From assembly GCA_016280355.1 (NCBI GenBank), contig JAEEGO010000192.1, forward strand, positions 1 to 32,983: a stretch of 32,983 nucleotides of DNA, in the 5' to 3' direction. Of the stretch, positions 1-32,983 are shown in pieces. Below the pieces are notes generated by a model that ran no database searches, had not been told where the DNA came from, and saw only the letters and a list, made by a program, of their open reading frames with translations. Positions within the stretch are counted from its first letter, which is position 1; every line of letters begins with the position of its first letter. Position numbers and translations under genes: made by a program. Source of the DNA: Lachnospiraceae bacterium (GTDB taxonomy: Bacteria; Bacillota; Clostridia; Lachnospirales; Lachnospiraceae).

Positions 1-65
1 CACATATTAGGGATGATCTCAAATTTTCATTTTTTTTGGAAAATGTTTTCAGGTGGTGATAAAAT

Positions 66-371
66 ATGTCACGATATGAGAAATTATGTGATATTTTTAA
101 AGGCATAGATCAGAATGAGCAGATACTGATACAGCCTCTGATCCATGAGGTGGTGTATCTTGAAGAACGTATGGAAGAACTGAAAAAAATGCCGCAGATA
201 CAAGTGAGTCAGAAGGACCCTCAGAAGCAGCGCATGACGGCAGCGGCTAAACAGTACAAGGAATGCAGCCAGTCATACATGAACGCTGTGAGGATACTGC
301 TCAACACGCTGCGTAAGGCTGAAAGCAGTGCTGCCGATGAGCTGATGAAACGGCTCGAAGAGTTTGCATAG
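66..371 (+). CDS. hypothetical small phage protein
   Basis: ORF of 101 aa, coiled-coil-like composition, preceded by GGTGGTGATAAAAT. Confidence 0.6.
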   Translation: MSRYEKLCDIFKGIDQNEQILIQPLIHEVVYLEERMEELKKMPQIQVSQKDPQKQRMTAAAKQYKECSQSYMNAVRILLNTLRKAESSAADELMKRLEEFA

Positions 372-386
372 AAAGGAAACAGACAA

Positions 387-614
387 ATGATGAATAATCC
401 AACCAATATTATGACACGAACTGACTGGACTGTGATTATTTCGGCACTGTTGAAACAAGTGCCTGCTAAAGCAAAACGTAGTGAAAGCGGTTTATATTAT
501 ATATGTCCCGCCTGCAACAAGTTCATTGAAAGAAATGAGAGTGCACACGGGAATATTGATATTCCGTTCTGTAAGTGGTGCGGACAGGCTCTTGAATGGG
601 AGAAACAGCAATGA
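387..614 (+). CDS. small zinc-ribbon-like protein
   Basis: ORF with CPAC...CKWCG cysteine pairs; upstream AAAGGAAA. Confidence 0.55.
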   Translation: MMNNPTNIMTRTDWTVIISALLKQVPAKAKRSESGLYYICPACNKFIERNESAHGNIDIPFCKWCGQALEWEKQQ

Positions 615-889
615 GAGAAGAATACTACAGCAAAGTGGCGGAGCAGATAAAAATTCTCGACACTGTATCAGAGCAGATGATCGAGAACGTAAAGGAAATG
701 CGTAAATGTATCTCAAATCTTTACAGCATGGGAGTGATAAGCTGCTTAAAAGATAATGAGAGATTACAACAAGAAAATGGGAGAATTAAACGAGAATTGG
801 TAAATGAAATAGAGAAAGCCTTTAAAAGAATTGAAAGAAATAATTATGCACTAAAGGAAAGTTTTAGCTGGGATAATGATGACAACTGA
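605..889 (+). CDS. hypothetical protein (track start 596; ATG near 611 also possible)
   Basis: ORF on + strand in tightly packed operon; start uncertain. Confidence 0.45.
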   Translation, partial: TAMREEYYSKVAEQIKILDTVSEQMIENVKEMRKCISNLYSMGVISCLKDNERLQQENGRIKRELVNEIEKAFKRIERNNYALKESFSWDNDDN

Positions 890-912
890 TATATGAGGAG
901 CATAACTGATCT

Positions 913-1191
913 ATGGAACATGATTCGGAAAAAGTATATGAGTGGGTAGATAAGATCATAAAGGCGATCAATGAGTTTTCAGAAGAGCTTGAAAAGATAT
1001 TCGGTGAGCTGAGGCAGGTGGCTCTTGATGAACGGGCTTTCAAGGAACAGCATGAGGAACTGTGCTATTACCGCAGGAAAGCGTGTGAAGCCGAGAGCAG
1101 ACTGAGAGAGCTTGACAAAATGGCTCTGATGGGGATAAGCAGTACAAACAAAACAAGAGAAGAGATACGGAGGAATGCAAATTGGAAATAA
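913..1191 (+). CDS. hypothetical coiled-coil protein
   Basis: ORF of 92 aa, ATGAGGAG upstream. Confidence 0.55.
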   Translation: MEHDSEKVYEWVDKIIKAINEFSEELEKIFGELRQVALDERAFKEQHEELCYYRRKACEAESRLRELDKMALMGISSTNKTREEIRRNANWK

Positions 1192-1379
1192 TCAAAGAGG
1201 GAGATATTTCAAGGCTCGATCCTGTGTATTGGTTTGAGTGTCCGAAATGCTGGTGCATTTATGAGGCTGTGAAAAGCGAATGCAGACCTGTAAGAATGGA
1301 TTACAACGGGGATGTGGGATATTATTACAAATGCCCAACTTGTGAATATGATGTTGCAGGAAAACCCAAGCTGATATGA
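1182..1379 (+). CDS. small zinc-ribbon-like protein
   Basis: CPKC...CPTC pairs; overlaps both neighbouring ORFs. Confidence 0.5.
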   Translation: MEIIKEGDISRLDPVYWFECPKCWCIYEAVKSECRPVRMDYNGDVGYYYKCPTCEYDVAGKPKLI

Positions 1380-3031
1380 CATATCTTGAAGAATATCACC
1401 GGGCGATACAGAGCGGTGAGCTGGTCGCAGGATACTGGATAAAAAAAGAGATCTCGCAGCTTGTGAAGGATATGCGGGATGAACGGTATATCTACGACAC
1501 TGCGGAGGCTCACAGGCGGTTCAGATTCATGGAAACGCTGTGCTTTCAGTCAAAGCAGCCGTATTATATGCAGCCTATCAGTCTGATGCCGTGGCAGCGT
1601 GCATGGTGGGAGGCAGTGTACAGCTTTCGCATGGCTGACACGGGGAAAAGACGGTTTACGGAGGGACTGCTTGAAGTGGCTCGTAAGAACGGCAAATCCA
1701 CCATGTTCGCGGCGGACGGGATGTGTGACCTGTTCATCGGGGAAAGCGGCATGGACATCTGCTGTGCATCCAACGATGACAGACAGGCGCGGCTCATCTG
1801 GTCGGAGATAGCGGGGATGAGGTCAAGGCTCGATCCGAAAAAGGCTATATCATCACAGAACCTTACGGAGATAAAGAACCGTGTGAAGGGTACGACAGTC
1901 TTCAGACTGTCGAGCAGGACACAGAACAAGGACGGTTTCAACATATCGAAGACTTTTCTCGATGAGAGCCATGATATATGCGAGGAAAACGGACAGAGTG
2001 AGGTCGCGGAGGCTTGCTGGCGCGGAATGAGCTCGAAGGATGAGCCACTATTTCTCAATTGCACTACGCAGGGCTTTAACCGGGAATGCTATCTTGATAA
2101 AAAAATACAGATGGCGAAGGAGATCATCAGCGGTGAATGGGACGATGAACATTTCATCGCATTCCTGTTCGAGCAGGACAGTGAATCGGAGATATGGCAG
2201 GACAAAAGTTCCTGGGCTAAGTCAAATCCGTCTTTGCCGTATGGAGTAAAGAAGATCTCACAGCTTGAGCGTGATGTTGAGAGGTCAAAGCATGACAAGG
2301 CGACACGCATCCATATGCTGACGAAGGATTTCAACGTCCCGCAGTCGGATGCAGTGGGATGGCTCATGCTTGAAGACTATGATCAGCCGTATGCTCCCGT
2401 GAACATGGACAAGCTCAGAGGGGCGCTTCTCCTCGGGGCGGTGGACTTGTCGGCTACAACGGACTTGACAAACGCAAAGGCGATGATCATGCTGCCGGAT
2501 GAGAAGAAGAAATATGTGCTGACAAAATACTTTATCCCGGAATGCAAGCTGACGGACAGTGCGGATAAAGAGGCAGGCGCTGACTATGTGCAATGGGCGC
2601 GTGACGGTTCTGTTGAGGTACATGAGGGCAAAAATGAGGTGGATCTTGAACGGGTGGCGGACTGGTTCTATTCACTGTATACGGAGTGGGGACTGCGCCC
2701 GTACAAGATAGGCTATGACCAGCGGTATGCAAAGACATTCAAGGAGCGCTGCGATGCTTACGGATTCGAGTATGAGATACTCGCACAGGGGCGTGCTCTG
2801 TCGAATGCGATGAAGCTGACTGAGGCAGACCTGAAGGCACGGCTCATCGAATACGGAGGCGATCCCGCTGACAAGTGGTGCCTGGGCAACTGCTGCTGTC
2901 AGGTGGACAACACGGGAATGATACAGCCTGTGAAGGCCCACTCAACTCACAACAAGCGCATTGACGGTGCGGTCACTCTGATCATGCTCGAAGAGATGTA
3001 CAGGAGATACAAAAATATATGGGCAAAATAA
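1376..3031 (+). CDS. terL: terminase large subunit
   Basis: 551 aa; Walker A-like EVARKNGKS, PWQRAWWEAVY, later DLSATTDLT nuclease-region motif; followed by portal/protease/capsid. Confidence 0.93.
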   Translation: MTYLEEYHRAIQSGELVAGYWIKKEISQLVKDMRDERYIYDTAEAHRRFRFMETLCFQSKQPYYMQPISLMPWQRAWWEAVYSFRMADTGKRRFTEGLLEVARKNGKSTMFAADGMCDLFIGESGMDICCASNDDRQARLIWSEIAGMRSRLDPKKAISSQNLTEIKNRVKGTTVFRLSSRTQNKDGFNISKTFLDESHDICEENGQSEVAEACWRGMSSKDEPLFLNCTTQGFNRECYLDKKIQMAKEIISGEWDDEHFIAFLFEQDSESEIWQDKSSWAKSNPSLPYGVKKISQLERDVERSKHDKATRIHMLTKDFNVPQSDAVGWLMLEDYDQPYAPVNMDKLRGALLLGAVDLSATTDLTNAKAMIMLPDEKKKYVLTKYFIPECKLTDSADKEAGADYVQWARDGSVEVHEGKNEVDLERVADWFYSLYTEWGLRPYKIGYDQRYAKTFKERCDAYGFEYEILAQGRALSNAMKLTEADLKARLIEYGGDPADKWCLGNCCCQVDNTGMIQPVKAHSTHNKRIDGAVTLIMLEEMYRRYKNIWAK

Positions 3032-3060
3032 TCCGCCTGCATTGTGCAGGCGGATATTGT
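3031..3060. terminator. bidirectional terminator between terL and the convergent cassette
   Basis: ATCCGCCTGCA-TTG-TGCAGGCGGAT (11-bp perfect stem) followed by ATTGTTTT; overlaps terL stop. Confidence 0.8.
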
Positions 3061-3061
3061 T

Positions 3062-3307
3062 TTACAGAGGGCGGCTGAGTTCATAGAGCTCGTGAGGGGC
3101 AATATCCTGCCCGTGAGCCCACTCTATGCCGTTACCGCCTGATATGACTCTAACACTGCGGAAATAGTTCACATCTTTCAGCTCACTGTACCAGTTACCT
3201 GTGATATAGGGGCTGACATCGAACAGCTTTTTCTCACTGTTCTCGTATTCAAGACGAAGGCGGTAATTATCCTCTGGTGTGACTGAGGTAAGTTTAGGCT
3301 GCAGCAT
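3062..3307 (-). CDS. DUF2442-like protein
   Basis: 81 aa with LRLEYENSEKKLFDVSPY and ISGGNGIEW patterns typical of DUF2442; RBS GGAGG. Confidence 0.65.
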   Translation of the reverse strand: MLQPKLTSVTPEDNYRLRLEYENSEKKLFDVSPYITGNWYSELKDVNYFRSVRVISGGNGIEWAHGQDIAPHELYELSRPL

Positions 3308-3316
3308 GATGACCTC

Positions 3317-3583
3317 CTATCTGAGGGGCTCGATCTTGAAGAACTGATCACCCTCCGAAAGTATTTTCCAGTTAGCTTCAAGATCGTCCTTATGTATCTC
3401 TATCCATGCCAACAGAAGTTTCATTTTGTTTTTGGGAATAGAGCCTTCAAGAACATCGCCTTCAAGAGATACTACGACTTCATCGCCCGAATATTCTGCA
3501 TGAATATGGGGTACATTGTGTTTTCCGCCTATCTCTCTGTACATTCTGACTATTATCCCGTAAAATATACTTAATACCGGCAT
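3317..3583 (-). CDS. DUF4160-like protein
   Basis: MPVLSIFYGIIVRMYREIGGKHNVPHIHAEYSGDEVVVSLEGDVLEGSIP is DUF4160-like; RBS AGGAGGAATAAT before internal ATG at 3583. Confidence 0.75.
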   Translation of the reverse strand: MPVLSIFYGIIVRMYREIGGKHNVPHIHAEYSGDEVVVSLEGDVLEGSIPKNKMKLLLAWIEIHKDDLEANWKILSEGDQFFKIEPLR

Positions 3584-3584
3584 A

Positions 3585-3788
3585 TTATTCCTCCTGAAAT
3601 TGTGTTCCGTGAGCGGACATATCCTCCTCAATGAGGCGGACTATATAGGCGTTCAGACTTTCACCGTTGGCGGTGCAGTATTCCTTTATACGGTCACGCT
3701 GACCTTTTTTCACAACGAATTTTATCTGGTCGTAGTTCTTCTGTGTATAGCGCTGTACTGCTTGTGCTCCTGCTTTTGTATATGCCAT
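3585..3788 (-). CDS. Arc/RHH-like small DNA-binding protein
   Basis: MAYTKAGAQAVQRYTQKNYDQIKFVVKKGQRDRIKEYCTANGESLNAYIVRLIEEDM; beta-strand plus two helices typical of Arc-like RHH. Confidence 0.7.
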   Translation of the reverse strand: MAYTKAGAQAVQRYTQKNYDQIKFVVKKGQRDRIKEYCTANGESLNAYIVRLIEEDMSAHGTQFQEE

Positions 3789-3811
3789 GATTATCACCGC
3801 CTTTCATAGAT

Positions 3812-3840
3812 ATTATAGCAGAAATATATATTAGTAACAA
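3812..3840 (-). promoter_or_regulatory. sigma70-like promoter of RHH/DUF4160/DUF2442 operon
   Basis: On minus strand TTGTTA (3840-3835), 17-nt spacer, TATAAT (3817-3812). Confidence 0.65.
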
Positions 3841-3843
3841 TAT
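3828..3843. promoter_or_regulatory. imperfect operator copy
   Basis: ATATTAGTAACAATAT; 14/16 match to the palindrome at 3894-3909. Confidence 0.6.
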
Positions 3844-3888
3844 ACATAATACACAAATATGCTCCTTAATGTTTGGCTGATATGTGCA

Positions 3889-3917
3889 TTGATATATTAG
3901 TACTAATATGTTATAAT
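3889..3917 (+). promoter_or_regulatory. sigma70-like promoter for small membrane peptide
   Basis: TTGATA, 17-nt spacer, TATAAT. Confidence 0.8.
3894..3909. promoter_or_regulatory. palindromic operator in promoter spacer
   Basis: ATATTAGTACTAATAT, a perfect 16-bp palindrome. Confidence 0.7.
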
Positions 3918-3942
3918 AATATACAGAAAGGAGGTGAGAAAA

Positions 3943-4068
3943 ATGCAGAAGGTCACAAAAAAGATTAAAGAGCTTGCAAAGCTGGTCGCACAGCTCAACA
4001 AACTCTTAATCAAAGTCATTAGCTTAGTGGGCTGGGTTCTGATACTCATTCACTTAGTTAATAACTAA
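3943..4068 (+). CDS. 41-aa amphipathic/transmembrane peptide
   Basis: MQKVTKKIKELAKLVAQLNKLLIKVISLVGWVLILIHLVNN; strong SD AAAGGAGGTGAG; below the size cutoff of the ORF track. Confidence 0.7.
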   Translation: MQKVTKKIKELAKLVAQLNKLLIKVISLVGWVLILIHLVNN

Positions 4069-4078
4069 AATCTCAAAG

Positions 4079-4103
4079 GTTCGGCGGCGATGAACCGCCG
4101 AAC
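4079..4103 (+). terminator. hairpin after small peptide gene
   Basis: GTTCGGCGG-CGATGAA-CCGCCGAAC, 9-bp stem; no strong T tract. Confidence 0.5.
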
Positions 4104-4146
4104 ACCTTAAGAATATTATACAATAAAACTTCTGCATTTGTCAAGT

Positions 4147-4269
4147 ATGAAAAGTGAAAAAAAGGAACTTTTCAGAGAGAGCGGCAAGCTGCTCCGGCAG
4201 GTAATACGGCTCATAGGTCTGCTTTGCGTGCTTGCTTTGCTCATCAGAGCCATAATTGATATGGTCTGA
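4147..4269 (+). CDS. possible second 40-aa membrane peptide
   Basis: MKSEKKELFRESGKLLRQVIRLIGLLCVLALLIRAIIDMV; charged N-terminus plus one hydrophobic segment; weak SD. Confidence 0.4.
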   Translation: MKSEKKELFRESGKLLRQVIRLIGLLCVLALLIRAIIDMV

Positions 4270-4277
4270 CATCAGAT

Positions 4278-4320
4278 CCCCGCCGTGGATGGTGTAACAT
4301 CTGCGGCGGGGTTCTTGTTT
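4278..4320 (+). terminator. rho-independent terminator
   Basis: CCCCGCCG...CGGCGGGG followed by TTCTTGTTT. Confidence 0.75.
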
Positions 4321-4396
4321 ATAAAAACTATGTCTAACATTTTCAGGAGTATTGAAAATAGGCTTGACAATGGGGTAAAATGGTGACAGGTATATC

Positions 4397-5644
4397 ATGA
4401 GCTCGTTTGCGGAGGTGAGAGATACGGGGATATTCGATTTTTTCAGGGGGCGGAAGTCCGGTGATGCAGCAGGACGGCATTATGCGGCTATGCTCAACGG
4501 TACTATGCCCATATACTCACAGTACGGGACGGATATATATTCCTCCGATGTGGTACAGCAGGCTATAAGCTGCATAGTCATGGAGATGAAAAAGCTCACT
4601 CCGAGACACATCAGAGTGGAAAGCGGTGATATGCTCCCTGTGGGAAGCAGTATTGACAAGCTGCTGAGAAAGCCCAACGGGATGATGAGCATATCGGACT
4701 TCATCGAAAAGGTCTACTGGCAGCTGTTCCTTAACTACAACTCTTTCATCGTTCCCACCTATGTGAGGAAATACAATGCGGACGGCTCATCCTACAAGGA
4801 ATACACGGGACTTTATCCCGTTGCTCCGGTACAGGTGGATTTCATCCGTGATGCTGCTGATGAGCTGGGCGTGCATTTCGTATTTTCGGGCGGGTATGAG
4901 TGTGATCTGCTGTATTCGGATGTGATCCATCTGAGATACAGATACTCCGTCAACGAGTTTATGGGCGGAAATGAGTTCGGGCAGCCCGACAACAGGGCTC
5001 TGCTCAAGACACTGGAGCTAAATGAGACGATGCTGACGGGGGTGGGTAAGGCTCTCAAGAGTTCCTTCTCCGTCAACGGCATCATCAAATACAACACGCT
5101 GCTCGATAATGGCTCGATGGACAGGGCGATAAAGGAACTGGAGGCGCATCTTGCCAACAATGAGAGCGGATTCCTGCCGATGGATTTGAAGGGTGAGTTC
5201 GTTCCGCTCAACAACAAGATACAGCTTGTAGATCCCAACACACTGAAATTCATTGATGAGAAGATCCTGCGGACATACCGCGTTCCCGTGGCGATACTAA
5301 CGGGAGATTACACGAAACAGACCTATGAGGCATGGTATCAGGGCTGCCTTGAGCCGTTGATAATCAACATATCCCAGGCATTCACGAACGGGCTGTTCAC
5401 GGAGCGGGAGCGTTCCTTCGGAAATGAGATAAAATTCTATCCGCATGAGCTGATATTCATGACAACGGAACAGAAGCTTGCCTTGTTCGACATTCTGACG
5501 GACAGTGCAAGCTGCTACAAGAATGAGCTGAGAACGGCGTTCGGTATGTATCCGCTTGAGGAGCTCAAAGGTCAGCTGGCGGTATCGAGCAATAAATCAA
5601 ACGCTATGAACAATGAAGCGGACGGAGGCGGAGATAATGGGTGA
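4397..5644 (+). CDS. portal protein (HK97 family)
   Basis: 415 aa; position after terL; AVQQAISCIVMEMKKL-type N-terminus, LRKPNGMMSISDFIE and RVPVAILTGDYTKQTYEAWYQ. Confidence 0.9.
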   Translation: MSSFAEVRDTGIFDFFRGRKSGDAAGRHYAAMLNGTMPIYSQYGTDIYSSDVVQQAISCIVMEMKKLTPRHIRVESGDMLPVGSSIDKLLRKPNGMMSISDFIEKVYWQLFLNYNSFIVPTYVRKYNADGSSYKEYTGLYPVAPVQVDFIRDAADELGVHFVFSGGYECDLLYSDVIHLRYRYSVNEFMGGNEFGQPDNRALLKTLELNETMLTGVGKALKSSFSVNGIIKYNTLLDNGSMDRAIKELEAHLANNESGFLPMDLKGEFVPLNNKIQLVDPNTLKFIDEKILRTYRVPVAILTGDYTKQTYEAWYQGCLEPLIINISQAFTNGLFTERERSFGNEIKFYPHELIFMTTEQKLALFDILTDSASCYKNELRTAFGMYPLEELKGQLAVSSNKSNAMNNEADGGGDNG

Positions 5645-6293
5645 AGATGAGAAAAAGAACGGGCTTATAAACAGGTCATATCAGTTTGAGATAAGGGCAG
5701 ACAAGGGCAGCGGTGATGATGACAAAAAGGGCATTATCACGGGCAGGCCTATCGTATATGAACAGAAAACGGACATCGGAGGGATGTTTGCGGAGGTGAT
5801 CGACAAGGGCGCTCTCGACAAGTGCGATTTAAAGGATGTGCGGTTCCTTGTGAATCACGATTTGTCGAAGATTCCGCTTGCAAGGTCGAGGAAAAATACA
5901 AAGAACAGCACGATGCAGCTCACTCCCGATGATGAGGGTCTGGGCATACGCGTTGAGCTGGATATTGAGAACAATTCGGAGGCGCGTGCGCTGTATTCGG
6001 CGATAGAACGCGGCGATATAAGCGGCATGAGCTTCATGTTTGCAGTAGACAGTGAGAAGTGGGAAGATCTTAAGAGCGACTATCCCACACGCCATATAAC
6101 GGCGATCTCCACAGTTGTGGAGGTATCAGCGGTAACTTTCCCCGCATATGAGGGGACAAGCATAGAAACAGCCAAAAGAGACCGCACGGCGTTGGACAAT
6201 GCCCGTAAAGCGGTGGAAACTGCAAGGTCCGAATCGGTGGAGACTGAGGAAATGGAGCTGTTGAGAGAAAAAATAAAAATAATGACCATGTAA
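5637..6293 (+). CDS. prohead protease (HK97 family)
   Basis: GRPIVYEQKTDIGGMFAEVIDKGALD...VRFLVNHDLSKIPLARS...ISGMSFMF; likely start ATG 5637 overlapping portal stop. Confidence 0.92.
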   Translation: MGEDEKKNGLINRSYQFEIRADKGSGDDDKKGIITGRPIVYEQKTDIGGMFAEVIDKGALDKCDLKDVRFLVNHDLSKIPLARSRKNTKNSTMQLTPDDEGLGIRVELDIENNSEARALYSAIERGDISGMSFMFAVDSEKWEDLKSDYPTRHITAISTVVEVSAVTFPAYEGTSIETAKRDRTALDNARKAVETARSESVETEEMELLREKIKIMTM

Positions 6294-6310
6294 ATGGGAG
6301 GCTAAAGGCT

Positions 6311-7537
6311 ATGAGAAGAAAGATTCTTGAAGCAAGGCTGGCAAAGCTCATCCAGAGACAGGAAGAACTCAAAAAGAGGGCTGAGGGCTCACAGAGCGTT
6401 GACGAGCTCAGGGACATACAGACAAGGCTCGCAGAGATAGCCGATGATATTGCGGACACACGCAATGAGATAGAGGCACTCGATGCGGAGAAGAGGGACG
6501 GTTTTGATCCCGCAAAGGCTATGAAGACAGGCACACCCGAAAACAGGGGCGCAGATGATAAATATGCATCACTTGAATACAGACGGGCATTCAAGGCGTA
6601 TGTACAGGCAGGTATCTCCATTCCTGCGGAATACCGTTCGGGCGGCGATGCAGGTGTTACATCCACCACCGATCTGGGTGCTATCATACCCACAACTGTG
6701 ATGAATGAATTCATCAAGTCTGCATCAAAGGTATACGGACAGGTATACAGCAAGGTCAGAAAGATCAACATCAAGGGCGGCGTTAAGTTCCCCATCAGTG
6801 ACCTCAAGGCCAAGTTCAAGTGGATCACGGAAAGCACTGTATCACCCAGACAGGAAGCAGGAAACATCAGCGATTATGTTGAGTTCTCCTACAATATCGG
6901 TGAGATAAGAGTTGCTCAGACACTGCTTTCCTCTATCGTGGCACTCGATGCGTTTGAGAGTGAAGTTGTGAAGATCATGACAGAGGCATACGTTGAGGCG
7001 ATGGACAAGTCCATCATCAGCGGTACCGGCAACGGTCAGCCCCTCGGTATCGTGAATGATCCGAAAGTTACAAATGTTGTCACTATGAGCGGCGGCGATC
7101 TATCCGACTGGAAAAAGTGGAGAACAAAGCTGTTTGCGAATGTTCCTCTTTCAAAGAGAGGTCAGGGCGAGTTCCTTTTCACATCATCCACCGTGGAAAG
7201 CTATCTGCTCACAATGCAGGACAGCGTGGGCAGGCCTATATTCCGCGAGGCAACGGAGCTCACAGTCAATGACAGCAACGTTGCAGGAAAGTTCTTCGGG
7301 CGCGAGGTAACACTTGTTGAGCCTGATGTAATCGCAGATGCGGGAACAGCAAGCCCCGGCGATGTCATCGGTATTTACTGGGTTCCATCCGATTACTGCA
7401 TTAATTCACAGATGCGGTTCAGTATGAAGAGATATTTTGATGAAGACAAGAATGAGTGGGTAAACAAGCTCATCGTCATCGCAGACGGCAAGATACTCGA
7501 TCCTGCAGGATGCTGGCTCATCAAGAAGGGTTCATGA
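6311..7537 (+). CDS. major capsid protein (HK97 family, N-terminal scaffold-like coiled coil)
   Basis: 408 aa; coiled-coil N-terminus then YRRAFKAYV...SGTGNGQPLGIV typical HK97 capsid. Confidence 0.93.
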   Translation: MRRKILEARLAKLIQRQEELKKRAEGSQSVDELRDIQTRLAEIADDIADTRNEIEALDAEKRDGFDPAKAMKTGTPENRGADDKYASLEYRRAFKAYVQAGISIPAEYRSGGDAGVTSTTDLGAIIPTTVMNEFIKSASKVYGQVYSKVRKINIKGGVKFPISDLKAKFKWITESTVSPRQEAGNISDYVEFSYNIGEIRVAQTLLSSIVALDAFESEVVKIMTEAYVEAMDKSIISGTGNGQPLGIVNDPKVTNVVTMSGGDLSDWKKWRTKLFANVPLSKRGQGEFLFTSSTVESYLLTMQDSVGRPIFREATELTVNDSNVAGKFFGREVTLVEPDVIADAGTASPGDVIGIYWVPSDYCINSQMRFSMKRYFDEDKNEWVNKLIVIADGKILDPAGCWLIKKGS

Positions 7538-7550
7538 TCATATTAGTTAG

Positions 7551-7619
7551 TAGTTGTTAGTTATCAGTTATAAGGTTTTTAGCTGCTTGTAAAAGCAGTT
7601 GACTATCGGCTGACAACTA
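7551..7619. repeat. nested palindromic intergenic element
   Basis: Outer arms TAGTTGTTAG/CTGACAACTA (10 pairs, one G-T) enclosing inner hairpin AGCTGCTT-GTAA-AAGCAGTT. Confidence 0.6.
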
Positions 7620-7634
7620 AAAAGAGGTGTTTAT

Positions 7635-7880
7635 ATGGCACGATTGACAACTACCGAGGCACTGAAGGATCTTTTCACTGCCTTCGGCGGAAATGCTTCG
7701 ACTGTTGCAGACCTTGTGACGGATTCGGAGATAATAAAGGCTCTTGCAAATCACATAGCAGCGGGAGGCGCTGCGGAGCTGCCTTCCGTAAGCTCCCCGG
7801 GAGATGACGGGAAGGTGCTCACTGTGGTAGACGGTGCGTGGGCGGCTGCGGCTCTGCCTGCGGATAATACAGAAACATAA
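7635..7880 (+). CDS. hypothetical head protein
   Basis: 81 aa ORF, RBS AAAGAGGTG, Ala/Gly-rich. Confidence 0.6.
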   Translation: MARLTTTEALKDLFTAFGGNASTVADLVTDSEIIKALANHIAAGGAAELPSVSSPGDDGKVLTVVDGAWAAAALPADNTET

Positions 7881-7897
7881 TGATGAGGTGAACAGAT

Positions 7898-8272
7898 ATG
7901 ATTAACAATGACAGGATCGTTCCCGTAACAAGAACAGACCTTCTTTCACTTTATGCGGCTATGCTCACAGCAGCAAGCATTACGATCACAAAGCTGGCAG
8001 CAACAGCACCTGCTGAGTTCGATGTGAAGTCCGCAGCAACGGCACTCATCGCCGATGAGCCTGTGAAAACACTCGACATCGATGCAACCGCAAGCTCTAT
8101 CAGCTCCGCTACCATATACTTTATGGCTGCAGAGGATTTCAAGGGCTTCTCTATTGACGGCACGGCTATCGAGTTTGCCGAAGGCAGCGTTGACATCGTG
8201 AACGGTTCGGGTGATCTTTACAAGGCTGTGCTCGCAACGGGCGCTGTGACCGTCACAAAGGTAGGTCTTTAA
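7898..8272 (+). CDS. hypothetical head-associated protein
   Basis: 124 aa, RBS GATGAGGTG. Confidence 0.6.
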   Translation: MINNDRIVPVTRTDLLSLYAAMLTAASITITKLAATAPAEFDVKSAATALIADEPVKTLDIDATASSISSATIYFMAAEDFKGFSIDGTAIEFAEGSVDIVNGSGDLYKAVLATGAVTVTKVGL

Positions 8273-8295
8273 ATATCCGCTGCAGAAAAGAGGTC

Positions 8296-8541
8296 ATGGG
8301 CATGGTAACACTAAGCGATGTGAAGGCAGGGCTTTGTATCACGGACAACTATCGTGATGCAGAACTCCAGATGTACTTCGATGATGTGATGGATACGCTC
8401 AGGGGAGCAGGAGTTCCCGAGAGCAGGATCACAAAGGGCGTTGTGGTTGTCGGTGTCCGTGACCTTTTTTACGGCAGCGAGGGAACTACAAAATTCTCTG
8501 ATTACTTCATGAAGAAAGCGGCACAGCTGGCACTGAGGTGA
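8296..8541 (+). CDS. head-tail connector (gp6-like)
   Basis: 81 aa; VTLSDVKAGLCITDNYRDAELQMYFDDVMDTLRGAGV typical of gp6-like connectors. Confidence 0.65.
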   Translation: MGMVTLSDVKAGLCITDNYRDAELQMYFDDVMDTLRGAGVPESRITKGVVVVGVRDLFYGSEGTTKFSDYFMKKAAQLALR

Positions 8542-8545
8542 TGAT

Positions 8546-8899
8546 ATGTTCAAGCCATCTCTCAATAATCTGATACCGCTTATCCTGCTGATACCCTCAT
8601 CGCCGAAGGGCAAGTCCTACGGTGTGGGAACAAAGACATATCCGGATGTATCAAAGGGTGTACTGTTCTACGGGACTTTCCGCACTTACGGCGGGACGGA
8701 GAGAAAAGACAACGGGGTGTACTCCATAGAGGATACTGCAGTGATACAGTGCGTATACCGCACGGACATCAAGGCGGACTGCCGCGTTGTGAATGCACAG
8801 ACGGGTGCTGTGTACGAGATCATCAGCGAGCCCGAAAACCTGAATATGCTGAATAAATATCTTCAATTCAAAGTGCGAAGAGTGAAGGGCGGTGTCTGA
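8546..8899 (+). CDS. probable head closure protein
   Basis: 117 aa; synteny between connector and gp10-like protein. Confidence 0.55.
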   Translation: MFKPSLNNLIPLILLIPSSPKGKSYGVGTKTYPDVSKGVLFYGTFRTYGGTERKDNGVYSIEDTAVIQCVYRTDIKADCRVVNAQTGAVYEIISEPENLNMLNKYLQFKVRRVKGGV

Positions 8900-9331
8900 A
8901 TGAGCACACGCGTTGAGCTCGACACTTCGGGCTTTATGAACAGCATGATGAAACAGCTGCAAGCCCTCGATGCGGATATCAAAAGCGTTACCGAGAAGGC
9001 ACTGAAAGAGACACACGCCATCATAACGGCTAAGGCGGAGGAAGCTGCACAGAACAGCAATCTGCCTGCGGGAGGCAAATACTCAACGGGAAAGATGCTG
9101 CAAAGCCTGTACAGGGACGGAAAGGTCGTATGGACGGGAACGGTTGCAGCCGTGGATGTGGGCTTTTCCATCAGAAACGGCGGTCTGCCCTCTTTATTCA
9201 TGATATACGGCACTCCGAAATACATGAAGAATCAGAAAATGTATGATGCGTTCAAGGGCAAAGCTACCCTTGACGAGGTGAGAACGGTACAGGAAGAGAT
9301 ATTCTATGATGAAGTGAGGCGGCTGAAATGA
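8900..9331 (+). CDS. HK97 gp10-like tail completion protein
   Basis: 143 aa; synteny and Ala/Lys-rich helical N-terminus. Confidence 0.6.
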   Translation: MSTRVELDTSGFMNSMMKQLQALDADIKSVTEKALKETHAIITAKAEEAAQNSNLPAGGKYSTGKMLQSLYRDGKVVWTGTVAAVDVGFSIRNGGLPSLFMIYGTPKYMKNQKMYDAFKGKATLDEVRTVQEEIFYDEVRRLK

Positions 9332-9765
9332 AACAGGAGCTCATATCGGTGCTTGAAACATTCGGATATCCTGTGTATCTGCAGGGTTCGATGAATATAG
9401 ACGATGCGTATCCCGACAGCTTTTTCACGTTCTGGAACAACTCCTCCGATGAGACGGCTCACTATGATAACGATGCTTCCGCTTTTGTGTGGGACTTCGA
9501 TGTGAATTTCTATTCGAGCGATCCCGCACTTGTCAACACTGTTCCCGTGACCGCACGGAAGAGGCTGAAAGCTGCGGGGTTTATCGTAAGAGGCAAAGGA
9601 CACGATGTACTCAGTGATGAGATAACGCACACGGGGCGCGGCCTTGATGTATATTACAGAGAAGAAAATACACCGCCTGATCCTCCGGGACCCGAACCCG
9701 AACCATCACCGGAAGATGATGAGGATGAGAACGAGGAAACGGACGGAGACACAGCAAACAACTGA
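9328..9765 (+). CDS. tail completion/minor tail protein
   Basis: 145 aa; YPDSFFTFWNNSSDETAHYDN; Pro/Glu/Asp-rich C-terminal tail. Confidence 0.65.
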   Translation: MKQELISVLETFGYPVYLQGSMNIDDAYPDSFFTFWNNSSDETAHYDNDASAFVWDFDVNFYSSDPALVNTVPVTARKRLKAAGFIVRGKGHDVLSDEITHTGRGLDVYYREENTPPDPPGPEPEPSPEDDEDENEETDGDTANN

Positions 9766-9774
9766 TAAAATGAG

Positions 9775-10650
9775 GTGAATGATATGCTTAGTGCAGGACT
9801 TGGCGAGATAGTTGAATACAGAGGCGTTGAAGGTCTTGTTGCAGCGGAGGTCATTTGTGATGACAACTCCAGCGAGGCAGGACACGGTTATGTAACGGAC
9901 GATGTGTTCTCCATCGCAGGCGTAGCTACCATAGACAAGGCTACGGACAGCTCCAATGAGACACACTACTATGACAATATGCCTGCTGTCGTTATCAGCT
10001 CCACAGGCGCTGATACGATAACAGCAACGGTATCTGCCATTGATGTGGAGGTACTGGCAAAGATAACGGGACAGGATTATGATCCCAACACAGGCGCATA
10101 TATCGAGGGACAGAGAGATCTCAAATACTTTGCCCTGGGCTACAAGACAAAGAAGACCAACGGTGACGAGGTCTATGTATGGCGCTACAAGGGAACATTC
10201 GCAGTCCCCAACAGCACACACAACACAGAGGACAACTCCACGAGCGCCAACAATCAGCAGCTTGTATTCACGGGCATTTCCACCACTCACAAGTGGGATG
10301 CTACGGGCAAAGGCGCAAAGGCTATGAACCTTGACCTCGGAAAGGGCCTTGTATCTGAGGAAGTAAAGAACAGCTTCTTCACTACTGTTACGGATCCTGA
10401 TGACATCGTGGGCGTATCTGCTGAATATACCGTGTTTGCGGTAGAAGGTGAGGATACCACACTGACCATCAAGAAGGGTACTACCTCACAGACCACCATC
10501 ACAAACGGTGCTGTTGTTGACAGGGGTGAAACTCTCCAGATAAGCGTTACGGGCGGCACTCTCACAGTGAACGGTCAGCCCTTCACTTCGGGCAATACTA
10601 TGCTCGTATATGGTGATGTGAGAATAGTATCCACAAAGACGACCGAATAA
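9775..10650 (+). CDS. major tail protein
   Basis: 291 aa; phi13-type tail tube pattern (LKYFALGYKTKKTNGDEVYVWRYKGTF) with C-terminal Ig-like extension. Confidence 0.8.
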   Translation: MNDMLSAGLGEIVEYRGVEGLVAAEVICDDNSSEAGHGYVTDDVFSIAGVATIDKATDSSNETHYYDNMPAVVISSTGADTITATVSAIDVEVLAKITGQDYDPNTGAYIEGQRDLKYFALGYKTKKTNGDEVYVWRYKGTFAVPNSTHNTEDNSTSANNQQLVFTGISTTHKWDATGKGAKAMNLDLGKGLVSEEVKNSFFTTVTDPDDIVGVSAEYTVFAVEGEDTTLTIKKGTTSQTTITNGAVVDRGETLQISVTGGTLTVNGQPFTSGNTMLVYGDVRIVSTKTTE

Positions 10651-10746
10651 ACAGATACACGGGGACAGGCAGCCGGCTTTTGCTTTCGGAGTGGGGTTTT
10701 CTCCTTTCGCCCTGCTCCGATCACCCGTAAATGAAGGAGAACACAG

Positions 10747-11076
10747 ATGAAACTTGATATTTACAAAAATCATGAGATAGTGAAGACATATACGGCGGAT
10801 ACGATAAACATCACTTTCGGCGTTATGGAAGACTTTGCAAAGGCTGTCGATCTTGACAAGCTGACGAGCGGCAGTGACATGGAGATAATGGGAGCAGTCA
10901 TAAAGTTCGTGATGAGCAGTATGGACACGGTGAAAGACCTGCTCAAAGAGATCTTCGAGGGTATCACGGACGAGGATATAAGAGGGGCTGAGGTCTCCGA
11001 TATATGCGGAGTATTTGCCGATGTGGGCAGATACATGATAGATCAGCTTACTAAACACATACGCTCAAAAAACTGA
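10747..11076 (+). CDS. tail assembly chaperone (G-like)
   Basis: 109 aa between major tail and tape measure; ends at TGA directly after A_AAA_AAC. Confidence 0.85.
   Translation: MKLDIYKNHEIVKTYTADTINITFGVMEDFAKAVDLDKLTSGSDMEIMGAVIKFVMSSMDTVKDLLKEIFEGITDEDIRGAEVSDICGVFADVGRYMIDQLTKHIRSKN
11067..11073 (+). promoter_or_regulatory. -1 programmed frameshift slippery site A AAA AAC
   Basis: In-frame TCA AAA AAC TGA; GGGGGG(11081-11086)/CCTCCC(11096-11101) stem-loop 7 nt downstream. Confidence 0.85.
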
Positions 11077-11294
11077 ATGAGGGGGGCACTACCGACCTCC
11101 CGATATATGAAGTGTTTTTCGAGCTGGAGATGAGCCTGTGTGACAGGTTCAAGGCATTCACGCCTCTGAGCCTGCGCAGGGAACGCGGCTGTGAGGTGCT
11201 GCTTTTGATAGAAAGGCTGGGTACATACAAGCCGCAGAAGGATGATAACACAAAGAAAATAATACGCCGTCCCGCAGGGGATGACTGGTTCTAA
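11074..11294 (+). CDS. -1-frame T extension of tail assembly chaperone (GT-like fusion)
   Basis: After -1 slip: LNEGGTTDLPIYEVFFELEMSLCDRFKAFTPLSLRRERGCEVLLLIERLGTYKPQKDDNTKKIIRRPAGDDWF. Confidence 0.8.
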
Positions 11295-11308
11295 AAAGAG
11301 GTGAGATC

Positions 11309-14300
11309 ATGGCAGACGATATTACCAGTAAATTTAAAATTGATATATCGGATCTGAAAAAAAATCTTGCCGATGCCAACAAGCAGATAAAGCTGGCGAA
11401 CGCTACGTTCAAAGCCGAGACTGCGGGTATGACGGACTGGTCAAAGTCTGCGGACGGCGTTTCGTCTAAGATAAAGGCACTTTCCACCACTCTCGATGCT
11501 CAGAGGAGCAAGCTCGACAGCTACAAGCAGCAGCTTGAACGACAGCAGTCGGCATATGATGAGAACGGGAAACGGGCAGAGGAGCTGAAAAAGAAGCTCG
11601 CAGAGCTGACAGCCCAGGGCGTGGATCCTGCCTCAAAAGAGTTCAAGGCTTATCAGTCAGAACTTTCGGCTGTGGAAAAAGCTCAGGAGCAGGGACAGAA
11701 CGCCATTGACGGGCTGAAAGTATCCATTCTCAATCAGGAGGCTGCTGTAAAATCCACCGAAAAGGAGATAAACACCTATTCGGGAACGCTCGAAGAGCTG
11801 AAAACGGCAGAGGAAGAGGCTGCAAAAGAGGCTGAACGCTCACAGTCGGCATACGGGCAGCTGAAAAACACGATAGAGCAGCAGGAAACAGCGCTCACAG
11901 GCTTAAAAGATGAGTATGCTCAGGTCGTAGTTGCAGAGGGTGAAAACTCGGCGGCTGCGCAGGAGCTGGCAGCTCAGATAAGTTCGCTTTCGGGAGCACT
12001 GAGCGACAACAAGGCAAAGCTTGACAGTGCGGACGGTGCTGCGGATAAGTTCGACAATACCCTCGGCGATGTGAAGGATAACGCGGAAAGTGCGGGAGAC
12101 GGCTTTTCCGTGATGAAGGGCGCACTTGCAGACCTGGTATCCACTGCGATACAGGCTGCGGTATCGGCGCTCAAGGATATGGCTGCGGCGGCTTATGAGG
12201 CGTGGGAGGCATACGACAGCGGCGCGGATATCATAAAAAGCTTCACAGGGGCATCGGGTGAGGCAGCAGATGAGCTGATAGACGTATACGAGGATGTGGC
12301 TCGCAGCGTAAAGGGCAGCTTTGATGACATAGGCACGGCTGTAGGTGAGGTGAACACACGTTTCGGAGCTACAGGCGATGAACTCAATGCGCTGTCAACG
12401 CAGTTCCTGAAATTTGCGGAGCTGAACGGGACGGATGTAAAATCATCGATAGACAGCGTTCAGTCTGCTATGACGGCGTTCGGGCTCGGTACCGAGGATA
12501 CGGCTGCATTCCTTGACACGCTGAACAAGGCAGGACAGGACACAGGTGCATCGGTGACATCACTGACAAATGCACTGAAAACAAACGCTCCTGCGCTCCT
12601 TGAAATGGGATACAGTGCATCCGACAGTGCGCTGCTTTTAGCTGAGCTCGACAAGAACGGTGTTGATGTATCCGCAACTCTCAGCGGCATGAAAAAAGCG
12701 CTTACCAATGCCGCAAAAGAGGGTAAGCCCCTGACGGAAGCTATGAGCGAGATGGAGGATGCCATTAAGGGGGCACAGACCTCCACAGAGGCTATCACCA
12801 TCGCCTCGGAGCTGTTCGGAAACAAGGCGGGAGCTGCCATTGCGGGAGCTGTGAGAGACGGCAGGCTTTCTTTTGAGGCGATGGGGACATCGGTCAATGA
12901 CTTTGCCGGGAATCTTGACAGCACCTATGACAGCATACTGAGCGCGAATGATATGCTCGACCTTGCGGTGCAGAATGTCAAGCTCGATGTGGCTGAGATG
13001 GTCGATGAGTTCCTGCAGGTCAATTCGGGGGCGATCTCCGAGGCCTTCGAGGGGCTTACATCGACCGTTCTCCCCGCATTCAAGGCACTGATAAGCGGGG
13101 CTGACGGAGCTGAGGCGGCTGTCGGTGAGGCTGTGGGCGGTATTGTGACGAAGATAGTCACAAAGTTTACAGAGGGACTTCCGCAAATAATGAAGGTCGG
13201 GACGACTATCATCGGCAGTCTTATAAAGGGACTGGCGGCTGCACTGCCTGATGTGATAAAAACAGTCGCTCAGACACTCAGAGAAGTGCTGGGTACTCTC
13301 GGAGAGCTGCTGCCTGAGATAGTGAGCACGATCATCGGCATCGTTCCCGACATCGTGAACGCACTGTTAGGTGCTGCGCCTGAGCTGTTTGAAGGGGCTG
13401 TGGCATTCTTCAAGGCCATCATCGAAGCTATTCCCGAGCTGATGAAGCAGCTTTCAACGGCTATCCCCGAAATGATAAGGTCTATTTCCGATTTTCTCAT
13501 TGATGGGATACCGACACTCATCGGCGGGGCGATAACGCTCTTTGAGGCGCTTGTTGAGGCTATTCCCACAGTTATACCCATCTACGGGGAATATATCCCC
13601 GACCTGGTCGAGGCTATCGCTCAGATGCTGGTGGACAACACGCCTGTGCTGCTTGAAGGTGCGGTGAAGCTGTTCGGTGCGATAGTAAAGGCTATCCCGA
13701 AGATAACGGTAGACCTTGCAAGAGCTCTCGCAGATGTGGTGAATGTGATCATCACGAAGCTGTCCGAGCCTGTGATGAATGTGTTTTCCGACCTGAAGGG
13801 CACACTGTCGGAGACATGGGGCGGTATCGCAGTATGGGTATACGACAACATGATACAGCCCATCAAGGATGCGGTATCCGAGATGTGGGACGGACTTCTG
13901 ACAGGCGCGACAGCTGCATGGGACAGTGTGAAAAAAGTATTTGCGACTGTTGCTGAGTTCTTCGGGACTATTTTCGGCGATGCGTGGAGCAAGGTAAAGG
14001 ATATCTTCAACACGGGCGGACGTATCTTTGAGGGCATAAAAGAGGGTATCACAGCGGCGTTCAAGGCGATAGTCAATGCACTGATAGAGGGTATCAACAA
14101 CGTTGTGAGCGTACCGTTTGATACGATAAACGGGCTGCTGAACAAGATACGGGCTACGGATGTCCTGGGCATAAAGCCTTTTGAAAGCCTGTGGGGCGAA
14201 AATCCGCTGAAAGTTCCACAGATACCGCTGCTTGCACGGGGCGGCATACTCTCCCGGGGACAGATAGGCCTCCTCGAAGGTACAGGAGCTGAGGCAGTCG

Positions 14301-14716
14301 TGCCTCTTGAGAATAACAAGGCATGGATAAAGGCCGTTGCTGATCAGATGTATACTCAGGTGAAGATGAGCGGCGTTCTGAGGAATGCCGAAGTGAATGC
14401 TCTCGGCGATACTGTGGCAGATATGACAGCCATCATAAACGGCATGGAGAGCCTTGAACAGAGAATGACAGAGATGAGCGGTACGGTCAGTGCTCTTGCT
14501 GCTGTCATGGAGAAGGCATCTGCCGGGACACTGTCGGAAATCTCGGGATTCCGCAGTGATGTGGCAGCACAGAGCAATGCTATCGTGGGTGAGATAGACA
14601 CGATACGGACAGGCGGTGTACCTATCGCAAACAGAGCGGCATTCATGCAGAGCGTTTCGGACGGCATTGACGATATCCTCGGTGCTAAGGCGGCAAGGAG
14701 GTTGAGGGGGAATTGA
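11309..14716 (+). CDS. tail tape measure protein
   Basis: 1135 aa; coiled-coil N-terminus, long hydrophobic helical repeats, tape-measure-like C-terminus LARGGILSRGQIGLLEGTGAEAVVPL. Confidence 0.95.
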   Translation: MADDITSKFKIDISDLKKNLADANKQIKLANATFKAETAGMTDWSKSADGVSSKIKALSTTLDAQRSKLDSYKQQLERQQSAYDENGKRAEELKKKLAELTAQGVDPASKEFKAYQSELSAVEKAQEQGQNAIDGLKVSILNQEAAVKSTEKEINTYSGTLEELKTAEEEAAKEAERSQSAYGQLKNTIEQQETALTGLKDEYAQVVVAEGENSAAAQELAAQISSLSGALSDNKAKLDSADGAADKFDNTLGDVKDNAESAGDGFSVMKGALADLVSTAIQAAVSALKDMAAAAYEAWEAYDSGADIIKSFTGASGEAADELIDVYEDVARSVKGSFDDIGTAVGEVNTRFGATGDELNALSTQFLKFAELNGTDVKSSIDSVQSAMTAFGLGTEDTAAFLDTLNKAGQDTGASVTSLTNALKTNAPALLEMGYSASDSALLLAELDKNGVDVSATLSGMKKALTNAAKEGKPLTEAMSEMEDAIKGAQTSTEAITIASELFGNKAGAAIAGAVRDGRLSFEAMGTSVNDFAGNLDSTYDSILSANDMLDLAVQNVKLDVAEMVDEFLQVNSGAISEAFEGLTSTVLPAFKALISGADGAEAAVGEAVGGIVTKIVTKFTEGLPQIMKVGTTIIGSLIKGLAAALPDVIKTVAQTLREVLGTLGELLPEIVSTIIGIVPDIVNALLGAAPELFEGAVAFFKAIIEAIPELMKQLSTAIPEMIRSISDFLIDGIPTLIGGAITLFEALVEAIPTVIPIYGEYIPDLVEAIAQMLVDNTPVLLEGAVKLFGAIVKAIPKITVDLARALADVVNVIITKLSEPVMNVFSDLKGTLSETWGGIAVWVYDNMIQPIKDAVSEMWDGLLTGATAAWDSVKKVFATVAEFFGTIFGDAWSKVKDIFNTGGRIFEGIKEGITAAFKAIVNALIEGINNVVSVPFDTINGLLNKIRATDVLGIKPFESLWGENPLKVPQIPLLARGGILSRGQIGLLEGTGAEAVVPLENNKAWIKAVADQMYTQVKMSGVLRNAEVNALGDTVADMTAIINGMESLEQRMTEMSGTVSALAAVMEKASAGTLSEISGFRSDVAAQSNAIVGEIDTIRTGGVPIANRAAFMQSVSDGIDDILGAKAARRLRGN

Positions 14717-15579
14717 GAAGCGGCATATACTACTATAACAAGGCCCACAGGCTGTCATTCACGATAGGCTCGACCACCTATGATACATGGAACACATGGG
14801 GACTTCTCCCGGTGGAAAAGGCTGTCCCCATTGCTCCATCGGTACGAACAGACAGCGGTGCGATCAAAGTGAACTACGCTGACGGCTCTGTGAAGACACT
14901 GCTAATATCCAATGCAGGCACGGGTGCTGCAGAGGGCACGGCGAACTTTATCATCACATCGGACACTCCCGATACCACTTTCAGCACTATAGTGACTGCG
15001 ATCCACGGCAAGCGCGGGACGATCACCTTCCTTGACAGCAATCAGACATACACGGGGCTTTTCAGTGTAAGCAGTTATGCAGCTCAGGACAAGTATTCGG
15101 TCATCTCCATAAGGTATGAGCTTTACAGCAGCGGTGATGTGGTAGCAACAAGCAGCATCACGGATGCACTGGCGCATGGCGTTACATTCACTGTCGGGAA
15201 TGTGGCAAAAAAGACATGGACTGACTGGGGGATGATATGTGAAACTCCTGTCGCAATAGCCGCTCCTGCGGTCAAGACAAATTATATCCCTATACCCGGG
15301 GCGAACGGCTCGATAGATCTGTCGCAGGCTCTGGCAGGACATATTCTGTATGACAATGTGAGCGGACAGATCACATTTGATGTGACGGGTACAACTCCTC
15401 TCACAACATACTATGCTGTGATGACACATCTGCACGGTATGAAAGGAACCATGACACCTGCTGATGGCGGTGGTCCGTTTACCGGGAGATTTTCAGTTGA
15501 CGGGTATTCTGTATCTGATGGACAATTCAAAATAACCATTGGATACAATGTAATACCGTACATAAACAGAGGTAGCTAA
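14713..15579 (+). CDS. distal tail (Dit-like) protein with two homologous halves
   Basis: TTG start overlapping tape-measure stop; synteny; repeated W-x-x-WG...HGxxGT domain. Confidence 0.75.
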   Translation: MRSGIYYYNKAHRLSFTIGSTTYDTWNTWGLLPVEKAVPIAPSVRTDSGAIKVNYADGSVKTLLISNAGTGAAEGTANFIITSDTPDTTFSTIVTAIHGKRGTITFLDSNQTYTGLFSVSSYAAQDKYSVISIRYELYSSGDVVATSSITDALAHGVTFTVGNVAKKTWTDWGMICETPVAIAAPAVKTNYIPIPGANGSIDLSQALAGHILYDNVSGQITFDVTGTTPLTTYYAVMTHLHGMKGTMTPADGGGPFTGRFSVDGYSVSDGQFKITIGYNVIPYINRGS

Positions 15580-17090
15580 TGATAATTTATACGATGTATG
15601 CCGATTTCGGTAGTCCTAACCGAACTGGCGGATTTGCATGGGTGAAGATTTATGACCCTCAGGATATTGATATCGGCACTTCGTATGAGAATGTTGCCTA
15701 TAACATATCACTTGATTTACAGACAGGTTCAGCAGGTAAACTTACGTTTAGTATACCTGTTGGACATCCTAAGTATAACGACTTTAAGGTCTTGAGAACT
15801 ACGGTTAAAGTAGCCGCTAATAACGGTGATATTTGGATGGGCAGAGTTCTGAACATTAAACGTGATTTCTTAAGGAATATGACGATAACTTGTGAAGGGG
15901 CTCTGTCTTTTCTGAATGATATTCTTGCAAGACCTGTAGAGTATTTCCATATGCAGCCTGAATATGTAGAAAATGAGGGTTGGGTTGGAAAACCTATAAA
16001 GATACAAGAGTCGAGATACGGAATTTTTGTTCTTCAGGACATAATGGATAACTACAACAGATGGTGCAGCCCACTCAGACACGTATACTATGACGGACAC
16101 GCTGCTGATCTGATAAGCATGGTTGTAGCATCATATCCGGGTATAAGTGGATACAAAAGCACATTATCCTGCATAAACAAGTTGCTTGATTGCGATACTA
16201 ATGCTATGATTAGCTGGAGATTGGTAGATGACCAAGACTGGGGCGAATGCGCTGCGTTAAAGATAATTAACGTAGTAAATCCATTTCCGTCAGGTATTGG
16301 CGAAATAAATCTGACAAGCAATCTTACGGACTATCAGAGCTCTATTGACGGCGGTGATATTTACACTCAGATAGTGCCATTTGATAAGAATAAGAAAGGA
16401 ATAGAAACCGAATCAACGGCTAATGTTCCTCCTGACGCTTATCAAGGTTCTGACGTTGGAGATTATGGCATTATCGAAAAAGTGTATAATTACCCAGATG
16501 AGGATGTTGACGGGTCTTTATTTAATGCTGCTTATGAGATAATGACAGCGGAAGATATTAAGAACTTGTCACCTCCTGATCAGTTGACACTGAATGCTGT
16601 TGACTTAGGACTTACTGACGGTGGAACGGGTATGATATTTCCCGGGTATTCTTATGTTATAAACTCATCCTATCACAGTTTATCTGCAAGGTATAATTGT
16701 GTAAGTGCTAAGATTAATCTGGATGAACCCGGAGCATCATCATACACATTCTTACTTCCAGAAGCAGGCTATAAACTCAAAATAGGCGGCATAACAGGGC
16801 TTCAGATGACACAGGATACAAATAATCAGGCTATTACAACAAAAGCGGAGATATTTACAGAAGAAGCTCCTGAAAGACTTGTTAAGATAGACGATAATCA
16901 CATTGTAGCTGTAATGAACGGCAGAGCTGAACATTACAAGATACATAAATTTGCTACGGATGAAATAGAGATGGAGGGCGGAGAGACACTTAATCAGGAC
17001 CAGTATGACCTTGAGATATACGAGACATCGGTACCTGATGATTTACCGCCAAGGCCAGAACCAGAACCAGACCCGGAAAGCGAGGGGTGA
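15579..17090 (+). CDS. tail-tip / Tal-like protein (phage minor structural protein)
   Basis: 503 aa; follows Dit; WMGRVLNIKRDFLRNMTITCEGALSFLNDI typical of tail endopeptidase/Tal family; PEPEPDPE C-terminus. Confidence 0.8.
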   Translation: MIIYTMYADFGSPNRTGGFAWVKIYDPQDIDIGTSYENVAYNISLDLQTGSAGKLTFSIPVGHPKYNDFKVLRTTVKVAANNGDIWMGRVLNIKRDFLRNMTITCEGALSFLNDILARPVEYFHMQPEYVENEGWVGKPIKIQESRYGIFVLQDIMDNYNRWCSPLRHVYYDGHAADLISMVVASYPGISGYKSTLSCINKLLDCDTNAMISWRLVDDQDWGECAALKIINVVNPFPSGIGEINLTSNLTDYQSSIDGGDIYTQIVPFDKNKKGIETESTANVPPDAYQGSDVGDYGIIEKVYNYPDEDVDGSLFNAAYEIMTAEDIKNLSPPDQLTLNAVDLGLTDGGTGMIFPGYSYVINSSYHSLSARYNCVSAKINLDEPGASSYTFLLPEAGYKLKIGGITGLQMTQDTNNQAITTKAEIFTEEAPERLVKIDDNHIVAVMNGRAEHYKIHKFATDEIEMEGGETLNQDQYDLEIYETSVPDDLPPRPEPEPDPESEG

Positions 17091-17094
17091 TATT

Positions 17095-18168
17095 TTGGAC
17101 CCTTTAAGAAAAGGTATAGCGATTGGAATGCTTTTTGGTAGCGAAGGTAGAACAGCTACTAATCTTATCGAAAGTAAAACAATAGAAGAAAATGGTACAT
17201 ACAGTGCTGTATACGAAATAGACCCCGAGACTGGTGAGGTGTATGACCCGCCAAAAGATGGCTACCAAACTGTTGTAATATCGTTACCGATTTACAATAA
17301 ACGAGTATCTTTGACCACAAGCGATGTAACAGACTCGCAGACAGCTATATTTGAATATGACCCTCAGGATGAAACACCAAATCCATGGGAAGGGTATTTA
17401 TATTTTACTATAGACTTAAGCGGTGTTAAACGTGACATTAATGACCTTCTCGACCAGATATCGGCTCTTGAAGATGAATTGGAAGCTTGTCATGATTGCT
17501 GGGAGAAAGTAGTTACTGCTTTACAGAGGTATGATCCAGACTACGACCCTGCTGAGGGTGAGTGTCCATCTGACAAGGTGGATGAAGTTGTGGTTGAGGT
17601 TGAAAATTTACAGGATGAAGTTGAAGCCTGCCACGATTGCAAGGATGCTGTTGTTGCAGCAATACAGCAATATGTGCCAAGTTTCACACCTGACCCGACG
17701 ACATGCAATATTCCAGATGGTGTAGATGACGTATATGAACAAGGTAGAGACGATGAGGCAACTGAAAATCCGCCTGGGTATACATTACCTGTTGGAACAG
17801 ACCCGAGCGACCCGAATGTTCAAACTATAATTGCTGGTAACCCTGTTACAGATAATAACACTGGTGCAACTTTAGGATTTCAGACATATACAAATCCCGA
17901 TAACAGTTGGGGCGCTGGAATATATGTCATTGTAGACGGCGTAAAAACAGATTACTGGTACATTACTGGCGGTACTGCTGTACCCGTTGACCATTTCAGT
18001 GATACGAAAGTGTGGGTGACAGACCCGACAACAGGCGATTGGAGTGCGACTGTTACAGTACACTGGGGAATTGCTTGGAATCCGACAGTTTATACTGGGA
18101 GTGGAAGAGATGTAAGACTTATAGGTTATGGTTCTACATCAGATACATATACAGTAAAAAATAGTTGA
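17095..18168 (+). CDS. tail fibre/tip protein with two CHDC repeats
   Basis: TTG start with SD GAGGGGTG just upstream; ORF continues to 18168. Confidence 0.7.
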   Translation: MDPLRKGIAIGMLFGSEGRTATNLIESKTIEENGTYSAVYEIDPETGEVYDPPKDGYQTVVISLPIYNKRVSLTTSDVTDSQTAIFEYDPQDETPNPWEGYLYFTIDLSGVKRDINDLLDQISALEDELEACHDCWEKVVTALQRYDPDYDPAEGECPSDKVDEVVVEVENLQDEVEACHDCKDAVVAAIQQYVPSFTPDPTTCNIPDGVDDVYEQGRDDEATENPPGYTLPVGTDPSDPNVQTIIAGNPVTDNNTGATLGFQTYTNPDNSWGAGIYVIVDGVKTDYWYITGGTAVPVDHFSDTKVWVTDPTTGDWSATVTVHWGIAWNPTVYTGSGRDVRLIGYGSTSDTYTVKNS

Positions 18169-18177
18169 GGTGATTTT

Positions 18178-18642
18178 ATGAAACGAGTTATAACAGTAAC
18201 ATCAGTAGGAACTACTGAAACAGAAGTTGAATTTGGTGCAGTCTATCCCTATGTGTGGATAGAAAACCAAGGAGAGAGTGATTGTTATGCCGCTAATTAT
18301 TCAGGGTTTACAGCGCAGTCAGTGGATGTTGTGCTGATTAAGGCAGGAACTTCCAAGAGGATTGATGCTAAAACAAAAAACGTTTATGTTAAGACTGCAA
18401 GTGGCACAACAACGCTCGAAGTGCATGGTCAGAATGATGCAATAAGCCCTTTTAAGAAACAAGGCAAAGGAGGTGAACAGATAACGGTTGAAAGCCTTAC
18501 AGCAACCGAAAACGCTACATATACAGCACCTGCAGGGACAGCATACAGCCCTGTGACGGTGAGTGTACCGATACCAAGCGGTCTGATAATCACAAATTTT
18601 GGTCTGTATGACTTTGAACCTGTTTTAGTGGAGGCAGAATGA
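18178..18642 (+). CDS. hypothetical tail protein
   Basis: 154 aa, RBS GAGGTGATTTT. Confidence 0.65.
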   Translation: MKRVITVTSVGTTETEVEFGAVYPYVWIENQGESDCYAANYSGFTAQSVDVVLIKAGTSKRIDAKTKNVYVKTASGTTTLEVHGQNDAISPFKKQGKGGEQITVESLTATENATYTAPAGTAYSPVTVSVPIPSGLIITNFGLYDFEPVLVEAE

Positions 18643-18643
18643 T

Positions 18644-19312
18644 ATGAATTATTTTAAAGTTTCAAACACTTACGGTAATACCAGCACGTTATTTTCTGAT
18701 ATAAACAATCTGAGTGATGCTGTTATCAAAAAACACCATGATATCAGTATTGACGGCAGTACTGGTACCTGTACAGTTTCTTGTACGGAAACTAATATAA
18801 GTTATAATATTATCAGCCAATATGCAAATACGAGTGGGACAAGATTTTTTGCGAATGATAATCTTATAACAAGTTCATATTCTACAAACAATAAAGGTAG
18901 TAATGTTGTTCAATACGGTGAGTATAAAGCAGAAGATTATGATATTTTTAGCTTTTATGAAGCCACAAGTTCAAAAGCGTTTAATGTTGTATACTGGGAA
19001 AAGGATAACGATGTCTATACACTTCATACCTGCGATACGCAGGCAAGTATAGCAACGGACAACAGTATCATTTCAACAGGTTCACCGTTCTACAATCTAA
19101 AGGATTTCGGAACTAATTTTGTTACACAGATTAAAAGTGCAAACGCGGCTACAAATAAATATGTAATACAGCCGCTGATTGCTTTCGGAGTAAAAACACC
19201 CTTGTATCTGATGACAGGTGCTTATTCAGCAAATCCGCCTTTATTCACAGAATTTACATATGGTAATGATACATACCTTGTCGTTGGTACAAACTACTGC
19301 ATAAAGGTGTAA
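18644..19312 (+). CDS. hypothetical tail-associated protein
   Basis: 222 aa, Ser/Thr/Asn-rich. Confidence 0.65.
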   Translation: MNYFKVSNTYGNTSTLFSDINNLSDAVIKKHHDISIDGSTGTCTVSCTETNISYNIISQYANTSGTRFFANDNLITSSYSTNNKGSNVVQYGEYKAEDYDIFSFYEATSSKAFNVVYWEKDNDVYTLHTCDTQASIATDNSIISTGSPFYNLKDFGTNFVTQIKSANAATNKYVIQPLIAFGVKTPLYLMTGAYSANPPLFTEFTYGNDTYLVVGTNYCIKV

Positions 19313-19313
19313 T

Positions 19314-19727
19314 ATGAGCATAAATATAGCAAAACTCACCTTCGGCACGGTTGTGACCGCCTTTTCCGCCTTTATCGGCGGGATAGACGGGATCATGATC
19401 GCTCTGGTGGTGTTCATGAGCCTGGACTATATCTCGGGTGTGGCAGCGGCAGCGAAAAAGCGGGAGCTCTCATCCGAGGTGGGCTTCTGGGGGCTTGTGC
19501 GGAAGATATGCATAATCGCGATGATAGGTGTTGCAAACCTGATAGATGTCCATGTCGTCGGCAAGGATGTTTTCAGGACGGCTGTGTCGCTGTACTACAT
19601 AGGCAACGAGGGTCTGAGCCTGCTGGAGAATTTCGGGGAGCTTGGCGTGAAGTATCCCGAAAAAATAAGGGTGCTCCTGAAACAGCTCAGGAATGATAAT
19701 GACAAGGAGAAAGAGAACGATGGATGA
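19314..19727 (+). CDS. holin (phage_holin_4 / toxin-secretion family)
   Basis: 137 aa; hydrophobic segments and MSLDYISGVAAAAKKRELSSEVGFWGLVRKICIIAMIGVANLID. Confidence 0.9.
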   Translation: MSINIAKLTFGTVVTAFSAFIGGIDGIMIALVVFMSLDYISGVAAAAKKRELSSEVGFWGLVRKICIIAMIGVANLIDVHVVGKDVFRTAVSLYYIGNEGLSLLENFGELGVKYPEKIRVLLKQLRNDNDKEKENDG

Positions 19728-20040
19728 TCTGAAAAGCACCGTTGATATGATGATATCCGACGACTACAAAGAGCGGTTCAAAGCGGAGTATCATCAGCTC
19801 GTGATACGTTTCGGGAAGCTGCGGGCAATGCTCGAAAAGTGGGACAGTGGTGAGCTCAGCTTCACGCCGACCTGCAACAGGGGGATACTGAATATGCAGG
19901 CTCGGATAATGGCTGATTATATCACTGTACTGGAGAGCAGAGCACAGATAGAGGGCATATTTCTTTCAGATGATTCCGGAAACACCACTGAGAGTGCCAA
20001 CAGTCTGAAAGCGGCATTCCTGAAAGACAGCTATAATTAA
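19720..20040 (+). CDS. hypothetical protein (acb2/Tad1-type annotation not excluded)
   Basis: MDDLKSTVDMMISDDYKERFKAEYHQLVIRFGKLRAMLEKW...GILNMQARIMADYITVLESRAQIEGI; RBS AAGGAGAAAG. Confidence 0.65.
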   Translation: MDDLKSTVDMMISDDYKERFKAEYHQLVIRFGKLRAMLEKWDSGELSFTPTCNRGILNMQARIMADYITVLESRAQIEGIFLSDDSGNTTESANSLKAAFLKDSYN

Positions 20041-20103
20041 AAATACCAATCTGCTATAATTTCAAGAGGTTTTGAAAAATTTTCCTGAAAAGGGGGAATA
20101 TCT

Positions 20104-20796
20104 ATGTATACAAACAGCCCGCTCGTGGTATATACGAAGCTGTCGCCGAACCATTCGGGGCAGCGCACTCATACGATAGACAGGATAACGCCGCACTGTG
20201 TCGTGGGGCAGTGCTCCGTTGAGGTGGTCGCCGAGGTATTCGCGCCCGTGAGCCGACAGGCATCATGCAATTATGTGATAGGGGCAGACGGGCGGATCGG
20301 CATGGTATGCGAGGAGAAAAACCGCTCATGGTGCTCATCCTCCGCCGCCAACGATCAGCGGGCGGTTACGATAGAGTGTGCAAGCGATGTGACCGCGCCC
20401 TATGCTTTCCGTGATGTGGTATACAAGCGGCTGATAGAGCTATGCACCGATATATGCAGGCGCAATGGCAGGAAAAAGCTGCTGTGGCTCGGCACGAAGG
20501 AGAAGTCCCTCGCCTATGAGCCGAAAGCTGATGAGATGGTGCTGACCGTTCACAGGTGGTTCGCGAACAAATCCTGTCCCGGGGACTGGCTCATGGAGAG
20601 GATGGACGATCTTGCCGGAAAGGTGACTGCTGCACTCTCCGGGGATACGGCAGCTCCTGTAAAAAATGACCCGAAGTATCTCTATAATGTGGTGGTCGGG
20701 GTCTATGGTGTCAGATCGAATGCGGAAGCGGCGCTGAAAGAGGTGCAGAAGATCTGTCCCGATGCTTTCATCAAAAGGACGGTGAAGCCCTCATGA
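20104..20796 (+). CDS. N-acetylmuramoyl-L-alanine amidase endolysin
   Basis: ITPHCVVGQCSVE, CNYVIGADGRIG, SSAANDQRAVTIECA typical of Amidase_2; C-terminal SPOR-like YLYNVVVGVYGVRSNAEAALKEVQK. Confidence 0.9.
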   Translation: MYTNSPLVVYTKLSPNHSGQRTHTIDRITPHCVVGQCSVEVVAEVFAPVSRQASCNYVIGADGRIGMVCEEKNRSWCSSSAANDQRAVTIECASDVTAPYAFRDVVYKRLIELCTDICRRNGRKKLLWLGTKEKSLAYEPKADEMVLTVHRWFANKSCPGDWLMERMDDLAGKVTAALSGDTAAPVKNDPKYLYNVVVGVYGVRSNAEAALKEVQKICPDAFIKRTVKPS

Positions 20797-21044
20797 CAGT
20801 CGTTACTTATGGCGGCACTCTGAGCCGTGCGGAAATGGATATGATAAAGCAGCGGGCCGCTGAAAAAAAGGGCTGCGATCATGTTACCGTCACCGTAGAC
20901 GGCGACTTCCTTGATATAGATTATCATATAATGCCCTTCGAGCGTATACGCAGGATCACAGGCTATTTAGTCGGGACCCTTGACCGGTTCAACGATGCAA
21001 AGCGTGCGGAGGTCGGAGACAGGGTGAAACATGACATTTTATAA
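20793..21044 (+). CDS. hypothetical protein
   Basis: 83 aa ORF overlapping amidase stop. Confidence 0.55.
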   Translation: MTVVTYGGTLSRAEMDMIKQRAAEKKGCDHVTVTVDGDFLDIDYHIMPFERIRRITGYLVGTLDRFNDAKRAEVGDRVKHDIL

Positions 21045-21049
21045 GAAAT

Positions 21050-21080
21050 AAGCGCATAGCAATTTATGCTATGCGCTTTT
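21050..21080. terminator. bidirectional terminator between lysis genes and int
   Basis: AAGCGCATAGCA-ATTTA-TGCTATGCGCTT plus TTTCTT. Confidence 0.85.
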
Positions 21081-21118
21081 CTTATTCGTTTATCAGTTCT
21101 CCGTGAAGGGTGGGTATT

Positions 21119-22168
21119 TTATTGTGCCATAACATTGAGATGCTTATAGTCGAGCATAAGCACGGTGCGGCGGAGCTCCTCGATGTCCTTATGGGTATAC
21201 ACGCTGTCGGTGATAGACTTCGAGGCGTGACCGACAAGGCGTTCAACGCACACATTATCCGCCCCTGCCGATTTAAGGCGGGACACGAACGTATGCCTTG
21301 TATCATGGGGGAGATGTCCCCAGCGCTCACGCATCACATCACGGAGCTTCTGCTGATATGTGGGAAAGAGCTTTTTGCGCTCTGCCTGCACATACTTCGT
21401 TACGAGCGGCTCTATATCGGGATGGATGGGGACGATGCGGTTTCTGCCTGCTGCAGTCTTCATACCGCCCGTAAAGGTCATCTCATCCAGTGATACATTA
21501 GCTGATGTCATGGTGAGGAGCTCCTCAACGCGGAATCCGGTATACAGCAGGATGACGGTGCAGTCTGTGTATACATCGGAAGGAGCGGAAAGGACTGCGG
21601 AGATCTCGCCGGGAGTGAATATCCTGTGCTTTTCCTCTGCGGGGATGGTGTAGTTCATGTCCTCGCTGTCGATGAGACGGGCGGGGTTCTTCCCTATCAG
21701 ATCATGGCGCTCGGCATAGCTGAATACACCGTCAATGACTATCTTGATATTGTTGACCGTGCTCTTTCCGCTCCCTGCGCTCATCCTGAATATCAGGAGA
21801 AGATCGTCCAGGGTTATCCGCCGCATGATCTTATCATGGACAGATGCACAGTGCGAAAAAGCGGCGCGGTAGGAACCCAGTGTCGAGCTGCTCTTTCCTG
21901 CATTCTCCTTTTTCTCGATCCATCTGGAGAAGATATCGGCAAAGGTGGAACTGTCGGACACGTTGAACGGATGTGAAGCGTATTCGGCAAGGGCGTTCTC
22001 GGCTTCCTTGCGTGTATGGAAGTATCCTATGACGATGCGCTTTGATCTCACCCGTCCGGATGATGTGAGGTCGTATCCGTTGTATACAGCAGGAGACACA
22101 GCTTTCCACGGCTTGCGCCTGCCGTCACATTTTGAAATAGTTCCCGATCCATTCGGTCTTCGTTTCAT
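21119..22168 (-). CDS. int: tyrosine recombinase/integrase
   Basis: 349 aa; TGFRVEELL, HDTRHTFVSRL, GHASKSITDSVYTH catalytic motifs; N-terminal arm-binding-like domain. Confidence 0.95.
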   Translation of the reverse strand: MKRRPNGSGTISKCDGRRKPWKAVSPAVYNGYDLTSSGRVRSKRIVIGYFHTRKEAENALAEYASHPFNVSDSSTFADIFSRWIEKKENAGKSSSTLGSYRAAFSHCASVHDKIMRRITLDDLLLIFRMSAGSGKSTVNNIKIVIDGVFSYAERHDLIGKNPARLIDSEDMNYTIPAEEKHRIFTPGEISAVLSAPSDVYTDCTVILLYTGFRVEELLTMTSANVSLDEMTFTGGMKTAAGRNRIVPIHPDIEPLVTKYVQAERKKLFPTYQQKLRDVMRERWGHLPHDTRHTFVSRLKSAGADNVCVERLVGHASKSITDSVYTHKDIEELRRTVLMLDYKHLNVMAQ

Positions 22169-22346
22169 GTATCCCTGCCTCCTTTTCCTTCAGATATTCA
22201 AGAAACGGATACTTCATGATCCGCAGTCTGTTGCCGTTCCATATATGCGGCGTTCTGAGTATCCCCTGCCGGTACCACACTCTGACCGATTGTGCATCCA
22301 CACCGAGATACTCGGCTGCTTCCGCTGCTGTTAGTACAAATTCCAT
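22125..22346 (-). CDS. excisionase/MerR-like HTH protein
   Basis: LTAAEAAEYLGVDAQSVRVWYRQGILRTPHIWNGNRLRI. Confidence 0.75.
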   Translation of the reverse strand: MEFVLTAAEAAEYLGVDAQSVRVWYRQGILRTPHIWNGNRLRIMKYPFLEYLKEKEAGIHETKTEWIGNYFKM

Positions 22347-22540
22347 AGCGTGCTCCTTTCTGTATATATTCTACTACTTATCATGGCATACAGTCAAACC
22401 GGCTCTCACGGGAGCGGATTTCCACACGGGACTTTCTGAGCATTCCGGAGCATTTTTTTCTTTTTCGTTTTGGTATGTTTTTATATAAAATATGTATTGT
22501 TTTTATGCACAGCGCTGATTTATTTAAATTGAAAAAATTT

Positions 22541-22963
22541 TCGGCTGCACCCAAATCGTGACCAATGATACATAATTCTTTTTAAAAATGCCTGTATGAT
22601 GCAGGTTTGTGGGGTTGGGGATGTAAGGAAGATTTAAGAAATCATTATCGCACCCGTAGTACTGCAAGGTACAAACCCGCTATAATACTGCATTTGTGAT
22701 TTTGAAAATGCTCAAAAATACCCTGTTTTTTATTTCCGTTGCACCCAAATTGTTACCAAAACTGTTCCCGGATGTGCAGAATATAAACCGTGCAAAAGTA
22801 TACAATAAAGTCGGATATATCACAAAGAGCCATGGAGAAAACGGCTCTCTATTTTGTGGTATGGTATACGGAATTGACAAGAGAGCCCGAAAAGGCTCGG
22901 AGTGTCTTTTTCGGTAAAATTCTGTCGTTTCCGCTGCACCCAAATTGTTCCCAAATTGTACCC
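22541..22963. repeat. three dispersed copies of TTTGGGTGCA-containing repeat
   Basis: GCACCCAAATCGTGACC (~22545), GCACCCAAATTGTTACC (~22740), GCACCCAAATTGTTCCCAAATTGTACCC (~22935), ~195 bp apart. Confidence 0.75.
22826..22855 (+). terminator. hairpin/terminator-like
   Basis: AGAGCC-ATGGAGAAAAC-GGCTCT then CTATTTTG. Confidence 0.4.
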
Positions 22964-23046
22964 AAAAGGGCAGGCGGAGGCGCAGTACAGCGCGAAACCG
23001 CCTGCAAAATCATTTATTAAACTATTAAAAGAAAATGCGGACAGGA

Positions 23047-23154
23047 TCATGAAAGGTGCTCTGGAGAGCTGCCGCCCATTCCTTTTTTAAGCTTTTCCTT
23101 GTCTTCCTCGATGATCCTTTCGGCGATCTCTTTTATTTTAAGCTTGAACCACAT
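23047..23154 (-). CDS. possible 35-aa charged peptide
   Basis: MWFKLKIKEIAERIIEEDKEKLKKGMGGSSPEHLS; weak SD AAGGA. Confidence 0.3.
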   Translation of the reverse strand: MWFKLKIKEIAERIIEEDKEKLKKGMGGSSPEHLS

Positions 23155-23195
23155 AATATAATTCCTTATATCATATCATAAGATAGATTGCAAGT

Positions 23196-23235
23196 TTTCA
23201 TAACATTTTCGTGAGGTCACGAAAATGTTATGAAA
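23196..23235. repeat. 40-bp near-perfect palindrome
   Basis: TTTCATAACATTTTCGTGA-GG-TCACGAAAATGTTATGAAA. Confidence 0.9.
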
Positions 23236-23390
23236 GTGCATTACGGCACAATTTGTCATGTAGTTATCAGAAAAATATTTTGTTTCATCCTCATAAAATC
23301 ATCAAAATCCGACAGAAAATGACGAAATCCGTCAAAAATCTGCAAAAATGCCATTTAACAGGTACCATATTGCTGATATCGGCAAAATGG

Positions 23391-24155
23391 TCACTTTTTT
23401 GCAACGGGGATGACCTTACCGAGGACTTTGCCTATGGTCTCCCATTCGCCGAAGATATCCTCGTATTCGGGGGAGGCATCGTTGAGGGAGTGCAGGGCGT
23501 TGTGGGCGAGCTGTTTTATAAAGACCTCGCCGTCCATACCGAAGATACCTATATCACCTTCACCGACTTCAAGCCCGGGATGGACGAGGACACAGTCGCC
23601 GTCCTCATATTCGGGGCTCATGCTGTCGCCCTCTACGGGTACGACAAAGCACTTGTCGAAGTCTCTCCTCTGTTTGAGCCCTGTCGTATCGTACAGGACT
23701 TCATCGCACTCGGTCTCATCCGTGGGAGCTCCTGCAGACCATGATGCAGCAGCCGCTCCCCTGCGGAACGTCCTGAATTTATGCAGCGGGATGTCGTGCT
23801 CATCGTCATCGTCTTCATCCCGTACCTCTGCCGCCGCTTTTTCAAGGGCATCGCACAGCTCCGTGCGGTGTTTCTTGTCTATGCTCACATATATCTCTAT
23901 GAACTTCTTTTCAAGCTCCGTAATGTCGTAGCGGTTGAGCAGGTCGGCAAGGGAGACAGGTTTCTCCCTTCCGAGAAGGTAGTCCACCGATACGCCGTAG
24001 AAGTCGGCTATCTTGTTTATAGTGGCGATGTTCGGCTCTCGTTCTTCTGCTTCATAGCTTTGATAAGCACGAGGTTTCAAATCTAACTGTTCCGCCGCAT
24101 CTGATATTGACAAATTTTTCTTTCTTCGTAAATCACGAAGTATTTTTCCTATCAT
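23391..24155 (-). CDS. CI-like repressor with HTH_3 and S24 peptidase domain
   Basis: N-terminal HTH (ISDAAEQLDLKPRAYQSYEAEEREPN); VPVEGDSMSPEYEDGD and EVFIKQL Ser/Lys motifs; GAGAGGAGG SD before ATG 24155. Confidence 0.92.
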   Translation of the reverse strand: MIGKILRDLRRKKNLSISDAAEQLDLKPRAYQSYEAEEREPNIATINKIADFYGVSVDYLLGREKPVSLADLLNRYDITELEKKFIEIYVSIDKKHRTELCDALEKAAAEVRDEDDDDEHDIPLHKFRTFRRGAAAASWSAGAPTDETECDEVLYDTTGLKQRRDFDKCFVVPVEGDSMSPEYEDGDCVLVHPGLEVGEGDIGIFGMDGEVFIKQLAHNALHSLNDASPEYEDIFGEWETIGKVLGKVIPVAKK

Positions 24156-24179
24156 TAAATATGCCTCCTCTCGAAAAAT

Positions 24180-24209
24180 AGTATACCACGATTTGTGTAT
24201 GCATGTCAA
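24180..24209 (-). promoter_or_regulatory. repressor promoter (PRM-like)
   Basis: Minus strand TTGACA-18 nt-TATACT. Confidence 0.65.
24187..24197. promoter_or_regulatory. operator O1 (CACGATTTGTG)
   Basis: CAC-N5-GTG palindromic motif in PRM spacer. Confidence 0.6.
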
Positions 24210-24237
24210 TACCATTTATATAAAAATCGCCAAAACT

Positions 24238-24248
24238 CACGATTTGTG
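24238..24248. promoter_or_regulatory. operator O2 (CACGATTTGTG)
   Basis: Identical to O1. Confidence 0.6.
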
Positions 24249-24312
24249 ACTTATCACAATTTTTTTAAACATATTTTGTGTAAAATTATACGCATTTTGC
24301 GATAATTTCATC

Positions 24313-24341
24313 TTGACAATATACACATAATGTGATATTCT
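24313..24341 (+). promoter_or_regulatory. early promoter (PR-like)
   Basis: TTGACA-17 nt-TATTCT with operator O3 in the spacer. Confidence 0.8.
24324..24334. promoter_or_regulatory. operator O3 (CACATAATGTG)
   Basis: CAC-N5-GTG motif in PR spacer. Confidence 0.6.
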
Positions 24342-24444
24342 ATATACAAGCCCGGTACCAACACATCGGGTTCATACTACTCCTTTACAGGGGGAGCGGT
24401 CATCTACAACCTACCCGCTCCCCGACAGTGATGAGGTGAATATA

Positions 24445-24666
24445 ATGATAAATACCGAATTAATTATAAACATGGGGCTCAAGCATGAGTTTGAGCCTGA
24501 CGAGTATCTGAATACGGCAAAGGCTATAAAGAACATAGACACCCTTGAAAACAGCGGGTGCGCCAAGACCGTGGACGAGCTGCTCATGTACTTCATGGGG
24601 TTCGCAAGGGGCATGGCGGAGGAACAGAACAAGCAGGCAGCAAAGAAAGAGAGGGCGAGGGCATGA
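24445..24666 (+). CDS. first early gene, hypothetical
   Basis: ATG 24445 after GATGAGGTG; 73 aa. Confidence 0.65.
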   Translation: MINTELIINMGLKHEFEPDEYLNTAKAIKNIDTLENSGCAKTVDELLMYFMGFARGMAEEQNKQAAKKERARA

Positions 24667-24830
24667 CCTACATCGTACTCGCGCACTCGCCGAAGACAGG
24701 GTATATGTTCAGGGCTGTACTGAAGGACTGCACCTATAAGGATGTACGGGAGCGGTTCTTTGACAGGTACGGCGATTATGACGAGGGCTTCGTGATAATC
24801 TCCATAACGGAAATATCAAAGTATGTGTGA
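24663..24830 (+). CDS. hypothetical early protein
   Basis: ATGA overlap with previous gene; MTYIVLAHSPKTGYMFRAVLKDCTYKDVRERFF. Confidence 0.55.
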   Translation: MTYIVLAHSPKTGYMFRAVLKDCTYKDVRERFFDRYGDYDEGFVIISITEISKYV

Positions 24831-24840
24831 GGGAAAGAAT

Positions 24841-25146
24841 ATGACATGGACAGGGGTTGAAATGTGGGACGGAACTGCTCACAAGGATGAGATAACGCAG
24901 GCTCTGATGCAGTACATTGATCCCATCGAAAAGAGACAGGCGCTGATAACATCATACGGCGATCTTGCTGTACTGATGAAGAAGACACACAGCACGAACG
25001 GGGCAAGCCGCGGCGAATGGTTCGTAAACGGCATGAATCAGGGCGTGATCATGGAGAAGACGAAAGAACGCTATAAGTGCCGCATCACCTGGAACAAGGC
25101 GGCAAAGATAGTACAGGCTGAGTGCAAGAGGGTGGCAGGGAAATGA
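24841..25146 (+). CDS. hypothetical early protein
   Basis: ATG 24841 with GAGGGAAAG upstream; ~101 aa. Confidence 0.6.
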   Translation: MTWTGVEMWDGTAHKDEITQALMQYIDPIEKRQALITSYGDLAVLMKKTHSTNGASRGEWFVNGMNQGVIMEKTKERYKCRITWNKAAKIVQAECKRVAGK

Positions 25147-25150
25147 AGAT

Positions 25151-25217
25151 GCAGAGGTAGCTCAGATGGTCAGAGCCTGAACATGGTGTCGTGAGTTCGA
25201 GTCTCACCCTCTGCACC
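25151..25217 (+). ncRNA. tRNA-like element 1 (shortened anticodon arm)
   Basis: GCAGAGG/CCTCTGC acceptor, canonical D-arm GCTC-AGATGGTCA-GAGC, T-arm GTGAG-TTCGAGT-CTCAC, ends ACC; only 13 nt between D and T arms. Confidence 0.7.
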
Positions 25218-25332
25218 GGTGTCCTTATGGACATGGTCACAACCTCGGATGCCGTAAGCGGCATCCAACGATGGGAAAGACCACTCCCCTTTCTTTTCAT
25301 GGTGTGAGCCTTTGCACAGCTCACACCGATAT

Positions 25333-25407
25333 GCAGAGTGGAGCAAGCCGGCAATGCCGCCCGCGAAAGCGAGAAAGTAGTGGGTTCAATTCCCACCCTC
25401 TGCACCA
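25333..25407 (+). ncRNA. tRNA-like element 2 (non-canonical lower half)
   Basis: GCAGAG/CTCTGC acceptor, T-arm GTGGG-TTCAATT-CCCAC, encoded CCA; no canonical anticodon arm. Confidence 0.65.
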
Positions 25408-25514
25408 CGGATGCATAACAGCATCCGGCATTTCTACCCACTCAGGGCAGACCTCCGTAGAATATACTTGACAAATCGGAAAGACGGTTGACAGCCGGGA
25501 AAGACCGACAATAT

Positions 25515-25596
25515 GCAGAGATAGTTTCAGTGCTGAGAACGCACAGGCAAAACATCTGACGAGAAGATGCAGGTTCAAATCCTGCCCTCTGCACCA
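25515..25596 (+). ncRNA. tRNA-like element 3
   Basis: GCAGAG/CTCTGC acceptor, D-arm-like GTTT-CAGTGCTGA-GAAC, T-arm GCAGG-TTCAAAT-CCTGC, encoded CCA; non-canonical anticodon region. Confidence 0.7.
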
Positions 25597-25715
25597 ACTG
25601 CCTAACTTGGCAGTCGCAAAGTGTTATTGCTCACATTCGTGTATGCGTTAAACCAAAACAAATGTGATGACAGCCCGGAAAGACGGCAAATTCTATGTAA
25701 AGGGGTGCGTGGTAC

Positions 25716-25973
25716 ATGAATGCTGAATTTATGGATGTAAGGGAGACCTCGAAGGTACTCGGGGTATCGGAACGGTCGGTCAGGGATCACATCCGATCGG
25801 GAGACTGGAGCATACCGTATATCGAGAGCGGCAACAGGATCCTCATCTTCCGTCACAGGTTCTACCGGGATTTCCTCGGATACGGGGGCGGACTTGCCGA
25901 AAGGAACGATATTATCCATACGCAGGATGTAACGGCGAACGACACGAACAGAAGAAAGGCGGTATCGATGTGA
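25716..25973 (+). CDS. HTH/excisionase-family DNA-binding protein
   Basis: MDVRETSKVLGVSERSVRDHIRSGDWSIPYIESGNRILIFRHRF. Confidence 0.75.
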   Translation: MNAEFMDVRETSKVLGVSERSVRDHIRSGDWSIPYIESGNRILIFRHRFYRDFLGYGGGLAERNDIIHTQDVTANDTNRRKAVSM

Positions 25974-26338
25974 AAGACATCACAAAGGACGATGTGATAG
26001 CATACTTCAAGGAAAAGAAAGCGACTGAGTTCGATTCTCCCGTGTATATAGCGGTGCATGACGGGGACGGTATCCTGCAGTGTACGGGCGGATGCGATGA
26101 GAGCGATTTGGTGCTGCTGCTGATCCTACATATGAGAACGGTGCATCGTATCATGAAAAACAACAAGGAATACTTTGCAGGCGGGCAGCTCGCGGAGGAT
26201 GACCGGGATTTCCTTGATTTGGTCGATACCCTATATATCAAGAGCAAGAGAAATTTCCAGAAGTATTTTGAGCAGGGCAAGGCCAAGACGACAATAACCG
26301 AAATACCGAGGTGGATGGATGATGGCCCACGGGGATGA
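25970..26338 (+). CDS. hypothetical early protein
   Basis: 122 aa ORF, ATGTGA overlap. Confidence 0.6.
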   Translation: MKDITKDDVIAYFKEKKATEFDSPVYIAVHDGDGILQCTGGCDESDLVLLLILHMRTVHRIMKNNKEYFAGGQLAEDDRDFLDLVDTLYIKSKRNFQKYFEQGKAKTTITEIPRWMDDGPRG

Positions 26339-26588
26339 AACAGAGACCGATATAGTGGATGTCGGATACAGCAAGAGGTTCGACCTTTGGCGGATGAGGG
26401 ACGAGGTCGAAAAGCTGTGCCGCAGGGCAGAAACAGCAGAGGATGAGATAAAAACGCTTGAAATGCGGCTGCATACTCTTGAAACAGACCTCAGAGTGCT
26501 GACAAGGATGGTGAATGATGATACTCGTAAACGGATGGGAGAGTGTCCGATCACAGGAGACGGTGTGCAGGCGATCTGCCCGACATGA
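26319..26588 (+). CDS. hypothetical coiled-coil early protein
   Basis: 89 aa ORF overlapping upstream gene. Confidence 0.5.
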   Translation: MMAHGDETETDIVDVGYSKRFDLWRMRDEVEKLCRRAETAEDEIKTLEMRLHTLETDLRVLTRMVNDDTRKRMGECPITGDGVQAICPT

Positions 26589-26737
26589 ACGGATCGCAGC
26601 GAGGAAGGACAACATCAGAAGGGCGCGGGCATGGGCAAGGAGAAACCACAGGTATTTGCTTATCATGTGGGAGCGGTACGGATGCCGCTTACGGCATCCG
26701 ATGCCTTCTGAGGCATCCAAAGAAGGAGGAACAGACT

Positions 26738-26944
26738 ATGACGGTATCACAGAAAGCGGCACTGGAGAAGTACCTTGCAGACCTTGACGGTGCAAAGGAC
26801 TCAATCGCTCTCTACCTTCAGGAAGACATGCTGAGAGGTGCCATGCAGCTGCTCCTTGACACTGAGGATATGACATACAACGAGTATGAGGAGTACGACA
26901 ACAGGCTGCGCACGAAGGTTTGGAGCAAGGAGAGGTGTCTGTGA
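26738..26944 (+). CDS. hypothetical early protein
   Basis: ATG 26738 after AGAAGGAGGAACAG; 68 aa. Confidence 0.6.
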   Translation: MTVSQKAALEKYLADLDGAKDSIALYLQEDMLRGAMQLLLDTEDMTYNEYEEYDNRLRTKVWSKERCL

Positions 26945-27156
26945 TGAAGAACGAGAACAAGAAGATGTTCATCAGCACGGTGGAGAATGCACTGATGCTG
27001 TATTCAAGAGAGAATATCGCACAGCTTGAATACTGGGTGTGCAATGGTGATGAATACATCACCGTGAAGTACACAACAGGGTTTGAGAAGACGATAAACA
27101 TCACAGGCGACAGCTGCGTTGCGGTCATGTATGATCTGTACCGGGCGATGATATGA
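26944..27156 (+). CDS. hypothetical early protein
   Basis: ATG 26944 after GGAGAGG; 70 aa. Confidence 0.55.
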   Translation: MKNENKKMFISTVENALMLYSRENIAQLEYWVCNGDEYITVKYTTGFEKTINITGDSCVAVMYDLYRAMI

Positions 27157-27172
27157 GCAGAAAGGGGAAAAA

Positions 27173-27763
27173 ATGCTTACATCACATTGTTCTATTGTCA
27201 GTTCAAAGGGCAAAAATGGTGATTTCCATTATGTTTACAGTCCTGTCGGATATAAGGAAAAGGGGAAAAGATTGAATCTTGGATGTTTTAGAACCCATAT
27301 AGATGCTGAAATATTCAAATATGAATGGGAGACAGCACATCGTGAACTGTGGGAAAAGAATCATCAGTCATATAAGATAGAGCTTCCGAAAATGGAAAGA
27401 CGTTCGCCTGGTGAAGGCTCTATAAAGATTAGAAACGGGAAATTTCAGGCTACGGCTCCAAGAAATAAAAAGAAGGGCTGGAGCGAAGAAATTCTCGGCT
27501 TATATGACACTTATGAGGATGCAGACAAAGCAATCAAAGAACGTAACAAAGAACGTGAAGAACATAATGTATCTTGCAACCCTCTTTCAAGCAAACCTCT
27601 TATGGATATCTTACGAGAAAGAGCTTTAGGCGGAGATGAGAAAGCACTCGACCTGCTGATAAAGAAAAGCACTATAAAAGAATGTATGGATTACTTACGA
27701 GTATTAGCTTTAGGGGGATATGAGAAAGCTTTAGACTTGCTGATAAAGGAAAGCAAAAAATAA
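27173..27763 (+). CDS. putative AP2/integrase-arm-like DNA-binding protein with C-terminal repeats
   Basis: Two beta-rich segments resembling integrase arm-binding domains, plus duplicated LR..ALGG.EKALDLLIK.S. Confidence 0.6.
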   Translation: MLTSHCSIVSSKGKNGDFHYVYSPVGYKEKGKRLNLGCFRTHIDAEIFKYEWETAHRELWEKNHQSYKIELPKMERRSPGEGSIKIRNGKFQATAPRNKKKGWSEEILGLYDTYEDADKAIKERNKEREEHNVSCNPLSSKPLMDILRERALGGDEKALDLLIKKSTIKECMDYLRVLALGGYEKALDLLIKESKK

Positions 27764-27766
27764 AAA

Positions 27767-27798
27767 ATCACTGCTCGGAAAGGAGACCGAGCAGTGAT
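27767..27798 (-). terminator. strong hairpin; terminator in minus orientation
   Basis: ATCACTGCTCGG-AAAGGAGA-CCGAGCAGTGAT (12-bp stem); T-rich tract follows on the minus strand. Confidence 0.65.
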
Positions 27799-27879
27799 CA
27801 TAAGTGGGATAGTGGTACTATATTAATCAACCACCAATATTATACCACTTTTCCTGAGAAATGTCAAGGGGTAAGGAAC

Positions 27880-28563
27880 ATGAACAAAAGAAAACGCTCT
27901 GCTGAAATCCGAATAAGGGGAGAAGCAGGGAAGGCGACATTCAGCCTGTTTATGACTGTATACGCTGCGATATGTGCCATATCGGGCGCAAAGATGGCGG
28001 ACGGCATGGCTGTCGCTCTGAGAGACACGGGAATGACGGAAGAGGTCATACAGGCCGAGGCTCAGAGCGCGGAATGCACAGCGCCTGCCCGCCGGACGGC
28101 AGCGGATACCTGTCAGAGCCATACGGAGCACACGTTGGATGTGCCTTCGGGTGATACGGCGTTCAAGAGCTATATGAGCTGGCGGACGATAACCAACAAG
28201 GACAGCAGCCAGTACAAGCTGCAGAAAAGATGCTGGACGGATGCCAACGGACTGCGCAGGTACAAGACATACTATGTGGTAGCCCTGGGCAGCTACTACA
28301 CAGATCACATCGGGGAGCGGTTCCGTATAACCACCACGGAAGGGAATGAGTTCGAGTGCATCGTCGGCGATTTCAAAGCCGACAGGGACACCGACGGGAA
28401 TAACCAGTACACACCGATGGACGGGCGCAAGTGCGTGGTGGAGTTCGTAGTTGACACGTATATCCTCGACAAAACTGCGAGGAAGATGGGCGATATATCG
28501 TACATCGAGGGCTTTTCAGGGAATATAGAGAGCATAGAGAACATGGAGGGACAGATGGTATGA
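27880..28563 (+). CDS. membrane-anchored protein with RlpA/3D-like beta-barrel-type domain
   Basis: N-terminal hydrophobic anchor; YYVVALGSYYTDHIGERFRITTTEGNEFECIVGDFKAD. Confidence 0.55.
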   Translation: MNKRKRSAEIRIRGEAGKATFSLFMTVYAAICAISGAKMADGMAVALRDTGMTEEVIQAEAQSAECTAPARRTAADTCQSHTEHTLDVPSGDTAFKSYMSWRTITNKDSSQYKLQKRCWTDANGLRRYKTYYVVALGSYYTDHIGERFRITTTEGNEFECIVGDFKADRDTDGNNQYTPMDGRKCVVEFVVDTYILDKTARKMGDISYIEGFSGNIESIENMEGQMV

Positions 28564-28814
28564 TAGATTATGAAAAAGCAGCCGAGATAACACGGCAATA
28601 TAACGACAGGCTCAGAATGATCACCGATGAATACAATGCAAGGATAAAGACTGCCGCTCCCGATGCACATCCGACAATGGCAGATAAATTCCATGTACAA
28701 TACAGCGTGGATAAGGTATCTGAGGGGTTCGAGTTCTGGCACAGCTATGACGACAATGAATTCTACAGCAAGATCATAGACGGTGTAAAGTTCGTGGAGG
28801 TGCTGAAAACATGA
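28560..28814 (+). CDS. hypothetical early protein
   Basis: 84 aa, ATGA overlap. Confidence 0.55.
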   Translation: MIDYEKAAEITRQYNDRLRMITDEYNARIKTAAPDAHPTMADKFHVQYSVDKVSEGFEFWHSYDDNEFYSKIIDGVKFVEVLKT

Positions 28815-29215
28815 CTGACAGGGATATCTGCAGGAAGTGCATACATTCATACTTCACCTCGTACACTCACTTCGAGTACTGCAACTATCTGGATGACACC
28901 GGGAACAGGCGGCCGCATGACGGCGATGTGTGCTATGGCTACGAGGAAACCAATGGTAAAAAAAAACGGAGGAGATCAACTCCTCCACCGAAACCAAAGC
29001 GGAATAAGCGTGCAGTGAAGGCTCCAGAAGATGTGCAGATACAGCAGGATACACAGATACAGCAAGCTGCACTGATACAGCAAGCTGTATCTGTCATCCG
29101 CAGGGAGCGGGACAAAGATGTGCGGGCGGCGGCTCAGAGGATCCGCAATAAGATGTTCGATGAGATGACTATGTGGACACAGCACATGGGGGATAATGTA
29201 AACAGGATAGTGTGA
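28811..29215 (+). CDS. hypothetical Cys-containing protein with IQQ repeats
   Basis: CRKCIHSY...CNYL...DVCYGYE zinc-binding-like N-terminus; basic linker; QIQQ repeats. Confidence 0.55.
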   Translation: MTDRDICRKCIHSYFTSYTHFEYCNYLDDTGNRRPHDGDVCYGYEETNGKKKRRRSTPPPKPKRNKRAVKAPEDVQIQQDTQIQQAALIQQAVSVIRRERDKDVRAAAQRIRNKMFDEMTMWTQHMGDNVNRIV

Positions 29216-29225
29216 GGAGATCATC

Positions 29226-30101
29226 ATGAGTGAGATGAAATGGATCAAGATCGTGACGGATATAGTGGATGATGAAAAGATGCTTATGATAGAGATGCTG
29301 TGTCCTAACGGTGCAAAGCGTGATGCGGTGCAGCTGATGTGGTTCAACGTGCTCACTCTTGCGGGCAAGCTCAACGAAGGCGGACGGCTCGCGGTCAACG
29401 GGATACCTATGGACACAAAGGCTCTCGGGAAGAAATTCAGGCGGACGACACGAACAGTCGAGTTCGCCATCGGCCTGTTTATGAAGCTGGGCATGATAAG
29501 GCAGGACGAAGACGGGGCCTATTGTGTCACAAACTGGGGCAGGTACCAGTCGGATATGTCGGACAGGTCGGAATATCAGCAGGAATACTATCAGAAGAAC
29601 AAGGACAAGAAGAAGACAAAGCCTTCAACATCTTCAACAGTTGAAAATGTTGAAAATTCAACAATTTCAACAGGACAGAATAAGAATAAAGAAATAGAAG
29701 AAGAAATAAATATATCATCTTCTGACGAAGATGATATATCGGCGGCAGCTTCGTCGGCTGAAAAGGTCGTTGAGAGTTACAACAGGATATGCACATCATA
29801 TCCGAAGGTAGAAAGCATCACCGCAGTACGCAGAGATCAGATAGCAGCAAGCATGAAGGAACTGAAAGCAGATACGGGATTTTATGAGAAGATCTTTCAT
29901 AAAGCCGAGAAAAGCGCCTTTCTGAAAAACAAGAAGGGCAAAAAATGGGTGACGGGCTTTGACTGGATGATACGACCTCAGAACGCAGTGAAAATACTTG
30001 AAGGCACATACGATGATACGAAGAACGATCATATCTATGACGGTGATGAGATACAGGAACAGCTCCTGGCACAGTTCAGGGATGAGGAGGCAGTATCATG
30101 A
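29226..30101 (+). CDS. phage replisome organizer / replication initiator
   Basis: 291 aa; N-terminal WIKIVTDIVDDEKMLMIEMLCPNGAKRDAVQLMWFNVLTLAGKLNEGG; C-terminal FYEKIFHKAEKSAFLKNKKGKKWVTGFDWMIRPQNAVKILEG. Confidence 0.9.
   Translation: MSEMKWIKIVTDIVDDEKMLMIEMLCPNGAKRDAVQLMWFNVLTLAGKLNEGGRLAVNGIPMDTKALGKKFRRTTRTVEFAIGLFMKLGMIRQDEDGAYCVTNWGRYQSDMSDRSEYQQEYYQKNKDKKKTKPSTSSTVENVENSTISTGQNKNKEIEEEINISSSDEDDISAAASSAEKVVESYNRICTSYPKVESITAVRRDQIAASMKELKADTGFYEKIFHKAEKSAFLKNKKGKKWVTGFDWMIRPQNAVKILEGTYDDTKNDHIYDGDEIQEQLLAQFRDEEAVS
29624..29671. repeat. origin-type iterons (six TTCAAC/GTTGAA copies)
   Basis: Copies at 29624, 29633, 29640(rc), 29649(rc), 29657, 29666. Confidence 0.8.
29710..29739. 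repeat. 13-bp perfect inverted repeat downstream of iterons
   Basis: ATATATCATCTTC-TGAC-GAAGATGATATAT. Confidence 0.85.
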
Positions 30102-30367
30102 CTATCAACGAATATGCGGTATTGGCACACCTGATAGAATGCCTGTATGCAGGCTATGAAGGCGATTATACAAACGAGTTCTCTGTGCGTGCATGGCATG
30201 ATGCCCTTGAAGATATTGACTTTTATGATGCAAAGAAAGCTATAAAAGCACACGCAAGAACATTCAGCGAACCGCCATCAATAGCCGAAATACGCAAATT
30301 TGTCAAAGTATACAGGCTTTATAAGATTTGGGCAGCCGGGAGAAAATACGGTGAGGAGCATTCATGA
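30098..30367 (+). CDS. probable helicase loader (SPP1 G39P / G40P-loader-like)
   Basis: Size, synteny after replisome organizer, ...FSEPPSIAEIRKFVK pattern. Confidence 0.55.
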   Translation: MTINEYAVLAHLIECLYAGYEGDYTNEFSVRAWHDALEDIDFYDAKKAIKAHARTFSEPPSIAEIRKFVKVYRLYKIWAAGRKYGEEHS

Positions 30368-30735
30368 TATACAAACCGCATAAGGAAAACAAGTTCCACA
30401 ACATCAAAAGCAAAAGGGACGGTATAACCTTCGACAGCAGGGCGGAGGGCGACAGGTACAGGCAGCTGCAGCTCCTTGAAAAATCGGGGAAGATACGCGA
30501 CCTGTGCAGACAGACCAAGTATGTGCTCATCCCGGCACAGTACAGGTATGTGGATGGGAAGAAAAAGCTCATTGAACGCGAGGCATACTACAAGGCTGAT
30601 TTTGATTATTACGAAGTCGGGAGCGGGCGGCATATCGTGGAGGATGTGAAGGGGGTCAGGACTCCGGAATATATCCTCAAGCGGAAGCTGATGCTGTCAG
30701 AGCATGATATACAGATCACGGAGATAGACGCATGA
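30364..30735 (+). CDS. DUF1064 family protein
   Basis: ITFDSRAEGDRYRQLQLLEKSGKI...YKADFDYYEVGSGRHIVEDVKGVRT. Confidence 0.88.
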   Translation: MIYKPHKENKFHNIKSKRDGITFDSRAEGDRYRQLQLLEKSGKIRDLCRQTKYVLIPAQYRYVDGKKKLIEREAYYKADFDYYEVGSGRHIVEDVKGVRTPEYILKRKLMLSEHDIQITEIDA

Positions 30736-30980
30736 AGATAGATGCTGTCAAGAGAAATCTCGGACGGGACGTGCTGGTGAACAGTCCGCGTTTTGAACAG
30801 GGGACTGTGATGCGGCTCAATGCCTATATTTTCAGATATGCCGATATGGCTGCTGCGCCTTATGCGGAATGCAGAAAGTCAAAGGACGGGTATTATCACT
30901 CGGTGGAAGTCCAGGACATGAGGACAGACAGGGCCGTGTATATCGTAGGACTTGAACAGATAGAGGAGATTGATGCATGA
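30732..30980 (+). CDS. hypothetical protein
   Basis: 82 aa ORF, ATGA overlap. Confidence 0.55.
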   Translation: MKIDAVKRNLGRDVLVNSPRFEQGTVMRLNAYIFRYADMAAAPYAECRKSKDGYYHSVEVQDMRTDRAVYIVGLEQIEEIDA

Positions 30981-31543
30981 ACAGTGTTATGCTTATAGGA
31001 CGGCTCACATCAGAGCCCGATGTGCGGCAGGGGCAGTACGGGGCTGTGGCACACTACACACTTGCTGTGGATCGGGGAAAGAACAAGCAGGGGGAGCAGG
31101 AGACGGATTTCCCGCGCTGTGTGTGCTTCGGGAAGTCTGCGGAGTTCGCGAGGGATTATCTTCACAAGGGAATGAAGATAGCTGTTGAGGGTTCTATCAA
31201 GACAGGCTCCTATCAGGCGCAGAACGGACAGACTGTATACACCACAGAGGTGCAGATACGAAGGCACGAATTCTGTGAGAAGCGGTCGGATGCTCAGATA
31301 GCATCCGATCAGCCGCAGTCACAGAGTTATCACCCGCAGCAGAACTATCCTCCACAGAATAATTTTCGACCCAACGGGAGCGGATATCAGCAACAGCAAT
31401 ATCAGCAGGCTCCTCAACAGAATTATCAGCAGCAGCCGCAGCAGTATCCGCAGCCACAGTATGCTGCACCTCTTCCTCCTGCACAGCAGCCTATGCCGCA
31501 GGGATTTGAGGAGGTAATAAGCGATCAGCCGCCGCCGTTCTGA
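30977..31543 (+). CDS. ssb: single-stranded DNA-binding protein
   Basis: MNSVMLIGRLTSEPDVR...VAHYTLAVDRGKNKQGEQETDFPRCVCFGKSAEFARDYLHKGMKIAVEG; Q-rich tail. Confidence 0.95.
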   Translation: MNSVMLIGRLTSEPDVRQGQYGAVAHYTLAVDRGKNKQGEQETDFPRCVCFGKSAEFARDYLHKGMKIAVEGSIKTGSYQAQNGQTVYTTEVQIRRHEFCEKRSDAQIASDQPQSQSYHPQQNYPPQNNFRPNGSGYQQQQYQQAPQQNYQQQPQQYPQPQYAAPLPPAQQPMPQGFEEVISDQPPPF

Positions 31544-31553
31544 GGAGGATACC

Positions 31554-31724
31554 ATGAATGCAGATCAGTACAGGCGCACACAGAGGGCTAAACGGTATCA
31601 ATGCACCAAATGCGGCAGAGACCTGGAGAGCCGTAACTTCATGATGTGTGTTGCCTGCAGGATGAGAGCTAAGGAATATATGCGGAAAAATCGGGCAAAA
31701 AGCACAGAAAGCCCGAATAAATAA
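31554..31724 (+). CDS. 56-aa zinc-finger-like protein
   Basis: MNADQYRRTQRAKRYQCTKCGRDLESRNFMMCVACRMRAKEYMRKNRAKSTESPNK; SD GAGGAGG; below ORF-track cutoff. Confidence 0.7.
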   Translation: MNADQYRRTQRAKRYQCTKCGRDLESRNFMMCVACRMRAKEYMRKNRAKSTESPNK

Positions 31725-31772
31725 TAAAAATCGGGACAGTAGCCCGAATTTAGTTCGATTTAACGGGAGATA

Positions 31773-32174
31773 ATGCAGATGGCTGTTAATCCGAAATCAC
31801 TTGAAAATCTTAAAAAACACACGACCGAAGAGCTGAAGGCATACGGGAGCTACGGCGGGAGAGTGAAGGCACAGAAACAGAGGGAGCGGAAGGCTGCAGC
31901 GAATGCAGCCATAGAAGCAGCTGCTATACTGAACAAGGCTCTGCCGAAGGATCTGAAAAAGGAGCTCGATGAGCTCATCGGCATGGATGAGCCCACATAC
32001 AGGACTTATGCGCTGGGTTTGCTGCTTGCCATATCGAGAGAGGGTGCAAAGGACAGCGACCGCATAACGGCGATAAAGAGTCTGTTCGAGTATGCGCGTG
32101 AAGATCCTGACTATGAGATCAGGATGAAGGATCTTGAAATAAAAAAGCAGCGTGCGGATAACGAGGAGTTCTGA
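31773..32174 (+). CDS. probable terminase small subunit
   Basis: 133 aa helical basic protein (GSYGGRVKAQKQRERKAA...); adjacent to HNH at the genome end. Confidence 0.5.
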   Translation: MQMAVNPKSLENLKKHTTEELKAYGSYGGRVKAQKQRERKAAANAAIEAAAILNKALPKDLKKELDELIGMDEPTYRTYALGLLLAISREGAKDSDRITAIKSLFEYAREDPDYEIRMKDLEIKKQRADNEEF

Positions 32175-32219
32175 TGGCGGCGAAACGCCGCAGTTATTTC
32201 ACAGCTTTATGTCTTTATC

Positions 32220-32301
32220 GGAGGAAAAATGTTTGCATTAAGGACATTTTATCAGTCATAGGAGGAAAAATGTTTGCATTAAGGACATTCTATCAGTCAA
32301 A
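32220..32301 (+). repeat. 41-bp tandem duplication of SD + start codon
   Basis: GGAGGAAAAATGTTTGCATTAAGGACATTTTATCAGTCATA then GGAGGAAAAATGTTTGCATTAAGGACATTCTATCAGTCAAA. Confidence 0.95.
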
Positions 32302-32932
32302 GGACTGGTGTGCTTTCCGGGAGCGGCTCATACATGAGCGGACGGATGACAATGGTGAGGTCATATGCGCACACTGCGGAAAGCCGATATATAAGAAATA
32401 CGACATCATCGGGCATCATATCAAGGAGCTGACAGAGGACAACGTGAATGATGCACTCGTTGCGTTCAATCCCGATAACGTTGAGCTGATACACTTCCGC
32501 TGCCATAATATCAAGCATCAGAGATATGACGGATTCCGACAGTATGTGTATATCGTCCACGGTGCGCCTTGTGCAGGAAAAACCACCTGGGTGATCAACA
32601 ATGCATATGATGATGATCTTATTGTTGATATGGACAGGCTGTGGGAGAGCGTGTGCTTCCGTGGAAGAGAAGACAAGCCGAACAGGCTCAAAGCGAACGT
32701 GTTCGGCTTGCGGGACTGCCTCATCGAGCAGATAAAGCTCAGGAAGGGCAAATGGCGGAACGCCTATGTGATAGGGATGTATCCGCTTGCATCGGAACGG
32801 GACAGGCTGTGTGAGATGCTTGGTGCGCGGTGCATACACATCGACACCGACAAGAGCGTATGCCTGTCAAGAGCTGTCAACGATGACTGGTGCGGATACA
32901 TCGAGGATTACTTTGAGGCGTTCACTCGTTAG
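32270..32932 (+). CDS. HNH endonuclease fused to P-loop kinase-like domain (alternative start 32174)
   Basis: CAHCGKPI...DIIGHHIKEL...NPDNVELIHFRCHN (HNH) followed by VYIVHGAPCAGKTTWV (Walker A). Confidence 0.85.
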   Translation: MFALRTFYQSKDWCAFRERLIHERTDDNGEVICAHCGKPIYKKYDIIGHHIKELTEDNVNDALVAFNPDNVELIHFRCHNIKHQRYDGFRQYVYIVHGAPCAGKTTWVINNAYDDDLIVDMDRLWESVCFRGREDKPNRLKANVFGLRDCLIEQIKLRKGKWRNAYVIGMYPLASERDRLCEMLGARCIHIDTDKSVCLSRAVNDDWCGYIEDYFEAFTR

Positions 32933-32939
32933 GTGTGAG

Positions 32940-32983
32940 GCACACCCCCCGGGGTGGGTTCGCCAATTTGAACTTGGGCGAAC
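32940..32983. other. candidate cos-proximal region with inverted repeats
   Basis: CACCCC-CC-GGGGTG and GTTCGCC-AATTTGAACTTG-GGCGAAC directly after HNH gene at window end. Confidence 0.4.

Follow-up and report, generated by a model that had tools for sequence, protein, structure and literature searches.

A moron that probably unites a type I peptide/antisense-RNA module with a DhiT/DhiA-like pair in a Lachnospiraceae phage

In its layout, the closest described counterpart of the locus reported here is yonT/yoyJ/SR6, a type I toxin-antitoxin system of the Bacillus subtilis prophage SPbeta in which two small toxin genes share one transcript and a single antisense RNA begins between them, overlapping about 65 bp of the yonT 3′ end and 30–40 bp of yoyJ (PMC5848175). 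Small membrane peptides and antisense RNAs are likewise combined in Clostridia prophages by the Clostridioides difficile pairs CD0956.2-RCd10 and CD0977.1-RCd11 and their relatives (PMC7699646; PMC6563280), and type I systems of C. difficile prophages have been shown to maintain the prophage that carries them (PMC7699646). Among type II systems, DhiT/DhiA of Dickeya dadantii has the toxin gene first and employs the toxin as a co-repressor, and the neutralization of DUF4160 toxicity by a DUF2442 protein has been shown for relatives of the pair described below (PMC8198452). On Thermus plasmids a DUF4160/DUF2442 pair raises persistence; no transformants were obtained with a plasmid from which the DUF2442 gene was missing, and plasmid deletions suggest neutralization there too (PMC12724237). 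The juxtaposition of type I and type II systems has a precedent in Enterococcus faecalis, where txpA-RatA lies beside mazEF and regulatory cross-talk between the two has been reported (PMC6563280).

The cassette and its minus-strand operon

The window, that is, the whole stretch of 32,983 nucleotides analyzed here, carries a temperate phage with genes for terL, portal, protease, capsid, endolysin, integrase, a CI-like repressor and a terminase-small-subunit-like protein. Its terL and portal genes are separated by 1.36 kb holding three minus-strand genes, encoding RHH, DUF4160 and DUF2442 proteins, and two plus-strand peptides of about 40 amino acids (Table 1), a gene content that an earlier note on this DNA had read correctly. 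The same two phage genes are adjacent in all 24 of the IMG/VR viral-contig relatives compared, whose terL is 40–73% identical to that of the window; the BLAST-aligned ends lie 9–96 bp apart in these relatives versus 1366 bp here, and the peptides were found in none of these 24 contigs. Because terL and portal are uninterrupted in every relative, the cassette is an insertion, a moron, and the claim that it breaks a normally contiguous gene order is borne out. The terminators said to bracket it were also located, the left one readable in both directions. The cassette had further been described as running against the late operon; this holds for the minus-strand genes but not for the peptides, which share the direction of the late operon.

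Several features of the surrounding phage can be recorded alongside. As a result of the insertion, terL and portal are separated by two plus-strand terminators, and the sole promoter-like site ahead of portal is TTGAAA-18-TAAAAT (10/12) at 4352–4381; the late genes from portal onward may need a promoter of their own or antitermination. A tRNA gene lies within the phage (25151–25215, plus strand; Rfam RF00005). Since the terminase-small-subunit-like gene (32174–32932) and terL occupy opposite ends of the contig, right and left respectively, the contig may represent a circularly permuted phage genome.

Table 1. Features of the cassette and its flanking phage genes, in window coordinates.
Feature	Position	Strand	Remarks
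terL	1376–3031		Pfam
Bidirectional intrinsic terminator	3031–3055	both	Follows both terL and the DUF2442 gene; marks left edge of insertion
DUF2442 protein, DhiA-like antitoxin	3062–3307	-	81 aa; Pfam PF10387, E 2.6e-13; role from PMC8198452, PMC12724237
DUF4160 protein, DhiT-like toxin	3317–3583	-	88 aa; ATG at 3583; Pfam PF13711, E 7.6e-22
RHH/Arc-like DNA-binding protein, predicted repressor	3585–3788	-	67 aa; first in operon; phrog_13890, 4.4e-13
Promoter of RHH-DUF4160-DUF2442 operon	3812–3840	-	TTGTTA-17-TATAAT (10/12)
Putative RHH operator 1	3826–3843		18-nt direct repeat; overlaps -35 of RHH promoter
Sense promoter of peptides	3889–3917	+	TTGATA-17-TATAAT (11/12)
Putative RHH operator 2	3892–3909		With palindrome TATTAGTACTAATA; in spacer of peptide promoter
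Peptide 1, predicted type I membrane toxin	3943–4068	+	41 aa; ATG; strong ribosome-binding site; phrog_7712, 3.6e-5
Intrinsic terminator of antisense RNA	3957–4005	-	Stem 4005–3970, T-rich tail 3969–3957; within peptide 1 codons
Predicted antisense antitoxin RNA	3957–4107	-	About 150 nt; start from promoter 4144–4115, end from terminator 4005–3957
GC-rich hairpin at antisense RNA 5′ end	4078–4106	-	In 3′ UTR of peptide 1
Antisense promoter	4115–4144	-	TTGACA-18-TATAAT (12/12); abuts start codon of peptide 2
Peptide 2, second membrane peptide	4147–4269	+	40 aa; phrog_7712, 0.0049; profile match common to related loci
Terminator of peptide transcript	4278–4311	+	Right edge of cassette
Portal	4397–5644		Pfam

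The first gene of the minus-strand operon bears an RHH signature, with matches to Arc-like phrogs and, among solved structures in the PDB, to AmrZ, Mnt, ParG and Arc; the predicted fold of the protein was too uncertain to strengthen this assignment, and as a query against viral contigs the protein returned no matches. Over the aligned part it is 40 and 35% identical, respectively, to the RHH proteins encoded divergently from the peptides at two related loci, L120 and L098. Behind it, the DUF4160 and DUF2442 genes are adjacent and the toxin gene comes first, as expected for a type II system of the DhiT/DhiA kind. Against the NCBIfam model toxin_DhiT the DUF4160 protein scores 54.2 bits (E 1.7e-14), below the equivalog cut-off of 100 bits, and by this match it is a homologue of DhiT outside the named equivalog. 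To judge by sequence, then, the pair belongs to the already known DhiT/DhiA type II toxin-antitoxin family, so that its earlier description as toxin-antitoxin-like is both upheld and made more specific (PMC8198452; PMC12724237). Both families are shared with Dickeya DhiT/DhiA (PMC8198452) and Thermus PEM (PMC12724237), as is the antitoxin gene directly downstream of the toxin gene; unlike in those systems, the pair in the window stands behind an RHH gene and diverges from a peptide module.

The peptide module and its antisense signals

Each of the two peptides has a charged, amphipathic N-terminal part and a single, C-terminal hydrophobic segment with a mean hydropathy of 2.4–2.5 over 17 residues. 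Small hydrophobic membrane peptides encoded on mobile elements are characteristic of type I toxins, and the peptides described here are of this kind, being carried by prophages, phages and a plasmid. In the arrangement of their segments they differ from the CD0956.2-type toxins, which have a hydrophobic N-terminus and a lysine-rich C-terminal tail (PMC7699646), an order reversed in the window peptides. Peptide 2 shows no ribosome-binding site in several loci, the window copy among them. The promoter sitting at the peptide 2 start codon may limit synthesis of the peptide, and in the window the lack of a ribosome-binding site may do so as well.

That promoter is a strong element which the earlier note, accurate on the terminators, had missed: it reads back over peptide 1 from the start codon of peptide 2. 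Promoter-like sites of at least 11/12 number four on both strands of the 33 kb, and two of these flank peptide 1; another perfect 12/12 site of the sigma-70 type, TTGACA-17-TATAAT, is found at 27867 on the minus strand. When the stretch between the two peptides was scored in 11 loci, the antisense strand exceeded dinucleotide shuffles (combined p 1.8e-7) and the sense strand showed no excess (combined p 0.59), although combined p-values of this sort overstate independence because all loci share ancestry. In seven loci, the window included, the antisense -35 element starts 1–3 nt ahead of the peptide 2 start codon. Taken singly, the antisense promoters fall short of significance in L076, L091, L100 and the C. 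difficile loci (p 0.13–0.40), and so does that of L087, where the start codon used was probably placed too far upstream: a GTG lying 18 nt further on restores the usual spacing.

An RNA initiated at this promoter would carry near its 5′ end a GC-rich hairpin, which has a counterpart at the equivalent position of related loci, and would be terminated inside the peptide 1 reading frame, where the antisense of the KELxKLVxQLxKL codons folds as a hairpin followed by TTTTATTTT or a similar tract. In 11 of 11 loci this hairpin is more stable than synonymous recodings of the same codons (2000 per locus), with p 0.034 for the window and 0.0005–0.02 for the 10 relatives, and 89% of cells retain the stem pairs, as against 21–49% in slid controls. 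Covariation in the stem is modest, with eight doubly changed cells, a count that 3 of 500 shuffles also attained, and with the other measures unremarkable. A search of Rfam gave no relevant family for the cassette.

The putative RHH operators, one in each of the two divergent promoters, are 18-nt direct repeats that are 89% identical, and within the window their core TATTAGTA occurs at these two sites only. At the corresponding promoter position ACACGGCTATAT is present three times in L098 and an ATAAG..CTTAT palindrome twice in L120, both loci again possessing an RHH gene, and a palindrome lies in or beside the spacer in several sense promoters of related loci.

Related loci and linked regulators

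Peptide 1 has homologues in phages of C. difficile, in genomes and viral contigs from several Clostridia, and on pTM2, an 8.2-kb plasmid of Terrisporobacter mayombei with no phage genes in the stretch seen. A recurrent layout, consisting of a sense promoter, peptide 1, a hairpin, an antisense promoter abutting the peptide 2 start and peptide 2 itself, is present in diverse Clostridia prophages, in C. difficile phages and on the Terrisporobacter plasmid, with the second peptide roughly 60–100 bp downstream of the first in almost every locus; it is absent from one C. difficile type (L058). The earlier note had proposed a neighborhood comparison across genomes as a check, and in that comparison the peptides are conserved, in the same order, at the same spacing and with the same antisense signals; the position of the antisense promoter and the embedding of the terminator in peptide 1 codons recur in elements that are otherwise unrelated. 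Annotation of these loci is sparse: in the annotated C. difficile phage records L055 and L057 the peptide 1 match falls outside every annotated gene, the records behind L056 and L058 carry no annotation, and a hypothetical protein is listed at the site in some plasmid records of C. difficile. The L056 record, Clostridioides phage ES-S-0173-01, has three successive copies of peptide 1 (14–190, 1423–1653 and 2603–2755), and a copy on a Sarcina plasmid (L101, 1501–1721) looks decayed, with stop codons immediately ahead of the peptide 1 frame, for which no start codon was seen.

Further loci were recovered after the layout pattern had already been defined. A covariance model built on just the terminator region, run on 392 genomes of the order, retrieved L105, L107 and L108, and a peptide profile retrieved L120; peptide 2 lies downstream in four of these four. 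The antisense promoter test gave a combined p of 0.001 for L107, L108 and L120, loci of shared ancestry in which the sites stand 2–6 nt ahead of the peptide 2 start; L105 was inspected by eye only. Three other hits of the RNA model, L106, L109 and L114 (E 2e-5 to 5e-5), were rejected as modules, being ordinary hairpins or coding sequence. Copies are scarce in the collections covered: by the RNA model, genuine-looking ones are present in about six of the 392 genomes of the order, the genome of the window included. The peptide-profile scan of genome contigs confirmed two loci only, the exact DNA pattern matched one of 391 genomes of the class, again that of the window, and phrog_7712 hits in 99 relatives were, besides the window, mostly fragments within larger ORFs.

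A small regulator gene usually adjoins the peptide module. It is of the XRE type at L076, L087, L089 and L092 and in the C. difficile phages, AbrB genes take the place on pTM2, and an RHH or RHH-like gene is found in the window and at L091, L098 and L120, divergent from the peptides at the latter two. DhiTA accompanies the module in the window only, among the loci compared, and DhiT-DhiA pairs without an adjacent RHH gene occur at L022 and L049. An RHH gene and promoter repeats recur together at L098 and L120; the RHH gene would belong to the peptide module, with DhiTA added behind it. The peptides and the minus-strand genes had previously been regarded as a single unit; the comparison instead points to the peptide pair as a portable module in its own right, and of the minus-strand genes it is the divergent RHH gene that keeps company with it, at L098 and L120.

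A two-lock model and its alternatives

Taken together, these observations make it probable that the cassette is a moron joining a type I peptide/antisense-RNA module, an RHH lock and a DhiT/DhiA type II pair, a reading in which the toxin-antitoxin moron proposed earlier is supported and gains both a named type II family and a type I anatomy with antisense RNA signals. Under this model, peptide 1 and probably peptide 2 would be small membrane toxins, and the antisense RNA of about 150 nt would act as the antitoxin by base-pairing along nearly the full length of the peptide 1 reading frame and blocking peptide 1 synthesis, perhaps through RNase III as in SR6/yonT (PMC5848175). A second, transcriptional lock would be provided by the divergent RHH protein, which would bind the related sites in both promoters and repress the peptides as well as its own operon, in which the DhiT/DhiA pair follows. 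Both locks would hold in a lysogen; upon loss of the element, the repressor and the antisense RNA would decay first and the peptides would act on the membrane, and the element would therefore be retained. Element maintenance is the likeliest role and best fits the carriage of the module by prophages, C. difficile phages and a small plasmid; by analogy, it is the role shown for other type I systems of C. difficile prophages (PMC7699646).

The likeness to yonT/yoyJ/SR6 (PMC5848175) is one of layout, with two small genes, for toxins there and for predicted toxins here, on one prophage-borne transcript and a single antisense RNA, here a predicted one, beginning between them. SR6 overlaps yonT only at its 3′ end, whereas the RNA predicted here would span almost the whole of peptide 1, and a repressor gene is linked here. 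In the accounts of the C. difficile prophage type I systems (PMC7699646; PMC6563280), no linked repressor is described. With respect to txpA-RatA and mazEF, the toxin and antitoxin families are others, and cross-talk in the present cassette would go through the RHH repressor.

Other readings of the cassette can be set against this model. Small membrane peptides in a moron of a temperate phage equipped with an integrase, a CI-like repressor and an endolysin might be phage effectors, involved in superinfection exclusion or in modulating lysis, with the antisense RNA and the repressor adjusting their dose, and the copies found directly behind an amidase gene (L076) and near amidase and recombinase genes (L098) would suit such a function. 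The module is, however, also carried by pTM2, and from phage to phage it sits at positions unrelated to each other; type I toxin-antitoxin systems typically have a dedicated antisense RNA, and a PADLOC search matched the cassette to no defence or exclusion family; superinfection exclusion, as the earlier note had suggested, finds no support in these results, and an effector function is unlikely.

It is considerably less probable still that the RHH protein is the type II antitoxin of a peptide or of DhiT in one protein toxin-antitoxin system of three or four parts, with an incidental antisense promoter. Type II antitoxins are often RHH proteins, and the RHH gene heads the operon containing DhiT, but DhiT has an antitoxin gene of its own next to it and does without an adjacent RHH gene at L022 and L049, the peptide module pairs elsewhere with XRE or AbrB genes in place of RHH, and the antisense promoter and terminator are conserved. 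Chance remains to be weighed, given that short ORFs arise frequently by chance and AT-rich DNA readily yields matches to promoter consensus sequences, such that DhiTA and RHH alone might be functional and the peptides and antisense signals accidents of an AT-rich intergenic region; this is the least credible of the readings, already contradicted by conservation, for phages and plasmids from several families of Clostridia carry peptide homologues in which order, spacing and antisense signals are all retained.

Within the toxin-antitoxin reading, the new part is the plus-strand half, the DUF4160/DUF2442 pair being a known one. It appears rather likely, if with less assurance than the composite nature of the cassette, that this half belongs to an undescribed mobile family of two-peptide type I toxin-antitoxin systems, marked by a terminator dual-coded with the amphipathic helix of the toxin, an antisense promoter abutting the peptide 2 start codon and a swappable RHH, XRE or AbrB second lock, the operator region being shared in the window with a divergent DhiTA; no described function for the peptide family was found within an incomplete coverage of the literature, and an earlier description is possible. 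If this is correct, a scattered and largely unannotated type I family would be present in prophages and plasmids of the Clostridia, C. difficile phages included, and a simple RNA signature would be available for finding further modules. The codons of the toxin would be constrained by the terminator of its own antitoxin RNA, and the cassette would represent a natural union of type I and type II modules on a single phage insertion.

Follow-up and report, generated by a model that had tools for sequence, protein, structure and literature searches.

A predicted type I toxin-antitoxin-like cassette of clostridial phages and plasmids with an exchangeable repressor of its own

The window analyzed here, a stretch of 32,983 nucleotides from a Lachnospiraceae bacterium, encodes an unannotated 41-amino-acid peptide, which we call pep1, divergently from an RHH gene. 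What is this pair of genes, and how is it controlled? A sequence-only reading had proposed that the RHH protein acts as the repressor of its own gene and of the peptide. The locus lies between the genes for the large terminase (1376-3031) and the portal protein (4397-5644), and judging from the ORF translations, the contig also carries capsid, tail-like, integrase-like, and repressor-like genes. No exact overlap was found between the contig ends, and a complete circular phage genome is not demonstrated for the window. The features of the region are:

3062..3307, minus strand: DUF2442 gene, DhiA-like (Pfam 2.6e-13); a neighbor, not part of the core
3317..3583, minus strand: DUF4160 gene, DhiT-like, relative of a type II toxin-antitoxin (TA) toxin (Pfam 7.8e-22); a neighbor, not part of the core
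3585..3788, minus strand: gene for a predicted RHH (Arc/AmrZ-like) repressor of 67 amino acids (profile matches, low-confidence model, PHROG Arc-like repressor families)
3812..3840, minus strand: RHH operon promoter TTGTTA-17-TATAAT (10/12, TGn before the –10)
3828..3843, both strands: candidate operator copy 2, ATATTAGTAACAATAT, 14/16, over the –35 and spacer of the RHH promoter (parallel: the paired sites of locus L044)
3889..3917, plus strand: pep1 promoter TTGATA-17-TATAAT (11/12, TGn before the –10)
3894..3909, both strands: candidate operator copy 1, perfect 16-bp palindrome ATATTAGTACTAATAT in the pep1 promoter spacer (counterparts in related loci)
3943..4068, plus strand: pep1, 41 amino acids, amphipathic and transmembrane, putative type I toxin (recurrent family; dN<dS; phrog_7712)
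3958..4108, minus strand: predicted antisense (antitoxin) RNA of ∼150 nt (MFE –56.6 kcal/mol, z –6.95)
3958..4011, minus strand: intrinsic terminator of the predicted antisense RNA, inside the pep1 codons (–23.9 kcal/mol, z –5.8; codon-preserving test; pair counts)
4075..4108, minus strand: hairpin at the 5′ end of the antisense RNA and the 3′ end of the pep1 mRNA, without a U-tail on the sense strand (from sequence)
4115..4144, minus strand: antisense promoter TTGACA-18-TATAAT with perfect hexamers (counterparts in other pep1 loci)
4147..4269, plus strand: pep2, hydrophobic peptide of 40 amino acids, no clear Shine-Dalgarno sequence, start behind the antisense –35 (17/20 loci; alignment)
4278..4311, plus strand: predicted terminator of the pep1-pep2 mRNA (from sequence)

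Both σ70-like promoters of the sequence-only reading are present, but its description of them as face-to-face is wrong: the pep1 and RHH promoters are divergent and lie back-to-back. The perfect palindrome was confirmed and shares its first base with the last base of the plus-strand –35; the imperfect copy and the 41-amino-acid ORF, which follows a strong ribosome-binding site (GGAGGTG), were likewise recovered. Sites with at most three mismatches to the palindrome occur three times in 33 kb against 0.16 expected, and none of 100 shuffles contained three. Three elements had gone unmentioned: a minus-strand promoter directed into pep1 (4144-4115), the hairpin at 4075-4108, and the hydrophobic ORF at 4147-4269.

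The RHH protein itself belongs with the PHROG families of Arc-like repressors. A profile built from its homologues matched AmrZ in the PDB (3qoq, E 7e-5), and Arc and Mnt were also matched. A low-confidence model contains two C-terminal helices (28-41 and 45-60), with the strand not resolved; profile and model together point to an RHH fold. A search of viral contigs for close relatives of the RHH protein alone gave no match. Homologues of it are encoded without pep1 in other phages (L049, 1370-1500; L052, 1300-1500), where repeated half-sites (ATCGCTA; TGTATCC) lie upstream of their own genes.

Profile searches revealed relatives of pep1 in about 20 distinct loci of Clostridia, mostly phage- or plasmid-borne. 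They derive from Clostridia genomes, C. difficile phages, two plasmids, and IMG/VR contigs, and once near-duplicates had been removed, 21 loci whose pep1 is intact were left for dissection. The cassettes are found in phage terminase/portal contexts, in C. difficile phages, and on the plasmids pTM2 and Sarcina p1. Congeneric genomes contained no pep1 or RHH relative beyond the window's own, and two more host families, when searched, yielded no additional locus. One PHROG match (L008) was discarded as false, being in the wrong frame within a large ORF.

Wherever the neighborhood of a dissected locus is intact, a small DNA-binding gene nearly always adjoins the peptides. It is an RHH gene in divergent orientation in the window and L044, and an RHH or RHH-like gene downstream of the peptides in L009, L038, L006, L025, L028, L043, and L054, where the assignment of subgroups other than the window's is based on weak profile matches and the overall pattern. 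An XRE gene is located downstream in C. difficile, L032, L033, and L040 and divergently in L035, and an AbrB gene downstream in plasmid pTM2 (L045). The cassette of L045 (7461-7947), on the 8.2-kb, satellite-like Terrisporobacter plasmid pTM2 with VapE and capsid genes, combines an AbrB/MazE-type regulator with a 17-bp promoter palindrome. In Clostridioides phage ES-S-0173-01 (L003, 35-3048), three pep1(-pep2)-XRE cassettes follow each other within 3 kb, with an antisense promoter after each pep1.

The proposal that the operator-bearing cassette should be sought in other phages and plasmids was borne out: it recurs in both, and nearly every regulator-carrying locus has a palindrome at the promoter. 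In most loci this palindrome lies between or beside the –35 and –10 of pep1 and differs by regulator class (Fisher 1e-15, with a 29-base shuffle as a coarse null). The site count in the window and this test across loci led us to reject chance occurrence of the operators. Less regular cases are L032 and L035, which have no perfect spacer palindrome, and L002 and L003c, whose candidate sites reach into the –35 or lie beyond the –10. A homologous locus lacking the operator had been named as evidence against the repression reading, and L030 does show no such palindrome at its pep1 promoter, but neither was a DNA-binding gene found near it.

Within regulator subgroups the operators are shared. L006 and L025 have GGTGCACC in common, and L028, L043, and L054 the sequence ACATAC..GTATG, in both cases despite diverged flanking DNA. 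L009 and L038, with related regulators, share TACGTACGTA (TACGTA), which is weaker evidence because the whole promoters of this pair are alike. The closest parallel is L044, whose divergent RHH protein belongs to the window's own family (37-39% identical). Its pep1 spacer contains ATAAGAGCACTTAT, and on the RHH side lies ATAAGCGCGCTTAT, identical to it at 12/14 positions, so that L044 independently repeats the window's divergent layout with two candidate operators. A regulator located downstream in the pep1 operon needs one operator, and both divergent RHH loci have two, as self-repression predicts. This co-occurrence of operator and regulator supports the prediction that the RHH protein binds the palindromes, and the comparison gives good support to the proposed repression of its own gene and of pep1. 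The repression reading is nevertheless incomplete: it had missed both the conserved antisense RNA that appears to control pep1 as well and the second peptide gene behind pep1.

The antisense RNA is predicted from three conserved elements. First, when the 100 bases 3′ of pep1 are scored for minus-strand promoters, the best one lies close behind the stop codon in each of the 18 loci tested; its score ranges from 8.5 to 14.5 points and reaches p≤0.05 against shuffles in 14 of the 18 (Fisher combined ∼1e-17, the loci not being fully independent). L026 (∼2491-2608) has an intact pep1 ORF and an antisense-type promoter after it, yet no recognizable sense promoter. Second, a hairpin follows the pep1 stop codon in nearly all loci (weak in L043). 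As a U-run on the sense strand is absent in every locus, it does not look like a terminator of the sense transcript, and we rejected this interpretation. In the window, an RNA started near 4108 would open with this hairpin, cross pep1 in antisense, and reach a terminator and U-run near 3958.

This terminator, the third element, is formed within pep1 codons. Across loci its stem comprises 230 paired positions against 179.6±5.3 after synonymous codon resampling (z 9.6), which kept each protein and applied the window's codon usage to the C. difficile loci; the window by itself gives p 0.049. Of the stem cells, 85% are paired, compared with 26-48% once partners are slid. Read on the minus strand, the stem contains 19 G·U pairs, and read on the plus strand 4, favoring a minus-strand RNA; in L035 the two arms of the stem are exchanged, a compensatory change. 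In most loci a minus-strand terminator inside pep1 is therefore kept beyond the effect of codon choice. Promoter, 5′ hairpin, and codon-constrained terminator, the sequence marks of a type I antisense RNA gene, are thus all in place, and they predict an RNA of ∼150 nt over pep1. Rfam returned chance matches only for the region.

These findings weigh on the strongest alternative, the simpler sequence-only reading, in which the autorepressing RHH protein also controls a membrane peptide with another role, such as superinfection exclusion, and no function attaches to the antisense promoter and the hairpins. The repressor and operator evidence would stand without any RNA, and pep1 is a putative toxin. 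Because the antisense promoter is present in all loci examined, the hairpin in nearly all, and the constrained terminator in most, we regard this explanation as unlikely.

The genes downstream of the RHH gene suggest a second alternative. DUF4160 and DUF2442 are the superfamilies of DhiT and DhiA, which form the type II system DhiTA (PMC8198452). The window proteins reach the Pfam cutoffs for both families, while the DUF4160 protein scores 54.2 bits against NCBIfam DhiT, below the equivalog cutoff of 100. Together with the RHH gene they constitute a tight operon (3062-3788), a DhiTA-like type II TA apparently under the RHH operator. The RHH protein could hence be the autoregulator of this operon and pep1 an unrelated neighbor sharing the intergenic region, all the more as the products of DhiTA repress their own promoter (PMC8198452). 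But one operator sits inside the pep1 promoter itself, and elsewhere regulator genes adjoin pep1 without DhiTA, including one of the same RHH family in L044, so that we give this idea very little credence. For the same reason, DhiTA was rejected as a component of the RHH cassette: none of the other pep1 loci examined contained DUF4160 or DUF2442, and the pair looks like an added type II TA outside the recurring cassette.

The pep1 family has the consensus KIKELIKLVxQLEKLxIKIISLVGWILILIKL; with 41 amino acids and a hydropathy maximum of 2.4 over 17 residues, pep1 is a short, predicted transmembrane peptide as in type I toxins. Against the toxin reading counts the lack of the positively charged C-terminal tail found in many of them. 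It matches phrog_7712 (E 3.6e-5), a family without assigned function, and searches of Pfam and NCBIfam gave no family for either peptide. Between related loci, nonsynonymous changes per site are fewer than synonymous ones in both peptides. pep2, present in 17 of the 20 loci tallied and also in L054, and absent from L006, L031, and one C. difficile copy, is thus conserved and under purifying selection. It lacks a clear Shine-Dalgarno sequence in the window and in several relatives; its start region seems to be constrained by the antisense –35, and translational coupling or another control may apply. That both peptides are hydrophobic and distantly alike (hhalign probability 71%, E 3.7e-5), with amidase-like lysis genes near some cassettes (L009, L035), might suggest a holin-like lysis pair or secreted bacteriocin-like peptides with the hairpin as a processing or attenuation element, but we consider this the least probable of the alternatives, given that many cassettes are located at terminase/portal genes or on plasmids, that a dedicated repressor and an antisense RNA are unexpected for late lysis genes, and that no leader or export signal was seen in either peptide.

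Based on the architecture, conservation, and covariation found in the sequences, we propose that the locus is probably a type I TA-like cassette, a phage accessory module with two off-switches and its own swappable transcriptional repressor. RNA production, RNA pairing, repression, and toxicity we infer as follows. The promoter at 3889-3917 would yield one mRNA for pep1, the putative membrane toxin, and pep2, and the convergent promoter between the two genes the antisense RNA with its 5′ hairpin and its terminator inside pep1. Pairing of this RNA with the pep1 mRNA would trigger degradation or block translation. The divergently encoded RHH protein would bind the operator in the pep1 spacer and its counterpart at the RHH promoter, and thereby shut off both the mRNA and its own synthesis. 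Other elements appear to have exchanged this repressor for another RHH, an XRE, or an AbrB protein, usually along with the operator; the peptide/antisense core stays in place. A burst of peptide synthesis is plausible when the element enters a repressor-free cell or outgrows its repressor by replication.

Among known systems, the closest layout is that of yonT/SR6/yoyJ of the Bacillus subtilis prophage SPbeta. There the antisense RNA SR6 extends over the 3′ end of yonT and also over the 5′ end of a weaker second toxin gene, and it was shown by experiment to promote yonT mRNA decay (PMC5848175). Shared with our cassette are a small toxin gene without a typical terminator, a 3′-overlapping antisense RNA (predicted here) with an extended –10 promoter, and, on the same mRNA, a second peptide or toxin gene whose start lies behind the antisense promoter; the accessible part of the source describes no RHH, XRE, or AbrB repressor for the SPbeta system (PMC5848175), and the dedicated repressor would be an addition of our cassette. 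Its peptides may be unrelated to pep1 and pep2; tblastn of the two against a phage collection (E≤1) that may or may not include SPbeta matched C. difficile phages only. The double lock resembles dinQ/agrB of E. coli, where LexA has operators over the promoter of a 27-amino-acid membrane peptide and an antisense RNA acts in addition, as predicted here (PMC3567139). There, however, the repressor is the global LexA and not a dedicated, cassette-encoded one (PMC3567139).

In the open-access literature, we found no type I TA whose own cassette encodes a dedicated repressor, RHH or other, and no account of the pep1 family. Type I TAs are usually described as toxin plus RNA, and their transcriptional control is left to global regulators such as LexA. 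We lean, with some reservation, toward an undescribed mobile type I TA family of three conserved layers (toxin peptide, antisense RNA, second peptide), in which dedicated transcriptional control by an interchangeable RHH, XRE, or AbrB repressor, its operator usually changing along, is part of the TA unit. Here the cassette-specific repressor would travel with the toxin, and unrelated DNA-binding families would replace it together with the operator around a conserved peptide/RNA core. This makes testable why a mobile element should double-lock a toxin, be it for entry into repressor-free cells or for replication, and offers a natural promoter set for studying repressor/operator co-evolution. 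Standard annotation would miss the family, because the peptides are unannotated in many records.

The cassette also resembles the type I TAs of C. difficile prophages (CD0977.1-RCd11 and others), which the accessible parts of their descriptions present as membrane peptides of 34-59 amino acids with convergent antisense RNAs in Clostridia phages and plasmids, without mention of a dedicated repressor (PMC7699646, PMC6563280). As given there, the toxins combine a hydrophobic N-terminus with a lysine-rich tail, whereas pep1 is amphipathic and then hydrophobic; they occur in all C. difficile phages surveyed in these sources, whereas pep1 matches only four large C. difficile phage records (PMC7699646, PMC6563280). 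In a Ruminococcus MAG (L029, 2412-2716 and 4011-5089), a pep1 relic with a disrupted reading frame occupies exactly the interval between two copies of a CRISPR repeat, next to a CRISPR array, which recalls the co-location of type I TAs and CRISPR arrays reported for C. difficile (PMC6563280).

Follow-up and report, generated by a model that had tools for sequence, protein, structure and literature searches.

We have found that the early operon of a temperate siphophage of gut bacteria carries an array of three tRNA-like elements, here named E1, E2 and E3, which are very probably not used for decoding; for E1 and E2 this is close to certain, and for E3 it is likely. All three lie on the plus strand between positions 25151 and 25596 of the window, the whole stretch of 32,983 nt that was analysed, where the initial annotation had placed them. 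The reading that we tentatively prefer, at a probability just short of even, is that the block consists of non-decoding tRNA mimics that would be excised by host tRNA processing and act in trans. The balance tips slightly towards selection on the array as a whole, and E2 taken by itself is rather likely to be under selection, judging from a homologue in a related phage.

The phage and the locus around the array

The contig is that of a siphophage, encoding terminase, portal, protease, capsid, tape measure and endolysin, and since a tyrosine integrase (21119-22168; Phage_integrase, 4.6e-14) and a CI-like repressor with HTH_3 and Peptidase_S24 domains (23391-24215) are present on the minus strand, the phage was considered to be temperate. 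The array is located inside the early operon and extends from 4 nt past the stop codon of an upstream plus-strand ORF (24823-25146) to an HTH_17-like gene directly 3' of it (25716-25973, plus strand), whose Pfam HTH_17 match of 26.5 bits is just under the cut-off of 27. Only short ORFs cross the block, and most of them run on the opposite strand, as would be expected of non-coding DNA and in agreement with the earlier claim that no supported plus-strand coding sequence is present. A probable early promoter, TTGACA-17-TATTCT, lies upstream of the operon (24313-24341, plus strand); sites of this kind are not commoner in the window than in shuffled sequences, and identical hexamers with identical spacing are found at the matching upstream place in the early operon of G113 (IMGVR_UViG_3300033463_006042), a contig that has a replication module in common with the window (53%). 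The closest named phages, the Butyrivibrio phages Arian and Bo-Finn (terminase, 56%), carry a single ordinary tRNA-Gln just ahead of a Cro/CI-type regulator gene. No relatives of the flanking proteins were found in IMG/VR. The genome bin to which the window belongs falls in a very large family, probably Lachnospiraceae to judge by how many genera it has.

Two other genes of the window have close counterparts in G113. An 83-aa protein (20793-21041, plus strand), which matches only the last 30 positions of an anaerobic ribonucleotide reductase model, its glycyl-radical end, has an 81% identical copy there, and the ORF at 19314-19727 (plus strand) is 89% identical to its G113 counterpart, most other shared genes being near 50%. 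Judged by that identity, the latter is a recent exchange.

Anatomy of the three elements

The three elements have in common the acceptor stem GCAGAG/CUCUGC, A73 and a T-arm with a TTCRANY loop, and their 3' ends are spaced 189 nt apart. When both strands of the 32,983 nt were scanned for a TTCRANY T-loop accompanied by paired T-stem and acceptor helices, only E1, E2 and E3 were recovered, each with the 3' acceptor CCTCTGC, which bears out the common acceptor and canonical T-arm described in the initial annotation; a stricter scan gave three elements in the window versus none in 200 first-order Markov sequences. In all three the T-stem is fully paired, and so are the first six positions of the acceptor. 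Only E1 forms a seventh acceptor pair; E2 and E3 have 6 bp and a 7:66 mismatch. The D-loop GG is present in E1 and E2. It had been stated that two of the elements encode CCA, and these proved to be E2 and E3, which encode ACCA; E1 reads ACCG.

E1 (25151-25217, plus strand; ACC-G at its 3' end) measures 65 nt to A73, with an acceptor of 7 bp, a D-stem of 4 bp and a T-stem of 5 bp. Its D and T stems are separated by 14 nt (25177-25190), which corrects an earlier count of 13, against about 22 normally, and an anticodon arm is absent. Aligned with the tRNA-Arg(ACG) of a genome of the same family (L003), the element lacks 9 nt of the anticodon arm. E2 (25333-25407, plus strand) was previously described as having no recognisable anticodon arm, but a 5-bp anticodon helix was found, in which positions 28-32/37-41 are paired with one C.A mismatch and a GAAA tetraloop replaces the 7-nt loop. 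The D region of E2 can be folded either as CGGC/GCCG or with a canonical 3-bp D-stem, both of which are invariant. E3 (25515-25596, plus strand) has a short variable region and a 3' half shared with L119a, an element of a related contig. The description of its anticodon arm as poor is borne out by the lack of U33 and by other folds that score better, although a 4-bp arm with the 7-nt loop CAAAACA is possible. An anticodon arm of the decoding type, with a 7-nt loop and U33, is found in none of the three.

ARAGORN, which had been proposed as a check, reported no tRNA and no tmRNA in the window. Covariance models, proposed as another, did not place all three as ordinary tRNAs: against Rfam tRNA (cut-off of 29 bits) E1 scored above the threshold at 46.4 bits and E3 below it at 23.2 bits, and E2 reached 20.7 bits with tRNA-Sec, below the cut-off of 47. 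In INPHARED, E2 and E3 matched ordinary tRNAs only, in the 3' half, and E1 also matched ordinary tRNAs only, including nearly full length at 73-75%; no full-length homologue of E1 or E3 was found in another phage. Two other signals were discarded, namely reverse-strand matches to Rfam 'Plastid-ycf2', which we read as tRNA antisense artefacts also yielded by ordinary tRNAs, and a U at position -1, which 60% of ordinary tRNAs carry.

A homologue of E2 in a related phage

A homologue of E2 was located in G113 (L043:719-793, minus strand), between the end of an ORF and a terminator-like hairpin, in a different operon from the array. The two sequences align without gaps over 75 nt, 54 of which are identical. 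The proposed pairs are formed in 20/20 cases in the homologue and in 19/20 in the window. In eight pairs both partners differ: four of them belong to the acceptor and two each to the T-stem and the anticodon stem. Seven are clean compensatory double changes, and the remaining one, 29:40, is paired in G113 but mismatched in the window. Helices take up 16 of the 21 changes, 30 of the 35 unpaired positions are identical, and the 4-nt anticodon loop is kept as a tetraloop. Random substitutions kept as many pairs in 323 of 200,000 trials when placed at the same sites and in 3 of 200,000 when placed at random sites. In this comparison of two sequences the relative keeps all base pairs despite its changed sequence; E2 is thus probably a working tRNA mimic, and its reading as debris is disfavoured.

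The acceptor of the homologue is ATCGTG/CGCGAT and not GCAGAG, suggesting that the acceptor sequence is dispensable for the E2 body, and since the G113 copy sits in another operon with another acceptor the body appears to be a unit of its own. The initial annotation took the common acceptor to imply one recognition partner; this differing acceptor, and bodies that resemble different tRNAs, speak against it. Because E1 is Arg-like and the bodies of E3 and L119a are partly Leu-like, the acceptor common to the elements has the look of a constant handle, which recombination may have dispersed or selection may have maintained at the locus.

A covariance model made from E2 and its homologue (R1) gave 102 bits for both members, the next match, at 36 bits, being an ordinary phage tRNA. 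Over 391 class genomes R1 returned, besides the window, low-scoring sites, and those inspected were ordinary tRNAs, mostly tRNA-Met. The E2 core pattern had 33 matches over GTDB contigs, none of them followed by a T-arm, and these were taken as chance.

Other GCAGAG elements in related contigs

G113 has a second element, GCAGAG...CTCTGCACCA, which is syntenic with the array of the window and lies before an HTH gene. Its T-loop is not canonical, and it is followed in 3' order by a hairpin abutting the CCA, the sequence GACCTCC and a tandem-hairpin module. Two GCAGAG elements, both ending in CCA, were found on the short contig L119: L119a is a Leu-like tRNA with a 5-bp anticodon stem and a 4-nt loop, and L119b has a 14-nt anticodon loop. 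Since E1 is Arg-like and L119a Leu-like, more than one kind of tRNA appears to have become non-decoding, so that a single chance relic is less likely. The earlier proposal of tRNA mimics rather than decoding tRNAs, which had looked to conservation in related phages, is thus supported by the compensatory, tetraloop-bearing homologue of E2 with all its pairs and by these further GCAGAG elements with broken loops.

Most of the other GCAGAG tRNAs from viruses are ordinary species for Tyr, Phe, Thr and Leu, with one further odd case in L149, and those from hosts are ordinary Ser and Leu tRNAs; a narrow GCAGAG pattern search matched one contig, which carries an ordinary tRNA-Phe. A canonical 7-nt loop with U33 is present in 130 of the 140 CCA-ending tRNA-like elements in all fetched loci, a comparison that is partly circular because the aberrant set was picked out for its broken loops.

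Several other peculiarities were seen in phage tRNA loci. An element in L150 (5617-5708, minus strand) ends in CCA with no canonical anticodon loop, and tRNA-like genes with anticodon loops of 13-16 nt were found in L149 (4612-4704), L126 (11126-11218, minus strand) and L119 (1962-2048). The loop stretches AAGGG, AAGGG and ACGTT of L149, L126 and L119b could pair with CCCTT, CCCTT and AATGT of the variable region, which is suggestive of a class with an anticodon-loop/variable-region pseudoknot. In L149 a TnpB-like gene is inserted in the tRNA array (2860-3966), and a tRNA-Leu is apparently interrupted by an intron (about 4132-4473). A structured-looking spacer, GAGCAAATGTNC...CCCAGTGTC...AGACAGGC, lies between tRNA genes in L119 (1869-1960) and L121 (about 4920-5060), and the spacer motif CGTGGRARCTACGNNAGTGYCAA recurs in the L121 tRNA array at about 4818, 5430 and 5495.

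Spacer hairpins and a tandem-hairpin module

The spacers of the array hold a series of hairpins on the plus strand. The 3' end of E1 is abutted by GTGTCC/TTAT/GGACAT (25219-25234), and the remainder of the E1-E2 spacer, which as a whole has a z of -4.75, contains a perfect hairpin GGATGCCG-TAAG-CGGCATCC (25245-25266), a single hairpin with a GAAAGA loop (25272-25283) and, just upstream of E2, the 9-bp hairpin GGTGTGAGC/GCTCACACC (25301-25327). The CCA of E2 is abutted by the 7-bp hairpin CGGATGC/GCATCCG (25408-25427) and that of E3 by the 6-bp hairpin ACTGCC/GGCAGT (25597-25614). Ahead of E3 lie GACCTCC (25450-25456), which resembles the anti-Shine-Dalgarno sequence, and the tandem-hairpin module (25470-25510), in which AATCG-GAAAGA-CGGTT is followed 20 nt on by a second GAAAGA hairpin. 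Another single GAAAGA-loop hairpin stands before the HTH gene (25675-25686). The 22-nt palindromic hairpin of 25245-25266 recurs inverted on the minus strand at 26680-26701, inside a downstream ORF.

Of the 8 aberrant elements, 5 have a hairpin of 6 bp or more no further than 4 nt from the CCA, as against 7 of 227 ordinary tRNAs (Fisher p 7e-6), a comparison that is not circular. G113 and L119 likewise have GACCTCC, situated past the hairpin that abuts the CCA and ahead of the module.

Copies of the module, in which the second hairpin has a GAMAGA loop and follows the first after 19-20 nt, were found in the window, in G113 (two copies), in L119 and L124, in the tRNA arrays of L121, L126 and L149, and in a Helicobacter prophage (BK070131); the loci listed for it are L104, L106, L120, L122, L123, L125, L180, L124, L121, L126 and L149. 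One group of module-bearing contigs has neighbouring genes that look Neisseria-like. Over 11 sequences all seven tested pairs were standard in every case, with a covariation score reached by none of 500 shuffles, and the G-U pairs indicate that the RNA corresponds to the strand bearing the GAMAGA loops. Among 397 family genomes the tandem module was absent except for this contig and one match with two mismatches, and within the scanned loci it matched none of the Rfam families. One of the G113 copies lies in the early leader, directly behind the TTGACA-17-TATTCT promoter, and so has two adjacent stem-loops read from an early promoter, as does put of phage HK022 (PMC9378689). Compared in outline and not by alignment, put is about 70 nt long and the module about 40 nt with GAMAGA loops; no GAMAGA hairpin pair was found in HK022 between 25.5 and 39.5 kb. 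By this analogy, we infer that the module may be a put-like antiterminator that protects untranslated stretches.

A proposed role in trans and its alternatives

In the preferred reading, that of tRNA mimics acting in trans, the early transcript of the phage would run through three tRNA-like units, each offering the features that maturation enzymes use (acceptor/T-arm stack, T-loop, A73 and a CC or CCA end), followed directly by a hairpin and with no anticodon loop to read codons. Host RNase P and 3'-end enzymes would excise the units, and the CCA-ended products may serve as tRNA-shaped substrates or decoys for factors that bind the tRNA elbow or 3' end, for example in immunity that cuts or modifies tRNA tails. 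The tRNA-tail nuclease Cas12a3 cuts CCA tails and tolerates the loss of tRNA arms (PMC12851939), and because arm-stripped substrates are cleaved if CCA is present, anticodon-free decoys are chemically plausible. In the same study it was reported that tRNA-end immunity is not readily circumvented by viral tRNAs (PMC12851939). Such decoys would have to be very abundant, and the element at the array site of G113, lacking a canonical T-loop, is more readily explained as a cis signal than as an elbow decoy.

The units may instead work in cis, as RNase P and 3'-maturation cutting signals that separate the upstream mRNA from that of the HTH gene, with the module as a put-type antiterminator or leader and the anticodon halves drifting freely. 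We consider this unlikely as an account of the whole, although a decoy in trans is only somewhat more likely than a signal in cis. The junction of E1 with the upstream stop codon, the position of both G113 elements after ORF ends, an array site before an HTH gene common to two phages, and the module itself favour cis; the module stands just past the promoter in the G113 early leader and in the spacers of ordinary phage tRNA arrays, and GACCTCC recurs ahead of it. The parts that are kept also match the needs of RNase P, for which an acceptor/T minihelix with CCA suffices. Cutting signals would not predict that E2 keeps its anticodon stem, its 4-nt loop and most of its unpaired positions, or that it occurs at a second place, in front of a terminator, in G113; this conserved body and second location favour trans.

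More doubtful still is that the block is an old phage tRNA array which has lost its decoding parts. This would suit E1, which is tRNA-Arg-like with a simple gap, and E3, with its mismatches and missing U33, and decay is possible as the origin of these two; the site beside a regulator is also that of the intact tRNA-Gln in the distant relatives Arian and Bo-Finn, and some other phage arrays contain odd members too. Decay is hard to reconcile with the six acceptor pairs and all T-stem pairs intact in 3/3 elements, with the compensatory changes by which E2 was kept across phages, and with the hairpins that abut CCA. That the elements are ordinary decoding tRNAs overlooked by gene finders is very improbable: the Rfam score of E1 and the 7-nt loop that can be drawn for E3 would allow it, but E1 has no anticodon arm, E2 a 4-nt loop and E3 no U33, and ARAGORN found none. 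Least credible are attP fragments of host tRNA genes, since, despite an integrase in the phage and such a tRNA 3' fragment in a relative (L032), this integrase is encoded on the opposite strand at a distance of 3 kb and the three copies have paired 5' acceptors, unlike att fragments, which are a 3' tRNA part by the integrase with no paired 5' half.

Comparison with known systems

The tRNA-like domain of tmRNA has an acceptor and a T-arm and no anticodon, as do the elements described here, which differ in having no mRNA-like part and no G3-U70, pair 3:70 being A-U or C-G. The C4 RNA of P1 and P4 is a phage antisense repressor processed by RNase P; E1 to E3 are likewise phage non-coding RNAs expected to be cut by RNase P, but C4 lacks their tRNA anatomy. 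The tRNA-Other of Bacillus cereus, a tRNA-like RNA with no part in translation, is encoded near a genomic island and keeps its anticodon (PMC3399842). It resembles the elements in being a tRNA-like RNA outside translation and adjoining mobile DNA; unlike them, it has a Trp anticodon and neither an array nor a common acceptor handle. Escape from anticodon nucleases and retron effectors has been proposed or demonstrated for phage tRNAs whose anticodon loops are altered, as replacements that still decode (PMC10264068, PMC11555353). E1 to E3 are also tRNA-shaped phage RNAs with changed anticodon loops, but such defence-resistant tRNAs are taken to decode and replace cleaved tRNAs, which E1 to E3 cannot do, and in place of a functional anticodon with protective loop changes E1 and E2 are without an anticodon loop. 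A literature search of incomplete coverage found no match for anticodon-less phage tRNAs.

It is possible, if rather unlikely, that these elements represent a new class of phage RNA, in which a constant acceptor/T-arm handle carries exchangeable bodies devoid of an anticodon and is followed by a hairpin at the CCA end; host tRNA enzymes would release such RNAs, which would be directed against host factors that target tRNA ends. Phage tRNAs are usually read as decoding helpers or as cleavage-resistant replacements, and non-decoding tRNA-shaped phage RNAs kept by compensatory change would hint at a different use of the tRNA shape. With such RNAs it could be tested directly whether tRNA-end-targeting immunity is decoyed by phages, and the tandem-hairpin module, present in very different phages, is a second RNA element that can be tested.
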